From Motilimonas eburnea (GTDB lineage: Bacteria > Pseudomonadota > Gammaproteobacteria > Enterobacterales > CBDFNC01), in the NCBI RefSeq assembly GCF_021295345.1, contig NZ_JAIMJB010000001.1, positions 310,001 through 374,000 on the forward strand: a stretch of 64,000 nucleotides of DNA. Reading direction: 5' to 3'. A model generated the notes under the pieces. It ran no database searches, was not told the DNA's origin, and saw nothing but the letters and a program-made list of their open reading frames with translations. How positions within the stretch are numbered: position 1 is the first letter of the stretch; every line of letters starts with the position of its first letter. This document shows, in pieces, positions 1 through 64,000 of the stretch. The translations under genes were made by a program, and so were the position numbers.

Positions 1-1
1 C

Positions 2-400
2 CGTTATTATAACGAGCCCCAGACCATGGAAAACGATTTAGTGCGCGCTGGGGTACCAAGACGTTATGTAGTGAAAGACTATGCCGGCTTTCGCACCTTG
101 GATTCGGTTGTTCGTGCTAAACGCATTTTTGGTCAAGATGCCATGACCATAGTCAGCCAAGGCTTTCACTGTGAACGGGCTATTTATATTGCTCGGTCCA
201 TGGATATTGATGCTCTTTGTTTAAGTGCAGACAATGCCAGTGGCTTGGCGGCGGTTAAAATTCGCTTACGCGAAGTACTGGCCAGAGCGAAAGCGGTATT
301 AGACATCAATGTTCTCAATAAACAGCCCAAGTTTTTAGGTCAGCAAGAGCAGGTCATTCTCAAGGCGCCACCGCCGCGTAGCCCCTATGAAAACCCTTAG
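2..400 (+). CDS. sanA: SanA-like DUF218 envelope protein (3' part)
   Basis: The frame is open to the left edge of the window, so only the C-terminal ~132 residues are present. Upstream of the first visible Met the frame reads RYYNEPQT, followed by the DYAGFRTLDS and FHCERA motifs. These match the C-terminal half of the DUF218 domain of E. coli SanA, a membrane-anchored periplasmic protein linked to vancomycin exclusion at high temperature. The N-terminal anchor lies outside the window. Biochemical activity of the family is not settled. No terminator is obvious before the convergent dgt gene. Confidence 0.85.
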   Translation, partial: RYYNEPQTMENDLVRAGVPRRYVVKDYAGFRTLDSVVRAKRIFGQDAMTIVSQGFHCERAIYIARSMDIDALCLSADNASGLAAVKIRLREVLARAKAVLDINVLNKQPKFLGQQEQVILKAPPPRSPYENP

Positions 401-428
401 CTTGAATAGGCTTGATGATGCTGACGTT

Positions 429-1748
429 TTATTTGCCAAATAAGTTGCCATGTAATCGTAAGGCATGGCCGTCCGTCATCCCTGAGATATAATCAGCTAT
501 CACCCGATATCCGCTATGACCTTGCTCTGTGGCAGCCTGCCAGCGCGCTTTAGTGTCATTAGGCAGCAGTCGTTTAGGGTCGCCAGCAAAGGCTTCAAAC
601 AGCTCCATCACCACTTGTTGACCGCGATATTCCATTATTTGTAGTTCGGTTTTACTGATCACATAGTTAAAAACAAACTGCTTCAGTACATTGAGCACTT
701 GCTCCATATCGGGCGTTAGCTGGGCATGATATTGCAGCAGGGGTTCATCAAAATGCAAATCAACCTGTGATACTCGCACCGAGGTGATTAATGCATTCAC
801 TAAAGCGCCAATCGCATCTTTACGCTCGAAGTGATGTTCAGAAAACAGTTTGTCGGTTAGGTTGTTGATGTCCTTAGATAACCAAAAACCGTCAATATCG
901 GCCAACTTACATGCGACTTGCTCTTGCCAAAGCCGTTTATTGACGATCCCCATGGCAATGGCGTCTTCAAGATCATGAATGCCGTAGGCAAAGTCATCGG
1001 CCAACTCCATCAAAGAGCAATCGAGTGACTTAAAGCGCGTCTTTTTATGGGATGTTGGATCATCTTGAGGACGTGTCAGGCCCAATTGTTGGCGATCTGT
1101 CTTTGATATTGGCGCTAATACCCAATCGAGGATCCCTTTGTCATCATCATAAATGCCTTTTGCGGGTGTCCAATCACTGGCTTTTAATTGACGAAAATTG
1201 ATCGGAGGCTCAGGCTCAAGCTCACTTCTTACTTGGCTGATCAGCGCGGGGTATTTCAGTAAGCCGAGCAAGGTTCGCCTCGCTAGGTTCATGCCGTTTT
1301 CTGGGGTATAGGGCTCAAGCTTGCTAACAATGCGTAAGGTTTGACCATTGCCCTCAAATCCGCCATGTTCACGCATCATATAGTTTAACGCGACTTCGCC
1401 ACCATGACCGTAGGGTGGGTGGCCGATATCATGGCTCAGGCAAATGGCTTCAATTAAGCTGGTTGATGGCAATAAAGGGGCGATATCCGGCTGCTTTTGT
1501 TTCAGTTGAGCCACAATTCCCGTTCCAATTTGCGATACTTCAAGGGAATGGGTTAAGCGTGTGCGATAAAAGTCATTGGCCCCAGTGCTGAGCACTTGTG
1601 TTTTGGACTGCAGGCGGCGAAAAGCGGCGCTATGTAAGATCCGAGCGCGATCGCGTTGAAATGGGCTACGGTGATCATTGAGCCGCTGTTTATTGGTTTC
1701 ACTGCCCAAGCGTTGTTGCCAGTCGGCCTGTATTATCGGATTGATCAT
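429..1748 (-). CDS. dgt: Deoxyguanosinetriphosphate triphosphohydrolase-like protein (dGTPase)
   Basis: Predicted cytosolic HD-domain enzyme that hydrolyses dGTP (or other dNTPs) to deoxynucleoside and triphosphate. The metal-binding H...HD set is visible: His in RLTHSLEV near residue 67 and HD in [12 protein letters not shown] near residues 106-107. At ~439 aa it fits the shorter dGTPase class rather than the 505-aa E. coli enzyme. I chose ATG 1748, which has an AAAGAG ribosome site about 10 nt upstream; the in-frame GTG at 1775 has none. It lies just downstream of yfbR in the same direction, so the two HD nucleotidases probably share a transcript. Substrate preference cannot be read from sequence. 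Confidence 0.9.
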
Positions 1749-1780
1749 GGATGTTGACTCTTTGCAATTCGTCACTTGCG

Positions 1781-2377
1781 TTATAAATCGGTGTCATCCT
1801 CGCTGATTTCATCGAGGGTGAGTTCAAAACTAGGCAAAAAATGCGTGATAAAGTAGTTCATCTCTGGCGTTTTTCGCTTTTCTATGCTGCTCTCTAGGCG
1901 TCGCTTTGCCAAGGTAAATTCATGATTCCCTGCGCTTAATTCCTCAAGGCATTTTATGTATGCACATAGAGTATCGGCATCTTTTACTAGCGACTTATAC
2001 TCTTCATCCATGTGTTCGCTGTCGAGTAAAGGAATATAGCCAGCACGCAGCGGCGGCGGCAGCATGTGAAGTAATTTTTGTTCAGCAAAGCACTCAATTT
2101 TTTTATATTCTTTGGCAATATCGGGATTGAAGTATTTAACTGGGGTGGGCATATCACCGGTGATCACTTCACTTGCATCGTGATAAAGGGCTAATAAAGC
2201 CGCTTCGGCTGGGTTAACCTTGCCGCCATAAAGGGTATTTTTAATGAGCGCCAGTAAGTGTGTCACCATCGCTACTTGTTGGCTATGTTCGGCGACATTT
2301 TCTCGCTCGATGTTGCGCATCAGTGGCCAGCGTTGAATTAATTTCATTCGTGCCATGTGGGCAAAAAAATGGCTCAT
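1781..2377 (-). CDS. yfbR: 5'-deoxynucleotidase YfbR
   Basis: HD-domain phosphohydrolase that removes phosphate from dNMPs. His31 in [10 protein letters not shown] and the HDASEV motif at residues 66-67 are the metal ligands typical of YfbR, and the 198-aa length is normal. ATG 2377 has an AGGAG ribosome site 5-6 nt upstream. The gene sits between alaA and dgt on the same strand, as alaA-yfbR do in E. coli. Together with dgt it forms a small nucleotide-pool module. Confidence 0.92.
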
Positions 2378-2397
2378 AAGGGCTCCTGTGATTCATT

Positions 2398-2426
2398 GGC
2401 AGGCTAGCAACAATGGCCAGCCTGCC
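2398..2426 (-). terminator. Hairpin between alaA and yfbR
   Basis: GGCAGGCT and AGCCTGCC form a perfect 8-bp stem around a 13-nt loop in the short alaA-yfbR spacer. There is no clear T tract on the minus strand, so it may act as an attenuator or RNA-processing site rather than a strong terminator. Confidence 0.45.
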
Positions 2427-2436
2427 AGATATTAGA

Positions 2437-3651
2437 TCATTGTTTGTAGTGCTCTAAGAATCGTGCCATGCGACCAATCGCTGTCTCTAAGTCCACGACA
2501 TTGGGTAAAAAGACCAGCCTAAAATGATCGGGTTTATGCCAGTTAAAGCCCGTGCCTTGAACCAGCAATATTTTTTCTTTAAGTAACAAATCTAAGGCGA
2601 ATTGCTGGTCATCCTTGATATTAAATTTTTTCTGATCCAATTTTGGAAATAAGTACATGGCCCCATCGGGTTTGGTACAGGATACGCCAGGAATATCATT
2701 AATCAGTCGCCATGCTGTTTCACGCTGTTCGTATAAGCGTCCGCCGGGCACAATTAACTCGTTGATACTTTGATACCCACCCAAAGCGGTTTGCACCGCA
2801 TGTTGCATCGGTACATTGGCGCATAGCCGCATGGAGGCAAGCATATCGAGGCCTGCAATATAATCATGGGCGTTGGATTTAGCGCCACTGATCATCATCC
2901 AGCCAACGCGAAAACCACAGACTCGGTAGGCTTTAGATAACCCATTGAAGGTAACGATAAGCAGATCATCGGCCAAGGTGCAAAGCGGAATGTGCTCAGC
3001 ATCGTCGTAAATAATCTTGGAATAAATTTCGTCAGCAAAGATGATCAAGTTATGTTCACGGGCAATGGCGATCACTGCTTCGAGCAAAGGGCGACTATAA
3101 ACGGCTCCCGTTGGATTATTCGGATTAATCAGCACGATGGCTTTAGTGCGCGGCGTGATTTTACGTTTGATATCTTCTAAATCAGGAAACCAGTTGGCAT
3201 CTTCATCACAGATATAATGAACCGGGTGACCGCCAGCCAAGGTGACTGCCGCAGTCCAAAGGGGGTAATCGGGTGATGGCACAAGTAACTCGTCACCGTT
3301 ATTGAGTAAGGCTTGCATCGCCATCACGATGAGCTCGCTGACACCGTTGCCCATGTAAATATCATCAACGTCCACGCCGCGCATGCCTTGTTGTTGATAA
3401 AACTGGACCACGGCTTTACGGGCAGAAAACAACCCTTTTGAATCACAATAACCTTGGCTTTGGGGTAAGTTCTGCAACACATCCATGACAATTTCATCGG
3501 GTGCCTCAAAACCAAACGGAGCGGGGTTGCCGATATTCAGTTTTAATACTTTATGACCTTCATCTTCAAGACGTTTGGCATGTTTAAGAACGGGGCCACG
3601 AATGTCATAGCAGACGTTATCTAATTTTTGCGATTTATTAATTAAGTTCAT
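2437..3651 (-). CDS. alaA: Glutamate-pyruvate (alanine) aminotransferase AlaA
   Basis: PLP-dependent class I/II aminotransferase converting pyruvate and glutamate to alanine and 2-oxoglutarate in the cytosol. The start NLINKSQKLDNVCYDIRGPV, the INPNNPTG motif, and the Schiff-base lysine near residue 240 in FNGLSKAYR all match E. coli AlaA, as does the 404-aa length from ATG 3651. A longer frame reaches 3705, but its extra 18 codons run into a dispersed palindromic repeat and have no homology, so I reject them. The hairpin at 2398-2426 separates it from yfbR. Confidence 0.95.
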   Translation of the reverse strand: MNLINKSQKLDNVCYDIRGPVLKHAKRLEDEGHKVLKLNIGNPAPFGFEAPDEIVMDVLQNLPQSQGYCDSKGLFSARKAVVQFYQQQGMRGVDVDDIYMGNGVSELIVMAMQALLNNGDELLVPSPDYPLWTAAVTLAGGHPVHYICDEDANWFPDLEDIKRKITPRTKAIVLINPNNPTGAVYSRPLLEAVIAIAREHNLIIFADEIYSKIIYDDAEHIPLCTLADDLLIVTFNGLSKAYRVCGFRVGWMMISGAKSNAHDYIAGLDMLASMRLCANVPMQHAVQTALGGYQSINELIVPGGRLYEQRETAWRLINDIPGVSCTKPDGAMYLFPKLDQKKFNIKDDQQFALDLLLKEKILLVQGTGFNWHKPDHFRLVFLPNVVDLETAIGRMARFLEHYKQ

Positions 3652-3691
3652 GATTGAGGCGCTCTGTTGCGTAACCTTATATAGACAAACC

Positions 3692-3778
3692 TGATACCCA
3701 ATCAACCTGCATTAGCGTGCCTAGTATTGAAAACACGGTGGCGCTCTGAAACATGCATCTTTAAGTTGATTGGGTATA
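3692..3778. repeat. Dispersed palindromic element, copy A
   Basis: About 87 bp bounded by TACCCAATCAAC (3695-3706) and GTTGATTGGGTA (3765-3776), which are exact inverted complements. The inner right side reads GGCGCTCTGAAACATGCATC. Related copies lie at 32568-32614 and 57433-57492, with right-half copies at 3849-3866 and 5701-5728. All are intergenic. Together with copy B it fills part of the 389-bp alaA-metR spacer, which I otherwise find empty of genes and which must hold both divergent promoters. Confidence 0.8.
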
Positions 3779-3848
3779 TATGGTCAAACTACCTGATTCT
3801 GCAAGGAGAATAAACTGATAAACGAATTTATAGCCCACCATGCCTCAT

Positions 3849-3866
3849 CAAGTTGATTGGGTATAC
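3849..3866. repeat. Dispersed palindromic element, right-half copy B
   Basis: CAAGTTGATTGGGTATAC repeats the right arm of copy A about 90 bp away in the same orientation. No left arm is recognisable beside it. Confidence 0.65.
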
Positions 3867-4040
3867 AATACATAGAAGGACTAATCTTGGTTCACAATGG
3901 GGGCGCTAGCCGCGTAATCTCAAGTCGTTTTACAACAAGCATTAACTCGGACTGGGGTCATTGTGACTGGTTTTTAAATACAAACTCTCTTATTATTAAT
4001 TTATTTCAACTTGGTTTAACTTAAGGCTAGGTTTTTTCAC

Positions 4041-4958
4041 GTGATAGAAATTAAGCATCTTAATACCCTGGTAGCGTTACGTAGCTGCAACTCCTTAGTC
4101 GAAGCGGCCGAGCGCTTGTTTTTAACGCAATCAGCATTATCTCATCAGATTAAGGATCTTGAAGCGAAATTAAATGCTAAGTTATTTATCAGAAAAACCA
4201 GGCCAATTCGGTTTACGGTCGCAGGGCAGCGCTTGTTAAACCTAGCCGACGATATATTGCCCAGTATTGCCAGTGCTGAACGTGATATTAGCCGCTTAAA
4301 TGCTGGCGAAGCAGGGCGTTTGCACATGGCGATTGAATGTCACTCTTGTTTTCAGTGGTTAATGCCTGCCATTGATAAATTTCGCGATAGCTGGCCAGAA
4401 GTCGAGCTGGATTTAAGCAGTGGCTTTAGTTTTGCACCTCTTCCCGCCCTTGCCAGAGGGGATTTAGATCTCGTGGTCACCTCCGATCCTCAGGAGATGA
4501 CGGGCATCACTTATCACCCCTTGTTTAGTTATCAGCCTATGCTTGCCATTAGTCGTCACCATCCCTTAGCTAAAAAGGCTTACGTGTTGCCCGAGGATAT
4601 CGCTTCACAAACCTTGATCACTTACCCTGTTGAAAGTGACCGCCTTGATATTTTTAATTTATTTCTAGATCCAGCAGGGGTATCACCAGCAGGGATACGC
4701 CAAGCTGACATGACCATCATGATGCTGCAATTGGTGGCCAGTGGCCGCGGTGTCGCCGCATTACCGAACTGGGCATTAACCGAATATTTAGAGCGGGACT
4801 ACGTTTTGGCTAAGCCTTTGGGTGAAGGCGGTCTATGGAGCACCCTTTATGCAGCGGTGCGTGCCGAGCAAGCGGATCTGCCATTTATGCGTGATTTCTT
4901 GAGCACAGCCGTTAATTCAAGCTTTAATAACTTAAAAGGCATTAAACGCGTCACTTAG
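4041..4958 (+). CDS. metR: LysR-family methionine regulator MetR
   Basis: N-terminal LysR winged helix-turn-helix (residues ~1-65, QSALSHQIKDLE) followed by an effector-binding domain. The body matches E. coli MetR closely, including IECHSCFQWLMPAI, YPVESDRLDIF and the GLWSTLYAAVR end. MetR activates methionine biosynthesis genes with homocysteine as coactivator. The start is GTG 4041, since the MIEIKHLNTL N-terminus aligns with MetR. metE is not adjacent in this window. The gene is divergent from alaA across a repeat-bearing spacer. Confidence 0.93.
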   Translation: MIEIKHLNTLVALRSCNSLVEAAERLFLTQSALSHQIKDLEAKLNAKLFIRKTRPIRFTVAGQRLLNLADDILPSIASAERDISRLNAGEAGRLHMAIECHSCFQWLMPAIDKFRDSWPEVELDLSSGFSFAPLPALARGDLDLVVTSDPQEMTGITYHPLFSYQPMLAISRHHPLAKKAYVLPEDIASQTLITYPVESDRLDIFNLFLDPAGVSPAGIRQADMTIMMLQLVASGRGVAALPNWALTEYLERDYVLAKPLGEGGLWSTLYAAVRAEQADLPFMRDFLSTAVNSSFNNLKGIKRVT

Positions 4959-4996
4959 ATGACTTGTTTGAATCACTTAGTTTGAGAGAAGCTGGG

Positions 4997-5629
4997 CTAA
5001 AGTGTGTCATCAAAGGGGGCTGAATAGGTCTTTCTATGCCATGAGAATAATTTAAAATAATTTATCCGCCACCAAGGCTGTGCTAAATAGCTGGCGTGTT
5101 GTTTTCTGATAAATCGGCACAATAAGCGATATGTTTTGGTATTAGCGATATAAGCAGGTCGCTCTGGCGCATTGGCTAGATGGTGCTGCCAAAGTTGTTC
5201 AATATTGGCCGTGGTCAGGTAGCATCCGTTGATCTGAGTTAGAGCAGGTAAAATCAACCAAGGGTAGGTATTTGCGGTGATAAAGTGGTCACCGTTGTGA
5301 AAAAGCTGCACAAAAAATACCCGTTGCTTCTCGCCCAATTGGCAGGCAAGTAAATAGCAGTTTGCTTGTTCGTTGATCCAACTAGCACAATGGGCAAGGT
5401 GCCTATCCCGCTTAAAAATAAACTGGGTGTCTTCAAAGAAATCGTGGTTTTGCGCCCAGCAATTAATCGCTTCAAAAGGGAAGTCCACGTGGCTAGCGAC
5501 GAAATAACGCTCAGGCTGTTGTAATAATGGCTTGAGTAAGGTTTTGTGTAAGACAAAAGTTAACACGAAAACAATCAAGCATAATAAGGTAACAGAAATA
5601 ACAATCCACATAGCCAGAGCCCAATCCAT
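4997..5629 (-). CDS. Unknown protein with one N-terminal membrane segment
   Basis: 210 aa that I do not recognise. Residues ~5-30 form a strong hydrophobic helix (MWIVISVTLLCLIVFVLTFV), followed by a soluble region rich in aromatic residues, His and Cys. A single-pass inner membrane protein with a cytosolic or periplasmic globular part is the simplest reading. It converges on metR with a 38-bp gap. The start at 5629 has no strong ribosome site, so ATG at codon 7 is an alternative. Confidence 0.6.
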   Translation of the reverse strand: MDWALAMWIVISVTLLCLIVFVLTFVLHKTLLKPLLQQPERYFVASHVDFPFEAINCWAQNHDFFEDTQFIFKRDRHLAHCASWINEQANCYLLACQLGEKQRVFFVQLFHNGDHFITANTYPWLILPALTQINGCYLTTANIEQLWQHHLANAPERPAYIANTKTYRLLCRFIRKQHASYLAQPWWRINYFKLFSWHRKTYSAPFDDTL

Positions 5630-5700
5630 TGAGTCATCATTACATTGTAGCCTGATTGCACTGAGCCGAGATGCTCAACCTACCTTTATATACTTGCTAT

Positions 5701-5728
5701 AACATGCATCTTTAAGTTGATTGAGTAT
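5701..5728. repeat. Dispersed palindromic element, right-half copy C
   Basis: AACATGCATCTTTAAGTTGA followed by TTGAGTAT repeats the right half of copy A with one change in the arm (GAGTAT for GGGTAT). It lies in the 120-bp gap between the unknown gene and the LytS-like kinase. Confidence 0.65.
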
Positions 5729-5750
5729 CTATAGGGCCCGCCTCCCATTG

Positions 5751-6866
5751 TTAACTGACCGTCTCAGCATTAGGCGATTCATATTCCTTAGGGGTTAATG
5801 AGGTAGCGGCCGTCATTAACGGGATATAAAGTTCCGATGTGACGCCTCCCGACATGTTTTCTCTTATGACTAACTTGCCTTTATCCCCGAATAAACTGTT
5901 GATCCGATTTCTAATGTTATTGAGAGCTATGCCATTTCCTTTGGTATGACTGATGGAAAATCCGACGCCATTGTCCTTGATGGCCACACAAAGCTGGTCT
6001 CCAATCTTAGAAAACATGACTTTTATTTCACCACCTTCTTGACGTGGGCCGATGCCATGCTTGACGGCATTTTCAACTAAGGGTTGGATCAGCAGAGGGG
6101 GAAGGTAGGTGTCTTCAGGCAAGTGTTCACTTATTTCGATGTTAAACTCTAAGCGTTCTGCAAGGCGAATTTTTTGAATGGAAAGGTAAGAGCGAATGAA
6201 GGTGAGTTCATCACTGATGTGTATTTTATCTTGGCGTGTTTTAGTTAAACTTTGTCTGAGTAAGTCGGTTAAATTTGATAATAACTGGCTGGCAACATCG
6301 GGCTGATGGAAAATCATCGCTTGAATGTTGGCTAAGGTATTAAATAAAAAATGGGGCTCGATTTGGCTTTGCAACATTTTCAGTTGCGCTTCAACTAAGG
6401 CTTTCTCTTGATTTGCCTTTTGCAGCTGGGCTTCACTGAGCTTGTGCTGGATCATCACGGTGCGATCGCGGCTATGAAAGAAAAAGGTGGCCACAAACCC
6501 GATGGTTAAGGAGATGACTGCCGCTTTATAAACGCGATCGGTTAAAAAATTGGCCGATGGACCATAAAAACCGACAAGTAAAAAGTAAGTCAACAAGGAA
6601 GCTAATGCCATGCCCACGGAAACAATAATGGACGTTTTGAATACCCTGGATGCAAATGGATAGTAAGCATCAACTAGGATAGCAATAAAGATACATGAAA
6701 GGCTAAAGCTATGAGCTATCCCTAAACTAAGGGTGAAATTTGTACTAATTTCAGTGATGTACAGAATAATTGTAACGGTAAACGCAAGCAGGCTTGAGAT
6801 AACTATGTCCGTTATCACGCCTTTAACTCGTAACTTCCCTGTTTTATTGTCAAGTCTAAACGACAT
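5751..6866 (-). CDS. LytS/YehU-like sensor histidine kinase (orphan)
   Basis: Residues ~17-133 contain four hydrophobic segments. A short coiled coil (~140-168) leads to the His_kinase (PF06580-type) motif IEPHFLFNTLANI with His172, then an HATPase domain with the N box LVENAVKHGIGP and G box DNGVGF. Such kinases normally pair with a LytTR response regulator (YehU/YehT, LytS/LytR). None is encoded next door: the neighbours are an unknown protein and a secreted unknown. The sensed signal is unknown. It would be an inner membrane sensor. Confidence 0.85.
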   Translation of the reverse strand: MSFRLDNKTGKLRVKGVITDIVISSLLAFTVTIILYITEISTNFTLSLGIAHSFSLSCIFIAILVDAYYPFASRVFKTSIIVSVGMALASLLTYFLLVGFYGPSANFLTDRVYKAAVISLTIGFVATFFFHSRDRTVMIQHKLSEAQLQKANQEKALVEAQLKMLQSQIEPHFLFNTLANIQAMIFHQPDVASQLLSNLTDLLRQSLTKTRQDKIHISDELTFIRSYLSIQKIRLAERLEFNIEISEHLPEDTYLPPLLIQPLVENAVKHGIGPRQEGGEIKVMFSKIGDQLCVAIKDNGVGFSISHTKGNGIALNNIRNRINSLFGDKGKLVIRENMSGGVTSELYIPLMTAATSLTPKEYESPNAETVS

Positions 6867-7164
6867 AGGCTACGACCAAGTGAACTAAAAATAAAAAGCT
6901 TGATTATCGCGATTATAGGAGAAAAAGATAAGTGATAACCAATAGACAATATCTTTATATTATCAAGGATGCCCTAGGAGTGACAGCGAAATATTAACTC
7001 TACATAGTTTATTGTTCATGGGTGTGAAAATGCTAATAAATAACGTAAAAACTGGTTTTCCTTTGTGTTTTGAATCACAATCTTAGGAAAAAAATTATAG
7101 CAACAGAGCTGGGTCTGGCAATATGAGCCGAATCCCGCGTCGATATGGAAGCGACACTATACCA

Positions 7165-7914
7165 ATGAGTTTTATACGTCTTTTTGTTTGCATTATTACA
7201 TGGCTAATAACCTTGCCTGCATCGGCATCGTTTTATCAATGTGATTTTGGCGATAAGGTCGTATTTTCAAGCCAGCCCTGTGATCTTGATGTGGCTGAGC
7301 CCTCCTATGAACAAGAACGAAAAAAGACGCAAAAGCGCAAAGATGCCAATCGAGAATTTTTAACGGTAGGCCGATTTCCCGGCTGGGGTAATTGGCAAAA
7401 AATCAAAGATGAGCGCTTGGGGAGCTTTCGCGAAATTGAGCATATCCCGGAAGGTCAAAGTCAATTTAATTACAGCGATTTATTAAATGAACAATGGCTT
7501 ACCGCATTACCTAAAAGCATGCCAGCGGAGCGCTTTGCTACCTCTTTGAAGGACATCGTCAACAGTGTCTGTGACGGCTCTATCAACGAACCCATTTATG
7601 CCGATGTTGAAAAAGACGTGGGGGTAGCCTATGGAAAGTACTACTGTGGTCGGCGTCGTGGTACCGAGCAAGGGGTGATCGCCTTTTTTAAAGCCCTTAG
7701 GGGTAAAGAAGCCATATATTTAGTGACAAGAGAGTGGCGCGTTGAGCCGTTTGATGTCACGGCCATCTCGATTGAACGGCTAAAGCAGGATATCTTTCCG
7801 GATCCTCAAGTGTTACGTGAGTTTGAGCGTGCTGCAAGGCAAACCGAGCTCTATCTCAAACAGCAAGCATTCATTTGTCCTGTGGGGGATTTCAGCAAGC
7901 GTTGTCGTGGCTAA
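7165..7914 (+). CDS. Secreted unknown protein with DUF4124-like N-terminus
   Basis: From ATG 7165 the protein begins with a clear signal peptide (SFIRLFVCIITWLITLPASA, likely cleaved after ASA), giving ~249 aa. The mature start SFYQCDFGDKVVFSSQPC resembles the short DUF4124 motif found in many periplasmic proteobacterial proteins. The remainder, with several Cys residues, is not recognised. A longer frame from 7123 would put 14 charged residues before the signal peptide and has no better ribosome site. The ~300-bp gap before it (6867-7164) is AT-rich and shows no other gene; it should contain both divergent promoters. Confidence 0.7.
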   Translation: MSFIRLFVCIITWLITLPASASFYQCDFGDKVVFSSQPCDLDVAEPSYEQERKKTQKRKDANREFLTVGRFPGWGNWQKIKDERLGSFREIEHIPEGQSQFNYSDLLNEQWLTALPKSMPAERFATSLKDIVNSVCDGSINEPIYADVEKDVGVAYGKYYCGRRRGTEQGVIAFFKALRGKEAIYLVTREWRVEPFDVTAISIERLKQDIFPDPQVLREFERAARQTELYLKQQAFICPVGDFSKRCRG

Positions 7915-7967
7915 GGCGCTCTACCCCCCAGTTAACCTTGTGGGCCAAATGAGGGGGCTGTAACTCA

Positions 7968-8162
7968 TTAATCCTGATGATCACTGAGATGCAAGTTGGC
8001 AGCAGCAAAAGCCGCTTTATTGCGTACCCCTTCAGGTAATGTTTCATCTTGAGCGATTTCATCTAAGGTTTTAATCGCACAGCCAATGGCTTTACTGACA
8101 TAGCCGATGTCGCCACTGGCGATTTGATTAGCGGTCGCGCGGGTTTTATTCGATAGTTCCAT
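7968..8162 (-). CDS. Small unknown protein, 64 aa
   Basis: A 64-aa, mostly helical, Ala-rich protein ([20 protein letters not shown]). ATG 8162 is preceded by GGAAC with 5-6 nt spacing, and codon use looks normal, so I consider it real. No signal peptide or membrane segment. It converges on the secreted unknown and stands alone. I cannot assign a family. Confidence 0.55.
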
Positions 8163-8338
8163 GTTTGTTCCAATAGTCGATGAGATTTAACCTATTTGGC
8201 TCTGATGGCGTCAGGCACCATCAAAGTTAAAAGCCATCATTAGGCCTAGCCTCAACAAGATACCACGAATACCTATCGATATCAGGTTTCGCCTTATTTG
8301 TTCAGTCTTACATAGACGAAGACACATCTAGGGTAATC

Positions 8339-8380
8339 CCAAGGCTTACCTAAAGCTTACCTAAGGTTTACCTAAGGTTT
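8339..8380. repeat. 12-bp tandem repeat across the uspA stop codon
   Basis: GGCTTACCTAAA, GCTTACCTAAGG and TTTACCTAAGGT run head to tail with a 12-bp period and continue through the uspA stop codon at 8372-8374. The rest of the 208-bp gap up to 8162 holds no gene that I can see. Confidence 0.6.
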
Positions 8381-8803
8381 TATAACCAGTACATCCATGT
8401 TTGCATTTTCAACGACTTTGGCGGCGACCGAGCCTAACATGGCTTTGTCCAGCTTAGAGCGCTTGTGACTCGGTATGATAATAAGGTCGATGGCGTGAGC
8501 TTGCGCGTATTTCAAAATCCGCTTGTAGGGCTTGCCTTGCTCTACATGTACACTCACTTGAATATCATCGGGAATATGTTGCTTAGCAAAAGATAACAAT
8601 TGTGCTCGTGTGTCGCTGGCCATGGCTTTAATGGCCGTTTCGGGAAAATAAGATGCCACCATGGGCATATTCATACCCGGTAAGACAGAAATAAGCTGTA
8701 AGTTTGCATCATTTTGCTGAGCATACCAGATGGCGCAATCAATGGCTTTGTCACTAAACCCAATCGCATTCAGATCGACGGGGACTAATATATTCTTATA
8801 CAT
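8372..8803 (-). CDS. Universal stress protein UspA family
   Basis: 143-aa single Usp domain: start MYKNILVPVDLN, and a nucleotide-binding loop near the C-terminus of the form GSVAAKVVENANMDVLVIKP, the G-x2-G-x9-G(S/T)-like region of ATP-binding Usps. ATG 8803 follows a strong AAGGAAGG site; a longer frame to 8836 would overlap the permease and is less likely. It is the last gene of the TRAP operon. UspA-type partners of TRAP transporters are known (TeaD with TeaABC in Halomonas), so a regulatory role on the transporter is a reasonable inference. Confidence 0.9.
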   Translation of the reverse strand: MYKNILVPVDLNAIGFSDKAIDCAIWYAQQNDANLQLISVLPGMNMPMVASYFPETAIKAMASDTRAQLLSFAKQHIPDDIQVSVHVEQGKPYKRILKYAQAHAIDLIIIPSHKRSKLDKAMLGSVAAKVVENANMDVLVIKP

Positions 8804-8813
8804 GATCCTTCCT

Positions 8814-11399
8814 TTACACTGCGATAGATTGGGCATTTCGACGACGAATTTGGCCTAAGGCCAGCAGGCCTAATAAAACCAAAGCTGGGATATACATCCA
8901 TTCTTTAGCGGGTCGCTCAAGGGGGCGCTCCACGCTTTCTATGACCCAGTCGAAGTCGATGCCTTCACGCTGGGCTGGGCTATCAAACTCAACAAAATCA
9001 ACCACGACTTGTGCTTGTTCTTGACGCAAATTCAACCCGGTACTGGCCAGACGTGCAGCGCCATCATTGGCCTTTTCATCAAACGGTAGGCGAGTGATTT
9101 TGCTGACTTGATCCCCGTCTAAGGTCTCACCAGAAACGCGCATTTGCAGTGGTTGCCCTATGGGTAAGCTGGCGATGACTTGTTCAATTTGCGCGGCTGG
9201 CACTTGTTCGGTCGGGGGATAAAATTCATCCCACCAAAAGCCGGGACGGAACAAGGTAAAGGCGACTAAGAGTAAGCCGACGACTTCCCACCACTTAGTT
9301 TTAACCAGCCAAAATCCTTGGGTGGCTGCGGCAAATGCCAGCATGGCGATGGTCGCACTGAAAATGGTCCCTAAAAGGTGCCAAATGCTGTCTATGCCTA
9401 TCAATAACAGCTGGGTGTTAAAAATAAACATAAAGGGCAAAATAGCGGTGCGAATATCATAAGTAAAACCTTGGATACCCGTACGAATAGGATCGGATTT
9501 AGCAATAGCAGCGGCGGCAAAAGCCGCTAGACCAACGGGAGGGGTATCATCGGCTAAAATGCCAAAATAAAACACGAATAAATGCACCGCGATCAAGGGC
9601 ACAATTAAGCCTGCATTTGCGCCTAAGGTAACAATAACGGGCGCCATCAAGGTAGAAACTACAATGTAGTTTGCTGTGGTCGGCAATCCCATGCCTAAGA
9701 TCAAGCTAATGATGGCCGTAAATAACAGGATCAGGAACAGGTTACCGCCAGAAATAAACTCAACAAATTCGGTCATCACTAGGCCAATGCCCGTGAGGGT
9801 CACTGTGCCGACCACTACCCCAGCCGCAGCCGTAGCGACACCAATGCCGATCATATTTCGAGCACCGTTGACTAGGCTTTGGAATAAATCAATCAGGCCA
9901 ACCCACACCATGGTGCTAAGATCGTGTTGTTTGCGAAACAATGCTTTGAGAGGACGATGAGTGACCACGATGAAGATCATAAAAAGGGTTGCCCAAAATG
10001 CCGACAAGCCAGGTGAAAAACGTTCAACAACCAGGCACCAGATCAACGCAACGATGGGTAATAAGTAATACAGACCGGATACCAAGGTTGCCCCCAGAGG
10101 TGGGATCAGCACTTCTTCTTGATTCGGATCATCGATGGCTAAATCTTCATTACGGGCCGATATATAGACCAAGCCAACATAGCTCAATAGGGTGACGATA
10201 GCGATAACATATACAGCAGCATCGCCAACGAGTTGCTTGGTCCAAATAATGAAGTAGTACACCAAGGCTCCAACGCCTGTCACCATCAGCAAACCGGTTA
10301 ATAGTACAAACAAAAATTGTGATGTCGTTAGAGAGTTAGGGCCCTCTAACCCCTTCATGTTGGCTTTTAGGGCTTCAAGGTGAACAATATAAATGAGCGC
10401 AATGTATGAAATCAGCGCAGGCAAAATGGCATGCTTAATCACCTCTACATAAGGAATGCCGACATACTCCACCATTAAAAACGCCGCGGCGCCCATGATT
10501 GGCGGGGTTAACTGGCCATTAGTTGATGCCGCCACCTCGACTGCACCGGCTTTCTCTGCTGGAAAGCCCACTCGCTTCATTAATGGGATGGTAAAAGTGC
10601 CGGTGGTGACCACGTTAGCGATTGATGAGCCAGAAACCAAACCGCTTAGGCCTGAAGCCACCACTGCTGCTTTAGCTGGGCCGCCTCGAAGGTGACCTAA
10701 TAATGAAAAGGCCACCTTGATAAAGTAGTTTCCCGCCCCGGCTTTATCTAGAAGGGCGCCAAACAGGACAAACATAAACACAAAAGAGGTTGAAACGCCC
10801 AGTGCTACACCAAACACCCCTTCTGTTGTCAGCCATTGGTGCGAAATGAGTTTATTTAAACTGGCACCTTTGTGGGCAATGATATCGGGCATATAAGGCC
10901 CTGCAAGGGCATAGGTTAAGAACACCGCGGCAACTATCATTAGGGGGGGGCCTAAAGCTCGTCGTGTGGCTTCAAGCAACAAGACCATGCCGATCACCCC
11001 CACGGTGACATCTAAGGTGGTCGGTGCGCCAGAGCGATTAGCTAGGGCTTCATAAAAGATCAAAATGTAGGCCGCACTAAAAGCACCAAGTAAGGCAAAC
11101 AGCCAATCTTGCCAAGGGATAAATTGTCTGGGTGAGCGTTTTAATGCTGGGTAAGCAGTAAAGGCAAGAAAGATGGCAAAGGCGAGATGGATAGCTCGAG
11201 CTTGAGTATCGTTAAAAACCAAGAAATCAAAGACAAAAGGGAGGGGCGAGGCGTACCAAAGTTGAAATAAGGCCCAAAGTAGCGGCACCAAGAGTAAAAT
11301 AACCCCTGCGCTTCCGACTGGCTGCCTTGCTCCGGTGTCGGACTGTGCGAGCATTTCTTGTAATTCAAGATCGGTATCAGTTTGCGATGAATTAGCCAT
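8814..11399 (-). CDS. TRAP transporter fused 4TM/12TM permease (TAXI type)
   Basis: 861-aa polytopic inner membrane protein. It fuses the small (DctQ-like) and large (DctM-like) subunits, with GLPTTANYIVVSTLMAPVIV and ADDTPPVGLAAFAAAAIA typical of DctM. A C-terminal extension (~residues 715-845), probably the DUF3394 domain, carries a soluble segment closed by a final helix and Arg-rich tail. It should use the ion gradient for uptake of a substrate delivered by the TAXI protein encoded upstream. It has an AGGGACG ribosome site. The substrate is unknown; TAXI systems have been tied to glutamate or other small acids. Confidence 0.93.
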   Translation of the reverse strand: MANSSQTDTDLELQEMLAQSDTGARQPVGSAGVILLLVPLLWALFQLWYASPLPFVFDFLVFNDTQARAIHLAFAIFLAFTAYPALKRSPRQFIPWQDWLFALLGAFSAAYILIFYEALANRSGAPTTLDVTVGVIGMVLLLEATRRALGPPLMIVAAVFLTYALAGPYMPDIIAHKGASLNKLISHQWLTTEGVFGVALGVSTSFVFMFVLFGALLDKAGAGNYFIKVAFSLLGHLRGGPAKAAVVASGLSGLVSGSSIANVVTTGTFTIPLMKRVGFPAEKAGAVEVAASTNGQLTPPIMGAAAFLMVEYVGIPYVEVIKHAILPALISYIALIYIVHLEALKANMKGLEGPNSLTTSQFLFVLLTGLLMVTGVGALVYYFIIWTKQLVGDAAVYVIAIVTLLSYVGLVYISARNEDLAIDDPNQEEVLIPPLGATLVSGLYYLLPIVALIWCLVVERFSPGLSAFWATLFMIFIVVTHRPLKALFRKQHDLSTMVWVGLIDLFQSLVNGARNMIGIGVATAAAGVVVGTVTLTGIGLVMTEFVEFISGGNLFLILLFTAIISLILGMGLPTTANYIVVSTLMAPVIVTLGANAGLIVPLIAVHLFVFYFGILADDTPPVGLAAFAAAAIAKSDPIRTGIQGFTYDIRTAILPFMFIFNTQLLLIGIDSIWHLLGTIFSATIAMLAFAAATQGFWLVKTKWWEVVGLLLVAFTLFRPGFWWDEFYPPTEQVPAAQIEQVIASLPIGQPLQMRVSGETLDGDQVSKITRLPFDEKANDGAARLASTGLNLRQEQAQVVVDFVEFDSPAQREGIDFDWVIESVERPLERPAKEWMYIPALVLLGLLALGQIRRRNAQSIAV

Positions 11400-11432
11400 T
11401 AACGTCCCTAAAGCATTGGTAAAGCGAAGAAA

Positions 11433-11452
11433 AGAGGAGCGGATGCTCCTCT
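11433..11452 (-). terminator. Intra-operon hairpin between TAXI gene and permease
   Basis: AGAGGAGC and GCTCCTCT form a perfect 8-bp stem with a 4-nt loop. On the minus strand it is followed by TTTTCTTC. The placement suggests a partial terminator or 3' stabiliser giving more binding protein than permease, a common arrangement in binding-protein operons. Confidence 0.65.
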
Positions 11453-11470
11453 ATCAGGCAGGAGCTGTGA

Positions 11471-12448
11471 TTATTTAATCAAACCTGCTTCTTTATAGTA
11501 TTTTACTGCGCCATCATGAAGGGGAGCAGAAAGGGAGTCTTGAACCATTTGTGATTTTTCTAAGTTAGTAAAGGCCGGGTGAAGACGTTTGAATTGATTG
11601 AAATTTTCAAACACCGCTTTAACCACTTCATAGACCACTTTTTCAGATGTTTTAGTTGAGCTAACAAAAGTTGCACCAACACCAAAGGTTTGCGTAGCTT
11701 GCTCGCTGCCTTGATACATGCCACCTGGGATATCCACTTTACGGTAGTAAGAGTTCCCTTCAACCAGTTTGTCGATTTCAGGGCCCGCGACGTTAACCAA
11801 AACTGTCTCACATGATGTTGTTGCTTCTTTGATCGAGCCATTAGGGTGACCAACCACATAAACGATGGCATCGATTTTGTTATCACATAAGGCTTGTGAT
11901 TGCTCAGCAGGCTTAAGTTCAGAGGTCAGTTTAAAGTCGTCGTTGGTCCAACCATAAGCACCCATGACAAGCTCCATGGTGCTGCGTTGTCCCGAGCCTG
12001 GGTTACCAATGTTAACGCGTTTACCTTTTAGGTCAGTGAAGTTTTTAATATTGGCGTCTTTTCGTGCCACAATCGTAAAGGGTTCAGCATGGACAGAAAA
12101 AACAGAGCGAAGTTCAGCAAAAGCCCCTGCATCTTTAAATGGGCCTTCACCTTTGAAGGCGTAATATTGTGAGTCTGATTGCGCAACGCCCATGTCTAGC
12201 TCACCGGCACGAATGGTATTCAAGTTGTAAATTGAGCCGCCCGTACTTTCAACGGAACAACGTATGCCATGTTGCTCTTTGTCTTTATTGACTAAGCGAC
12301 AAATTGCACCACCGGTTGGGTAGTAGACACCTGTTACCCCACCTGTACCTATGCTAATGAATTCTTGTGCACTGGCCGTGGGGAGCGCCATGGCTAAGCT
12401 TAAGCCTGTTGCTGCGACTGCAAGTGATAACTTTTGTTTTAACGACAT
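11471..12448 (-). CDS. TAXI-family TRAP transporter solute-binding protein
   Basis: 325 aa with a signal peptide (residues ~1-27, [21 protein letters not shown]). The mature start [20 protein letters not shown] is the hallmark of the TAXI (TRAP-associated extracytoplasmic immunogenic) family, and two Cys residues near [15 protein letters not shown] may form a disulfide. It binds the substrate in the periplasm and delivers it to the fused permease downstream. ATG 12448 follows an AAGGAAC site. First gene of the TAXI-permease-UspA operon. Confidence 0.94.
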
Positions 12449-12514
12449 ATACCGTTCCTTTTGTATTCGTGTTGTGTGCAGGGAGTGCTTCGTCGAGTCG
12501 AAGAGACACCGACA

Positions 12515-12531
12515 TATCTATAGTGTAGATA
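12515..12531. promoter_or_regulatory. Short palindrome upstream of the TAXI operon
   Basis: TATCTA-TAGTG-TAGATA is a perfect 6-bp inverted repeat with a 5-nt spacer, 67 bp upstream of the TAXI start. The size suits a dimeric regulator site near the promoter; no regulator can be named. Confidence 0.35.
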
Positions 12532-12541
12532 GTTATTATTT

Positions 12542-12560
12542 AATTATGATTATCATTGTT
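12542..12560. promoter_or_regulatory. Possible Fur box upstream of the TAXI operon
   Basis: AATTATGATTATCATTGTT matches 14 of 19 positions of the Fur consensus (GATAATGATAATCATTATC) by eye, including the ATGAT-ATCAT core. It lies ~95 bp upstream of the TAXI start. The rest of the 490-bp gap (12449-12939) contains a spaced 9-bp inverted repeat (TACCTTAGG at 12581, CCTAAGGTA at 12663) and no gene. Confidence 0.35.
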
Positions 12561-12939
12561 AGGTGCAAGCGCATTCTTTATACCTTAGGTTACACATTAG
12601 GTGTCGACAGTGGCCCAGAGGCAACGAAACGAGACTCCAAATACCATGCCTGAAGCGCTATGCCTAAGGTAATCAATGATATATAGCTAATTTAGTGATC
12701 AGTAATAGCAAATGCAATTCACTCTCAAAAAAGCGTGATGTAGGTTATAAAATTGAAGATATTGCATTTTTATCCTTGAGTGTAAGGATTTGCCTAAATA
12801 TTTGGTGAAAAATGCTGCAATTAACCATGAGGATAGTATTGCTATTCATCGCCACATTGAAGCAACATATTTTGGCTTAAACCTGTACTTCTGTGTCAGA
12901 GCCGTTAGTATGGCGCCAAGCAATCGTCAGGAGGAATAA

Positions 12940-13863
12940 ATGGCTGTTCATTGGTATCCCGGTCATATGCATAAAGCGCAGCGCGAAATGCGCGAAGCTA
13001 TGCCAAATATAGATTTAATCATTGAAGTATTGGATGCGCGTATTCCTTACAGCAGTGAAAACCCGGTGGTGACCGAAGTGCGTGGTGATAAGCCTTGCAT
13101 CAAAATTCTTAACAAATCGGATTTAGCCGATCCTGACATTACCGCGGCTTGGATTGATTATTACAATCAACAAACCAACATTAAAGCGGTCGCCTTAACC
13201 ACCCAAGAGCCGGAAAAAGTGCGCGCTATTTTGGATTTATGCCGTGCTATGTTGCCCGAGAAAGACCAAGGTTTGGCCAATATTCGTGTAATGATCATGG
13301 GTATTCCGAACGTAGGTAAGTCCACCACCATAAACATTCTGGCGGGAAGGATCATCGCCAAAACCGGTAACGAGCCTGCCGTAACCAAGGCGCAGCAGCG
13401 CATCAATCTGAAAAATGGCATCGTACTGTCTGATACCCCGGGGATCTTATGGCCCAAAGTGATGAATGAAAATTCAAGCTATCGCTTGGCCGTGACCGGT
13501 GCCATTAAAGACACGGCGATGGAATATGAAGACGTGGCGTTTTTTGCCGCTGAATACTTACTTCAAGCCTACCCTGAGGTGGTCAAACAGCGTTATCAAC
13601 TCGATGAGTTGCCCGATTCTGAATTAGGCTTGCTTGAGGCCATTGCAGGCAAACGCGGCGCCAAACGTGCCGGTGGCCATGCCGATTTACACAAAGTATC
13701 GGAAATCTTACTGCATGAGATCCGCTCCGCTGCGCTAGGTCGCATCAGCTTAGAAACCCCCGCCATGGTCGAGCAGGAAAAGGTGTTAGTTGAACAACTC
13801 ACCCAAGAGCGCGAAGAAAAACAAGCCAAGCGTAAGAAGAATAAAAAGCGTCGCCGCAACTAA
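12940..13863 (+). CDS. ylqF: Ribosome biogenesis GTPase YlqF/RbgA
   Basis: Circularly permuted GTPase: the G4 motif NKSD (58-61) precedes G1 GIPNVGKS (121-128) and G3 DTPG (165-168). The opening HWYPGHMHKAQREM is characteristic of YlqF/RbgA, which acts in late 50S subunit assembly. The C-terminus ends in a Lys/Arg-rich tail (KQAKRKKNKKRRRN) suited to rRNA binding. ATG 12940 follows CAGGAGG at good spacing. Monocistronic; it converges on pxpC. Confidence 0.93.
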   Translation: MAVHWYPGHMHKAQREMREAMPNIDLIIEVLDARIPYSSENPVVTEVRGDKPCIKILNKSDLADPDITAAWIDYYNQQTNIKAVALTTQEPEKVRAILDLCRAMLPEKDQGLANIRVMIMGIPNVGKSTTINILAGRIIAKTGNEPAVTKAQQRINLKNGIVLSDTPGILWPKVMNENSSYRLAVTGAIKDTAMEYEDVAFFAAEYLLQAYPEVVKQRYQLDELPDSELGLLEAIAGKRGAKRAGGHADLHKVSEILLHEIRSAALGRISLETPAMVEQEKVLVEQLTQEREEKQAKRKKNKKRRRN

Positions 13864-13897
13864 TTTAATCAGAACTAAGGCTTAACCAGAAATTAGG

Positions 13898-14845
13898 TTA
13901 ATTCAGCTGAAAAAAACGCTGAAATTGCAACACTTGCTGCTGTGCTTGAGTGATGTCTGCCAATTCAAACTGCACCTGACACCCGGGCGGCAGCTGCGCT
14001 AGGCGCCAACATGCGCCTTGGCTTAGGTTGGCAATTTTGGCGTAGCCACCTAAGGTTTGCCTGTCATTTAATAGGGCAACGGGTAAGCCACTGGGCGGCA
14101 CTTGAATGGCCCCTAGGGTAATGCCTTGTGACACTATCCCCGCAATGCCACTGGTCAAAGGTGTGCCGGCAAAGCTGGCCGCCATGCGATTACTGCTTTG
14201 TTCAAGGCGATAATATTGGTTTAAAAACAAATCTTGGTCGGCTTGGCTAAACAAATGCCACTGCGGCCCTTTAAACACGGCTAATTTGGCCCAGCTTTTG
14301 GCGGTGTAATGATAGCCCCTTTGATATGCCCTTTCAGGGGCAACGTTATATGATTGCATGGCTTTACCTTTTAGGCTGGAATTAACTTCAATTTCATCGC
14401 CCTTTTGTAAAGGTTGTCCTTGATTAACCCCGCCAACGCGATCGCGCATGACGCTGGCCACACTGCCTAGCACCTTTTGACCAACAAAGCCGCCCTTAAT
14501 GGCTAAATAAGCGCGCATGCCGGCTTGGCAGGTTTTCATGCTCAGCATATCGCCGGCCTTCACGGGCACGGCTTGCCACATTACTAAGGCTTGTTTATTT
14601 AATCTTGGTGCCATGTCAGCACCGCATAATGCGATAACGGTGTCTTGGTTAAATTGCAGCGACAATTGGCCTAAGGTGATTTCAATCACGGCGCAGTGAT
14701 TGTTATTATCTAACAGATAATTAGCCCAGCATGCTGCGGGTAAATCCATTGGCCCGCCTTGAGAAAAACCGCTATGGCCATGGCCGACACGGCCTAAATC
14801 TTGTATTTGACTAAAGATGCCGCCATCTAAAATGCTTATGCTCAC
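13898..14845 (-). CDS. pxpC: 5-oxoprolinase subunit C (biotin-dependent carboxyltransferase family)
   Basis: 315 aa; the start LDGGIFSQIQDLGRVGHGHSG and the internal SNRMAASFAGTPL match E. coli YbgK/PxpC. With PxpA and PxpB it forms the ATP-dependent 5-oxoprolinase that opens pyroglutamate to glutamate. The start is GTG 14845 with GAGGAA 5 nt upstream, overlapping the pxpB stop (GTGA), so translation is coupled. Confidence 0.93.
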   Translation of the reverse strand: MSISILDGGIFSQIQDLGRVGHGHSGFSQGGPMDLPAACWANYLLDNNNHCAVIEITLGQLSLQFNQDTVIALCGADMAPRLNKQALVMWQAVPVKAGDMLSMKTCQAGMRAYLAIKGGFVGQKVLGSVASVMRDRVGGVNQGQPLQKGDEIEVNSSLKGKAMQSYNVAPERAYQRGYHYTAKSWAKLAVFKGPQWHLFSQADQDLFLNQYYRLEQSSNRMAASFAGTPLTSGIAGIVSQGITLGAIQVPPSGLPVALLNDRQTLGGYAKIANLSQGACWRLAQLPPGCQVQFELADITQAQQQVLQFQRFFQLN

Positions 14846-15531
14846 CTAAATTCCTCACCAAGTTGCCCGCCCAGATGTAAAAATTCATCTTGCGCTATGG
14901 GCACAAACCTAACTTGATCGCCCACTTGGAGCCGGCACTGGTAATCGTTATCGAGTAGGGCATGAGGGCAAAGGCCAAGGATATTCCAGCCACCGGGGGA
15001 GGCATTAGGATAGATGCCAGTTTGATTATCGGCAATGCCCACACTGCCCGCGGCAACCTGTTTTCTTGGGCTGGTTAATCTGGGAGTGGCAATGCGCGGA
15101 TCAACCTCGCCGAGGTAGGGAAACCCTGGGCTAAAACCGATGGCATAAACTCGATATAGGGTATCGCTATGACATTGAATCACTTGCTCGACCGACATAT
15201 TAGCGTGATTGGCAATGCGCGCAAGATCCGGGCCCATGTAAAAAACGGGTAATTCGACTAGGCGTGTTTCGCTTTGGCTTGGACTAAGCTGCACGATGCT
15301 TAGGTAGCTTTGGTGGATCAGCTGATGCAGTTGATCAAAGCTAATTCGATCAATATGGTACTCGATCATCACAGTGTTATAGGAAGGCAGCACTTCTTTT
15401 AACAGCCGAGCTGGGCATCGGCTTTTGAGCTGGTGGCAAAATAAGCCAATCAGATCTAAGGTCGCGTTATCAAACTGGTCGCCAAAGGTGACCAATAAAC
15501 TCGTTTCGTTAAGTGGGTGGATGGCTAGCAT
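14842..15531 (-). CDS. pxpB: 5-oxoprolinase subunit B
   Basis: 229 aa, YbgJ/PxpB (KipI-like) family. GFSPGFPYLGEVDPRIATPR and GSVGIADNQTGIYPNASPGG are family signatures. It is kinase-like subunit of the 5-oxoprolinase complex. It starts inside the pxpA stop (TAATG) and ends in pxpC (GTGA), a tightly coupled trio. Confidence 0.93.
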   Translation of the reverse strand: MLAIHPLNETSLLVTFGDQFDNATLDLIGLFCHQLKSRCPARLLKEVLPSYNTVMIEYHIDRISFDQLHQLIHQSYLSIVQLSPSQSETRLVELPVFYMGPDLARIANHANMSVEQVIQCHSDTLYRVYAIGFSPGFPYLGEVDPRIATPRLTSPRKQVAAGSVGIADNQTGIYPNASPGGWNILGLCPHALLDNDYQCRLQVGDQVRFVPIAQDEFLHLGGQLGEEFR

Positions 15532-16274
15532 TAGTTTTGCTCAAGGCTGTCACGCATGTGTGCTAGTTTGGCAATGGCGGCCACCGCGGCTGGATTATCG
15601 CCGTGAACACATAAGGTATCGGCTTTTAACCCTAAGGGCTGGCCGCCCTGGCTGATAACCTGTTGCTGGCGAAATAACGATTGGGCTTGGCTTAGCATCT
15701 CATCTAGCTCAAGCTGAGCCCCGGCTTGAGAGCGTGGCATTAGCTCACCTGTATCTTGGTAGCGTCTGTCGGCAAAGGCTTCAAACCACAAAGGTAAGTT
15801 GACCGACTTAGCTAACTGCGCCCAGCGCTCGGCTTCGCGATTGGCTTGGATCATTAAGGCCAAATCCATATTGAGGGCGCTAATGCCTTGCATCAAGGCC
15901 GTCATCACTTTGCCATCTTGCATCATGGCGTGGTAGAGGGCGCCGTGGGGTTTAACATAGCTAAGTTTAACTTGGTTGGCTTGGCAAATAGCGCCGAGGG
16001 CGCCCACTTGATATTGCACCATACTGACAATTTCATTTGGCGACATGTGCATGGCGCGGCGGCCAAAACCTTGTAAGTCAGGGTAACCGGGATGGGCGCC
16101 GATAGTGACATGGTGCAGTTTGGCTAGTTTTACGGTTTTGTCCATGGTGACAGGATCACTGGCATGAAAACCACACGCAATATTGGCCATATCGATATGG
16201 GGCATTATGGCCTCATCACAGCCCATTTGCCATTGGCCAAAACTCTCACCCATATCACAGTTTAATTTCATCAT
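15531..16274 (-). CDS. pxpA: 5-oxoprolinase subunit A (LamB/YcsF family)
   Basis: 247 aa; MKLNCDMGESFG, ANIACGFHASDP and GAHPGYPDLQGFGRR are clear LamB/YcsF (PxpA) motifs. This subunit completes the 5-oxoprolinase that clears the spontaneous glutamine cyclisation product. Two ATGs lie in tandem (16274, 16271). The ribosome site is weak, whereas a decayed upstream copy of the same start region carries a good AAGGA site (see 16292-16420). Confidence 0.93.
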   Translation of the reverse strand: MMKLNCDMGESFGQWQMGCDEAIMPHIDMANIACGFHASDPVTMDKTVKLAKLHHVTIGAHPGYPDLQGFGRRAMHMSPNEIVSMVQYQVGALGAICQANQVKLSYVKPHGALYHAMMQDGKVMTALMQGISALNMDLALMIQANREAERWAQLAKSVNLPLWFEAFADRRYQDTGELMPRSQAGAQLELDEMLSQAQSLFRQQQVISQGGQPLGLKADTLCVHGDNPAAVAAIAKLAHMRDSLEQN

Positions 16275-16291
16275 AATCTGCTTTTATACGT

Positions 16292-16420
16292 TCATTCAGT
16301 TCTTTTGCCAATGGCCAAAACACTCTTTCGTGTCATGCCACAGTTTAATTTCATCATGATCCTTGTTCGCGCGTTCCTGTATTCGTCATGTAACTTCTTT
16401 TGCCATTGGCCAATGCTTTC
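16292..16420 (-). repeat. Decayed duplicates of the pxpA start region
   Basis: Reading the minus strand, 16357 down to 16304 repeats the first ~55 nt of pxpA: ATGATGAAATTAAACTGTG, then a diverged stretch, then TTTTGGCC and ATTGGCAAA. Indels shift the frame, leaving a 21-codon ORF (16357-16292) that starts MMKLNCGMTRKSVLAIGK and has an AAGGATC site. A third partial copy, with TTGGCCAATGGCAAAAGAAG, lies at about 16393-16414. The spacer between pxpA and its LysR regulator thus looks built from imperfect tandem duplications of the gene start. Confidence 0.7.
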
Positions 16421-16425
16421 TCTCG

Positions 16426-17346
16426 CTACTTACTCGTGTTAGTTGGGGTAATGCCATGCTCGGCAAAAAGGCAATCAACAAAGGTGGACGCGCCGGGGCC
16501 GATGCGGGTTTCATCTGGGATCACTAAGTGGGTGGCACTGGTGCGGTTAGTGCCTTGCTTTAAGGGCAAGGCGACCAGTTCATTGCGCGCAAGGTGTTGC
16601 TTCACAAAATGATCGGGAAACCAAGCAAACCCGATACCTTGACTGACCAAGGCGAGGGCCTCATGAAAGTTACTCACGGTAATGCGCTGCTCTGATTTTA
16701 ACCAGCCTAAGGTTTCATCGGGCCGCTGTGAGGTGTCCTTGATCACCACTTGCAAGTCTTGCATTAATTCTTGGGTATCCACCACCTTGGCTTGGCTTAA
16801 CGGGTGGTTGGGACTGATGCAAGGCAATAGGTCAACATGGGTCAATGGCTGGCCGATATACCCCTTAGGCAATAAGCCTGCGATCACGATATCGGCTTGT
16901 TTATTGATAATGGCATCGCTGGTGCCTGTGATCACTGAGTCAATCAAGGTGATCCGACTCCCGCGGCTTTGCGGTAAAAATGCGCGCAGGGCGGCGTATA
17001 ATTGCGCTCTAGGGTAGATGATTTCGGCATAAACGCGGATCTCTGGCTCCCAGCCTTGGCTTAAGTTATCGGCTAGTTGCTCAAGTTCAAATGCGCTTTG
17101 AGTAAGTAGCCGAGAGCGCCTTAACATCACCTCACCCGCCTTGGTGAGGTATGCCTTGCGCCCTTTTACCTCTAATAAGGCCACCCCCATTTGATGCTGT
17201 AGTTTACTCACGGCATGGTTCAATGAGGACTGGCTTTTATTCAGCGTGTCTGCTGCCTTACTGTAACCACCACAATCAACCACGGCTTGTAAGATGCGCC
17301 ATTGCTCTAAGGTGGCTTTTAATCGCTTGTTGGTGGTATCGGTCAT
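16426..17346 (-). CDS. LysR-family transcriptional regulator, probable pxp regulator
   Basis: 306 aa. The N-terminal winged HTH (residues ~12-75, KAADTLNKSQSSLNHAVSKL) is followed by a periplasmic-binding-like effector domain. It lies directly upstream of pxpABC on the same strand with a 151-bp spacer, so control of 5-oxoproline use is likely by position; the ligand is not known. LysR genes more often diverge from their targets, so co-orientation is slightly unusual. Confidence 0.85.
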   Translation of the reverse strand: MTDTTNKRLKATLEQWRILQAVVDCGGYSKAADTLNKSQSSLNHAVSKLQHQMGVALLEVKGRKAYLTKAGEVMLRRSRLLTQSAFELEQLADNLSQGWEPEIRVYAEIIYPRAQLYAALRAFLPQSRGSRITLIDSVITGTSDAIINKQADIVIAGLLPKGYIGQPLTHVDLLPCISPNHPLSQAKVVDTQELMQDLQVVIKDTSQRPDETLGWLKSEQRITVSNFHEALALVSQGIGFAWFPDHFVKQHLARNELVALPLKQGTNRTSATHLVIPDETRIGPGASTFVDCLFAEHGITPTNTSK

Positions 17347-17358
17347 AGGTTACTTACT

Positions 17359-18093
17359 TTATTGTGCGTTAAGACTTTCGCCGTTCACAGTCAAGCTGTC
17401 TGCGCCCATCAAATATAGATAGGTCGGCATAATATCAGCTGGGCGTTTTAATAAGCTTGAGTCTTCTGCTGGGTAGGCTTTGGAGCGCATCGGTGTATGA
17501 GTTGCACCTGGATTAATGCAGTTTGCTCTGACATGGGATCCATCAAGTTCGCTGGCGAGGGTTTGCATCATGCCTTCGGTGGCAAATTTGGAGATGGCAT
17601 ATGCGCCCCAATAAGCACGGCCTTGGCGACCGACACCTGAGCTGGTGAAAATAATGGATGCTTGTGGTGCGGCTTTGAGTACGGGTAGCAAATGCTTGGT
17701 CATCAAAAATTGTGACTTTACATTTACCTGCATCACTTCGTCCCAGGTGTCTTGGCCGATTTGATGAAAGGGACCCAATACGCCAAGGGCGCCTGCATTA
17801 TGAACTAGGCCATCAAGGTGACCAAATTGACCTGCGATGGTTTCGGCCATATCTTGGTAATGTTGTTCTGTTGCCCCTTTAAGGTCGAGTGGGATAATGG
17901 CCGGCTGCGGCGCACCGAGGGCCTCAATCTCATCGTAAACCGCTTCGAGTTTAGCCACGGTTTTACCGAGTAAAATCACGCGTGCACCGTGCTTGGCATA
18001 GCTTAGGGCGATTTCTTTACCTATACCTGAGCCTGCACCTGTCACGAGAACAATCTTGTTGGCCAATAGGTTGTGGGGGGCTTGATAATCCAA
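17359..18093 (-). CDS. yciK: YciK-family short-chain dehydrogenase/reductase
   Basis: 244-aa SDR with the TGAGSGIG cofactor loop, HNAG, catalytic Ser (TSSGVG) and YAISK (Tyr/Lys pair). The body aligns with E. coli YciK from the first residues (xYQxxxxLLxxKIVLVTGA). The start appears to be TTG 18093: AGGAG lies 7 nt upstream, and the nearby ATG at 18100 is out of frame. Substrate unknown. It ends 12 bp from the LysR gene and diverges from sohB. Confidence 0.88.
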   Translation of the reverse strand: MDYQAPHNLLANKIVLVTGAGSGIGKEIALSYAKHGARVILLGKTVAKLEAVYDEIEALGAPQPAIIPLDLKGATEQHYQDMAETIAGQFGHLDGLVHNAGALGVLGPFHQIGQDTWDEVMQVNVKSQFLMTKHLLPVLKAAPQASIIFTSSGVGRQGRAYWGAYAISKFATEGMMQTLASELDGSHVRANCINPGATHTPMRSKAYPAEDSSLLKRPADIMPTYLYLMGADSLTVNGESLNAQ

Positions 18094-18227
18094 GGGGCAT
18101 CTCCTGCAAAATTTTGTGCAAATTCTAACGCCTTTAGCTGGTTTTTGCTATGCTGGCGCGCAATTGCATGATTTACCTCGCCACCATGGCGGGTGATATC
18201 CCTTTTGCTTTAGACAGGAGTGAACGT

Positions 18228-19277
18228 TTGGAATTCTTATACGACTATGGTTTATTTTTTGCTAAAACCCTGACCTTTGTTGCAGCGGTGTTGGCCGTTA
18301 TCATTACCGGTGTTGCTTTGGCGTCAAAGCAAAAAGGACAAAAAGGTGAGTTACAAATCACCGATCTTTCTGAACAAATGAGTGACAACAAGACGCATAT
18401 AGAAGAGCAATTGCTATCGGAGCAAGAGTTAAAGGCTAAACATAAAGCGGAGAAAAAAGCGGCCAAAGAGGCGAAAAAAGCAGCCAAGAAAACCCCAGCA
18501 GCAACCGAAGATGCCGTTGAAAATAAAGTGTATGTGGTCGATTTCAAAGGCAGCATTGACGCAAAAGAAGTCACGTCTTTACGCCAAGAAATTACCGCTA
18601 TTTTAGGGGTGGCTCAGCCAAATGATGAAGTGTTTGTGCGCCTTGAAAGTGGCGGCGGCATGGTGCATGGCTACGGGTTAGCGGCTTCACAACTGCAGCG
18701 CTTACGTGACAAGGGAATAAACCTCACGGTGTCGGTGGATAAAGTGGCGGCCAGTGGTGGTTATATGATGGCGTGTGTCGCCCCTAAAATTATTGCAGCT
18801 CCTTTTGCCATTGTTGGCTCTATCGGTGTTATCGCGCAAATTCCTAACTTTAATCGGCTACTGAAAAAGCACGATGTGGACTTTGAACAAATGACCGCGG
18901 GGGAATTTAAACGCACCGTAACCATGTTTGGTGAAAATACCGAAAAGGGCAAAGAGAAGTTCCAACAAGAGCTTGAAGAAACCCATAGCTTGTTTAAAGA
19001 ATTTGTCAGCAGTAACCGCCCGCAGCTGGACATCAATAAAGTGGCGACAGGTGAACACTGGTATGGCAGTCAAGCCTTTTCCCTTAACTTAATCGATAAG
19101 ATCCAAACCAGTGATGATTACTTGTTGCAGCTAAACGAAACGAAAAAAATTATTTCGGTTCGTTATGTGACCAAGAAAAAACTGGCGGATAAAATCGCCC
19201 ACGGTGCATCAATGGCATTGGAGCGCTGTTTAATGAAGTTATGGCAGCAAGGCAAGGGGCCGTTTTTAAACAGCTAG
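18228..19277 (+). CDS. sohB: Inner membrane S49 protease SohB
   Basis: ~349 aa: an N-terminal membrane segment (residues ~8-32), a Lys/Ala-rich linker (~65-97), then an S49 peptidase domain with nucleophile Ser176 in VAASGGYMM and the general-base candidate Lys229 in GEFKRT, 53 residues later as in SppA-type Ser-Lys dyads. Homology to E. coli SohB (MELLSEYGLFLAK) begins at TTG 18228, with AGGAG 7 nt upstream; the longer ATG frame from 18150 adds non-homologous residues. Probably degrades membrane or signal peptides. Confidence 0.9.
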   Translation: MEFLYDYGLFFAKTLTFVAAVLAVIITGVALASKQKGQKGELQITDLSEQMSDNKTHIEEQLLSEQELKAKHKAEKKAAKEAKKAAKKTPAATEDAVENKVYVVDFKGSIDAKEVTSLRQEITAILGVAQPNDEVFVRLESGGGMVHGYGLAASQLQRLRDKGINLTVSVDKVAASGGYMMACVAPKIIAAPFAIVGSIGVIAQIPNFNRLLKKHDVDFEQMTAGEFKRTVTMFGENTEKGKEKFQQELEETHSLFKEFVSSNRPQLDINKVATGEHWYGSQAFSLNLIDKIQTSDDYLLQLNETKKIISVRYVTKKKLADKIAHGASMALERCLMKLWQQGKGPFLNS

Positions 19278-19296
19278 ATCACCTTTTTCGCAAAAA

Positions 19297-19328
19297 TGGG
19301 CAGACGAATTTGGCTGCCCAATTTTGTT
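19297..19328 (+). terminator. sohB terminator
   Basis: TGGGCAG and CTGCCCA form a 7-bp stem around a 10-nt loop, followed by ATTTTGTT, 20 bp after the sohB stop. Confidence 0.75.
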
Positions 19329-19423
19329 GGATCCCATTCAAGTCCTAGTGGGAGTCGAGCTTGCTCGGCGAATAACATTACCTCAAACTCAGGCCCAAGC
19401 TCACACTCACACTTAACTAGGCC

Positions 19424-19582
19424 CTAGTAAAGTAAACTATAGAGTTTACGACGATAAGCACTGGCGGTTGGATCACTAGTTGGAGTGTTAGAGCGGGTCG
19501 TTAGCATATCCATAAAGGCTTGTTTTACCTTATCGTCCAAACCAAGCTCCTGTGGGAGTCGAGCTTGCTCGGCGAATAACAT
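19424..19582 (-). pseudogene. cnoX C-terminal copy 1 (159-nt open frame)
   Basis: Reads ATG then LFAEQARLPQELGLDDKVK and ends in the same SAYRRKLYSLLY tail as CnoX. A GAGGTA precedes the ATG by only a few nt. The last ~37 codons derive from cnoX; the first part is translated REP-like hairpin. I read it as a partial gene duplicate; expression is possible but unproven. Confidence 0.5.
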
Positions 19583-19627
19583 TACCTCAAACTCAGGCCC
19601 AAGCTCACACTCACACTTAACTAGGCC

Positions 19628-19786
19628 CTAGTAAAGTAAACTATAGAGTTTACGACGATAAGCACTGGCGGCTGGATCACTAGTTGGAGTGCTAGAGCGG
19701 GTCGTTAGCATATCCATAAAGGCTTGTTTTACTTTATCGTCCAAACCAAGCTCCTGTGGGAGGCGAGCTTGCGCGGCGAATAACAC
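19628..19786 (-). pseudogene. cnoX C-terminal copy 2 (159-nt open frame, GTG)
   Basis: Same length and tail as copy 1, but the ATG is GTG and the upstream head carries an internal deletion relative to the other units (AACACCCTCAGGTTCACAC). Two hairpin substitutions (GGCGAGCTTGCGCGGC) weaken its palindrome. Confidence 0.45.
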
Positions 19787-19817
19787 CCTCAGGTTCACAC
19801 TCACACTTAACTAGGCC

Positions 19818-19976
19818 CTAGTAAAGTAAACTATAGAGTTTGCGACGATAAGCACTGGCGGCTGGATCACTAGTTGGAGTGTTAGAGCGGGTCGTTAGCA
19901 TATCCATAAAGGCTTGTTTTACCTTATCGTCCAAGCCAAGCTCCTGTGGGAGTCGAGCTTGCTCGGCGAATAACAT
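19818..19976 (-). pseudogene. cnoX C-terminal copy 3 (159-nt open frame)
   Basis: Same 159-nt frame and CnoX tail. Its head, next to the real cnoX stop, carries four TCAAAC hexamers instead of one (~19980-20006). In the cnoX frame these read as Glu-Phe repeats just past the TAG stop. Confidence 0.5.
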
Positions 19977-20039
19977 TACCTCAAACTCAAACTCAAACTC
20001 AAACTCAGGCCCAAGCTCACACTCACACTTAACTAGGCC

Positions 20040-20900
20040 CTAGTAAAGTAAACTATAGAGTTTGCGACGATAAGCACTGGCGGCTGGATCACTCGAGTGG
20101 GTCGTTAGCATATCCATAAAGGCTTGTTTTACTTTACCGTCCAAACTATTCATGTCTTGATGTAACACTTGATACAACAACTCTAATGCCTCTTCTAAAC
20201 GGTTCACTTGGCTGTATTGGATGGCTAGCTCAAAGCTTAACAACGGGCTAGGATTGGCTGCGATTTGTGCTTCTAGGGCGCGGATCTCAGGCGTATCGGC
20301 AGCGGCTTTAGCCAGTTCAATCTGCGCAATAACGTGGTGATACAGGTCGTCTTGGTCGATAAGTTTAATCGCCTCCGTCAACGCTTGCGCTTCAGCAATA
20401 TGTCCTAACTCAATATGGGCTTTGGCAAGCATGATTTGTGCCTTGGCTAACTCGGGCTTGAGGGCTAACACTTGCTTAATCGTCGTGATTGCCGCTTCAA
20501 AGGTTTGCAGCTCTAATTGGCCTTGGGCTTGTTGTAGTAATAGCTCGGCCTCATCTGGTAAGTGCTTTTGTAAAATGGCGCGAATTTCACCTTCCTCTTG
20601 ATTTCCCGCAAAACCATCACATGGCTGGCCGTTGACAAACATGGCCGTTGTCGGCAGGGCTTGTACGCCAAATTGCATCGCAATGGCTTGATCAACTTCA
20701 CAGTTGATCTTGGCAAGGACGAATTGGCCGGCGAATTCCTGAGCTAACTTTTCTAGGGTGGCGACAAGCGCAACGGACTCTTCGTGGCTGGGGGCCCAAA
20801 ATGTCACCATGACAGGTTGAGTGTTGGAGCCTTCTAGAATGACGGCTTGGAAATTATCTAATGAAATATCAATAATATTCGATTGCATCTTGGTTTGCAT
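20040..20900 (-). CDS. cnoX: Thioredoxin-like chaperedoxin CnoX/YbbN
   Basis: 286 aa: a thioredoxin fold (residues ~8-115, with PVMVTFWAPSHEES and the cis-Pro region ALPTTAMFVNG) followed by TPR-like helices (~120-286). The active-site position reads WAPSHEES with no cysteine, so it is not a classical CXXC reductase; YbbN-type proteins act as holdases that protect substrates and pass them to chaperones. ATG 20900 has AAGGAG ~12 nt upstream; ATG at codon 5 is an alternative. The last ~37 codons are repeated three times downstream (see the array). Divergent from the ABC gene pair. Confidence 0.9.
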   Translation of the reverse strand: MQTKMQSNIIDISLDNFQAVILEGSNTQPVMVTFWAPSHEESVALVATLEKLAQEFAGQFVLAKINCEVDQAIAMQFGVQALPTTAMFVNGQPCDGFAGNQEEGEIRAILQKHLPDEAELLLQQAQGQLELQTFEAAITTIKQVLALKPELAKAQIMLAKAHIELGHIAEAQALTEAIKLIDQDDLYHHVIAQIELAKAAADTPEIRALEAQIAANPSPLLSFELAIQYSQVNRLEEALELLYQVLHQDMNSLDGKVKQAFMDMLTTHSSDPAASAYRRKLYSLLY

Positions 20901-21103
20901 TCGCTCGCGGCGCTCCTTAAAGAATTTTTTATATAGTGGGTATAAAAGAGCGGAATTACAAGGCAGTAAAAGATCACAGAAGTGAGCGAGACGGTCAGAT
21001 TAAGTGTAATTATTATTGCAAATGATATGGATTCGCAATAGCATTATTGTTTTATTGGTTGCTTTGACCAATGACTTTTTTCGAGTGTAAACAGGAGTGG
21101 ACT

Positions 21104-21961
21104 ATGAGTGAATCAACTGCCAAGCGTCCCTTGCTGCAAGTACGAAACCTAGAGGTGGATTACTTAACGCAAGATGGTGCGTTTCAAGCGGTAAAGAAGG
21201 TCAATTTTGAGATCGGTGAGGGCGAGGTATTTGGTCTAGCGGGTGAATCGGGCTGTGGCAAAAGCACGATTGCCTTTGCGGTGACGCGGCTGCATCGCCC
21301 GCCAGCGTTGATCAGCGGTGGAGAAATTATTTTTAACGGCGTTGATGTGGTTAAGCTAACGGAAAAGCAATTACGGGATTTTCGTTGGACCCAAATTGCC
21401 ATGGTATTTCAAAGTGCCATGAACTCCCTTAACCCAGTACTGCGTCTTGAAGAGCAATTTTGTGATGTGATCATGACTCACACCCAAATGACCCGTGAAG
21501 AAGCCATCGATCGCGCCGAAAAGCTACTGGATATTGTCAAAATCCCCCGGGAGCGTTTGCGTGATTATCCCCATCAATTCAGCGGTGGGATGCGCCAGCG
21601 TTTGGTGATCGCCATTTGTTTGGCATTAAACGCTAAGCTTATCGTCATGGATGAACCCACCACGGCACTGGATGTGGTGGTACAACGTGAGATATTGCAA
21701 CAGATTTATCACCTAAAAGAAGAGTTTGGCTTTTCTATTTTATTTATTACCCATGATTTAAGTCTGATGACCCAATTTTGTGATCGCATTGGTGTGATGT
21801 ATCAAGGCGAGTTAGTTGAGGTGAATGAATCACAGCAAATCCGTCATCATCCACAACATCCTTATACGCAAAAATTATGGTCTGCTTTTCCTTCTATTCA
21901 TGAAGGCAGAAAACACTACCAACCGACAACGGACTTCACCCCTGAAGTAATTCAATTATAA
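21104..21961 (+). CDS. Oligopeptide/dipeptide-type ABC transporter ATPase (DppD/OppD-like)
   Basis: 285 aa: Walker A GESGCGKST, signature SGGMRQR, Walker B LIVMDEPTTALD, and the C-terminal HPQHPYTQKLW typical of peptide/oligosaccharide (PepT) family ATPases. ATG 21104 follows CAGGAGTGG; a longer frame to 21071 is not needed. No permease or binding protein gene accompanies it; upstream is the divergent cnoX. Its substrate may be a peptide or an oligosaccharide (Vibrio chitobiose systems have similar ATPase pairs), which I cannot decide. Confidence 0.88.
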   Translation: MSESTAKRPLLQVRNLEVDYLTQDGAFQAVKKVNFEIGEGEVFGLAGESGCGKSTIAFAVTRLHRPPALISGGEIIFNGVDVVKLTEKQLRDFRWTQIAMVFQSAMNSLNPVLRLEEQFCDVIMTHTQMTREEAIDRAEKLLDIVKIPRERLRDYPHQFSGGMRQRLVIAICLALNAKLIVMDEPTTALDVVVQREILQQIYHLKEEFGFSILFITHDLSLMTQFCDRIGVMYQGELVEVNESQQIRHHPQHPYTQKLWSAFPSIHEGRKHYQPTTDFTPEVIQL

Positions 21962-21971
21962 GGAGCTTTTG

Positions 21972-22910
21972 ATGTTAGATGCCAATACCCCCATTTTAGA
22001 ATTACGTAATGTGGTGAAAGATTTTACGACCGGTGGTGGTTTTGCCAAAACCGATATCTTTCGGGCGTTAAATGATGTGTCGTTTTCTATCCATAAAGGC
22101 CGTGCTTTGGCATTGGTCGGCGAATCTGGCTGCGGCAAAAGCACGTGTGCGCGTTTAATTACCAAGATCTATGAACCGACAGCGGGAGAGATTTTGTTTC
22201 GCGGTCAAGATATCACCCAAATCAAGGCGCGCCAGGATGTGTTGAACTACCGCAAAAGCGTGCAAATGATTTTTCAAGATCCGTTTGGATCCCTTAATCC
22301 AACTCACACGATTTACCATCATTTGGCCAGGCCTTTGTTGCTCCACAGAATGTGTGAAAATGATAAAACCAAGCTGCGCGAACGGGTTTGTGAACTACTG
22401 GAAATGGTTGAACTGCCAGCCTTAACGGCGGATAAATATCCCCATGAGTTAAGTGGCGGCCAGCGCCAGCGCGTTAACATGGCAAAAACCTTAGCCGTGG
22501 GAGCGGATCTGGTATTGGCCGATGAGCCTACTTCGATGCTGGATGTGTCGATTCGTATTGGTGTGCTTGATTTGATGCAGCGGATGAAAAAAGAGTTCAA
22601 CTTGGGCTTTTTATACATCACTCACGATCTCGCTACTGCCCATTATATCGCCGAGGAAACCGCGGTGATGTACAAGGGGCAAATCGTGGAGTGGGGCGAT
22701 ACCACAGAAGTGATCAATAACCCGCAACATCCTTACACCCAATTACTCATTTCGGCGGTGCCCGATCCCGATGTGCGTTTTGCCGATGTGGTGAAAGGGG
22801 ATGAAGATTATTCCGGTCATGCCCAGAAAATTCGTGAAATCAGCAGCGCCAAGGTGGATCAGGTGAAACGAGTGAACCACAATCACTATGTTCGTCTGTT
22901 AGCGGGGTAA
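21972..22910 (+). CDS. Oligopeptide/dipeptide-type ABC transporter ATPase (DppF/OppF-like)
   Basis: 312 aa: Walker A GESGCGKST, Q loop MIFQDPFGSLNP, signature LSGGQRQR, Walker B LVLADEPTSMLD, C-terminal HPYTQLLISAVP. It starts 10 nt after the stop of the preceding ATPase gene, with AAGGAG in the gap, and would heterodimerise with it. ATG 21972 is preferred to the in-frame TTG three bases before it. Permeases are missing nearby, so the pair must serve components encoded elsewhere or have another role. Confidence 0.88.
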   Translation: MLDANTPILELRNVVKDFTTGGGFAKTDIFRALNDVSFSIHKGRALALVGESGCGKSTCARLITKIYEPTAGEILFRGQDITQIKARQDVLNYRKSVQMIFQDPFGSLNPTHTIYHHLARPLLLHRMCENDKTKLRERVCELLEMVELPALTADKYPHELSGGQRQRVNMAKTLAVGADLVLADEPTSMLDVSIRIGVLDLMQRMKKEFNLGFLYITHDLATAHYIAEETAVMYKGQIVEWGDTTEVINNPQHPYTQLLISAVPDPDVRFADVVKGDEDYSGHAQKIREISSAKVDQVKRVNHNHYVRLLAG

Positions 22911-22916
22911 TTAACG

Positions 22917-23438
22917 ATGGCCACATTTTCATTAGACTTATGGCAAACCTTGTCAGCGCAGGGACAACATTATTTGCGACAAGGTGATAGCCGCCAAGCT
23001 GAAATCTTTTATAAACTGGCATTAACTGAGGCGCAAAAACTGATTGATGATCTGTCACTTGCAGCGGATTATGAACATACGGCGCGGTTATATATGACCG
23101 CTTGTCATAATTTGGTGAACACCTGTAAGCAACAGGGGGATGTTGACAATCAACACTATTACTTGCAGCTAGCTCATGCCCAGTTACAACAGTTTGCTGA
23201 TAACGAGGCCATCTCTGAGCTGACTCGGGTGACCAGTTTAAAGATGTTGGATGTTACCTTAGTGGGTCTACTTGAGTTTCATCAGCAGCATCAAGGGGAA
23301 CATTGGCAATTGTTGTCAAACGCCCTCGTCGATGAACATGTGGCTTACATGGATAAACACCAACATAAAAACCTAGAGCCAAGTTGTGACCATTGTCAGG
23401 GATGCCAGCACCATCCTGATAACGCCACCTTCCATTAG
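22917..23438 (+). CDS. Small TPR-like unknown protein (possibly DUF2753)
   Basis: 173 aa, helical; residues ~10-75 look like tetratricopeptide helices (GQHYLRQGDSRQAEIFYKLA). The tail is rich in His and Cys (EPSCDHCQGCQHHPDN: CxxCxxC plus four His), which could bind a metal. It resembles the DUF2753 family of marine gammaproteobacteria from memory, without certainty. It begins 6 nt after the second ATPase and is probably co-transcribed. Confidence 0.65.
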   Translation: MATFSLDLWQTLSAQGQHYLRQGDSRQAEIFYKLALTEAQKLIDDLSLAADYEHTARLYMTACHNLVNTCKQQGDVDNQHYYLQLAHAQLQQFADNEAISELTRVTSLKMLDVTLVGLLEFHQQHQGEHWQLLSNALVDEHVAYMDKHQHKNLEPSCDHCQGCQHHPDNATFH

Positions 23439-23566
23439 TGTCGCCCAATAGCTTTCGCACTTTCCCGTAAGAGAAGGTGCGCCATCCCTCTTTTTTAGAT
23501 TTATTTTACCTAGTTATTATCCTGACTTGCTATACCTAAATGTATAAAAGAAAAAGGGATATAATT

Positions 23567-25528
23567 ATGAAGATCTTTAATCGGTTGTCCGTTGCGAAGA
23601 AATTAGCCATTGCCCCCGTGGTGTTAGGCGCTATTTTGGTGCTCATTACGGTTGCCGGCATCCAAGCAATTGATGAAGTCAGAGAAGATATGCACAAGAT
23701 CACTTTTGATCTTGCTCCCGATAGTGCCCTTGCAACTGACATTACCGAAAACTTGTATCGATTGCGGATCACCGTAAAAAATTATGTCAAAAGCGGCAAT
23801 GATAGTTTGACTGGTAAATTCAACCAAGATGCGGATATTTGGCAAACCTCATTAGATCAAGCATATCAGTCAATACAAAACCCTAAGCGGGTTGCCATGC
23901 TCGATGGGATCAAAAAAGATAAAGAAGTGTATTTGAGTGCCTTTAACGAGCAGGTGGTGCCGAATCAGAAAAAACGAAATGCTGCCGTTAACAATATTCT
24001 TAATGTCAAAGGGCCGGAAATAGAGCGCGCCCTGACCAAGGTGATGAAATCGGCCGAGGCTGACGGCGATATTGAGGCGGCGGTAGCTGCAGGCACCGCG
24101 GTGAGAAATTTATTACTGGGACGTTTATACGTGGCCAAATTTCTGGTGGAAAATCAACCCGAGCAGGTTGAACGTTTTAGAGCCGAACTCACCAGTGCAC
24201 AAACGAATATGGAAGCCTTATTAAGAGAATTACAAAATCCAACACGCCGTGCGTTAACCGAACAAGCTAAGAAAGATGTTGATCTATACATAAAAACGGC
24301 CAACGAGGTCGCCACCTACATTTTTGAGCGCAACAAAGGCATCGCTACTTTAGACAGTGTCGGCCCCCATGTTGCCGAATTGCTTAATGAGTTGACTGAA
24401 TCCATCACCGCATCGATGGAGCAAGCGTCAAAAATTGCTGACGAAACCGCATTGGCCTCCGAGTCTATGCTTATGACGGTGGCTGGTGCCGCGTTAGTGA
24501 TAGGCCTTGGCCTGGCATTTTTAATCTCGCGCGCCATCATTACCAGTTTAACCATGCTCAACACCGTGTTTGCTGACATTGCACAGGGTGAAGGCGATCT
24601 AACCCGACGGATACCAGTTGAGGGGACAGATGAATTATCGCAACTGGCCTTGAGCTTCAATCAATTTGCCGAAAAAATTCAAGTTTCTGTTTCAGAAGTC
24701 AGTGAATCAACGGAGCAGTTATTAAGTGCAGCGACTGAGTTAACCGACAAAGCCAAGGGAACACAAGATGATGTGCGTGAACAGCAATCGCAAGCTCACC
24801 TTGCCGCATCTGCAATGACAGAAATGTCGGCCAGCGCCGTTGAAGTGAGTAGCAGTGCCACTAAAGCTACCGAATTATCGGCCAATGCGATGAACACCGC
24901 CAACCAAGGTCGAGACGTGGTGGTGAACTCCGTGAGCAGTATGTCAGGCTTATCAAAACAAATCATTGACTCTTCAAACATCGTGGCGGAGCTGCAAAAA
25001 GACAGTGAGCAGATTGGCACCGTTTTAGAAGTGATCCGTAGTATTGCCGAGCAAACTAATCTACTGGCTTTAAACGCCGCCATTGAGGCTGCTCGTGCCG
25101 GTGAGCAAGGCCGAGGCTTTGCGGTTGTGGCCGATGAGGTACGCTCTTTGGCTTCGCGAACACAAGACTCAACTCAAGAAATCCAAAGTATTATCCAAAC
25201 CTTGCAGCAAGGCTCAGAAAAAGCCTATAAGGCGATGCAAGAAAGCTGTGACAGTGCTGAAGATACCGTTAACTTAGTGCAATCCGCCGAGCAGTCATTA
25301 CTGTCAATCGCAGACTTTATCAGTGAGATCAACACCGCCATTGAGCATATCTCTGATGCTGCAGGGCAGCAAGCGACGGTGGCCGATGAGATCAGCCAAA
25401 ATGTTAACATGGTGTCTGATATTTCAACTCGGACCTATGATCAAACCGAAGAAACATCTCACTCGGCAGAAATGCTGAATCAATTAGGGCAACGCCTAGC
25501 CTCCAATATTGGTCAGTTCAAGGTGTAA
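23567..25528 (+). CDS. Methyl-accepting chemotaxis protein (probable HBM sensor)
   Basis: 653 aa: TM1 ~12-32; an all-helical periplasmic sensor of ~260 residues, probably the helical bimodular (HBM) type that binds organic acids in Pseudomonas McpS; TM2 near 310-330; HAMP ([15 protein letters not shown]); and a signalling domain with the conserved hairpin [20 protein letters not shown]. No C-terminal CheR-docking pentapeptide. ATG 23567 has AAAGGGA 8-9 nt upstream; the longer frame from 23540 lacks support. Stands alone; ligand unknown. Confidence 0.92.
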
Positions 25529-25539
25529 CCTGTTGAGTT

Positions 25540-25560
25540 AAGGGTCATTCAATGACCCTT
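25540..25560. terminator. Bidirectional hairpin between chemoreceptor and M48 peptidase genes
   Basis: AAGGGTCATT-C-AATGACCCTT is a perfect 10-bp inverted repeat that overlaps the last bases of the convergent M48 gene. There is no long T tract on either side. Confidence 0.6.
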
Positions 25561-26569
25561 ACGGGGTTTGAGATAGTCGCTGTAAACGCTCGGGCGGAGC
25601 GGGGTGAGAGGACAAATAATCTTGCACATTTGTTGATTGCGTTTCAGGGTCGACCGCTATGTTATTCGCGTGGTAAAGCTTGTTTAGGGCGCTGGCCAGA
25701 GCATTGGCTGGTAGCTGGTGTTGATGTAAAAATTGAATCGCATGATCATCGGCTTCGCGTTCAAATTCGCGAGAATAGCTTTGCTCTAATAAGAAGGCCG
25801 GCAGCGCAGTCACCGAAGATGATGCACCAGCCGCATCACCCGTTACCATCATATATAGAAACAGTATCAATGAGCTTCTGACCATTTGCTGAAGGCCGTG
25901 TTTATGTTCAACATGGCCCAGTTCGTGACCCAAAATAGCCAGCAACTCTTGGTCATTGGTGAGCTCGATAATGGCGTCGGTGAACACTAATGTCCCATTG
26001 GGTAACGCAATGGCATTGGCGCCAAGGGCTTCGCTATGGCGAATTAACACCTGATGATGAGGCGCTAAAAAAGGTTGAAACAGTGCCAGCACCTGCTCTT
26101 GACGTTGCTGACTTAATTGTGAGGGGGAAAAGAGTGAGTTCTCTACCAGTGCTAAGCTTTGGTTGCCTATCAGGGTATTGGTTTGCTCAGGCAGGCTGTG
26201 AGCAATCAGCGCCGTTGTAGCAGGGATCCCCCATTTAGCAAATGCCACTACAAATGCCACCGTAATGATTAAACTGGCAACGATGTAGCGATAATGAGAT
26301 TCAAATGTGTGCAAATGAAGCTTAAAGCCGGGTTGGGCTTGCTTTAATTGATCGATGGCATCGGTATCGGCTGACTCAAAACTGCTGCCATCAGGGAAAT
26401 AGACCCAACGATTACCATTGCCCACTCTGGCTGGAATACGCAGTTGGGCTAACGCAAAGTAGCCGCCGACTTCCACGAGTTGAACCTGTTTATCGCCCTG
26501 TAAGTGTAAACAGCAAGGGGTCGCCTTGCTGGTTTTCCCCGAATAATAGTGACCCGATATTGATATCAA
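25559..26569 (-). CDS. M48-family metallopeptidase with N-terminal DUF7092-like region
   Basis: 336 aa: N-terminal β-rich region (~1-85), one membrane helix (~95-115, YIVASLIITVAFVVAFA), then a peptidase domain with zinc motif HELGH at 215-219 and third ligand in EREADDHA (~271-278). The catalytic part lies C-terminal to the helix. It starts at TTG 26569, overlapping the YjgN stop (TTGA), with no Met alternative nearby, so the two proteins are coupled. A role in membrane-protein quality control is inferred from family and partner. Confidence 0.88.
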   Translation of the reverse strand: MISISGHYYSGKTSKATPCCLHLQGDKQVQLVEVGGYFALAQLRIPARVGNGNRWVYFPDGSSFESADTDAIDQLKQAQPGFKLHLHTFESHYRYIVASLIITVAFVVAFAKWGIPATTALIAHSLPEQTNTLIGNQSLALVENSLFSPSQLSQQRQEQVLALFQPFLAPHHQVLIRHSEALGANAIALPNGTLVFTDAIIELTNDQELLAILGHELGHVEHKHGLQQMVRSSLILFLYMMVTGDAAGASSSVTALPAFLLEQSYSREFEREADDHAIQFLHQHQLPANALASALNKLYHANNIAVDPETQSTNVQDYLSSHPAPPERLQRLSQTP

Positions 26570-27660
26570 AATGCCAGATCCAAATCGAAGACTTCGGCGG
26601 CTTCATCACCTACGGCGCCGAGTTTGGCCACTTGCTCAGCTGTGATATTGTCTAAATCGTCAGCGGCAATCACTTGGATACAAGTAGTACGATAGCGAGT
26701 CATGCGGATCGCGGCCCAAGGGTAAGCGAGGCCTAATGAGAAAATAATCGCTAAGGTATTGGTAAACTGAATAATGGCGACTTGGGAAAAGTTTAAATCG
26801 GCGTAAAAACGATTATCCCCTAATGTCAGATTGTTAAAGATTAGATTAACGGTTTTGGCTTGGATAAATGCCCAAATCACCAAATTGAGTGCGATGTAAA
26901 AGACGATGAACAAGGTGATACCGCTTGATGCCAGCCAAAGCATCACACCTGACGCATCTTCAAGGCCTGAAGCCAAGCCTGCAACCCCAGCAAATACTAC
27001 ACCAATCAACACCATTACGGTCGTGATACCGGCGCTGATCGCCATAGCGATGAGGTAAATAATAAACATTTCCGATATTTTGCCCTGATAGGCAAATTCA
27101 CTGGTGCCAAATTTCATGTGTTTGGCTACAAATTCATAGTATTTATGCTTCACTAAAGGAAAAATTAAGCCCAAAGTGAACACTAACAATATCGGCCAGA
27201 GCAGTACTATTTGTAATGTTTGTGTGTAGTTAGCGTTGAAATTAAATCTGACTCCCTTAAAAGAGGTCATCCGGGCATTAAAGGCCAACGCTCGCATGAC
27301 TATCCAAGGTAAGGCTGCCAAAAAGATTAAAAATGTGGGCACGGCAATGATCGGCAAACTATGAACGGCAAAAGAATACAGCACAAACAAAATGACGGCG
27401 ATGATCCTGCCCTTGAGAATTGCTAAAGGCTCACCATGATATTGAAAGCTCGTATTATTGATTAACGTGTTGTTGTAGAAGTATTGACGGGTTCTGACTT
27501 TCGCCCAAGCTGAATAGATACCTAGGGTGACAATGGTCAGGGCGATGTTGACTATCCAGATCTTAAAGTACTCGCCCCCTTGGCCAGTAAAATTAACACG
27601 ATAATAGGCTTTTTTCGCCGGGGAGGGGGTGGACGCGAAGGCGCCTTGATGCTCGCTCAC
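26566..27660 (-). CDS. yjgN: YjgN-family (DUF898) inner membrane protein
   Basis: ~364 aa with about seven to eight hydrophobic helices and the DUF898 features YFKIWIVNIALTIVTLGIYS, AWAKVRTRQYFYNNT and LAYPWAAIRMTRY. Function unknown. I prefer GTG 27660, with GGAG 6 nt upstream; an ATG at 27690 adds ten residues but has no ribosome site. Its stop overlaps the M48 start, and YjgN-M48 pairing recurs in other gammaproteobacteria as far as I recall. Confidence 0.82.
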   Translation of the reverse strand: MSEHQGAFASTPSPAKKAYYRVNFTGQGGEYFKIWIVNIALTIVTLGIYSAWAKVRTRQYFYNNTLINNTSFQYHGEPLAILKGRIIAVILFVLYSFAVHSLPIIAVPTFLIFLAALPWIVMRALAFNARMTSFKGVRFNFNANYTQTLQIVLLWPILLVFTLGLIFPLVKHKYYEFVAKHMKFGTSEFAYQGKISEMFIIYLIAMAISAGITTVMVLIGVVFAGVAGLASGLEDASGVMLWLASSGITLFIVFYIALNLVIWAFIQAKTVNLIFNNLTLGDNRFYADLNFSQVAIIQFTNTLAIIFSLGLAYPWAAIRMTRYRTTCIQVIAADDLDNITAEQVAKLGAVGDEAAEVFDLDLAF

Positions 27661-27847
27661 TGTTAACTCCAATAATGGCCTAGGTTGCATGGTAAAGATA
27701 CTAAGGTGAATATTTTATCAATCAAACATCTTAATTAGCAATCGGGGTTAAACAAGGTGGAGTGAATTATCGAAAAAGTGTGAAGGGACGTATCTCATGG
27801 GCAATACCGACTCAGTCTACAAGGGCAATGGAAGGGGGAATCCGTTA

Positions 27848-27882
27848 ACCATAACCGAAAGTCGGTCTCTTTCGGTTATGGT
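27848..27882. terminator. Strong hairpin downstream of satP
   Basis: CCATAACCGAAAG and CTTTCGGTTATGG form a perfect 13-bp stem (14 with the flanking A-T) around a 7-nt loop, 26 bp after the satP stop. It lacks a T tract, so it may be a transcript-end stabiliser. Confidence 0.6.
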
Positions 27883-27908
27883 GGGCGTTTGTATCTAAGG
27901 AGCGCTAG

Positions 27909-28517
27909 TTAAGCTGCTTGGGCTTGCTCTTGGGCCACTGGGACTGGCGAGCTAGCCTTCTTTTCGCCTAATGGCAATACTTCACGGCCAAGTTCGCCGT
28001 TAATAACGGTTGCCATCGCGGTATAGATTGCACTGGCACCACAAATAATTCCTTCAAAACCCGCTAATGTACCAATTAATTCTGAGCCGGTGAAATCACG
28101 TGCAGCCAGTAAAAAGAACAACAGGGTTAAGCTAGCAAAGATAAATTGCGTTGCTTTGTTATGACTTAGGGTTCCGACAAACATAAAAGCGGTAAAAATA
28201 CCCCACATCAGTAAATAAAAGCCCATATAAGCATGAGGTGTTGCCTCGGCCAAGCCTAGTTCAGGGAGGATCAATAGCACCACTAAACTAATCCAAAAAA
28301 AGCCGTAAGAGGTAAATGCAGTTAAGCCAAACGTATTGCCTTTTCTGAACTCAAGCACGCCAGCAATGATCTGAGCCATTCCCCCGTAACACAGCCCCAT
28401 GGCTAAAATCATTGCACTGATAGGAAAAAAACCGGCATTGTGAATATTCAGTAATACGGTTGTCATACCAAAGCCCATTAAGCCAAGTGGACCCGGATTT
28501 GCGTAGTTTGTTGACAC
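27909..28517 (-). CDS. satP: Acetate uptake transporter SatP (GPR1/FUN34/YaaH family)
   Basis: 202 aa, six membrane helices. NPGPLGLMGFGMTTVLLNIH carries the NPAPLGL-type signature of YaaH/SatP acetate-succinate/proton symporters. GTG 28517 is the start, with AAGGAG 9 nt upstream; there is no Met alternative. Fits functionally with the glyoxylate shunt genes 12 kb away, although it is not linked to them in an operon. Confidence 0.9.
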   Translation of the reverse strand: MSTNYANPGPLGLMGFGMTTVLLNIHNAGFFPISAMILAMGLCYGGMAQIIAGVLEFRKGNTFGLTAFTSYGFFWISLVVLLILPELGLAEATPHAYMGFYLLMWGIFTAFMFVGTLSHNKATQFIFASLTLLFFLLAARDFTGSELIGTLAGFEGIICGASAIYTAMATVINGELGREVLPLGEKKASSPVPVAQEQAQAA

Positions 28518-29224
28518 CTTAGTGCGCTCCTTAATTTGTTAGGGGATGGGAAACGGCGCGAATGTAGCAGGATACAGATCACATTCCTAGGTAATTTAAA
28601 AACATTTTTCGTATTTAATTATCTTGCAAATAGTCATTATCAATGTGCTTGATTTTGACTAACAAAAACTTAACAACTCTTATTTGTCGCACTAATAACA
28701 CGTATTTGGGGTTATTTTCTCATTGTATGTAGTGTGTTTTTATCTTGCCTTTTTTTTGGTTTATTCGTTTGCGATTTCGTTTGTTTGTGTTTTGAAATGT
28801 TGTTTATTTTATGGGTGGTTGGTGTTATCTACTTTAGTGACTAATTTTGCAACGAGTAACTTAGGAACCAGTCACGGTTTGAGATGGGTTTAAGGTTTGC
28901 TGTCGGTTGTTAAATCATGGGTTTTGTGGCGATATCCTTGAGTACTTGACTCGATCAGGGCAAAAAGTGATGTTGATCGTGGCAGTTATCAAAAAAATCG
29001 TATTTTGACTAAATATGCTTTATTGGTGAATGACTAGATGTTAGATTCAGCCCGTTTGTTGGCGTTATCTTTGGTTTGGTAATTCATTAGCCGCAGTATA
29101 TTTTGCCTTGCCTTTGTTTGATTCGGTCATTAACCACTGACATAAACGGCTTAACATTGTTTTAGCGCAATGGCGTCAATTAGCCCATAATTTGTTCATA
29201 CCAGTTTAAGGAACCTGTACCCAA
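28518..29224. other. 707-bp AT-rich intergenic region
   Basis: No credible ORF on either strand. The stretch ~28690-28835 is strongly T+G rich on the plus strand and nearly free of A and C runs, unlike its neighbours. It carries the divergent promoters of satP and the amino acid ABC operon. A TGAAT...ATTCA inverted repeat at 29027-29049 has too wide a spacer for an ArgR half-site pair. An undetected small RNA or a curved, silencer-bound segment are possibilities only. Confidence 0.5.
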
Positions 29225-29995
29225 ATGAATGCGATACCCACTTTAGAAGTGAAAGCGCTGCATAAAAAATTTGGCCAAAATGAAGTGCTAAAAGGAATCG
29301 ACCTAGTGGCTAACCAAGGCGATGTTATATCCATTTTAGGCTCTTCGGGTTCAGGGAAAAGTACGTTTTTACGTTGCATCAATTTATTGGAAATGCCCAA
29401 TGCCGGTGATGTTTACGTTAAAGGTGAATTGATCCAAATGAAGCCGCTCAAAAATGGGGAACGTGTTCCTGCTAATCAAAAGCAGGTTGAAGCCATTCGT
29501 GCCCGTCTCGCCATGGTTTTTCAAGGCTTTAACTTATGGTCACATATGACAGTGTTGCAAAACATTATTGAAGCACCGGTTCATGTATTGGGGATACCGA
29601 AAAAGCAAGCCATCGAGCAGGCTCACGAATACTTAAATAAAGTCGGCTTATATGACCGCCGTGATTATTATCCTGGCCACCTTTCAGGTGGGCAACAACA
29701 GCGCGCCGCCATCGCTCGCGCTTTAGCGGTGGATCCTGAGGTGATGTTGTTTGATGAGCCCACATCGGCACTGGATCCCGAATTAGTGGGAGAAGTACTT
29801 ACGGTTATGCGTAAGTTAGCTGAAGAAGGGCGCACCATGTTAGTGGTGACACACGAAATGGCTTTTGCTCGCGATGTGTCAAACAAGGTGATGTTTTTAC
29901 ATCAGGGTCTTGTTGAAGAAGAAGGGGCACCAGAGCTGATATTTACTCAGCCTAAGTCCGCGCGATTTAAACAATTTATTTCATCTGTTTATTAG
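29225..29995 (+). CDS. Basic amino acid ABC transporter ATPase (HisP/AotP-like)
   Basis: 256 aa: Walker [11 protein letters not shown] loop [14 protein letters not shown], signature LSGGQQQR, Walker [20 protein letters not shown]. The insertion after Walker A and overall length match HisP/AotP rather than the shorter ArtP. It energises uptake of arginine/ornithine/lysine or histidine through the permeases encoded next. AAGGAAC lies ~11 nt before the ATG. First gene of a four-gene importer. Confidence 0.93.
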
Positions 29996-30125
29996 CCTAC
30001 TAAACTAAAAACATTCGGCTAAAAGCAGTGGCTTATTCGAAGCTCATTACAGTAGTACAAACACAACAAAAGTAGACGGGCCATGTTTACGACTTGTCAC
30101 TTAAATAACTAAGAGGGAAATTTAG

Positions 30126-30899
30126 ATGAAAAAACTAATCATCGCTGCAACCATTTTGTGCGCTGCTGTTGGCACTGCACAAGCCAAAGAGTGGAAAAAT
30201 GTACGTATCGGTATCGAAGGCGCGTACCCTCCATTTAGCTGGACTGAGCCAAATGGGGAAGTGAAAGGCTTTGACATTGATATTGCCAATGCACTTTGTG
30301 AAGAAATGAAAGTGAAGTGTACCTTAGTTAAGCAAGATTGGGATGGCATTATCCCAGCGTTGTTAGCACGTAAATATGACGCCATCATCGCAACCATGGA
30401 CATCACCGATGAGCGTAAGAAGAAAGTCGCGTTTTCTGATAAATATCAACATATCCCTGCGCGCTTTGCGGCAAAAAAAGGGACTTCAATTGAATTAACC
30501 GAAGCGTTCATGTCTGGTAAGCGAATTGGTGTGCAACGTGCCACCTCTATGGATACTTATGTAACGGATAACTTCCCTAAAGCAGAAGTTAAACGCTATG
30601 GCACGGCTGATGAAGCCTACCTTGATCTTAAAGCGGGTCGAATTGATTACGTAATGATTGACTCAGCAGCGATTTCAGAAGGCTTATTGAACAAGCCAGG
30701 CGGCGATGCGTTTGAGTTTGTTGGACCAAAACTCAATGATCCTAAGTGGTTTGGTGAAGGCGCGGGTATTGCAATGCGTAAAGGTGATACCGAGTTACAT
30801 GCTAAATTCAATGAAGCCATTAAAGCCATTCGTGCGAATGGTAAGTACAAAGAGCTACAAGACAAGTACTTCGATTTTGATATTTACGGCGACGAGTAA
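30126..30899 (+). CDS. Basic amino acid-binding periplasmic protein (ArgT/HisJ/AotJ-like)
   Basis: 257 aa with a signal peptide cleaved after TAQA (residue ~20). RIGIEGAYPPFSWTEPNGEV and GFDIDIANALCEEMKVKC (with a likely disulfide) match lysine-arginine-ornithine/histidine binding proteins. DWDGIIPALLARKYDAIIATM forms part of the pocket. GAGGG lies 9 nt before the ATG. Highest-expressed member expected, given the structured spacer after it. Confidence 0.93.
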   Translation: MKKLIIAATILCAAVGTAQAKEWKNVRIGIEGAYPPFSWTEPNGEVKGFDIDIANALCEEMKVKCTLVKQDWDGIIPALLARKYDAIIATMDITDERKKKVAFSDKYQHIPARFAAKKGTSIELTEAFMSGKRIGVQRATSMDTYVTDNFPKAEVKRYGTADEAYLDLKAGRIDYVMIDSAAISEGLLNKPGGDAFEFVGPKLNDPKWFGEGAGIAMRKGDTELHAKFNEAIKAIRANGKYKELQDKYFDFDIYGDE

Positions 30900-30914
30900 C
30901 AAAGTCGACTAACG

Positions 30915-31037
30915 AGGGAGCGGTTATCAGAGTAAAGCAGGGGCTGGAGTTATCAGCCAATGGGTTTCCCTATCCGGGTTCCCCAATCGGGCGCCGATGG
31001 CTAACGCACCCTGCTGATTACATTTGAGTCGCTCCCT
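30915..31037 (+). ncRNA. Multi-hairpin spacer inside the amino acid ABC operon
   Basis: An outer stem AGGGAGCG/CGCTCCCT (30915-30922 with 31030-31037) encloses a second stem AGCAGGG/CCCTGCT (30936-30942 with 31009-31015). That encloses three small hairpins: GGCTG/CAGCC (30942-30958), GGG/CCC (30962-30970) and ATCGG/CCGAT (30986-30998). The result is a cloverleaf-like fold filling the binding-protein/permease gap. It probably protects the upstream mRNA or damps permease expression; a REP-type element is an alternative. Confidence 0.55.
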
Positions 31038-31067
31038 TACGCTTTTTGCTGCAATAAGAATTTATTT

Positions 31068-31811
31068 ATGTTGTTAGACCTACAAGGTTATGAAGGTACC
31101 ATCCTCGCTGGCGCTTGGATCACCCTTGAAGTGGCATTGCTTTCATTGTTGCTTGCTGTGGTGCTGGGTATGCTCGGAGCCTTAGCAAAACTTTCTTCCA
31201 TTGCTTTTATACGCTGGTGGGCGACGCTATATACAACGGTGATCCGTGGTATTCCTGACTTGATCTTAATGATGCTGATCTTTTTTGGTGGGCAGATATT
31301 TATCAATGAATTCAATGTCACCCTCAATGATTGGCTTAATGAATATTTTGCGGGCCAAAATCCGAACCATGAATGGACCAGTTACTTACCCGATTATGTT
31401 GATGTGAGTCCGTTTTTTGCGGGCGTTGTCACCATAGGTTTTATCTTTGGTGCGTATATGGCCGAAACGTTTCGCGGTGCGATTATCGCTGTCGATAAAG
31501 GGCAGCTGGAAGCCGCAAGAGCCTATGGCATGAGCAGCATGATGGTGTTTCGCCGTGTTATGTTTCCGCAAATGATGCGCCATGCCTTACCCGGTTTTGG
31601 CAATAATTGGTTGGTGTTATTAAAAACCACTGCCTTGGTGTCTATCATAGGCCTAGAGGATATGGTGAAAGCAGCTGGTGACGCGGGTGGTTCAACCCAA
31701 ATGCCATTTACCTTCTATTTTGTTGTAGCGCTTATTTTTCTTGTTTTTACTGCTATTTCGACCAGCCTGCTTAATCTTGCTGAGAAAAAATATGCCATCG
31801 TGTCGAGGTAG
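31068..31811 (+). CDS. Basic amino acid ABC transporter permease (HisQ/AotQ-like)
   Basis: 247 aa, five to six membrane helices; the permease EAA loop is ETFRGAIIAVDKGQLEAARA followed by YGMSSMMVFRRVMFPQ. It matches HisQ/AotQ. ATG 31068 has only a weak ribosome site, and the structured spacer precedes it. The next permease starts 3 nt after its stop. Confidence 0.93.
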   Translation: MLLDLQGYEGTILAGAWITLEVALLSLLLAVVLGMLGALAKLSSIAFIRWWATLYTTVIRGIPDLILMMLIFFGGQIFINEFNVTLNDWLNEYFAGQNPNHEWTSYLPDYVDVSPFFAGVVTIGFIFGAYMAETFRGAIIAVDKGQLEAARAYGMSSMMVFRRVMFPQMMRHALPGFGNNWLVLLKTTALVSIIGLEDMVKAAGDAGGSTQMPFTFYFVVALIFLVFTAISTSLLNLAEKKYAIVSR

Positions 31812-31813
31812 TT

Positions 31814-32557
31814 ATGGGATTTGATGCAATCATTAATTGGTTTGGCCAAATAGAATATTTTCAGTTACTCGCCGACGAATGGCCTTTGTATTTATCTGGC
31901 TTGTGGACAACCTTATGGCTGGTTGCTTTTTCACTGTTTTTGGGACTGTTTATTGCGGTTCCTGCTGGCATCATGAATAACAGCCAAAATTGGTTTGTGC
32001 GTTTTCCGGCATGGGCGTTTATCTATTTTTTCCGGGGCACCCCCTTATTGATCCAGCTGTTTTTGATTTATTACGGTGCTGGGCAATTCTTGGCCAATAA
32101 CGAGCATCCCTTGGCGCTGCTATTGTGGCCTTGGTTTCAAGAAGCGTGGTTTTGTGCGTTGCTGGCTTTTACCCTTAATACCGGCGCCTATACCGCTGAA
32201 ATCGTGCGTGGCAGTATCAATACTATGCCAAGTGGCGAAATAGAAGCTGCCAAAGCTTACGGTTTAAGCCGTTATAAAATCATGTCTCGTATTGTGCTTC
32301 CGAGCGCATTTCGACGTGCCTTACCGGCTTACAGTAATGAGGTGATTTTCATGTTACACGGTAGTGCGTTAGCTGGCGTGGTGACCATCGTTGATCTTAC
32401 CGGTGCAGCGCGCATCGTCAATTCACGTTATTATGCACCGTTCGAAGCCTTTATCACGGCGGGATTACTTTATATGCTAACCACCTTTGTGATCGTGTTC
32501 CTGTTTAAGAAATGGGAAGCTCGGTGGCATAAGCATCTTAAACCCCTTGAGGTATAA
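31814..32557 (+). CDS. Basic amino acid ABC transporter permease (HisM/AotM-like)
   Basis: 247 aa with helices typical of HisM. EIVRGSINTMPSGEIEAAKA followed by YGLSRYKIMSRIVLPSAFRR is the ATPase-contacting EAA loop. It pairs with the preceding permease to form the membrane channel. AGGTAG precedes the ATG. Last gene of the operon; a palindromic repeat and a terminator follow. Confidence 0.93.
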   Translation: MGFDAIINWFGQIEYFQLLADEWPLYLSGLWTTLWLVAFSLFLGLFIAVPAGIMNNSQNWFVRFPAWAFIYFFRGTPLLIQLFLIYYGAGQFLANNEHPLALLLWPWFQEAWFCALLAFTLNTGAYTAEIVRGSINTMPSGEIEAAKAYGLSRYKIMSRIVLPSAFRRALPAYSNEVIFMLHGSALAGVVTIVDLTGAARIVNSRYYAPFEAFITAGLLYMLTTFVIVFLFKKWEARWHKHLKPLEV

Positions 32558-32567
32558 TTGCTTTGCT

Positions 32568-32614
32568 TTACCCAATCAACCTGTAAAAACATGCATCTTC
32601 AAGTTGATTGGTTA
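32568..32614. repeat. Dispersed palindromic element, compact copy D
   Basis: TACCCAATCAAC (32569-32580) and GTTGATTGGTTA (32603-32614) flank CTGTAAAAACATGCATCTTC. This is a 47-bp short form of copy A, ending just before the operon terminator. Confidence 0.8.
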
Positions 32615-32619
32615 TAGAT

Positions 32620-32646
32620 AAAGGGGCCATTTGGCCCTTTTTCATT
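32620..32646 (+). terminator. Terminator of the amino acid ABC operon
   Basis: AAAGGGGCC-ATTT-GGCCCTTTTT: a GC-rich stem with a 4-nt loop followed by a T run, ~60 bp after the last stop. Confidence 0.85.
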
Positions 32647-32691
32647 TTTTGCTCTTAGGCGCATCATAGCTAAATTTTAAGGTGAAACCGT

Positions 32692-33411
32692 ATGAGTATG
32701 TTTGAGTTAATTGCCGATGAACCTGATTTTGTGGTGATTAACAAGCAGGCCGGCAGTAATTTCCACAGTGAGCAAGGTGAAGCAGGTTTAGTAGTGGCTG
32801 CGCAGCAATCCCTTGGGCAAAAGCTATACAGCGTACACAGGTTAGATAAGCTAACGTCGGGGATCTTATTACTGGCTAAGTCGCCAGTGGCGGCGGCTGC
32901 GTTGGCTCAACTTTTTGCTCAGCGTCAGATTGAAAAGTATTATATCGCGTTAAGTGACAGTAAGCCGACAAAAAAACAAGGCTTAATCAAGGGGGATATG
33001 CAGAAAAGCCGCCGTGGCAGTTGGAAACTTTGTAAGACGCAACATAACCCCGCGATTACGCACTTTTTTAGTTTTGGGGTTCGCGCAGGGCTGCGCTTAT
33101 TTGTACTTAAGCCTCTTACGGGAAAAACCCATCAACTTAGGGTGGCATTGAAAAGCATTGGCTCGCCCATTGTGGGTGATCGTCGCTATGGTCAAGATGG
33201 CGCTGATAGAGGTTATCTGCATGCCTACCAGCTCGCTTTTACCTATCAGGGCCGCGTGTATCAATATCAAGCTAACGCGTTATCTGGGGAGTTGTTTAAT
33301 CTGACTGAATGCCAAGATTGCCTTGATCAATTAGGCAATTTGGCCGATCTGGCTTGGCCGAGTTACCAATTACCTCAGCCAGTAAGGGATAAAGAAAACG
33401 CGTCACGTTAA
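32692..33411 (+). CDS. RluA-family pseudouridine synthase (TIGR01621-like)
   Basis: 239 aa: VHRLDKLTSG carries the catalytic Asp52 of the RluA family, and LKPLTGKTHQLRVAL plus GDRRYG are further family motifs. There is no S4 domain. It resembles the small TIGR01621 group, found beside rRNA/tRNA pseudouridine synthases; the RNA target is unknown. AAGGTG lies 8 nt before the ATG. Confidence 0.9.
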   Translation: MSMFELIADEPDFVVINKQAGSNFHSEQGEAGLVVAAQQSLGQKLYSVHRLDKLTSGILLLAKSPVAAAALAQLFAQRQIEKYYIALSDSKPTKKQGLIKGDMQKSRRGSWKLCKTQHNPAITHFFSFGVRAGLRLFVLKPLTGKTHQLRVALKSIGSPIVGDRRYGQDGADRGYLHAYQLAFTYQGRVYQYQANALSGELFNLTECQDCLDQLGNLADLAWPSYQLPQPVRDKENASR

Positions 33412-33548
33412 TCAAGCTGTCATTTCTCAACCAACAGGGCACCCTCTTATTCAGCTGTCATTCAGGGTTAGCTTAGTAGTTGATTTTAAAATGTAATTAC
33501 CCCTTTCTATTCGTATATCAGATACGCCTAAAAGTAACACAAAATACA

Positions 33549-33576
33549 TTGACTTAATGGGAAGGGGGTTTATAAT
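33549..33576 (+). promoter_or_regulatory. Near-consensus promoter of the first cold-shock gene
   Basis: TTGACT (33549-33554), 16-bp spacer, TATAAT (33571-33576). Start would fall near 33583, giving a ~145-nt leader before the ATG, the length expected of a cold-shock leader RNA. The leader begins with a TTGAAAGTACGG segment reminiscent of a cold box. It accounts for the 317-bp gap 33412-33728. Confidence 0.7.
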
Positions 33577-33728
33577 CTTTTTAGCTTGAAAGTACGGTTT
33601 ATATTTATGCGCACCATCCGGATTAAAGAATCACATCTTCAGTCCTGTTTTCATAAGTAATAGCAACACTTCCAGCAAAACAACGAGCTCGATGAGCTTA
33701 TTACTCTTGAATTTACAGGATATTTATT

Positions 33729-33938
33729 ATGTCTAATACAACTACTGGTACAGTAAAATGGTTTAACGAAGCAAAAGGTTTCGGTTTCATTCAACAAGAG
33801 AATGGTCCTGACGTATTTGCTCACTTCCGTGCAATCCAAGGTACTGGTTTCAAAACACTAGCTGAAGGCCAAAAAGTTCAGTTCGAAGTGACTCAAGGCC
33901 AAAAAGGCCCACAAGCTGAGAACATCGTACCTCTATAA
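33729..33938 (+). CDS. CspA-family cold-shock protein
   Basis: 69 aa single OB fold with RNP1 KGFGFIQQ and RNP2 VFAHFRAI, binding single-stranded RNA/DNA as an RNA chaperone. A consensus promoter, long leader and strong terminator bracket it as a single-gene unit. A paralogue lies at 49865-50074. Confidence 0.95.
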
Positions 33939-33963
33939 TAGAGCGATTGTTTTCAATGCAAAA

Positions 33964-33992
33964 AACGAGACCTAAGGTCTCGTTTTTTTTTT
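33964..33992 (+). terminator. Cold-shock gene terminator
   Basis: AACGAGACC-TAA-GGTCTCGTT, a perfect 9-bp stem, runs into a stretch of T residues, 25 bp after the csp stop. Confidence 0.95.
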
Positions 33993-34077
33993 GCCCGAAT
34001 GCCCACAGCTCAGCTTTAATCGCGATGGCGGCAGCCAACTGCAGAGGGCTTAGTAGCACTCCCCCGCAATAAGCATC

Positions 34078-35337
34078 CTAAGCTATTTTTGGTACGCATT
34101 GAGTGCGTCGTTGATATAGGCTTTTTTGCATCAATGCGAAGCAAGTTAACGCAATGAACATGGCGATTAAACAGGCAAGAAAAACACTGTAATAGTTGAA
34201 ATGTTGCGCGATCATACCGACCAACAAGCTACCCAGTAATAAACTTAATTGTTGCGCATTATTGAACAAGGTTGTCGCCAATCCGAGTTGCTTGGGCATC
34301 ATGTCTTGAATGATAACGAGGCCGATACAAGCAGCAATGGCGATAAAAATGCCGTTAAATAGTTGGATCAAAAGTAATCCACTGGGGTTATCTAGGCTGA
34401 CCATGCCGATATAAAAGATCACACCTGCAACAAAGGCCATGAACATTAACCTATGATTTCCCAGTTTGACAGCTAGGGTGCCGGCTAAGATCATTATTGG
34501 AATTTCAAACAAGGCCGCCGTGCCCATCATATAGCCCGCTAATTGAGCAGAGGTGTTAAGCTCTTGGCTGAGGTAGAGGGGGAGCGCGGTTAAGTACATG
34601 GTATTGGCTGAGCACATGGCCAAAATACTGACCAGAAATAATGCAACACCGGGCACCTTTAACCAATTGGAAGTGATAGTACTGGGGTTGGATTGCATCT
34701 GAGGTTCAGTCGAAGTTGGGTTCGCGCTATCAGGCGCTGTTGCTGGCTCGGCTGTCGCTTTGGTTGCGCTGGCATTAACCGTGGGTAAGTAGATGATCAG
34801 ACCGATCAGCATCAGCGCCAACGTGGCGGAGCTGATAAAAGTTAAAGCAAAGCCAAAACTGGCTTGTAACATAAAAGCAATCGGCGGCCCAATCACCCAT
34901 GCCAAGGCAATGCCAGCACGCATCACAGACACAAACTGCGTACTTTGCTCCGGCATAGTTTGGTCGGCATACAGTCTGCCCAAGGTAAAAAGTTGGGGTA
35001 AGGCCGCATTACTAAAACTTAAAAAACAAATTGCACTGGCTAACGTCAGCCAATAATCACTGGTCAGCGCCATCGTCAACACACCTAGGCAAAAGCCTAC
35101 CTGTGCAAGCACTAAGATTTTTTTGCGTGACCACCCGCGGTCGGATTGCTTGGCGAGATACAAAGAAACCATGACGCCACTTAATACCATGGCAGCCAAG
35201 TAATAACTCATCGCCATTGGGCTTGCGCCCACTTCATTGATTAAATATAAGCTCGTTAACGGAAACACCAACGCCGTCGTGAGTCCGCAGATAAAGGTAC
35301 TTAGGATAAACCCAAGGGAAACAGGCTGTTTGAACAT
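34078..35337 (-). CDS. MFS transporter, sugar-efflux (SetA/SetB)-like
   Basis: 419 aa, twelve predicted helices, with a Ser/Thr/Pro/Ala-rich central loop (~residues 190-225). The SDRGWSRKKIL loop between TM2 and TM3 fits MFS motif A, and the overall layout resembles SetB sugar efflux pumps. ATG 35337 has GAGG 5 nt upstream, preferred over GTG 35343. Divergent from the AraC regulator, which probably controls it; substrate unknown. Confidence 0.82.
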   Translation of the reverse strand: MFKQPVSLGFILSTFICGLTTALVFPLTSLYLINEVGASPMAMSYYLAAMVLSGVMVSLYLAKQSDRGWSRKKILVLAQVGFCLGVLTMALTSDYWLTLASAICFLSFSNAALPQLFTLGRLYADQTMPEQSTQFVSVMRAGIALAWVIGPPIAFMLQASFGFALTFISSATLALMLIGLIIYLPTVNASATKATAEPATAPDSANPTSTEPQMQSNPSTITSNWLKVPGVALFLVSILAMCSANTMYLTALPLYLSQELNTSAQLAGYMMGTAALFEIPIMILAGTLAVKLGNHRLMFMAFVAGVIFYIGMVSLDNPSGLLLIQLFNGIFIAIAACIGLVIIQDMMPKQLGLATTLFNNAQQLSLLLGSLLVGMIAQHFNYYSVFLACLIAMFIALTCFALMQKSLYQRRTQCVPKIA

Positions 35338-35518
35338 AATCACCTCGCTATAAAAAATGTTCCGTCACTGTACGAGGTTGTAGCCATAAAAAGTGATAGC
35401 CTTCAGTCATGGTTTGATATTATTACCTCAATCTTAAGGTAGGTTGTGAGTTTATAGTACTCTTTGCGTTATGATTAACGCAGCAACATCAGCGTCAAGG
35501 CAATGGGGAAAATGAACG

Positions 35519-36400
35519 ATGAAGCCTTATATGGAAAAAATCAGTGGTGATCTTGCCTGCCCTTGGCGAGTGGCGCGTTATCAATGTGCGGGGGCCAAGT
35601 TTGATTGGCATTATCATTTGGAGTACGAGCTGATCTTACAACGTGACAGCATGGGACAGTTATTTGTTGATGACAGTATTATTCCTTATGGTCACAATAC
35701 ATTAGCCTTAATTGGTCCAAATTTACCTCACACAAGTTGCATCAGCAATTTACTCAATGGGGCTCACCACAGTGATACATTTGCGGTATGGTTTAACCCC
35801 TTATGGCTGAATGAAGTGGTGAAATCCATCCCCGAGTTTAAACCGATCGAGAAGCTTTTCTGCCATGCCCAGCAGGGGATCCTATTTCCCCAAACGTTGG
35901 CACAAGCGGTGTTTGAGCGGCTTTGTATCCATGATGAGCTGAGCCCGATGAGGCAGGTCAATAATCTGATAGAGATTTTGATCTTGATGGCAGAATGTCC
36001 GCAGGTGGAAAACCTAACCCGTGGCCGCCACCTGACTTGGCAGGAAGATGAAGTGGCTCAACATAAACTGGCCAAGGTCGCTCATTTCATTGCTGACCAG
36101 TTTCATCAAGATATTCGAATTCAGGACATTTGCGACCTACTGCACATGAGCGCCAGCAGTGTACAACGTATGTTCGATAAACATTTTAACGAGAGCTTTA
36201 CGGTTCATTTGAACCAATATCGGGTCGGCAAAGCGTGCCAACAGCTTATCAACAGTAAGCAGGGCATTGCCGTGATAGCCGATCAGGTTGGCTTTAATAA
36301 CCTGGCAAATTTTAATCGTCAATTTAGGCAATTTAAAGGCATGACACCGTCTGCGTTTCGTCGCCGGTTTGCCACGGGTGGACAAGACAAGCCCCGATAA
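35519..36400 (+). CDS. AraC-family regulator with cupin-like sensor
   Basis: 293 aa: N-terminal cupin-like domain with FDWHYHLEYELIL (ligand or metal-binding fold), C-terminal double HTH (~190-285) ending in GFNNLANFNRQFRQFKGMTP, the AraC signature. It diverges from the SetB-like exporter across 180 bp, suggesting control of sugar or drug efflux. AATGGGGAAAATG precedes the start; ATG at codon 5 is a possible alternative. Confidence 0.9.
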   Translation: MKPYMEKISGDLACPWRVARYQCAGAKFDWHYHLEYELILQRDSMGQLFVDDSIIPYGHNTLALIGPNLPHTSCISNLLNGAHHSDTFAVWFNPLWLNEVVKSIPEFKPIEKLFCHAQQGILFPQTLAQAVFERLCIHDELSPMRQVNNLIEILILMAECPQVENLTRGRHLTWQEDEVAQHKLAKVAHFIADQFHQDIRIQDICDLLHMSASSVQRMFDKHFNESFTVHLNQYRVGKACQQLINSKQGIAVIADQVGFNNLANFNRQFRQFKGMTPSAFRRRFATGGQDKPR

Positions 36401-36500
36401 CGCGGGAGGATACTCGCCTTTTTGAATGGATGAATAAAGATCAACAGGCACTCATAAATAAGCTAGACTATGGGCTTTTTTATACCCAAAGAGCCATGCC

Positions 36501-37175
36501 ATGAATGATGATTTTGCCAAAGCCATTACCTTAGTTGCCGAAACCGCATTATTAGAGCTAGAGCAAGCGTGTCAGCAAGGAGGGGTGTCAAGAACCCCAG
36601 TGAATGAAGCTCACTACATCAACGCCTGGGTAACAAAAGCCATTAAGTTGCAGCGGTTCCCCCATTGTGTGGCGAAAACCCTCTTAAATTGGCAACAGCA
36701 AGGCCGCAGTTTAGGCAAAAAAGCCGACATTCTACCGATCTTAAAACGCATTTTAGCCACTTATGCTCATGTGCGAGATAGTCAACATCAGTTAGTGAAG
36801 GTGTATGAGCCCCAGTTGCAAACCCTGTTAGAGCAATTGACGGAAGCTAATTGGAATGTCATCGATCAAGTCGAGTTAGCACGCAAAATGAAGTTAAACA
36901 GCAACGGTCAAGACTCGTTGATTATTTGTGCTAAGCAATACGCCGATGCCATCAATGAAACCGAGCGGCGCTTAATACGACCTCTGTCTTTGTATGTGCG
37001 CGGTGACGTTACCCAATTGGTGGATCTTGCCTATCAACAACAGCTGCTTTTGTTTAAAAAAACGGATTACAAATCCAAAGTGAAGTTCCACGGTGAATAC
37101 CTTATTTTTCCAAGTAACAAAGGTGACTTTTTACCTGAATTTCCTAATGAGATGCTCACTTCACCCGCAGCATAA
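36501..37175 (+). CDS. Unknown protein, possibly DUF2913
   Basis: 224 aa, soluble and helical, no signal peptide. INAWVTKAIKLQRFPHCVAK and LLNWQQQGRSLGKKADILP look like the conserved part of the DUF2913 family of Vibrio/Shewanella, from memory only. Function unknown. It follows the AraC gene by 100 bp and has its own terminator. Confidence 0.65.
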   Translation: MNDDFAKAITLVAETALLELEQACQQGGVSRTPVNEAHYINAWVTKAIKLQRFPHCVAKTLLNWQQQGRSLGKKADILPILKRILATYAHVRDSQHQLVKVYEPQLQTLLEQLTEANWNVIDQVELARKMKLNSNGQDSLIICAKQYADAINETERRLIRPLSLYVRGDVTQLVDLAYQQQLLLFKKTDYKSKVKFHGEYLIFPSNKGDFLPEFPNEMLTSPAA

Positions 37176-37235
37176 AAAGGTGGCAGGCTCGTTGCGTGCC
37201 TAATTTAATGACCTACGGTCAAGGTTCAGTTGCCT

Positions 37236-37258
37236 AAGCCCATCCTCAGGGCTTTTTT
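37236..37258 (+). terminator. Terminator after the DUF2913-like gene
   Basis: AAGCCC-ATCCTCA-GGGCTT with a run of six T residues. Confidence 0.85.
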
Positions 37259-37412
37259 ATCCAAGCTGATCATAAAAAATAACCTTTTAATCGGTTCTAT
37301 TGCCCTTTTATCGCCAATATCGCGGTTTTATCAGTCGCCCTGCTGTGAGTGATTGGCATCGACTAATATTGAAATGCCACTTAGGGTAATCTAACAATAA
37401 GGTGTATTCGAT

Positions 37413-39263
37413 ATGTCTTTGTCAATCAAACAAGTGTTTTTATTCATTTCGTTGTTTGTGCTTTTGGGTTTGGGGCTGATGTCTGCTTTACTGTGGCAAG
37501 CCAGCGGCGACATGCAAACCTTGGGTTACCAGCAAGTGCAGGCAAAGAATTTACAAACAGACATGCTGATGTTACGCCGCCACGAAAAAGACTTTTTACT
37601 GCGTAAAAATGAAAAATATATCGCCAAGTTTCAAGCCCGTTTAACACAAATGAAGCAACGCTTAGCTTGGTTTAAAACAAGCCTACCTCTAGCGGCAGTG
37701 CATCAAGATATAGACAAAAGTAATCAATTACTTGATAGTTATGCACAAACATTTGAACGTTTGGTAGCCGTTGATAAGCGCATCGGTCTGGATACTCATC
37801 AAGGATTACAGGCTCAGTTAAAACAAGCGCAGCAAAGCGTGTATCAAAGTGTGCGTTACGTACAAGATGCCAGCTGGCAGGCTGACATCCTTAAATTAGT
37901 CTTGTTAGAGCAACACTTTACTGCCAGCCGAGATCTGGCCTTACAACCTAAGTTAAATCAACATATTTCGTTCGTAAAAACCCGTCTTGAAGATCCCACA
38001 AGCTCTCAGCATCAAGCCATCAGTGAGTATGAAAAGGTAACCAATGAACTCGCCGAGGCCTTAGTGACACGAGGTTTAGATGAATCGTCAGGGTTACGTG
38101 GCGAGTTACGTGGCAATATTCATGAGGTAGAAGGGGAAATTGCAGATTTAAGTGCGTTACTCGAAGAGCAGCTTATTGAACAGCTAGAGCACAGCCGAAT
38201 GAGCGGCATTAGCATTGCCTTGCTATTAACAGCGTTAATTGCCACCTTTTTGATCTGGCAATCCTTGCGGGTCACGCAACGCTTGAAAATGGCGACCTTG
38301 AGAATGGAAGACATTTGTAATGGTGATGGCGATCTTACTCAGCAAATCGACATTCAAGGTAGGGATGAGATAGCAAGGTTAGCGAATGCCATCAATGGCT
38401 TTATCCGCACAACGGCAAGCCTAGTGTTAGAAATTAAAGATAAAGGGGTTGCCGTAGGCAGCAGTGCCAAAGACAGTGCCCTGTTAGCCAATAGCTCTTC
38501 TCAAGCAATAGAAGAGCAGCGCAATAAAACCTTAGCCGTGGCAAGCTCTATTGAGCAGATGACCATCGCTGTTGAGCAGGTGGCTCAGCATACCCAGCAG
38601 GTGTCACTTAGTGCTGAACAAGCCGATGACATTATTCGTCAAAGCGATACTGCGATGCAGCAAGCCCAAGAGCAGATCACGCAACTGCAACACCAAGTGA
38701 GCCAAAGTGTTCATCGGGTTGCTGATTTAGCCCGCGCGAGCCAGGAAATAGGTCAAGTGGTGGCTGTGATCCGTGAAATTACCGAGCAAACGAATTTACT
38801 TGCCCTTAACGCTGCTATCGAAGCTGCAAGAGCAGGTGAAAGTGGTCGGGGTTTTGCTGTGGTGGCGGATGAAGTTCGCACCTTAGCCCAGCGAACTCAA
38901 ACCTCAACGGTGGATATCGAAAAAATCATCAATCAACTGCAGCAGGTCGTTCAGCAATCTTCTCAATCGATGGAATCGGGTTTAGTGTTAGTCGATAGCA
39001 CGGTCGATCAGGTAAAACAGGCGAGCGATCATATTATGCAAACTCGACTTGAGTTTGATCGCATTAAGGAGATGACGGCGCAAATTGCCTTGGCCACCGC
39101 AGAGCAGAAAACCACGGTGGCGCACGTGAGCGATGCAACCCACAGTATATCTTGTGCGGCAGAGCAGTTATTAGCCGATGCCAATAACAACAAACGCAGC
39201 AATCATGAGCTGCAACTTCATGCCGACGAAATGCAAAAAGACGTGGCGCGTTTTATTGTCTAG
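37413..39263 (+). CDS. Methyl-accepting chemotaxis protein with HBM-type sensor
   Basis: 616 aa: TM1 ~8-27; a helical periplasmic domain opening with [20 protein letters not shown], typical of HBM sensors; TM2 ~265-283; HAMP ([17 protein letters not shown]); and a signalling hairpin [20 protein letters not shown]. No C-terminal pentapeptide. AAGGTG precedes the ATG. Likely detects a small carboxylate, but the ligand cannot be read. Confidence 0.92.
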
Positions 39264-39298
39264 AGCCTGTTAAAATATAAGATCCGCATTCCGGTTAG

Positions 39299-39341
39299 AT
39301 GGCTGGTGTTACTTTGATAAAAAGAGCGCCAGCCATTTTTT
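39299..39341 (+). terminator. Terminator of the second chemoreceptor gene
   Basis: ATGGCTGG and CCAGCCAT pair across a ~21-nt loop and are followed by TTTTTTAT. Confidence 0.75.
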
Positions 39342-39352
39342 ATATAAACGGT

Positions 39353-40939
39353 CTACTTGGCTAAGGAAGCAAGGATCTCAGCTTGTATTTGCTGCACATC
39401 AAAACGGGGTTGATCTGGGCAGTGTTGGTTATAGCATGTTGGCTCTCTTGGGCATTCGCCGCCGCGGGCACAAATTAAACGAGCAGGGCTGTTAATACCC
39501 CGCTCGACCCAGGCAATATTTAAGATTTGCGCGACACTTTGCAGAATTTTTTTGATTGAATATGGGATTTTTGCCTCTCCGCCCTGGCGAATGCAGGCCT
39601 GTTTTAACTCGGTTGCAATGGCAACGCTGTCATGGCCTTGGGCTTCCAGCGCTGGGTTAAGGTCGATGCCACTGCACAATACATGGCGGTTGTCGGCGAT
39701 ATCCGCCACCTTGATTGATTCACAGCAATAGATTCTAGGAGTATCCCCATGATTTAAAATGGAAATTTGAGCGCATGTTCCTGGGGTATCTGTATTGATC
39801 ATGCGAAATACCGACCAATGCTGGCAAGGGTCATTGACTAAGCGCATATTACCCCAAGGTAGTGGAATACCATTGCCGCGATACACGGCCTTTAACTTGC
39901 CCGGCGCATAAGCATCAAAGTAATGCCAATGGGGGTAGGGGGACACGGCCGTCATTCGGCGCATTACCACAGATTCAGAGACTTCCAGCAATTGGCTGAC
40001 ATTCACTTCATAGCCTTGGCGATCTAATAATTGGCGAAAGGGCACCTTTGGGCACAATAAGGCGCCGGCGAAAAAGCTGCATTCAAAATCGCGCCAAGCA
40101 TGCAAAATATCTTGGGATTCCAGGGTCGTCACCGTGCGCTGCTCATTGCTTTCTTGATGTAAACCGAGACTTTGATTTTTACCTGCAATCATCACGCTTT
40201 TCATGCCGTCATTATTGTGCAGAACACAGTGGCCTATGTGGACCGCGAGATCATATTTAAGCCGAGGCACATGTTGCTTAAGCTGTTGGTTTAAATACAC
40301 GCCATTGGGTGGCTCAAAGAAGGACGTAATGATACTTTGGCTGGGCTGGCCTTGGTCATCGATAAAGTGTTCGTCAGCGCGTTCAAACCAATGCACGTCT
40401 AAACCCACTTGTTTAGCAATATCAAGTAAATCATTCACATGAAGAGGCATACGTTTGTGGCCAACGGATTCGGCAGCACGCTCTAGATCGGGAAAATGAT
40501 TTTGATGATGCTCTTGATAAGCCCGGATCAGCAAGTGAGCAAATTGGCGCCCTGTGGTGCCGGTTTGCGACAGCATCTCGGGAATGGCAATTTGTAAAAT
40601 ATCATTGGAGAATAAAAAGCTCGGTTCGAGTGCAATACCACTAATGCCACCGCGGTTACCTTTATCGGGGGTGATATCTTGTGGCTCGGGTTCATCGTCG
40701 AGAAACCAGGTTAATTCTTTTTGAAAAACCGTTGCAATCACTGTCAACATGGCTTCACTGGGCACCCGTTTACCACGCTCAATCATGGATAAGTACGACA
40801 CAGAAGGGGCTTCTTCGGGATCAATTTTTACACAGCGGGCCGATAAGTGCTCCAGTGTTAGATTGTTCCTTTTACGTAAGTTTCTGATTTTAGTGCCAAG
40901 AAAATGAGATTGCCGATATAAGGTTTTATTATTTTTCAT
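39353..40939 (-). CDS. XRE-type regulator of the glyoxylate shunt (DUF3612 / RamB-like)
   Basis: 528 aa: an N-terminal XRE helix-turn-helix (~15-75, NNLTLEHLSARC, SYLSMIERGKRVPS), a long middle region with an IrrE/ImmA-like HIGHCVLH motif, and a C-terminal Cys-rich block (CARGGECPREPTCYNQHC, four Cys). It resembles the DUF3612 regulators found beside malate synthase in Vibrio/Shewanella, related to acyl-CoA-responsive RamB/ScfR proteins. It diverges from glcB. Three 14-bp repeats overlap its own translation start region, implying autoregulation. Confidence 0.88.
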   Translation of the reverse strand: MKNNKTLYRQSHFLGTKIRNLRKRNNLTLEHLSARCVKIDPEEAPSVSYLSMIERGKRVPSEAMLTVIATVFQKELTWFLDDEPEPQDITPDKGNRGGISGIALEPSFLFSNDILQIAIPEMLSQTGTTGRQFAHLLIRAYQEHHQNHFPDLERAAESVGHKRMPLHVNDLLDIAKQVGLDVHWFERADEHFIDDQGQPSQSIITSFFEPPNGVYLNQQLKQHVPRLKYDLAVHIGHCVLHNNDGMKSVMIAGKNQSLGLHQESNEQRTVTTLESQDILHAWRDFECSFFAGALLCPKVPFRQLLDRQGYEVNVSQLLEVSESVVMRRMTAVSPYPHWHYFDAYAPGKLKAVYRGNGIPLPWGNMRLVNDPCQHWSVFRMINTDTPGTCAQISILNHGDTPRIYCCESIKVADIADNRHVLCSGIDLNPALEAQGHDSVAIATELKQACIRQGGEAKIPYSIKKILQSVAQILNIAWVERGINSPARLICARGGECPREPTCYNQHCPDQPRFDVQQIQAEILASLAK

Positions 40940-40940
40940 T

Positions 40941-40982
40941 TTGTAAAATTTACATTGTGAAATTTCTATTGTGAAATTTTAG
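40941..40982. promoter_or_regulatory. Triple 14-bp direct repeat, probable operator
   Basis: TTGTAAAATTTACA, TTGTGAAATTTCTA and TTGTGAAATTTTAG follow head to tail with an exact 14-bp period, 2 bp from the regulator ATG and ~96 bp upstream of glcB. The placement suits a site for the DUF3612 regulator that controls itself and the glyoxylate genes. Confidence 0.65.
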
Positions 40983-41077
40983 TCCTGCTTCCTCTACACT
41001 TCCATTCAGTGAACAAATAAACACCACTTTCTGCTCACACTTTAACCATTTTGTTGCCGATTTAAGAGGAAGAGGCC

Positions 41078-43264
41078 ATGAACCAAGCACTAAAAAAACA
41101 ATGTGAAATTAATCAGGGCTTCTATCGCTTCATTAACGAAGAAGTGCTACCACATACCCAATTAAACAGTGCCAAATTTTGGCAAGATTTCACGGAGTTA
41201 GTTGAGGAACTTGCCCCTGAGAACCGTGAATTACTACGCACACGTCAACAGTTACAAGATCAAATTGATCAATGGCACCAAGCCAACCCCAATGCTGACG
41301 CAGATCGCTATGAGGCGTTCTTACGCAGCATTAACTATCTAGTGGATGAGCCTGCGCCATTTGCTATCAGTACCCAGCATGTAGATGAAGAGATTGCGAC
41401 CATCGCAGGCCCGCAGTTAGTTGTTCCGGTCATGAATGCAAGGTTTGCGCTTAATGCGGCGAATGCGCGCTGGGGAAGTCTTTATGATGCCTTGTACGGC
41501 ACCGATGCGATTCCATCAACGTCTGGATTGGCGCCGGGCCGTAAATACAATCCTGCGCGTGGTAAACATGTTATTGACTTTGCTAAAGACTTTTTAGACC
41601 AAGTGTTCCCATTAGAGAAAGGCTCACATCATGATGTGGCCAGTTATACGGTTTATTTCCAACACTTGTTAGCTTATTTTCCTGATGGCTCAGAGTCGGG
41701 TTTAGTGACACCTTGTCAATTTGTGGCATTTGCTAACTCTAAGGCAGATCCCAGTTCAATTGTTTTGAAAAACAATGGCCTGCATATAGAGCTCATGATA
41801 GATCGTAACGGCTTTATCGGTCAGCACGATTTATCGGGTATTGATGATATTAAGGTGGAAGCGGCGTTAAGTACCATCATGGACTTAGAAGACTCCATCG
41901 CGGCAGTGGATGCCCAAGACAAAATAACGGCTTATCGCAATTGGATGGGGCTGATTCAGGGTAACCTCACCGCTACGTTTGAAAAAGGCGGTGCATTAAT
42001 GGAGCGCCATCTTAACCCTGACAAGATATTTAACTGCAAAGATGGCGAAGAGTATCGTTTACATGGCCGCTCATTATTGTTGGTGCGCAATGTGGGTCAC
42101 TTGATGGATACCGAGTTGATGCAAGATGCTCAAGGCAACTTTGCACCAGAAGGCATTGTTGATGCGGTGGTGACCAGCTTGATTGCCATGTATGACCTTG
42201 CTCATATGAATGACACCGATATGAGTAAGCGTGATATTCACAATTCACGCCGTGGCAGTATTTATATTGTTAAACCGAAAATGCATGGCCCTGCCGAAGT
42301 GGCCTTTACCTGTAAGCTATTTAGCCGCGTTGAGGACATGCTTGGCCTTACTCGCAATACCATCAAGCTTGGCATCATGGATGAAGAGCGTCGCACCACG
42401 GTTAATCTAAAAGCGTGTATTTATGAGGCGCGTGAGCGTGTGTTCTTTATTAATACCGGCTTTTTGGATCGCACCGGCGATGAAATTCACACCAGCATGG
42501 AAGCCGGCGCATTTTTACCGAAAAACGAAATCAAGCAGCAAGTTTGGATCCAAGCCTACGAAGACGCCAATGTAGATGCTGGCTTGAGCTGTGGTTTTGT
42601 TGGCAAGGCGCAAATTGGCAAAGGCATGTGGGCGATGCCAGATGAAATGGCGGCAATGATGAAAGCGAAAATCGATCATCCAAAAGCCGGCGCAAGTACT
42701 GCTTGGGTACCATCACCCACCGCTGCCGTGCTACACGCCTTGCACTATCACCAAGTGGATGTGCATCAAGTTCAGCAAACGCTGGCTAAACGTACTCCAG
42801 CCGCATTAAAAGATGTACTAACCCAACCTTTACTACCAACTCATCGCACCTTAACGGCCAATGAGATTGAGCAAGAGCTCGCCAACAATATTCAAGGCAT
42901 TTTGGGCTACGTGGTGCGCTGGGTTGAGATGGGCGTGGGCTGCTCTAAGGTACCCGATATCAACAACATAGGATTAATGGAAGATCGCGCCACGCTGCGC
43001 ATTTCCAGCCAACACCTAGCGAATTGGCTCAAGCACGGCATTTGCAGCACTGAGCAAGTTCTCGATGTGATGGCAACCATGGCCGCTAAGGTCGACCAAC
43101 AAAACGCCGGGGTAAAGGGCTATCGCCCTATGACCCCAGATCTTGATAACAGCTTAGCGTTTCAAAGTGCTAAAGCATTAATTTTCGAAGGAGGAAATCA
43201 ACCCAGTGGTTACACCGAACCCCTGTTACATCAATATCGCCGATTAGCAAAACAAGCTGGCTAA
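41078..43264 (+). CDS. glcB: Malate synthase G
   Basis: 728 aa; the large (~723 aa) G isoform condensing glyoxylate and acetyl-CoA to malate. TIMDLEDSIAAVDAQDK, HNSRRGSIYIVKPKMHGPAEV, NTGFLDRTGDEIHTSMEAG and WVPSPTAAVLHALHYH are class signatures, including the catalytic Arg and metal-binding Glu/Asp. AGAGGAAGAGG precedes the ATG. It pairs with aceA downstream to complete the shunt; G isoforms are more often tied to glycolate use, so pairing with aceA is notable. Confidence 0.96.
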   Translation: MNQALKKQCEINQGFYRFINEEVLPHTQLNSAKFWQDFTELVEELAPENRELLRTRQQLQDQIDQWHQANPNADADRYEAFLRSINYLVDEPAPFAISTQHVDEEIATIAGPQLVVPVMNARFALNAANARWGSLYDALYGTDAIPSTSGLAPGRKYNPARGKHVIDFAKDFLDQVFPLEKGSHHDVASYTVYFQHLLAYFPDGSESGLVTPCQFVAFANSKADPSSIVLKNNGLHIELMIDRNGFIGQHDLSGIDDIKVEAALSTIMDLEDSIAAVDAQDKITAYRNWMGLIQGNLTATFEKGGALMERHLNPDKIFNCKDGEEYRLHGRSLLLVRNVGHLMDTELMQDAQGNFAPEGIVDAVVTSLIAMYDLAHMNDTDMSKRDIHNSRRGSIYIVKPKMHGPAEVAFTCKLFSRVEDMLGLTRNTIKLGIMDEERRTTVNLKACIYEARERVFFINTGFLDRTGDEIHTSMEAGAFLPKNEIKQQVWIQAYEDANVDAGLSCGFVGKAQIGKGMWAMPDEMAAMMKAKIDHPKAGASTAWVPSPTAAVLHALHYHQVDVHQVQQTLAKRTPAALKDVLTQPLLPTHRTLTANEIEQELANNIQGILGYVVRWVEMGVGCSKVPDINNIGLMEDRATLRISSQHLANWLKHGICSTEQVLDVMATMAAKVDQQNAGVKGYRPMTPDLDNSLAFQSAKALIFEGGNQPSGYTEPLLHQYRRLAKQAG

Positions 43265-43328
43265 TTGGGTGATATGGCAACACTGCAAGGAACGTTGGCG
43301 AATAGTCACTCCAAGTAAGTAGATAACT

Positions 43329-43349
43329 TTCGCTAGCTTGGCTAGCGAA
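43329..43349 (+). terminator. Hairpin between glcB and aceA
   Basis: TTCGCTAGC-TTG-GCTAGCGAA is a perfect 9-bp stem with a 3-nt loop in the 107-bp spacer. No T tract; likely an mRNA processing or attenuation structure. Confidence 0.55.
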
Positions 43350-43371
43350 CCATGGACAAAGTAAGAGGCAA

Positions 43372-44973
43372 ATGATGATGACTTATACTAACCAAATGAC
43401 TCAAGCCAGCAATTTTTTAGCGCAACAAGGCGACACCTGGCGTGCGATTAACCCGGAATACGTAGTGAGAATGCGGTTGCAAAATCGCTTTAAAACGGGG
43501 CTTGATATTGCCCAATACACGGCGGATATCATGCGCCGTGATATGGCGAAATATGACCAAGATGCTGCTCAGTACACGCAGTCATTAGGTTGTTGGCACG
43601 GCTTTATTGGCCAGCAAAAAATGATCTCGGTGAAAAAACATTTCGGCAGCACCAAGGGCCGTTACTTGTATCTTTCAGGCTGGATGGTGGCGGCGATGCG
43701 ATCTGAGTTTGGTCCTCTCCCAGACCAATCTATGCATGAAAAAACGTCGGTTCCAGCGTTAATCGAAGAGCTATACACCTTTTTGAAACAGGCCGATGCC
43801 CGTGAGCTCAATCATCTGTTTAAAGAGCTTGATGCGGCCCGAGATGAAGGAGATCAAGTCAAAGAGCGAGCAGCGCAAAAACGCATTGATGATTTTGAAA
43901 CTCATGTCGTGCCTATCATTGCAGACATCGATGCTGGCTTTGGTAATGAAGAAGCCACTTATCTACTCGCTAAGAAAATGATAGAAGCGGGGGCTTGCTG
44001 TATTCAAATTGAGAATCAGGTATCCGATGCCAAGCAATGTGGTCACCAAGACGGTAAAGTAACGGTACCTCATGAAGATTTTCTCGCCAAGATCAATGCA
44101 GTGCGCTACGCCTTTATGGAGTTAGGTATCGAAAATGGCATTATCGTTGCGCGTACCGATTCGCTGGGGGCAGGCCTAACACAAAAAATCCCTGTATCTC
44201 AATATCCTGGCGATTTAGCTGAGCAATACAATGCCTACATTGATGGCGAAGAAGTCACCGATGTGAGCTCCCTAGATTCGGGTGATATGGTACTGCGTCA
44301 AGGCGATAAGCTGATTAAACCAACACGTTTGGCCAATGGTTTAGTTAAATTTAAAGCCAATACCGGTGAAGATCGCGTCGTGCTCGATTGTATTACTTCG
44401 TTGCAAAATGGCGCTGATTTACTTTGGATTGAAACCGAAAAACCCCATGTGCAGCAAATCGCAGGTATGGTGAATCGGATCCGAGAAGTGGTGCCCAATG
44501 CGAAACTGGTCTATAACAATAGCCCATCATTTAACTGGACCTTAAACTTCAGACAGCAAGTGTTCGATGCTTGGCAACAAGAGGGGCGCGATGTCAGTGA
44601 GTATCATCGTGAAAACTTGATGAGTCAGCAGTATGATGGTTCAGAGTTAGCGCAAGTCGCCGATGAAAAAATCAGAAGCTTCCAGCGTGATGCATCGCAG
44701 CAAGCAGGCATTTTCCATCATTTGATAACCCTACCGACTTACCACACGGCAGCCTTGTCCACCGACAACCTCGCTAAAGATTATTTTGGTGACCTAGGTA
44801 TGCTGGCGTATGTGGCGGGTGTGCAACGCCAAGAAATTCGACAAAGTTTAGCTTCGGTTAAACACCAGGATATGTCGGGATCAAATATTGGTGATGATCA
44901 CAAAGAGTATTTCTCTGGTAATCAAGCGTTGAAAGCCTCGGGTGAAAACAACACCATGAACCAATTCTCTTAA
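43372..44973 (+). CDS. aceA: Isocitrate lyase
   Basis: 533 aa; splits isocitrate to glyoxylate and succinate. The catalytic loop reads DAKQCGHQDGKVTVPHEDF, with QCGH in place of the KKCGH of E. coli, as in the longer (~530 aa) Pseudomonas-type enzymes. DIDAGFGNEEATY and VARTDSLGA are metal/substrate motifs. Three ATGs in tandem (43372, 43375, 43378) follow AGAGG; the second or third has the better spacing. Downstream of glcB, same direction. Confidence 0.95.
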   Translation: MMMTYTNQMTQASNFLAQQGDTWRAINPEYVVRMRLQNRFKTGLDIAQYTADIMRRDMAKYDQDAAQYTQSLGCWHGFIGQQKMISVKKHFGSTKGRYLYLSGWMVAAMRSEFGPLPDQSMHEKTSVPALIEELYTFLKQADARELNHLFKELDAARDEGDQVKERAAQKRIDDFETHVVPIIADIDAGFGNEEATYLLAKKMIEAGACCIQIENQVSDAKQCGHQDGKVTVPHEDFLAKINAVRYAFMELGIENGIIVARTDSLGAGLTQKIPVSQYPGDLAEQYNAYIDGEEVTDVSSLDSGDMVLRQGDKLIKPTRLANGLVKFKANTGEDRVVLDCITSLQNGADLLWIETEKPHVQQIAGMVNRIREVVPNAKLVYNNSPSFNWTLNFRQQVFDAWQQEGRDVSEYHRENLMSQQYDGSELAQVADEKIRSFQRDASQQAGIFHHLITLPTYHTAALSTDNLAKDYFGDLGMLAYVAGVQRQEIRQSLASVKHQDMSGSNIGDDHKEYFSGNQALKASGENNTMNQFS

Positions 44974-44986
44974 GGTTCAAGCCCTG

Positions 44987-45024
44987 TGGCCTAATTCAGC
45001 ACATCTCATTGATGGGTTAGGCCA
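44987..45024. terminator. Convergent hairpin between aceA and the REC-GGDEF gene
   Basis: TGGCCTAA and TTAGGCCA form an 8-bp stem across a ~22-nt loop; the right arm includes the REC-GGDEF stop codon. Confidence 0.5.
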
Positions 45025-45889
45025 GCTCAACGCAGTTTTTACCTTTTAGTTTTGAGCGATACAGGGCACTGTCTGCCATCTTGATCAATAATTCTAAACT
45101 TTCCCCCTGCGTTTGAGACGCGATCCCAAAGCTGGCACTGATACTCCTCGCCTGATTGCAGCAGCATTGATTGATGTTGACGCGCAAGGTTTCAGCTATC
45201 TGTTTGGCTTGCTTGAGGTGAGTATTAGGCAGGTATATTAAAAACTCTTCTCCGCCCCAGCGAGCGGCTATGTCTTGCTCACGGCATTGTTCCATGACGA
45301 CATTACTTAAACAAATCAGCACTTCATCCCCAAACTGGTGGCCATATTGGTCATTGATTTGTTTAAAGTCATCGATATCAAATAAGATCAGGGAATAAGG
45401 CACGGGCCTGTGATTCACCTGAGAAATTAAATAACGACGATTAAACAACCCCGTCAAGGAGTCTGTTTCAGCCAAGGCTTTAAGCTGGGCATTTTTCTCC
45501 ATCAAGGTGCGCTGTAACGTGACAATGCGTGAATGGGTTGCCACTCTGGCGAGTACCTCTAGGGCTTCAAAGGGTTTGCTGATGTAGTCCACGCCGCCTG
45601 CTCGAAAGGCCGTTATTTTGTCGGTTAGCTCATTGAGGGCACTTAAAAAGATCACTGGAATATCTTTGGTTTCGGGCTGCTCTTTTAGGTGGCGGCAGAC
45701 ATCATAGCCATTCATGCCCGGCATCATAATGTCGAGTAGGATCAACGAGGGCGGCTTTTTGTCGCACAACATCAATGCTGTTTTGCCGTCGGCCGCCCCT
45801 CGTACTTGATACCCTTCGTCTTTAAGTAACTTACTCAGCAAACGAATGTTTTCAACGGTATCGTCAACAATCAAAATATCGGATGTCAT
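45017..45889 (-). CDS. Response regulator diguanylate cyclase (REC-GGDEF)
   Basis: 290 aa: REC domain (1-120) with phosphoacceptor Asp53 in LILLDIMMPGMNG and Lys105 in SKPF, then GGDEF (~140-290) with an intact GGEEF active site (212-216) and an RxxD inhibitory site (Arg203-Asp206) exactly five residues upstream. It should make c-di-GMP on phosphorylation, with product feedback. Its ATG overlaps the hybrid kinase stop (ATGA), so it is the probable output of that kinase. Confidence 0.93.
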   Translation of the reverse strand: MTSDILIVDDTVENIRLLSKLLKDEGYQVRGAADGKTALMLCDKKPPSLILLDIMMPGMNGYDVCRHLKEQPETKDIPVIFLSALNELTDKITAFRAGGVDYISKPFEALEVLARVATHSRIVTLQRTLMEKNAQLKALAETDSLTGLFNRRYLISQVNHRPVPYSLILFDIDDFKQINDQYGHQFGDEVLICLSNVVMEQCREQDIAARWGGEEFLIYLPNTHLKQAKQIAETLRVNINQCCCNQARSISASFGIASQTQGESLELLIKMADSALYRSKLKGKNCVELA

Positions 45890-48138
45890 TCGTTAACATG
45901 CTCTCCTTGAGTAACAGGGTCTGTTTGGTGCGTTAAAATGCGCGTGATTTCTGCAAAATTATAGCTGTCAACGAGCCCTTGAAGGTGGTCTTTTAGTGGC
46001 GGTGGCATCACATTTTGGCACAATAGCTCGCTCAGGTGCTCTTGATCGCCCTGCTGCGCGGTTTCAACTAATTGCGCTGATAGCGCAAGATCAAGCTCAT
46101 GAGTCAGTGCAACGAGATCATGACTCAAGGTGGCAGGGGCGACATCAGGTAAAGGTTGGTCCTTGTTATAACTAAATTCTAATGTTAGGTGCTGTTTTAA
46201 GCATTGGAAAAGTTGATTAGGGCGATAAGGCTTGCAAATAAAATCGTCCATGCCGGCCAATAACATCTCGTGCTTTTCATCTTTAAAGACGCTGGCTGTC
46301 AGGGCGATAATTTTGACTTTCTTGCCCCCATTTGTGCTTAAACGACGAATTTTCTTGGTCGCTTCTAGGCCATCGAGGACGGGCATGCGACGATCCATGA
46401 AAATAAGATCGGGCTGCCAGTGTTGGTAAAGCTCCACGGCTTGTTCACCATTCATGGCTAATTTGGTCTGAAAGCCTGCTCCATCAAGTATTTTTAAAAT
46501 AAGCTCTTGGTTGAAGGTTTCATCTTCTGCAACCAGTACCTTAATACCGGCATTTTGCGGATGTAATTGGATGCCCTTACTTAATAATTCTATGTCTTGG
46601 CTAGCTTTATCAGCCATGGCGATGGGCAGGGTGAGACAAAAATCAGTGCCAACACCCAGCTCACTGTTCACCTTGATGGTGCCTTTCATTAGCTCGACAA
46701 ATTGTTTTGTAATACTTAAGCCTAACCCCGTTCCCTTAGCTGGCGATGACTGCTCAAGTTGTTCAAAGGGTAAAAAGATACGCTCTAGGTCTGTATTGGG
46801 AATTCCGCATCCTGTATCACTGACCAAAAGGCTTAATTCGCACTCATCGTTTGCCTGAACAGGGCAATCTATGGTCAGCGTCACCTGGCCTTGATTGGTA
46901 AATTTAATGGCATTACCCAGTAGGTTTAACAAGATTTGCCTGAGCTTAACGCCATCGGCAATAATAAATTGCGGAAGTTCGGCAGAATAGGTGACTTTTA
47001 AACTGATGTTCTTTTCTTTGGCTCGAATCAAAAGTAAGTTATATAAATCATCAATTAATTCATGAAAATTAACTACTTGTGGTTCAATTTGATAATGGCC
47101 GGCCTCTATTTTCGACATGTCTAACACATCATTAATCAATGCCAGTAAGTGTTCACCTGACTGGTTTATAATATTGATATAGTTAAGGTTTTCATCACTT
47201 AGGCCGGTTGAATCTTGCATCACCTTAGAAAAGCCAAGCACGGCATTGAGGGGCGTTCTGAGTTCATGGCTCATATTGGCCAAAAACGTGGATTTAGCCC
47301 GGTTGGCCACTTCTGCCTGATCTTTGGCTTTAGCCAGATGTTGTTGTAATTTTTTTATGTTATCGATGTCAAGGTGAATACCATTCATCCGCGTGGGCTT
47401 GCCTTGGTCATCTCTGTCGGACACCTTACCTAGGTCGAGGATCCAACGCCACTGCCCATCACCACACCGCATCCTAAATTCAGCTTCGTAGGTGTCGGTT
47501 TCGCCATCTAGATGCGCTTGGATCTTGGCGACTGCTTGGTCCAAATCATCCGGATGCACCATCTCAGACCAACGCTCCAAACCATTAACGACTTCTGAAA
47601 ACAGCTCATTGGTGTCAAACATCACACTGGGCGGGTATTTTTTCTGCGTAGCCCAAGTTTGGTTGGCAATAATCCGGCCTTGCTGCGGATAAAAGTCCCA
47701 AATGCCGATATTGGCGCCCTTTGCTGCAAACTCTAGCCTGTCTATATCCAATCGAGCTTGTGCCAGCTGTTGGCGTTCAGGGCTGTGGCAGCTGGTTTCG
47801 ACACATTGTAAGAATAGATAATCCGAATCAGGTAATCGGGTAAAATACAAATCCAGACAGAGGGTGCTTTGTTTGTATGTCACCGCTAGCGCTAAGGCAG
47901 CCTGGGGGGCTTGTGATAGATGTTCATTGATGGCTTGTTGATGTTGCCAACCGAGGACTTCCATCAGCGGCGTTTGGCCTGGCGAAATATTTTCGAGGCC
48001 AAATAACTGAGCAAAGGCCAAGTTGCTTGTGTTGAGGTTTAATTGGGGATCTAACAAAGCACTGGCCAAGGGTAAATAGGCCAGTGAACTTGTCAATGAT
48101 TCCGTTACTGATGAATTAGGTACATCACGTCTTTCCAT
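45886..48138 (-). CDS. PAS-PAS hybrid histidine kinase
   Basis: 750 aa, no membrane segment. PAS-like region (~15-115), second PAS/PAC (~135-262, with WSEMVHPDD and WRWILDLG), HisKA with His291 (NMSHELRTPLNAV), HATPase (NLLGNAIKF, DTGCGIP, KGTGLGLSI), REC with Asp582 (LIFMDRRMP), and an ~85-aa helical tail that lacks a clear Hpt His motif. A cytosolic sensor. Coupled on both sides: TAATG with the hydrolase and ATGA with REC-GGDEF. Confidence 0.92.
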   Translation of the reverse strand: MERRDVPNSSVTESLTSSLAYLPLASALLDPQLNLNTSNLAFAQLFGLENISPGQTPLMEVLGWQHQQAINEHLSQAPQAALALAVTYKQSTLCLDLYFTRLPDSDYLFLQCVETSCHSPERQQLAQARLDIDRLEFAAKGANIGIWDFYPQQGRIIANQTWATQKKYPPSVMFDTNELFSEVVNGLERWSEMVHPDDLDQAVAKIQAHLDGETDTYEAEFRMRCGDGQWRWILDLGKVSDRDDQGKPTRMNGIHLDIDNIKKLQQHLAKAKDQAEVANRAKSTFLANMSHELRTPLNAVLGFSKVMQDSTGLSDENLNYINIINQSGEHLLALINDVLDMSKIEAGHYQIEPQVVNFHELIDDLYNLLLIRAKEKNISLKVTYSAELPQFIIADGVKLRQILLNLLGNAIKFTNQGQVTLTIDCPVQANDECELSLLVSDTGCGIPNTDLERIFLPFEQLEQSSPAKGTGLGLSITKQFVELMKGTIKVNSELGVGTDFCLTLPIAMADKASQDIELLSKGIQLHPQNAGIKVLVAEDETFNQELILKILDGAGFQTKLAMNGEQAVELYQHWQPDLIFMDRRMPVLDGLEATKKIRRLSTNGGKKVKIIALTASVFKDEKHEMLLAGMDDFICKPYRPNQLFQCLKQHLTLEFSYNKDQPLPDVAPATLSHDLVALTHELDLALSAQLVETAQQGDQEHLSELLCQNVMPPPLKDHLQGLVDSYNFAEITRILTHQTDPVTQGEHVNE

Positions 48139-49562
48139 TACAAAGTGTTCTTCTTAAGTAATGCAAACAAATTAAATTGTTTAAAACCCTGCTGATTTGC
48201 CGGAAAGCCATCAATAGCTAAATAAAAGTCTCCGCTTTTAGGGTAGGCGATCAAACTCCATAGATTGGCAACGCCAGCAGAAAAAGACTGCTTCGGTGTG
48301 GTAAATGTCTCTTCTGGATAATATGCACTAATAGTAGCGAGAATATTATTGGTATAAGAGGGGACGCCTTGCTCCCGGGTTAATTGGGTAAAAGGATCAA
48401 ATCGGTCACTCATGATCTTCATCGCGTTGTCTGGGGTAATTTGACCGAAGTATTCATGAAGCAGGGACTGATAACGTTCAAATCGACTGGGAGCCGGTAC
48501 AATAAAGTTATAGGGCTGACGTAATTGCTCAAGGTAAGCCGGAATGTTATCAATGGGTCCGAGTGCGTAAACTTGTTGTTGATCCAGTGCGTAATTATAG
48601 CCTGAGTAGCCCATATAACCGGGGTAGCAAATGGAATGGTTGGTTTGCCATAAACAACTGGTATCCACCATGGGATAACGTACCGTGGTGATTTTGGCTG
48701 AGGCTTCTATCACGGCCGCAGTGCGATTATTGGCATCGGCGCAGTGATAGGCAATGCCGGTGCGTCTTGGGTTATCACGAAAAGTATCCAGCGCTTGCTC
48801 TAAGTTGGTAGCGTTGAGCAGCGCCAAGCGAGTCAACACCCCCAAACCATAGCCCCTCATGGTTTCATCGATGGAAGCATCGTATTGCGTCATCACACTG
48901 ATGCCTGCCGTATTGAACCCGCCATCAAAGCCAACCATACCGGGGAAACACAAAAAGAGGTGCGGTTGACCTTGCTCTGGCGCGCTAATAAAAATATAGC
49001 GGTTATCCAATTGCCCAGGCAGGTTGAGGTTATCTTCATTTTTACAAAAGATAAGCTCCCCATCACCCCCTGCGGTTTCATCCCATGCTGAGAAGCTGCT
49101 ACAACCAGCCCCCGTTAACACACGGGTGCCTGCACCATGAGCGGGGTAGTGGCCTTTGCTTGTCTCATCAAACACATTCCAATAATGCGGGTGGGCATAA
49201 ATACACCACTGGTCATACATGGTATTCCAGGTTTGAATTTGCTCAAGGCTAATATCAAAGCCGGCGGCTTGGGCACCGTCGGCGATTCCCTTCATTTCTT
49301 CCAATAAGCACGAGGGGACATACTCTTGAGCCACTTTCGCCCCTTCTGCGAAGGCAAGCTCGGCTTTGTCCCAATCATGTTGCAATGTTTTGGCGATAAC
49401 CGCGATTGCAGCAGGCTGGGTTTGTTGGATCATGGTGTTAATTTGCTCTGCTAGCAAATAACCATGCTGGAAACCCATTTCATAATGTGAGCCTTTCATG
49501 ATCAGCGTTTTAACGCCTTGTTCTACTGTTAAACTGCCTTTGCTTAAGATTGATTCATGCAT
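48138..49562 (-). CDS. C45-family Ntn hydrolase (acyltransferase/amidase-like)
   Basis: 474 aa, no signal peptide. GAGCSSFSAWD holds Cys154, which in C45 (isopenicillin N acyltransferase-like) enzymes becomes the N-terminal nucleophile after cleavage of the preceding Gly-Cys bond; LIFCKNEDNL fits the ARNxDW-type site. The N-terminal LIMKGSHYEMGFQHGYLL also recalls the family. Such enzymes cleave or form amide bonds of acyl amino acids, β-lactams or bile acids. It overlaps the kinase start by one base, so it probably makes or removes the kinase signal; that is inference. Confidence 0.85.
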   Translation of the reverse strand: MHESILSKGSLTVEQGVKTLIMKGSHYEMGFQHGYLLAEQINTMIQQTQPAAIAVIAKTLQHDWDKAELAFAEGAKVAQEYVPSCLLEEMKGIADGAQAAGFDISLEQIQTWNTMYDQWCIYAHPHYWNVFDETSKGHYPAHGAGTRVLTGAGCSSFSAWDETAGGDGELIFCKNEDNLNLPGQLDNRYIFISAPEQGQPHLFLCFPGMVGFDGGFNTAGISVMTQYDASIDETMRGYGLGVLTRLALLNATNLEQALDTFRDNPRRTGIAYHCADANNRTAAVIEASAKITTVRYPMVDTSCLWQTNHSICYPGYMGYSGYNYALDQQQVYALGPIDNIPAYLEQLRQPYNFIVPAPSRFERYQSLLHEYFGQITPDNAMKIMSDRFDPFTQLTREQGVPSYTNNILATISAYYPEETFTTPKQSFSAGVANLWSLIAYPKSGDFYLAIDGFPANQQGFKQFNLFALLKKNTL

Positions 49563-49864
49563 GGGGAAGCCGCGCTGTAGTTGAAGATAATGTTAAGCTA
49601 GTTTGACAAGTTTGTGATGTCAATGGTTATGATTGGATAGCAAGAGCTGGCGCATTTTTTGTTTTGTGGAAAGCGATTAAAGCTATGAAATAGGGCAGTG
49701 ACGCACACGAAAAAGACTCAATGTTACTTTTGGTGTTGGTGAACGCTACCTATTAAGAAAAACTAACAAAAAACTAGGCAAAAAAATGCCGGCGATCGCC
49801 GGCACTTGTGTTTTATCCAACGAAGGGTCGTGGATAGATATCGAGATGGACTAAGCCGAGTCGA
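49563..49864. other. Gap between C45 operon and second cold-shock gene
   Basis: 302 bp. It holds the promoter side of the C45 operon (right part unassigned, AT-rich) and the cold-shock terminator at 49780-49804. No gene seen. Confidence 0.5.
49780..49804 (-). terminator. Terminator of the second cold-shock gene
   Basis: TGCCGGCGATCGCCGGCA is a perfect 18-bp palindrome; on the minus strand it is followed by seven T residues. Confidence 0.9.
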
Positions 49865-50074
49865 TTAAAGCGTAACTACGTTAGCTGCTTGTGGGCCTTT
49901 TTGGCCTTGCTCTAGGTCAAAAGAAACTTTTTGACCTTCGGCTAAAGTTTTGAAGCCTTCAGAAGCGATAGCGCGGAAATGTACGAATACATCAGAACCG
50001 CCGTTATCTTGAGTGATAAAACCGAAACCTTTGTCTTCGTTAAACCATTTTACAGTACCAGTAGATTTAGACAT
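49865..50074 (-). CDS. CspA-family cold-shock protein (second copy)
   Basis: 69 aa with KGFGFITQ and [11 protein letters not shown]-binding motifs. AGGAGA lies 6 nt before the ATG. About 310 bp of non-coding sequence (50075-50384) separates it from the divergent binding-protein gene and should hold its long leader; I see no other gene there. Confidence 0.95.
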
Positions 50075-50384
50075 GTGTGTCTCCTAACTTTTCAATATTA
50101 ATTCGCAGTTTGCGTTGTAGTAGCCAGAAAAGAATTATTTATTTGTTGCAAAAACGATGTAAGGAAAGACTTCATGACACTAGCTGTTGAACAGATGGAA
50201 CGAAGGTTTCTAAAGCATAACATTGTAGTATTACATATAAACAAAGGTCTGTCTGACAGCCCACGGCCATACTAACACAGCGCTTAACAAAGTAAACCTA
50301 TTTAATTTATCCCTTCTTTACCTTCAAGCCACATCCCCAGTTTCATCTATACTTGTATGGTCACTTGTTGTTTGGAGTAAGTGA

Positions 50385-51131
50385 ATGAAAACGAAATACT
50401 TGTTGATTTTAGGGTTTTGCATTTGTACCACGTGTTTTGCCACAGGCCAAACAACCTTACTCGTGGCAACGGATGAGTGGCCACCCTTTAGAATAGCCGA
50501 TCCCAATGGCTTTACCGGTTTAGACATTCAACTGTTAGCTGCGTTAAGTGAAAAAACGGGGATCCAGTTTCAAGTGAAGCGGTATCCTTGGGCGAGAGCC
50601 TTAAGTCATATGGAAATTGGTCAGGTTGACATGATGGTAGGGCTGGCTAAGACGCCTGCCCGAGCTCAGTATATTCATTACCTACAGCCGAGTTATTACG
50701 ATTGTAACCCCGCTTTCTATACCACCAAAGACATACATAAGCCGATAAAAAACTATCAAGATCTTTATTATTATCGCATTGGCTATGTGCGAGATTCTGC
50801 CTATTTTGAACCATTTGATTCCGATAAAGAGCTGCTTAAACACAGTGTCCCAACGGAAATCCAGCTGCTAAAAATGGCGCAAAAAGGCCACATTGAAGTC
50901 TTCATAGGCACCGATTGTCAGGTTGAATATGAAATCTCACGACGAGGCTTATGGTTGAGTTTGGCACGGGCACCTTATCGACCACAACATCAGGTCTCTT
51001 TGTATATTGGCTTCTCAAAAAAATCGCCCAAGCTCACCTTTGCTCCCCAAGTCGAGAATGCATTGGTCGAGTTATTACAAAGCGAAGAGTTTGAACAAAT
51101 TAAACGTCAGTACTTTGCACCGAGTGATTAG
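50385..51131 (+). CDS. Stand-alone periplasmic solute-binding protein (SBP_bac_3 type)
   Basis: 248 aa with a signal peptide (~1-20, ending TCFATG). LLVATDEWPPFRIADPNGFTG and the GLDIQLLAALSEKTGI motif identify an amino-acid-type binding fold. GYVRDSAYFEPF and QVDMMVGLAKTPARAQYI belong to the same family. No permease or ATPase is next to it; proteins of this kind in Shewanella/Vibrio often lack transporters and may sense. GGAGTAAG precedes the ATG. Confidence 0.85.
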   Translation: MKTKYLLILGFCICTTCFATGQTTLLVATDEWPPFRIADPNGFTGLDIQLLAALSEKTGIQFQVKRYPWARALSHMEIGQVDMMVGLAKTPARAQYIHYLQPSYYDCNPAFYTTKDIHKPIKNYQDLYYYRIGYVRDSAYFEPFDSDKELLKHSVPTEIQLLKMAQKGHIEVFIGTDCQVEYEISRRGLWLSLARAPYRPQHQVSLYIGFSKKSPKLTFAPQVENALVELLQSEEFEQIKRQYFAPSD

Positions 51132-51333
51132 GTCTATTTCCCTCTATTAGCACAATGGAGGCAGAACGCGAATTTAAATTTAAAATTTGCAATCAAGGTA
51201 GCGGTTTATTAAATCGCCTTTTGCCTTCATCACGCCTTTTGCTTTTGTAGTCGATTTCATTTTTTCCTTAGGGATATACTGTGCCAACAGGGCTCTCTCG
51301 GTTATTCAAATAACCAAAGTGGTGAGGTTAAGT

Positions 51334-53277
51334 GTGGGACGTTACTCGATATTATTTATTTTATTGGCACTGACCGTGTTGGTAGATTCCCTAGCTTGGG
51401 TGTTTTTTCGCAATGATATCAATGCTCTACATCTTTTAGCTTATTCAGCCATTGTAAACTTATTGCTCTTGGCTTATTTTCACTTCAAAGAGTTAGGCCA
51501 AAAAATTCAGCGTATCAGCCAGCGAAATAGCGAGTTAACAAAACAAAACCGGCTACTAAATATTGACGTTGCCGCCCTTGCTGACAAAACCCAAAAATAC
51601 CAAACCTTACTCGATAGTCTACCTGATCTTGCTTGGGTAAAAGATCCCCAAGGCCGCTTCCTGACGGTGAATGCCCAGTTTGAACAAGCTTTTGGCGTGA
51701 ATTATGAAACCTTGATTGGAAAAACCGATTTTGACTTGTCACACCGTGCTGACGCCGAGCAATATCGCCAAGATGATTTACATGTCATGGAGACAGGTCA
51801 ACAGCTTAGGCAAGAATTTCTTGCTACCGCCGTTGATGGCTCTCAAGCTTGGATTGAGTTAATTAAAGTGCCAGTGGTTAAAGCGGGCAAGGTGGTAGGG
51901 ACGGCAGGCACGGCGCGTGATATTAGCGAGCGTAAAAAAGCCCAAGAGAAACTGGCCCATTTGGCGCACTTTGACTCGTTAACCGGATTAGCCAATCGCT
52001 ACTCCCTAGAGCAGGATCTCAATCGATTATTGGCGCAGGAGCCAGCTTATTTATTGGTGGCCTTTCTCGACATGGATAACTTTAAATTAATCAATGATTC
52101 CATGGGCCATGCTGCCGGAGATAAAGCCCTCAGGGTGACCGCTGAGCGATTGCAACAAGCAGCGCCTGCTAACACGCAAGTGTATCGCCTCAGCGGTGAT
52201 GAATTTGTGCTGGTGGCAGGCGATTTGGTTGAACAGGAGCAAATTGAAAAGTGGGCACAGAAAATCATGGATTCAGTGTGCCAACGCTGCGAGATCGAAT
52301 CATTTGAGTTTGATTTAGCCGTCACCATGGGGATCAGCCTATACCCTCATCATGGCAGTGAATGTTGGGAATTAGTTAAAAATGCCGACATTGCCATGTA
52401 TCAGGCGAAATTAGCGGGTAGGAAACGCTATCAAATCTTTTCGGAGCAATTTGCAGGCTTAGCGTTAAAGCAGCTGTCTATGGACAAGCGTTTGCGCCTT
52501 GCACTAGAGCAAGAGCAGCTGTTTTTACGTTATCAACCTATGGTGGATGGGGCGAGCGGCGCCATGGTGGGAATGGAAGCGCTGATCCGCTGGCAAGATC
52601 CGGAGCGCGGTGAAATAGGCCCTGCGGAATTTATTCCATTTGCTGAGCAGTCGGGGTTGATTTCGGAGGTTGGGAAATATGTCCTGAAAGCCGCCCTCAA
52701 ACAACAAGCGCATTGGCATCAGGCGGGATTACAATGTGTCCCGGTTTCCATTAACGTGTCAGGATTACAATTTCATCAACATGACTTGGTAAAAGACATA
52801 GGTCAAACCATCCATGAATCGGGTGTGCCAGGCGAATTAATCGAGTTGGAGTTAACCGAAAGCATTTTGATGAAAGATGAAATCAAACTGAATAATACAC
52901 TGCATGCTCTACGCCAATTAGGTCTGAGTTTAAGTGTGGATGATTTTGGTACTGGCTATTCTAACCTCGCCTATCTATCGCGTTTTCCCATCAGTAAGCT
53001 CAAGATAGATCGCTCTTTTGTTGACCACATCGATCAACAATCAGATCAACAAATCATTACTAAAGCCATCGTTGAGTTGGCAAAAAACCTAGGTTTAAAT
53101 TTAGTGGCAGAAGGTGTTGAACGCGAAGCTGAATTAACCCATTTATTGGCGCTGGGGTGTGACACTATTCAAGGGTACTATTTTGCAAAACCACTGCTCG
53201 CTAAAGAAGTGGTTGCCTTATTAGAGCAAGCCACGCCTTTTGCACCGAGATCCACTGCAGCCAACCCTCAAATGTAA
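51334..53277 (+). CDS. Membrane PAS-GGDEF-EAL cyclic-di-GMP protein
   Basis: ~647 aa: two N-terminal helices, a coiled coil (~50-85), PAS (~90-205), GGDEF-like (~210-370) and EAL (~380-640). The cyclase motif reads SGDEF and no RxxD site is present, whereas the EAL domain keeps GMEALIRW, DDFGTGYSNL and VAEGVE. It is therefore most likely a phosphodiesterase with a regulatory GGDEF. GTG 51334 has GAGGT 5 nt upstream; GTG 51319 is an alternative. Confidence 0.9.
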   Translation: MGRYSILFILLALTVLVDSLAWVFFRNDINALHLLAYSAIVNLLLLAYFHFKELGQKIQRISQRNSELTKQNRLLNIDVAALADKTQKYQTLLDSLPDLAWVKDPQGRFLTVNAQFEQAFGVNYETLIGKTDFDLSHRADAEQYRQDDLHVMETGQQLRQEFLATAVDGSQAWIELIKVPVVKAGKVVGTAGTARDISERKKAQEKLAHLAHFDSLTGLANRYSLEQDLNRLLAQEPAYLLVAFLDMDNFKLINDSMGHAAGDKALRVTAERLQQAAPANTQVYRLSGDEFVLVAGDLVEQEQIEKWAQKIMDSVCQRCEIESFEFDLAVTMGISLYPHHGSECWELVKNADIAMYQAKLAGRKRYQIFSEQFAGLALKQLSMDKRLRLALEQEQLFLRYQPMVDGASGAMVGMEALIRWQDPERGEIGPAEFIPFAEQSGLISEVGKYVLKAALKQQAHWHQAGLQCVPVSINVSGLQFHQHDLVKDIGQTIHESGVPGELIELELTESILMKDEIKLNNTLHALRQLGLSLSVDDFGTGYSNLAYLSRFPISKLKIDRSFVDHIDQQSDQQIITKAIVELAKNLGLNLVAEGVEREAELTHLLALGCDTIQGYYFAKPLLAKEVVALLEQATPFAPRSTAANPQM

Positions 53278-53460
53278 GTCAAAAAGCATATATCAGCACT
53301 TTTTAGAATAAATTATTACATTGACTTAGTCTTTTATAATTTTTAGCATTATCCACCCTGTTTTTGCGGGGAGATTAGACCTTACGACTTAATACGATAT
53401 TATTACCAGTAATAATATCTCTATTTTCTTGATTCATGCACTCAGGACCCGCTTATCACT

Positions 53461-54492
53461 ATGATCCATTTGCAAAATCTGAATAAGACCTTTCACTCGG
53501 GGGCAAAGCAGGTCAAAGCCCTGCAAGAGGTTAGTTTACATATTGAGGCCGGTCAGATATTTGGCGTCATCGGCGCATCGGGGGCGGGGAAAAGTACCTT
53601 GATTCGCTGTGTTAACTTGCTCGAGCGGCCAGATTCAGGCCAAGTTGTGTTGGATGGTGTGGATTTAACCTTATTAGCAAAATCTGAGTTGGCCCAGGCG
53701 CGCAGTAAAATTGGCATGATTTTTCAGCATTTTAACCTGCTATCATCACGCACGGTTGCCGCAAATATTGCTTTACCCCTTGAGCTAGCAGGTGAAAGTA
53801 AAGCCAGTATCAAGCAGCGCGTTGCCGAATTACTGCCCTTGGTTGGCTTAGCCGATAAAGCGAATGTGTATCCTGCCCAGCTTAGTGGTGGGCAAAAGCA
53901 GCGCGTGGCGATTGCCAGAGCCCTTGCGACCTCGCCTAAGGTGCTACTTTGTGATGAAGCAACATCGGCGTTGGATCCGGAAACGACCAAGTCGATTTTA
54001 AGTCTGCTTAAAGACATCAATCAAAAACTGAACATTACTATTTTATTGATCACTCACGAGATGGAAGTGATTAAAAGTATTTGTGATCAAGTGGCGATTA
54101 TTGATGGTGGCCAATTAATTGAACAAAACAGTGTGGCTGAGTTTTTCTCTCATCCAAAAACCGAGTTGGCTAAACGCTTCATTGCTGCCACCATCCATAT
54201 TGAAATTCCCCATGACTATCAAGCTCGATTGCATCCCGACATCAGGCCAGATACTTACCCCTTGGTCCGTTTAGGCTTTTCTGGTGCCAGTGTTGACGCC
54301 CCCTTAATCTCTGAGATGAGCCGTCAGTACAATGTCGACATTAGTATATTGAGTGCCAATATGGATTATGCCGGTGGCGTAAAATTTGGCTACATGTTAG
54401 CAGAGTTATTTGGTCAGCCCGACCAAACGCAACAGGCCATTCAGTTTTTAGTTGAGCACCATATCAGTGTGGAGGTTTTAGGTTATGTCTGA
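53461..54492 (+). CDS. metN: D/L-methionine ABC transporter ATPase MetN
   Basis: 343 aa: Walker [10 protein letters not shown], signature LSGGQKQR, Walker [14 protein letters not shown], and a C-terminal NIL regulatory domain (~265-343) that binds methionine and inhibits transport. The metI start overlaps its stop by 8 bp. No clear MetJ box tandem or SAM riboswitch can be made out in the 183-bp upstream gap, though a TTGACT at ~53324 could be a -35. Confidence 0.95.
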
Positions 54493-55138
54493 TGCCATGA
54501 TAGATTTACTGATCCAAGCTTTTGGAGAAACTCTCATGATGGTCGGCTTATCGGGGTTGATCAGCTGTTTATTAGGCCTGCCATTAGGAGTGCTACTTCA
54601 TAACACCAAAGCCGGCGAACTATGGGCTAATCCCGCGTTAAATCATGTTCTTGGGATCGTAGTGAACATTGGTCGTTCGGTGCCCTTCATTATTTTATTG
54701 GTCGCCATCATTCCTTTGACGCGTTTGATCGTGGGCAGCTCCATCGGTACTTTAGCGGCCACGGTGCCACTCACTATTGCTGCTATTCCTTTTGTGGCTA
54801 GGCTGGTGGAAGGTGCTTTGATGGAAGTTCCAGACGGATTAGTCGAAGCCGCCAATGCCATGGGAGCGAGTCCCCTGCAAATCATCTGTAAGGTGTGCTT
54901 ACCCGAAGCCTTGCCGGGCATCATTAATAGTATCACCATCACCTTAGTGACATTAGTCAACTATTCAGCCATGGCTGGCGCGGTAGGTGGAGGCGGTTTA
55001 GGTGATGTGGGCATACGATACGGGTTCCATCGTTTCGAGCCGCAAATTCTCATTATTACTGTGGTAGTGCTCATTGCATTGGTGCAGTTAATTCAAATGC
55101 TAGGGGATTACCTAGTTAATAAAGTCGATCACCGTTAA
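54485..55138 (+). CDS. metI: Methionine ABC transporter permease MetI
   Basis: 217 aa, five helices; [19 protein letters not shown] followed by [20 protein letters not shown] is the MetI EAA loop. Inner membrane channel for methionine import. Overlaps metN by 8 bp, 8 bp before metQ. Confidence 0.95.
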
Positions 55139-55158
55139 TTTAATAAGTGGAAATCAAA

Positions 55159-55992
55159 ATGAAATTATCTTTAAAACAATGCCTTGGTGCTATTTCTGCG
55201 GTATTTTTAGTGGCTGCTTGTAGTGATAAACCAGCGCCAGAGCAAACTCAATCTGAGCCCAAAGCGCAAGTTGAAACTATCAAAGTGGGCGCCATTGCAG
55301 GCGCTGAAGCGCAACTTGTTGAGGTGGCAGCCACTGTGGCGAAGGAGAAATTTAACCTTAACGTGGAAGTGGTGACCTTTACCGATTATGTGACGCCTAA
55401 CATTGCCCTGTCAGATGGCAGCATCGATGCCAATGCGTTTCAACACCAACCTTACCTAGATACCATGGTAAAAGATCGTGGCTTTAAAATCGTTAACGTA
55501 GCCAATACCTTTGTTTACCCCATTGCGGCTTACTCGAAGAAAATTAAAGATATTAGTGAGCTAGAACAAGGCGCTAGTATTGCGATCCCAAATGATCCAA
55601 CCAACCAAGGGCGCTCGTTAATTTTATTAGCAAAACAAGGCTTGTTCACACTCAAAGAAGATGCGGGCCTAAACGCAAGCATTATGGACGTGGTTGACAA
55701 TCCAAAAGGCTTTAAATTTGTTGAGCTAGAAGCGGCGCAACTACCGCGTTCACTGGATGATGTAGCGTTGGCGGTGATCAACACCACTTATGCTTCTTCA
55801 ATCGATTTATTACCTACCCGTGATGGATTATTTGTTGAAGACAAAGATTCACCGTATGTGAACATCATTGCAACACGCGAAGACAATAAAGACGCACAAC
55901 AAGTCGCGCAATTTATTCAATCTTTCCAATCAGAGCAGGTATACCAAGCAGCCCAAGAGCTGTTTAAAGGCAGTGTCGTAAAAGGCTGGTAA
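55159..55992 (+). CDS. metQ: Methionine-binding lipoprotein MetQ
   Basis: ~277 aa NlpA-family lipoprotein: lipobox LVAAC with lipid-modified Cys near residue 21, then VGAIAGAEAQLVEVAATVAK and GSIDANAFQHQPYLD. ATG 55159 with GTGGAAA 6-8 nt upstream is preferred over GTG 55147. Completes metNIQ. Confidence 0.94.
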   Translation: MKLSLKQCLGAISAVFLVAACSDKPAPEQTQSEPKAQVETIKVGAIAGAEAQLVEVAATVAKEKFNLNVEVVTFTDYVTPNIALSDGSIDANAFQHQPYLDTMVKDRGFKIVNVANTFVYPIAAYSKKIKDISELEQGASIAIPNDPTNQGRSLILLAKQGLFTLKEDAGLNASIMDVVDNPKGFKFVELEAAQLPRSLDDVALAVINTTYASSIDLLPTRDGLFVEDKDSPYVNIIATREDNKDAQQVAQFIQSFQSEQVYQAAQELFKGSVVKGW

Positions 55993-56024
55993 GCGAGCAC
56001 TTGAATTGCCCTAAAAAGTAAAAC

Positions 56025-56051
56025 AGCCACCCAAGTCGCGGTGGCTTTTTT
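56025..56051 (+). terminator. metNIQ terminator
   Basis: AGCCACC-CAAGTCGC-GGTGGCT followed by six T residues, 32 bp after metQ. Confidence 0.9.
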
Positions 56052-56089
56052 ATGTTCAGAAGACCTAAGCGACAGGCTTCAATAAGAGG

Positions 56090-56551
56090 TTATCGTTCTG
56101 CCATGGCCATAATGGCTTGCCACTCTTGCTCCGTCACAGGTTGCACCGATAACCTACCTTGTTTCAATAACACCATCTCGGCCAATGCCGGATTGGCTTT
56201 AATCCTAGCTAAGCTGATTTCTCGCTTAAAGCTCGTTTGATGCTTAATATCAACACAAAACCAGCGCGGGGTTTCAAAGCTGGCTTTGGGGTCAAAGTAT
56301 TTGCTGTTTTCATCAAATTGCGCAGGATCAGGGTAGGCTGCGCGCACTATTTCCGCCGTGCCTACTATGCCTATGTGTTTACATTGGCTGTGATAAAACA
56401 AAACGTGATCGCCCAGGCTCACTTGATCGCGTAAAAAGTTCCTCGCCTGATAGTTGCGAATGCCGTCCCACTTGGCTGTTTGCTCGGGTGCCGTTGCCAA
56501 ATCTCGAATGCTGTAATCATCAGGCTCTGATTTAAATAACCAGTACTTCAT
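56090..56551 (-). CDS. EVE-domain protein (modified-base reader type)
   Basis: 153 aa; KYWLFKSEPDDYSIRDL, GDHVLFYHSQCKHIGIVGTA and RWFCVDIKHQTSFKREI define a complete EVE (PUA-like) domain thought to bind modified nucleobases. ATG 56551 follows AGGAA at 7 nt; the frame extending to 56641 overlaps xthA and lacks support. It lies 10 bp after xthA on the same strand, so an operon with a DNA repair nuclease is likely. Confidence 0.9.
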   Translation of the reverse strand: MKYWLFKSEPDDYSIRDLATAPEQTAKWDGIRNYQARNFLRDQVSLGDHVLFYHSQCKHIGIVGTAEIVRAAYPDPAQFDENSKYFDPKASFETPRWFCVDIKHQTSFKREISLARIKANPALAEMVLLKQGRLSVQPVTEQEWQAIMAMAER

Positions 56552-56561
56552 GGATGAGTTC

Positions 56562-57371
56562 CTATTCGTTAAATTCAGTCCAGATAGGTGCATGATCCGA
56601 GGGCTTTTCGATACCGCGCAGCTCATAATCAATCCCCGCATTGATGGCTTTTGCGGCTAATGATGGGGTTGCTAAAATCACATCAATACGCAGGCCGCGG
56701 TTATCATCAAAGCCTTTAGAACGGTAATCAAACCAGCTGAATTGATCGGTTACATCTGGGTGTAGTTGGCGAAACGTATCCTCTAAGCCCCAATCGGTTA
56801 GGCGTTTAAGCCATTCACGCTCTTCGGGTTGAAAGCTACATTTGCCCGTTTTTAACCAACGTTTGGCATTGGCTTCGCCGATACCTATGTCTTGATCCGT
56901 GGGGGATATATTGATGTCACCCATGACGATAAGTTGTTCGTCAGGGTGATGCTCGGTCTCAAGATAGTGTTGTAAATCTTTATAAAACTGACGCTTATAG
57001 GGAAATTTGGTTTCATGGTTAATGTTATCCCCTTGGGGAAAGTAACCGTTCAGGATACGCACTGGCTGGCCTTGCTGATCGGCTACCGTGACCATGATCA
57101 TCCGACGCTGGGCATCGTCAGTATCCGTAGCAAAGCCTTTTTGTACCGCTAAAGGTGGCTGTTTACATAACATGGCGACGCCGTAGTGGGCTTTCTGGCC
57201 ATGGAAATAAACATGGTAGCCTAGGGCCTCAACATCGGCGAGGGGAAAGGCTTCATCATGGACTTTAATTTCTTGAAGGCCAATCACATCAGGCTGATGC
57301 TTTTCGATCAGCGCTGCCAACTGATGTAAGCGGGCGCGCAGGCCATTAATATTAAACGATACTACCTTCAT
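56562..57371 (-). CDS. xthA: Exodeoxyribonuclease III
   Basis: 269 aa; [26 protein letters not shown] (catalytic Glu), [15 protein letters not shown] and the C-terminal [12 protein letters not shown] / [12 protein letters not shown] (catalytic Asp-His) are ExoIII motifs. Repairs AP sites and 3'-blocked ends. ATG 57371 follows AAGGGGC; the longer frame to 57395 is not needed. Confidence 0.94.
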
Positions 57372-57432
57372 TGTGTGCCCCTTGGTAAAAATCAAAGAGG
57401 CACATACTAGAGCAGCCGTTTTTATTATTCAA

Positions 57433-57492
57433 TATACCCAATCAACTTGAAGGCGCTCTGAAATCAAGCATATCTAAGTTGATTAGGTATAC
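57433..57492. repeat. Dispersed palindromic element, copy E
   Basis: TATACCCAATCAACTTGA at the left and TCTAAGTTGATTAGGTATAC at the right flank AGGCGCTCTGAAATCAAGCA, which shares GGCGCTCTGAAA with copy A. 60 bp, between the EamA transporter stop and xthA start. Confidence 0.8.
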
Positions 57493-57495
57493 ATC

Positions 57496-58383
57496 TTAAA
57501 CGGATGGCTCTGAGACCAGTTTGTTCTCCTTTTTATGCTGCTGGCTAACATACACACCAAGAAAAATCAGTGCAATGGCAGCGCCTTGCACTAAGGTAAT
57601 GGTCTCACCTAGCAGTAGTACGGCCAGCAACAAGGCAAACACCGGGGTTAAATTAGAGAATGCGGCGACCTTGAGGACACTGATCTTTGAAATCGAGTAG
57701 TTATACAAGCCATAAGCTCCCAAGGTAACAAAGGCGCCGAGGTAAAAAATACTGAGTAACCCCGCGGTATTGTGCTCCGTTGGAAAAGGCGTCAGGGCCG
57801 CTTGAGGAGCGAAAAATAAACTGCCGCTGATGCCTTGTAAAGCAATCAAGGTTAAAGGGGAGTAGCGAGTGCAGAGTTTTTTCACACATAAGGTGTAAAC
57901 GGCAGCAAAAAACAGCGCAATGATTTCTAAGGTGTTACCAAGCAGAGGATTAGGCGCGTGCTCGGACGTTTCTGAAACGAGGGACAGTAAAATACTGCCG
58001 CCAATACATAAGGTAAAACCCAGTGCGATGGTTGAGCTACAACGTTCCTTTAGCACAAACCAGGCAAGCAACGCGACAAAAATAGGCAGGCAAGAAACTA
58101 ACACACCGGCTTGTGCCGCCGAGGTATATTGCATGGCTTGACCTTCAAACCAAAAGTAGAGGCAGGGCTCCGCTGCGCTCATGAGCAGTAGCAGTTTCCA
58201 ATCGCCAGCTTGGTAGCTAAAGCGGCGTACCCAGCGCCACAAAAATAAGCAACAAATTAGGGTGGTGGACATGCGTAAAAACATAACCCACTCAGGAGGA
58301 TAGAAAAGGATGGCCTGTTTAAGGGCAATGTATGAACTGCCCCAGATAATCATGGCGATTGTCAGGCAAAGGCTTGCTGGCAT
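57496..58383 (-). CDS. EamA-family (DMT) transporter
   Basis: 295 aa, ten helices in two EamA repeats (GSSYIALKQAILFYPPEWVM; FSNLTPVFALLLAVLLLGET). A drug/metabolite exporter of unknown substrate. Weak ribosome site before ATG 58383. The gene stands between xthA and the channel gene, all minus strand. Confidence 0.87.
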   Translation of the reverse strand: MPASLCLTIAMIIWGSSYIALKQAILFYPPEWVMFLRMSTTLICCLFLWRWVRRFSYQAGDWKLLLLMSAAEPCLYFWFEGQAMQYTSAAQAGVLVSCLPIFVALLAWFVLKERCSSTIALGFTLCIGGSILLSLVSETSEHAPNPLLGNTLEIIALFFAAVYTLCVKKLCTRYSPLTLIALQGISGSLFFAPQAALTPFPTEHNTAGLLSIFYLGAFVTLGAYGLYNYSISKISVLKVAAFSNLTPVFALLLAVLLLGETITLVQGAAIALIFLGVYVSQQHKKENKLVSEPSV

Positions 58384-58485
58384 GTAAATTAGTCCGTTAA
58401 TTTATCTTTGTATTGAATATTTTTTGGCTAATCTACCTAGTTTTTATGCTTTTATCTAGTTTGATGTTGTGTATTTGTAAAGTAT

Positions 58486-59487
58486 TTATCGTGTCATCTT
58501 CTTCACAAATACCACCACGAACAAGGCAAGGGTAAAACTGCCCGTAAAGGCTTCGATCGCGGCCATGCCACGCGACAAACCGACGGGGGTAAAGTCGCCA
58601 TAGCCCAAGGTGGTAAAGGTTACCACGCTGTAATATAGGCATTCTAAAAAGGCGATACCATTGGTGAGTAAATCGGCTTGATGATCAAAGGCGACAATGT
58701 CACCCGCAAAGCTGATGCCAAAGAAAAAATAAAAGATGGCGCTGGCGATGATCAGCAAGAGGGAGAAGAGCACCACGCGAATGGGCTCTTCACCGTAGCC
58801 ACAGAATAAATCCACGGTTTTGGAAAATAAGCGAGAGAAAGAAAATAACGGCATTTGATAGCGACGCATGGTCAGCTCTCGCTGCAAAAACGGGCCAGCT
58901 AAAGAAAATAAACCTTGCAGCTCACTGGCTTTGCGCAAATCCCGGTATATCTCTTCGGCTTGTTCATAGTTGTCTAACATGGCTTCCATGTCGTGGCGTT
59001 TTTTGGCTTGCTCTGCGCGTTTTTCTTGCAGTAACGTCTGACCTACCTTGATGTTATCTATTTTAGCTTTTAACAGCTTGACTCCAAGCAAGTTGCAGTC
59101 GCCAAGGTGTACGCAATGGAGATTGGCGCCGGTGAGGTCGGCCTTCATTAAGCTACCTTTGCACAAGGATGCATTAAACAGATGTGCGCCGCGTAGGTTA
59201 GCGCGATAAAAGTCACTGCCACTGAGATCATAGCCGGTTTTGGCTTTCGGCTTAACCAGATTAACCCCTTCAAGGTTGGCTCGTTGCAATGCTAGGCCAT
59301 GTAACATGCCGCCATCTTTGGCATATTGTTCCAGGCGTTTAGGTATGTCATCGCCGGATTTATCTGCGTCAGGATCGTGCCAAAAGCACAAACCGTGGGG
59401 GCCAGCTTTTTGCTCACACCTTGCTCCTAGGTGGTCATGATAGGTACAGCAAGTATGTTGGGCTGAGGAATTACTACTCGATGCCAT
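58486..59487 (-). CDS. Pentapeptide-repeat two-TM potassium channel
   Basis: 333 aa: an N-terminal Cys/His cluster (~13-37: CC..H.H....C.........C..H) that could bind zinc; a pentapeptide-repeat region (~60-155, including ANLEG, ANLRG, ADLTG, ANLHC units); a coiled or helical linker (~155-205); TM1 ~238-257; pore helix with selectivity filter TLGYGD (293-298); TM2 ~308-328. One pore per chain implies a tetramer, with the repeats as a cytosolic gating or assembly domain. AAGGAT precedes the ATG. Confidence 0.88.
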   Translation of the reverse strand: MASSSNSSAQHTCCTYHDHLGARCEQKAGPHGLCFWHDPDADKSGDDIPKRLEQYAKDGGMLHGLALQRANLEGVNLVKPKAKTGYDLSGSDFYRANLRGAHLFNASLCKGSLMKADLTGANLHCVHLGDCNLLGVKLLKAKIDNIKVGQTLLQEKRAEQAKKRHDMEAMLDNYEQAEEIYRDLRKASELQGLFSLAGPFLQRELTMRRYQMPLFSFSRLFSKTVDLFCGYGEEPIRVVLFSLLLIIASAIFYFFFGISFAGDIVAFDHQADLLTNGIAFLECLYYSVVTFTTLGYGDFTPVGLSRGMAAIEAFTGSFTLALFVVVFVKKMTR

Positions 59488-59533
59488 TTCTCATCCTTAC
59501 AAGCCAACTCACAGTTAGTATAGGCCAGTTATT

Positions 59534-59581
59534 AGCCCTTGCCACAGCCCTTGGCACAGCCCTTGGCACAACCCTTGTCTC
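59534..59581. repeat. 12-bp tandem repeat upstream of the channel gene
   Basis: AGCCCTTGCCAC, AGCCCTTGGCAC (twice) and AACCCTTGTCTC in tandem in the 219-bp gap between the divergent channel and reductase genes. Confidence 0.65.
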
Positions 59582-59706
59582 AGTCGTCGAGCATTAAGCT
59601 GACTCGTATTACGTTCGATTTTTTAGGATTAACGTTGCTAAAAAGCCTACTTGTTTTCGATTAATTGTAAATTAAGATAAAGAAAAACAGTGAAGAGGGT
59701 AACAAC

Positions 59707-60669
59707 ATGGGCTTATTAGTAGACGGACAGTGGCATGACAAATGGTATGACACCGGTAAAACGAAAGGGGAGTTTAAGCGCGAACTAAGCCAGTTTCGCC
59801 ACCTTATAGAGCCCAACAGTTCTGAAGGCTTTACCCCTGATTCGGGTCGCTATCACCTTTATGTTTCGTTAGCTTGCCCTTGGGCTCATCGCACCCTAAT
59901 TTTTCGCCAGTTAAAAGGCTTAGCGCCCCATATATCCGTGTCTGTAGTTAGCCCGGATATGCTCTCCCATGGCTGGGAGTTTGACCCTGAGCAGGGGCTA
60001 GAAGACGATCTTTACCACAGCCAATACTTGTATCAAATATATCAAAAAGCCGATCCTCACTACACGGGTCGGGTGACGGTACCTATTTTATGGGACAAAC
60101 AAACTCAGCGCATCGTGAATAATGAATCGGCTGAAATTATCCGGATATTTAATAGCGCCTTCAATGAGTTAACTAATAATGAACGGGATTACTATCCACG
60201 CCCATTAAGGGATAAAATAGACGCTATTAATGCACCGATTTATGACAATGTGAACAACGGCGTTTACCGCTGCGGCTTCGCGACCACTCAAGCTGCCTAT
60301 GAGTCGGCATTTAAAGCACTGTTTGCAGAACTGGATAAATTAGAGCAGCACCTTTCTTGCCACCGGTATCTGTTGGGCGATCAGTTAACCGAAGCGGATT
60401 GGCGGTTATTTACAACCTTAGTGCGTTTTGATGCGGTTTACGTCGGGCATTTTAAATGCAATCAAGCGCGTATTGTTGACTACCCCCATCTTCAAGGTTA
60501 TCTCAAAGAGCTGTATCAAATGCCAGGGGTGGCTGAAACGGTGAATATGGATCACATCAAGCGTCATTACTATTTCAGTCACACCATGATAAATCCGACT
60601 CAAGTGGTGCCTGTTGGGCCGGCATTAGACTTGGATTCACCTCATCATCGTGAGCAAATTACAGCTTAA
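59707..60669 (+). CDS. yqjG: Glutathionyl-hydroquinone reductase (YqjG/Xi-class GST)
   Basis: 320 aa; SLACPWAHRT gives catalytic Cys57, and VPILWDKQTQRIVNNESAEI plus RLFTTLVRFDAVYVGHFKCN match YqjG/ECM4-type S-glutathionyl-hydroquinone reductases that reduce glutathionyl-quinols. GAGGG precedes the ATG by 8 nt. Converges on the REC-TPR gene 12 bp away. Confidence 0.93.
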   Translation: MGLLVDGQWHDKWYDTGKTKGEFKRELSQFRHLIEPNSSEGFTPDSGRYHLYVSLACPWAHRTLIFRQLKGLAPHISVSVVSPDMLSHGWEFDPEQGLEDDLYHSQYLYQIYQKADPHYTGRVTVPILWDKQTQRIVNNESAEIIRIFNSAFNELTNNERDYYPRPLRDKIDAINAPIYDNVNNGVYRCGFATTQAAYESAFKALFAELDKLEQHLSCHRYLLGDQLTEADWRLFTTLVRFDAVYVGHFKCNQARIVDYPHLQGYLKELYQMPGVAETVNMDHIKRHYYFSHTMINPTQVVPVGPALDLDSPHHREQITA

Positions 60670-60680
60670 GGGCCATTTGG

Positions 60681-62339
60681 CTATTTACGTTTACTGGTTT
60701 TGGCGACGGCTTGATGAAAGTCGTCTTTAAGGGATAGAAAGCGTTCTCGGTGGCTGGCTGAGAGCGGCATACCTTCAAGACTGCCGATGCAAGCCTCACA
60801 TTCGTCAGTGTACTTACGTGCTTGCTTGTTATCTAACAATAACAATTTGATGGTTGCTTGCAGCTTGTTGATGGCCGCCCCTGAGTTCATCGGCGCTTTT
60901 TTCAATGCGCGATCAAAGTAACCGCGGGCCGTTTCATAGTCTTCATGCTCGTAAGCTTGCTTACCCGCTTTATTTAAGTCATTAAAAGTGGTGAGCGCTT
61001 CTTTCATTTCACCTTGGGTCACGGCTGTTAAGGTTTTGCTCGTGACTTCATCGACGACATCACGTTTTGATAAGGTGTCGGCCATCAGCTCCGCGTATTC
61101 GTATTCACCTATCCCTACTAAAGCCAGCATGGACTCCGCCAAGATAGGGGTTGAAGCGTCATCGTGTTGCTCCAAGATAGGCTCAATGGCATGTAGTAAG
61201 GTGCGCTTTGCTTTGAGCATCTCGCCTTTGGCCTCATGAACGCGGGCATGACAGATGCTTTCATACATATCAAAATCGAAGTCTTCTTGGCGACCTTCTT
61301 CGTGACGCCCTTTAAACAGGGCGGAATGCACATCTTGCAAAATCCGGTTACGGCGATGGATATCATCGGTGTGCTTCGCCGCTTCTAAGATACTGCGAAT
61401 ATAATTAGCAAGGTGCTCGATGGCGGGATAAAACGAATTTCTCGAGAGCTGAAGGATCGCGCCAAAGCTATCTTTCGCCATCTCATACTCGTGGGCATCG
61501 GTGGCGAGACGGGCTAATAAGCGATGACGTTCGACACTGTGGTAAGCCAGTTCTGCAGCGCGTGTTACTATGCTCAAAGCTTTTTCGGCGTTGCCTTTTC
61601 CCTCATAGGCTCGGCCTAGCCATTCATAAGCATCAATCAATAATGAATTGGATTTAATGACTTTTTCTAACGTGGTGATCGCCTTATCATGCTCACCTTG
61701 CAGAAAATAGACTTTACCTAAGGTGATACAAGCCCAAGTAAACTCGCGTTGCTCAACGATTTTTTCCAGAAGTACCTGAGCTGAATCATAGCGTTCGGTA
61801 CGGATCAGCATTTCAGCCATTAGGTTGCGACAGTAGTTTTTATATCGCGTATCTTCTTTGAGTTTGCGTCGGCATAACGCCGCGACCTGATCATATTTTT
61901 GATCCCGCAATGCAGTGAATATGTCGATTAACTCACTTTTCTTGCGAAAACAGCGTTGGATACGCGTGTCGAGCTGGTGGCCAGAAAAAGGCTTCATTAA
62001 ATAATCATCGGGCTCAAGCTCAAGGGCGGTCAGCACCATAGACCGAGAGTTATCGCCGGTGACGATGATGAAAATAGACTCAACACTCACTAAATTATTG
62101 CGTTTCAAATACTCTAATAACTGCCGCCCATTTCTTCCCGTACCTAAATTGTAATCAACCAACAAAAGGTCAAATGGCACTTCGCGACACAGCTTCACCG
62201 CCGCCTCTGCGTTATCTGCAAAATAGACTGCAGTGCAACCTAAATTGGCCAACATGGCTTTGAGCATCACTTGAAAGGCGCGTTGATCATCAACGATCAA
62301 CACCTTCTTGCTGTGGTAACGGTAAAGTTCTTGTTCCAA
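60681..62339 (-). CDS. REC-TPR response regulator
   Basis: 552 aa: REC (~10-130) with Asp62 in LLLVDYNLG and Lys117 in LMKPF, then TPR repeats (~140-520), such as TLGKVYFLQGEHDKAITTLE and YEWLGRAYEGKGNAEKALSI. No DNA-binding or enzymatic output; likely signals by protein binding. The start is TTG 62339 with AGGAAA 6 nt upstream. No cognate kinase adjacent. Confidence 0.9.
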   Translation of the reverse strand: MEQELYRYHSKKVLIVDDQRAFQVMLKAMLANLGCTAVYFADNAEAAVKLCREVPFDLLLVDYNLGTGRNGRQLLEYLKRNNLVSVESIFIIVTGDNSRSMVLTALELEPDDYLMKPFSGHQLDTRIQRCFRKKSELIDIFTALRDQKYDQVAALCRRKLKEDTRYKNYCRNLMAEMLIRTERYDSAQVLLEKIVEQREFTWACITLGKVYFLQGEHDKAITTLEKVIKSNSLLIDAYEWLGRAYEGKGNAEKALSIVTRAAELAYHSVERHRLLARLATDAHEYEMAKDSFGAILQLSRNSFYPAIEHLANYIRSILEAAKHTDDIHRRNRILQDVHSALFKGRHEEGRQEDFDFDMYESICHARVHEAKGEMLKAKRTLLHAIEPILEQHDDASTPILAESMLALVGIGEYEYAELMADTLSKRDVVDEVTSKTLTAVTQGEMKEALTTFNDLNKAGKQAYEHEDYETARGYFDRALKKAPMNSGAAINKLQATIKLLLLDNKQARKYTDECEACIGSLEGMPLSASHRERFLSLKDDFHQAVAKTSKRK

Positions 62340-62595
62340 ACAGGTTTCCTAAAGGCTAACTCAATCTTAGTGAGTAAATTAAAGGGCCATATCTCCGCTC
62401 ATCTGATCCCTGACATGGATGGCGCCGATTGTTGATGGCTGCTCAACAAGGATATTGTAGTCAAAGGATAATCAACAAGCGACCATGACAGGTACATTGC
62501 CACAGGGATTATAGGAAGATGCAAAAAAATGTTCATGTTTTTTAGCTTCACGCCGATAAAAACAATAACACCAACCAAAAGCAGTGTGCAGCTTA

Positions 62596-63135
62596 ATGAT
62601 TTCAGGCCAAATACGCGAACTTTTACTCACCGATGAATTGCAGCTGGGCAATACCCTTAACCAAGCAGTGCATCAAGGTCATCGAGCGCAGTTTTCACTG
62701 CTGCTGAGTATGCTTTGCGCCGATGTGCCTGAGTGGCCGCAGTTTGCCTTGGTCGATAAACCCTTGATGAAAAAGGCCGATGCGGATTTTCGTCGTGAAT
62801 TTGGCTTGCCTAAACCTATCCCATTAAGAGGCGTGGGCATCAGTGCTGAGCGCGCTAAAGCATACAGCGAACTCACCAATCAAGGCCTTACCAGTTCGGT
62901 CAGATTAATGGAATTACTTGAGCCGAAACCCCTTTGCCAACCCGATAGCACAGGCGGCCTAGGTCAAGAAGTGCTAGACAACATCAGCCTGAAAAAACGC
63001 CTGCAATGGATGGAGCAACTAGATAAGGCCGTGCCTAAACCCGTTAAATACGATCAAGTAAGCATGAATCAAGTGATTGAAGGCTTTGATTACAGCAAAG
63101 AGCTCAAGCTGCACAGATTGGATATGGTGGCTTAA
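62596..63135 (+). CDS. Conserved unknown protein, possibly VC2046/SO_2500 family
   Basis: ~179 aa from ATG 62596 (GTG 62584 is also in frame). ELQLGNTLNQAVHQGHRAQF and SLLLSMLCADVPEW resemble the VC2046/SO_2500 family of Vibrio/Shewanella, recalled rather than searched. Function unknown; no signal peptide. It converges on purU. The 240-bp gap before it has no other gene. Confidence 0.65.
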   Translation: MISGQIRELLLTDELQLGNTLNQAVHQGHRAQFSLLLSMLCADVPEWPQFALVDKPLMKKADADFRREFGLPKPIPLRGVGISAERAKAYSELTNQGLTSSVRLMELLEPKPLCQPDSTGGLGQEVLDNISLKKRLQWMEQLDKAVPKPVKYDQVSMNQVIEGFDYSKELKLHRLDMVA

Positions 63136-63160
63136 GGCCCTTAGCGTTTCACAAAGGGCC
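63136..63160. terminator. Convergent hairpin between the unknown gene and purU
   Basis: GGCCCTT and AAGGGCC pair across an 11-nt loop immediately after the stop at 63135. Confidence 0.5.
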
Positions 63161-63174
63161 CAATACAAACCGGC

Positions 63175-64000
63175 TTATCTAAACACCACGGTTTTATTGC
63201 CGTACACAAACACTTTCTCATCTAATACCAAAGACAGTGCACGCGTTAGCACGAGTTTTTCAACGTCTTTACCTGCTTTAGCCATGTCTTGGGCGCTAAA
63301 GGTGTGATCTACGTGGATCACGTCTTGGGTGATGATCGGGCCTTCGTCTAAATCGTTATTCACAAAGTGCGACGTGGCACCAATGATTTTTACACCGCGA
63401 TCAAAGGCTTGCTTATAAGGGCTGGCGCCAATAAAGGCGGGCAAGAAGCTGTGGTGAATGTTAATGATTTTATTCGGGTAGTGAGCCACAAATTCTGGTG
63501 TCAAGATGCGCATGTATTTGGCCAGTACCACATAATTTGGGTCGTATTGGTTGATAAGCTCGATCACTTTCGCTTCGTGCTCTGGGCGAGTTAAGCCTTC
63601 ATGGCTGACGGTGTGATACGGAATATCAAACTTGCTGACCAAATCTTCTAATGCATCATAGTTACCAATGACCGCTGCAATCTCTACGTCCATGCCGCCG
63701 TAGGCTTGCTTCATTAGGATATCGCCTAACGCATGGGCTTCCTTGGTGACCATGATAACGATGCGTTTACGCCCAGCTTGCACTAGGTTGCGATTGGCAC
63801 CAGTAGGCAAGGCTGAATCGATATCGGCAAGGAAGGTGGCATCATTAAAATGGCCCTCTAATTCGGTGCGCATAAAGAAGCGGCCAAAGTCGTTATCAAC
63901 AAACTCATTGTTTTTAATGATGTTTAGCTGGTGCTTGTAACAGATGTTGGTAATTTGCGCGATCAGGCCTTTTTGGTCTTGGCAATCGGTTAATAGTATT
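63175..64000 (-). CDS. purU: Formyltetrahydrofolate deformylase (5' end outside window)
   Basis: The frame is open to the right edge: the internal Met at 63873 is preceded by ...NNEFVDNDFGRFF, matching the N-terminal ACT domain of PurU. The C-terminal formyltransferase-like domain has KIINIHHSFLPAFIGASPY and a VFVYGNKTVVF end. Hydrolyses 10-formyl-THF to THF and formate. About 275 residues are inside the window; the start lies a few codons beyond. Confidence 0.94.
   Translation of the reverse strand, partial: ILLTDCQDQKGLIAQITNICYKHQLNIIKNNEFVDNDFGRFFMRTELEGHFNDATFLADIDSALPTGANRNLVQAGRKRIVIMVTKEAHALGDILMKQAYGGMDVEIAAVIGNYDALEDLVSKFDIPYHTVSHEGLTRPEHEAKVIELINQYDPNYVVLAKYMRILTPEFVAHYPNKIINIHHSFLPAFIGASPYKQAFDRGVKIIGATSHFVNNDLDEGPIITQDVIHVDHTFSAQDMAKAGKDVEKLVLTRALSLVLDEKVFVYGNKTVVFR

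Follow-up and report, generated by a model that had tools for sequence, protein, structure and literature searches.

REP clusters have been described as tandemly reiterated together with flanking DNA (PMC3733652, PMC3116915). The ordered REPIN clusters of P. fluorescens SBW25 consist of tandem repeats that include the flanks, and some of them adjoin RAYT genes (PMC3116915). For RAYT genes, flanking REPs headed by GT(A/G)G have been described (PMC2817692). Here we describe a tandem array located 3' of the cnoX gene of Motilimonas eburnea, in a stretch of 64,000 nucleotides (contig NZ_JAIMJB010000001.1, positions 310,001 to 374,000) that we refer to as the window and to which all coordinates without a locus identifier belong.

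The array fits the reiterated REP-cluster kind: its units run head to tail, each with a REP and local flank, and similar clusters are present elsewhere in the genome. With the GTAG-tagged REP clusters of PMC3733652 it shares the GT(A/G)G head, the palindrome and the site downstream of a gene, as well as the tandem repetition of REPs, single or paired, along with flanking DNA that varies. Unlike there, the flank at cnoX takes in the terminal part of a coding sequence, stop codon included; in the passages of that article consulted we did not find the inclusion of gene ends singled out, nor did our partial coverage of the literature yield a dedicated paper on REP-linked duplication of gene ends. 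The ordered REPIN clusters of SBW25 (PMC3116915) resemble the array in their tandem, near-identical units including flanks, but the unit at cnoX holds a single REP and not an inverted pair. E. coli BIME-2 arrays (PMC2817692) are likewise intergenic tandem arrays of REP-bearing units, whereas they are built of BIME-1-like inverted pairs and the cnoX unit combines a gene tail with one REP.

Architecture of the array behind cnoX

The cnoX gene (20040..20900, minus strand) encodes a protein of 286 aa with thioredoxin and TPR domains (Pfam Thioredoxin, TPR_19 and TPR_20), and its orthologues in the relatives have the identical C-terminus YRRKLYSLLY. Judged from its sequence, CnoX (20040-20900) would be devoid of a cysteine at the thioredoxin active-site position (WAPSHEES), while a cysteine in INCE, perhaps equivalent to E. 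coli Cys63, appears to be retained. On the opposite side of the array lies a convergent sohB-type S49 peptidase gene (18150..19277, plus strand; Pfam Peptidase_S49_N and Peptidase_S49). The hairpin TGGGCAG...CTGCCCA followed by a T run (19297..19320; fold z = -2.46) is terminator-like for both genes. Since this hairpin is located beyond the array, the array lies within the cnoX 3' untranslated region.

TRF reported a unit of 204 bp in 4.0 copies at 19339-20146, with a score of 1165 that is far above chance. The last ~35 codons of cnoX are present in three extra copies downstream of the gene, with tail stops on the minus strand at 20040-20042, 19818-19820, 19628-19630 and 19424-19426. The first-pass annotation had seen the cnoX 3' end repeated three times together with a REP-like hairpin, at spacings of 222, 190 and 204 bp between stops; TRF and the stop positions confirm the repeats, and all three spacings are right. 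Where it estimated ~37 repeated codons including the stop, the duplicated end of cnoX comprises the last 34 codons plus TAG (U0, 20040..20146, minus strand).

In gene orientation, each unit reads from the cnoX tail through TAG and a 3' UTR stretch of ~30-60 nt containing hexamer runs to a REP, which is followed by the next tail. The three tail copies on the minus strand (U1, 19818..19936; U2, 19628..19746; U3, 19424..19542) have in common a 12-bp insertion (19872-19883, 19682-19693 and 19478-19489, respectively) that adds NTPT or STPT and is absent from cnoX itself and from the relatives. Two substitutions relative to cnoX, GGT to GAT and CAC to CGC, are also common to all three. The REP after cnoX, GTGGGAGTCGAGCTTGCTCGGCGA, is found at 19946..19969 on the plus strand, and those of the second (19756..19779, one mismatch), third (19552..19575) and fourth unit (19348..19371) are on the same strand. 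The outer flank of the fourth-unit REP, CATTCAAGTCCTA, differs from the internal junctions and is for this reason probably the original flank; behind it comes the terminator-like hairpin common to cnoX and the convergent gene. No clean microhomology was seen at the first duplication junction.

REP family and RAYT locus in the genus

The REP within each unit belongs to a dispersed family, with 48 matches (at most 3 mismatches) in the 4.6-Mb genome and 0 for the reversed control. It is composed of GTGGGAG, CGAGCTTGCTCG and GCGA, with a short imperfect palindrome behind the GT(A/G)G head, the head being GTAGGAG in the sister species. Among the three same-genus relatives (G001, G002 and G003), the family has 19 matches in G001 and 23 in G002, most of them headed by GTAG instead of GTGG, and 0 in G003. 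Beside REP duplications (L063 1171, L076 1115, L079 976/1218) we observed a second family of palindromes, GTRGGAGCCNCAGTAATGNGGCGA, which has its head and end in common with the first and is perhaps another REP subtype.

G001 has an intact RAYT gene, which matches NF047646 (NCBIfam, REP-associated tyrosine transposase) at 146.9 bits and is bordered by REPs on either side; strict REP matches nearby are all on one strand, and inverted flank similarity is seen only in the comparison of G001 with G002. In G002 the gene is broken into two frames, and at the syntenic site of M. eburnea the same neighbours enclose just a 121-bp duplicated REP-bearing stretch. No RAYT was found in the M. eburnea genome by PF01797; the sister RAYT protein gave a single weak match of 25 bits to a longer ORF. 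One RAYT locus is thus encountered in three states within the genus: intact in G001 (L104 1078-1533), broken in G002 (L105 1317-1559), and gone with a REP duplication left in the genome of the window (L079 960-1300).

Duplicated gene ends at other REP clusters

Besides cnoX, tandem duplications of at least 40 bp that include local flanking DNA are present at nine REP clusters of the genome, and two of these nine copy a gene 3' end. One is the end of a MocR-like gene (L063, gene end at 1015, shift of 155 bp), the other that of a chemotaxis receptor gene (L092, gene end at 1001, shift of 148 bp). A CbiX-family gene tail, QSVLDEEKERIDNGCKETALAHR, occurs 8 times with REP pairs in G001, at shifts of about 171/250 bp and with stops in all three frames. 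Gene-tail duplications associated with REPs hence recur in the genus, and their shifts (155, 148 and about 171/250 bp) follow no fixed frame. The CbiX-tail array (L103 1010-2965, G001:C2) comprises ~8 tails and a terminator-like hairpin, some of its units consist of a REP remnant only, and it includes a run of N. A single-tail state of this array was sought in M. eburnea, G002 and G003, where no true CbiX orthologue was found.

As a background we took tandem duplications from 400 kb of the genome outside the window. Four non-coding ones were detected, two of them at REP clusters and two being tRNA gene arrays. For two of four to fall at REP clusters by chance, the probability is ~3e-4, based on six clusters in the 400 kb and ~500 bp for each, the latter length being our choice. 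In L114 (2489-3350, G000:C22), four tRNA-Met genes are located among decayed tRNA-like copies that ARAGORN rejects as tRNAs.

Reading frame, origin and meaning of the array

The spacings had raised the idea that the array preserves the cnoX reading frame, and with it a reservoir of alternative C-termini, in which ribosomes reading through the cnoX TAG would append a module of ~70 residues, again ending in YRRKLYSLLY. It is true that 222 and 204 are multiples of three, that no linker has a stop in the frame of its preceding tail, and that YRRKLYSLLY is identical in every tail copy. However, only the 222-bp and 204-bp steps lead into the next tail in its own frame, whereas the 190-bp step in the middle of the array enters the next copy out of frame and meets a stop inside that copy. 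The 222-bp step is a 204-bp unit plus 18 bp derived from a CTCAAA hexamer run (19980..20029), which leaves a single unit length behind both frame-keeping steps and a probability of 1/3 that this length is divisible by three. Among dinucleotide shuffles of the 85-nt linker, 14% are open. Beyond the last tail stop the frame stays open for ~48 codons with no tail ahead, so an open frame does not depend on a tail coming next. The copies differ from each other by both synonymous and non-synonymous changes, in counts too small for a selection test and, for U0 at codons 20-21, disturbed by the placement of the 12-bp gap. Relative to cnoX, they carry the insertion and several non-synonymous codons such as the GGT-to-GAT change, and the other gene-tail duplications shift by 155 and 148 bp and in mixed frames. 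The array is absent from G001, G002 and G003, and a scan of named genomes for orthologues of it returned, at the level of gene matches, only distant cnoX genes of Vibrionaceae. The first-pass annotation had held that the frame-keeping is chance if relatives show unrelated intergenic sequence here with the frame not conserved, and unrelated sequence is what the same-genus relatives have after cnoX.

We found no sign of selection on the downstream frame across copies or relatives, and frame-keeping as a functional signal was discarded on account of the 190-bp step, the hexamer-derived 222-bp step, the shuffles and the out-of-frame parallel duplications. The apparent frame-keeping is best explained by chance, and a service of the tail copies as alternative C-termini is very improbable. 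It would be just as surprising if the tail copies were expressed, be it as readthrough CnoX or as separate peptides of ~52 residues (MLFAEQ...YSLLY), with the repeated segment modulating CnoX or a CnoX partner.

The cnoX array is very probably a gene tail duplicated in tandem in association with a REP and as such belongs to a known kind; the REP is inside the duplicated unit. Slipped duplication seeded by the hairpin had been suggested beforehand. The REP-linked tandem duplication is borne out by the dispersed REPs, the RAYT in a sister species and the similar loci; that the hairpin seeded the first duplication we only infer, as the fold of one REP at cnoX is weak (about -4 kcal/mol) and does not surpass that of shuffles. 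We likewise infer replication slippage as the cause, rather than RAYT action. In the latter case, a RAYT would cut single-stranded REP DNA and rejoin it with flanking DNA. Such an origin finds some footing in the RAYT locus of the genus, which is intact in one sister and whose syntenic site in M. eburnea itself has a REP-bearing duplication, but it is unlikely given that flank lengths differ at each locus, that no common cut position was seen, and that a recognisable RAYT is no longer present in this genome. More doubtful still is that the array would have been kept by selection as a 3' end element of the cnoX mRNA, acting on RNA stability or termination. Its position between the cnoX stop and the terminator-like hairpin would suit this role, and REPs are usually located downstream of genes (PMC3733652); the weak folding of the REPs and the lack of the array in the relatives speak against it. 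An assembly artefact might come to mind for a draft of 71 contigs, as short reads assemble long arrays poorly and the parallel array of G001 has a run of N. It is nevertheless hardly credible, with four units that are mutually distinguishable in length (190 to 222 bp) and sequence (84 to 97% identity), though the copy number of the array could be understated.

The simplest account of how the array arose starts from a single duplication, whose product received an insertion and was multiplied later on. A REP would have been located in the cnoX 3' untranslated region at the outset. Duplication of the segment between the outer REP edge and some position within the 3' end of cnoX would have created the tandem of cnoX tail, 3' UTR and REP. 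The extra copy would then have acquired a few substitutions besides the 12-bp insertion, and insertion-bearing copies may have been multiplied to three via slippage or unequal exchange. Individual units would later have changed in length through a 14-bp deletion and hexamer expansion, the order of these later steps not being fixed by four copies. The tail copies would be non-coding passengers inside the cnoX 3' UTR.

REP-linked duplication can thus capture gene ends, and has done so repeatedly within one genus. Arrays of this sort mimic protein-coding modules, and frame-keeping within them is a poor guide to function. With its RAYT intact, broken or gone, the genus provides a small natural series for comparing the turnover of REPs and their clusters.

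Follow-up and report, generated by a model that had tools for sequence, protein, structure and literature searches.

In the window, the 64,000-nucleotide stretch analyzed here from the genome of Motilimonas eburnea, a marine bacterium, one gene encodes a protein of 333 amino acids in which a Cys/His cap, a pentapeptide-repeat solenoid, a helical linker, and a pore module with a canonical K+ filter follow one another, as read from the sequence and a structural model. No residues follow the pore, and the chain ends with the inner pore helix. The protein is fairly probably a K+ channel whose N-terminal half controls the gate from the cytosol; a ligand or a partner would act on this half, and a structural zinc cap would be located there. 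Among the prokaryotic K+ channels that have been studied, most are controlled by voltage or by RCK or cyclic-nucleotide domains at the C-terminus. With no residues after the inner pore helix, any cytosolic gating domain must be N-terminal. The architecture is already known from HalA; new are the stand-alone branch, the canonical K+ filter, and the zinc-like cap.

Domain order and structural model

The original prediction had read TLGYGD as the filter of a potassium channel and had placed a pentapeptide β-helix in the same protein. Both were recovered by Pfam, with 41 bits for Ion_trans_2 (PF07885; gathering cut-off 22.5) and 38.3 bits for Pentapeptide (PF00805; cut-off 20.2). The filter sequence TFTTLGYGD is in accordance with the K+ channel signature, TXXTXGYG[D], and is invariant in 81 of 81 aligned rows. 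An RCK/TrkA or cyclic-nucleotide-binding domain, the absence of which had also been predicted, was not among the five Pfam families matched up to E 1. The features of the gene and its neighbors are listed in Table 1.

Table 1. Features of the channel gene and its neighbors (positions of the window)
Feature	Residues	Positions	Strand	Basis or location
Channel gene (whole)		58486..59487	(-)	ORF from ATG to stop, 333 aa; orthologues
Cys/His cluster C14, C24, C34, H37 with invariant W36	14-37	59377..59448	(-)	Conservation; module predicted to fold alone
Pentapeptide-repeat beta-helix	~64-148	59044..59298	(-)	Pfam PF00805; model strands every five residues; fold matches to NP275, HetL, and others
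Helical linker and pre-TM1 helix	153-232	58792..59031	(-)	Alignments; model
Two-helix pore module	235-332	58492..58785	(-)	Pfam PF07885; NaK/KirBac fold matches
Selectivity filter TFTTLGYGD	290-298	58594..58620	(-)	Direct reading; invariant in 81/81 rows
EamA-type transporter		57496-58383	(-)	Flanks the channel gene on one side
Glutathione S-transferase-like gene		59707-60669	(+)	Pfam GST_N_2, GST_C_2; divergent, other side of the channel gene
Receiver+TPR gene		60681-62339	(-)	Pfam; beyond the GST-like gene

A single-chain model was built from 17 aligned sequences and reached a mean pLDDT of 86. A short helix is predicted at residues 48-57, and three linker helices as well as a pre-TM1 helix are predicted within residues 153-232. 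In the pore, the outer helix covers residues 235-256, the pore helix and the filter residues 273-298, and the inner helix residues 305-332. A promoter and terminator scan gave scores near or under the shuffle mean.

The individual parts of the model match known folds. The β-helix resembles that of NP275, HetL, MfpA, and Qnr (Z 11-16, up to 16.1); these four proteins are soluble and devoid of a pore. The pore module aligns with NaK and KirBac pores, which also carry a K+ filter, over 81-86 residues (Z approximately 11-12, rmsd 1.2-2.3), whereas three NaK rows of the VIA structure comparison that include the linker have an rmsd near 10.8. KirBac-type channels possess a C-terminal cytosolic domain; in the window protein, in contrast, the inner helix is the last element and the cytosolic part is N-terminal. 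Structures of NleL and SopA were found by Foldseek over 320-368 columns, with E-values (2.9e-4 to 4e-3) worse than that of HalA, and the NleL rows listed by VIA cover residues 17-201 of the model only.

Conservation of the Cys/His cluster and spread of the family

The pentapeptide, linker, and pore parts were present in 16 out of 16 aligned orthologues with identities of 48-78%, which is more than chance. Locus L024 was excluded from alignment A1 because of an in-frame stop. A larger set consisted of the window protein and 80 relatives, the best of 401, and is thereby biased toward rows with an N-terminus; the genera among these 80 included Motilimonas, Shewanella, Aeromonas, Pseudoalteromonas, Colwellia, Enterovibrio, Grimontia, and Psychromonas. 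In this set, 70 of the 333 columns were conserved in at least 80 of the 81 rows, including C14, C24, C34, W36, H37, and the entire TFTTLGYGD motif. The linker residues E178/E179, R182, G192, R208, S222, and G230-G232 were invariant in both alignments, and K329 and R333 at the end of the inner helix were found in 81 of 81 rows. C229 at the elbow of the linker (FCGYGE) may have a redox or structural role.

The Cys/His cluster that had been proposed to precede the solenoid shows the conservation expected of a metal site. Its spacing in the window protein is C-x9-C-x9-C-x2-H, and C14, C24, C34, W36, and H37 are identical in all 81 rows, whereas the adjacent C13 is variable (8 of 81 rows); H17, H19, and H31 vary as well. 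The cluster was present in 12 of the 16 aligned orthologues, and the four rows without it (4 of 17 aligned) retain both the filter and the linker. The persistence of filter and linker where the cluster was lost makes it unlikely that the cap is the gate itself. Among the 79 rows from the order, a sample selected independently of the N-terminal score, 66 displayed C-x(6-14)-C-x(6-14)-C-x2-H, 12 were without the full set, and one was truncated in this section. The 12 rows comprise all six rows of family f8, the five assessable rows of family f16, and one of nine rows of family f7; the class-level rows L029 and L030 are also devoid of the cluster. As read by eye, all cluster-less rows retain the tryptophan, and in L173 C-F-W-H is retained while the first two cysteines are gone. 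Because of the retained tryptophan and this partial site, the metal-like site seems to have decayed stepwise.

For a tree, 77 of the 79 order rows, which were long enough, were combined with the two class-level rows and one haloarchaeal row and thinned to at most seven rows per family; the thinning removed L028, the sole f7 row without the cluster. On the resulting 58-row tree, the presence of the cluster required two changes compared to 11.1 in shuffles, of which the starred branches force only one, and the haloarchaeal branch was too long for placement.

The N-terminal module alone is predicted to fold with a pLDDT of 92.7. Residues 1-61 had no Pfam match up to E 10, and no PDB profile match was obtained for the module. 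Foldseek gave no match for the model of the module at E<=0.001, and a VIA comparison of it with three chains revealed no known relative; small modules are hard to match, and these missing matches are no proof of a new fold. Both the conservation and the predicted fold would be expected of a putative small structural zinc site. Taken with the losses, the sequences fit a structural metal cap that is helpful yet dispensable.

The family was found in eight of 30 nearby genomes including that of M. eburnea, in 14 of 398 genomes of the phylum, and, at E<=1e-20, in 79 of the 394 genomes from the order, where it is distributed over ten families. At the same threshold, 78 of the 79 positive order genomes contain a single match; the exception, G617, carries one broken gene in two pieces. 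Presence is patchy within some families, for example f12 and f21, which include genomes without the gene. In the phylum search, a wide margin in E-value separated the 14 members (at most 1.3e-141) from the match that followed them (L221, 3.7e-18). The channel proteins form a distinct family. Several orthologues appear to be broken: in-frame stops were found in G427 and G342 and fragments in G465 and G617 (loci L164, L185, L209, and L210).

A search of plasmids resulted in 14 matching records, two of which, an Aeromonas record of 4.9 Mb and a Halococcus plasmid, reached a query coverage of at least 80%. The Aeromonas record (L134, PLSDB record NZ_AP026896.1, 4.94 Mb) is labeled a plasmid and resembles an Aeromonas caviae chromosome. 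Of 95 matching phage records, none reached a query coverage of at least 80%; the ten phage matches listed all lie on the pentapeptide part, and seven of them extend into the linker.

Comparison with HalA and other relatives

The best PDB match of the full-length model was HalA (9nyi; Foldseek E 8.8e-7, 331 columns), a structure titled as HalA with oligodeoxyadenylate. In VIA, 9nyi aligned with 267 residues of the model between positions 29 and 333 (Z 14.4, rmsd 7.1) and was the sole one of the 50 rows listed that spans both solenoid and pore. The Foldseek superposition had a TM-score of 0.24 and an rmsd of 13.4, and structures of single parts scored about as high in VIA (pentapeptide Z 16.1, pore Z 12.1). 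Thus, a shared domain order is claimed here and not a shared detailed arrangement. No other solved full-length structure with a pentapeptide solenoid in front of a pore was found here. According to two articles, HalA is the channel of the Hailong anti-phage system and is kept closed by DNA oligomers made by HalB (PMC13275509, PMC12657230). HalB is a nucleotidyltransferase.

The proposal of a new gating logic has to be narrowed in this light, because the domain order has a precedent in HalA; the stand-alone branch, the K+ filter, and the zinc-like cap stand as new. The sequence similarity to HalA is weak: the NCBIfam model NF051894 (HalA) reached 21 bits with a cut-off of 250 (residues 151-333, E 1.6e-4). 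An hhalign comparison of alignment A1 with one HalA sequence gave a probability of 0.7% (E 0.083, 37 columns), and the linker+pore HMM scored 10.1 bits against HalA. When the HalA family was searched in six frames, 47 of 398 genomes were positive at E<=1e-5, mostly in the pentapeptide part, with none above the cut-off and with two control genomes also positive; the window gene was not among these matches, while other pentapeptide genes of its genome were. One HalB sequence, used as a query against the window and 98 loci, had no match at E<=1. In the M. eburnea genome, the best E-value was 0.076 with the query sequence and 0.6 with NF051895, neither of them convincing, and PADLOC (2023 library) gave no match.

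A divergent Hailong pair was detected in the same order (L111:1447-3371). HalA (230.6 of 250 bits) and the adjoining HalB (162.8 of 190 bits) are just below both NCBIfam cut-offs. HalA and the window protein have the N-terminal pentapeptide solenoid, the helical linker, and the C-terminal two-helix pore in common. They differ in the filter, which is GYGD in the window protein and GYT in HalA of L111, and in the Cys/His cap, which is absent from the latter. HalB is adjacent in the L111 pair, whereas none was found for the window protein.

Haloarchaeal relatives are encoded on plasmids of Halococcus, Halalkalicoccus, and Halorarius. These proteins, known from annotation only (as pentapeptide/potassium channel family proteins), consist of a pentapeptide part, a linker, and a pore and likewise end at the inner helix. 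All three (P0001-P0003) were recognized by the linker+pore HMM with 77-91 bits, contain pentapeptide repeats according to Pfam, and share 26-30% identity with the window protein over the matched part. Their filters are SYGD (P0001), GYGD (P0002), and GLGD (P0003). The solenoid of P0002 is longer than that of the window protein, and P0003 has no clear cluster. The N-terminal HMM gave only 13.9 and 5.6 bits for the Cys/His-like stretches of P0001 and P0002, so that a shared Cys/His-like N-terminus is a weak lead. P0002 scored 40.1 bits with the HalA model. In other Pseudomonadota, L221 and L113 have pentapeptide repeats joined to a pore, and the cluster was not seen in them. L113:949-1848 encodes a 300-amino-acid protein with pentapeptide-like repeats and a pore with the filter SLGFGD, another branch of the class.

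The order pentapeptide, linker, and pore looks like that of a broad class. HalA would be its characterized member, and the window protein a branch distinguished by the K+ filter and the zinc-like cap. It is doubtful, although conceivable, that the window protein defines an ancient group of K+ channels with N-terminal gating, shared by Gammaproteobacteria and haloarchaea, whose zinc-capped pentapeptide solenoid senses a general cytosolic polyanion or DNA-like ligand, and that HalA is a branch recruited for phage defense, which gained a ligand-making enzyme and lost the K+ filter.

Gene neighborhood and proposed gating

The neighborhood was compared in 81 loci, that is, the window and 80 further loci, several of which have short flanks. 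A receiver+TPR gene was detected by tblastn (E<=1e-10) near the channel gene in 20 of them. In 16 loci, it is located directly upstream and is co-directional (13 out of 13 Aeromonas loci, Aliagarivorans, and two Pseudoalteromonas loci); in three Motilimonas loci including the window, it is located upstream with the GST-like gene in between, and in one Pseudoalteromonas locus downstream. The receiver+TPR gene and the channel gene may represent an old operon. The GST-like gene is directly upstream and divergent in five of the 81 loci: three from Motilimonas including the window, one from Aestuariibacter, and one from a metagenome-assembled genome (MAG) of Alteromonadaceae. A crude ORF-based count, in which the overlap filter dropped the channel ORF in five of 81 loci, gave 17 of 81 for the commonest neighbor cluster. 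No neighbor recurs in more than 20 of the 81 loci, and this speaks against an obligate partner. Probably, the gene functions with no partner gene devoted to it; some lineages may have one.

In the preferred model, the protein would be the subunit of a tetrameric, K+-selective channel with two transmembrane helices per subunit. The four N-terminal domains would form a cytosolic assembly, and a ligand or a partner bound to them might shift the conserved linker (residues 153-232). This shift would pull on the outer helix via the GYGE-P elbow and thereby open or close the inner-helix bundle. Such gating by a bound ligand would be comparable to the control of HalA, in which the domains follow one another in this order as well. 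The Cys/His cluster would most likely bind one Zn2+, cap the front end of the solenoid, and stabilize the sensor.

The invariance of the cluster in the 81 rows and the occurrence of C229 at the linker elbow in 80 of them are also compatible with a redox or metal sensor, in which Zn2+ binds to or leaves the cluster, or the cluster is oxidized, and K+ efflux follows under electrophile or oxidative stress. Glutathione-gated Kef systems operate by an analogous logic, and the divergent GST-like gene in five loci points in the same direction. However, 12 of the 79 order genomes do without the cluster, and no GST-like gene was found at E<=1e-10 in the remaining 76 loci, of which some have short flanks; we consider this explanation unlikely. 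Still less credit is given to an orphan defense channel, which would be shut by a DNA or RNA oligomer bound to the solenoid and opened by the loss of this oligomer during phage infection. Oligodeoxyadenylate-bound HalA as the top full-length fold match, the match of the HalA model to residues 151-333, and the score of the haloarchaeal P0002 with this model are in favor of such a HalA-like effector, but HalB was not detected in the window, the 98 loci, or convincingly in the genome, PADLOC gave no match, and the filter is GYGD instead of GYT. In addition, a single copy in ten families, though patchy, is unlike a mobile defense gene and points to a role in physiology rather than in defense. A third mechanism, the binding of the neighboring response-regulator/TPR protein to the N-terminal domain in a two-component-type control, would be in line with the 20 loci described above. 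It appears highly improbable, since 61 of the 81 loci, including all those of Shewanella, Colwellia, and Enterovibrio, had no receiver+TPR gene at E<=1e-10, and a conserved order of ordinary genes would give the same picture.

Gating by a ligand or partner in the cytosol, together with a structural zinc cap, is thus ranked ahead of redox or metal sensing, followed by a HalA-like nucleic acid ligand and the receiver protein. Such a channel perhaps plays a role in the K+ or turgor homeostasis of the mostly marine or aquatic Gammaproteobacteria that possess it. Among the titles listed in a literature search whose coverage was without most subscription journals, none dealt with pentapeptide-gated K+ channels. 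The family offers a test of the HalA domain order without HalB, and the comparison of natural homologues with and without the Cys/His cap can reveal the role of the cap.
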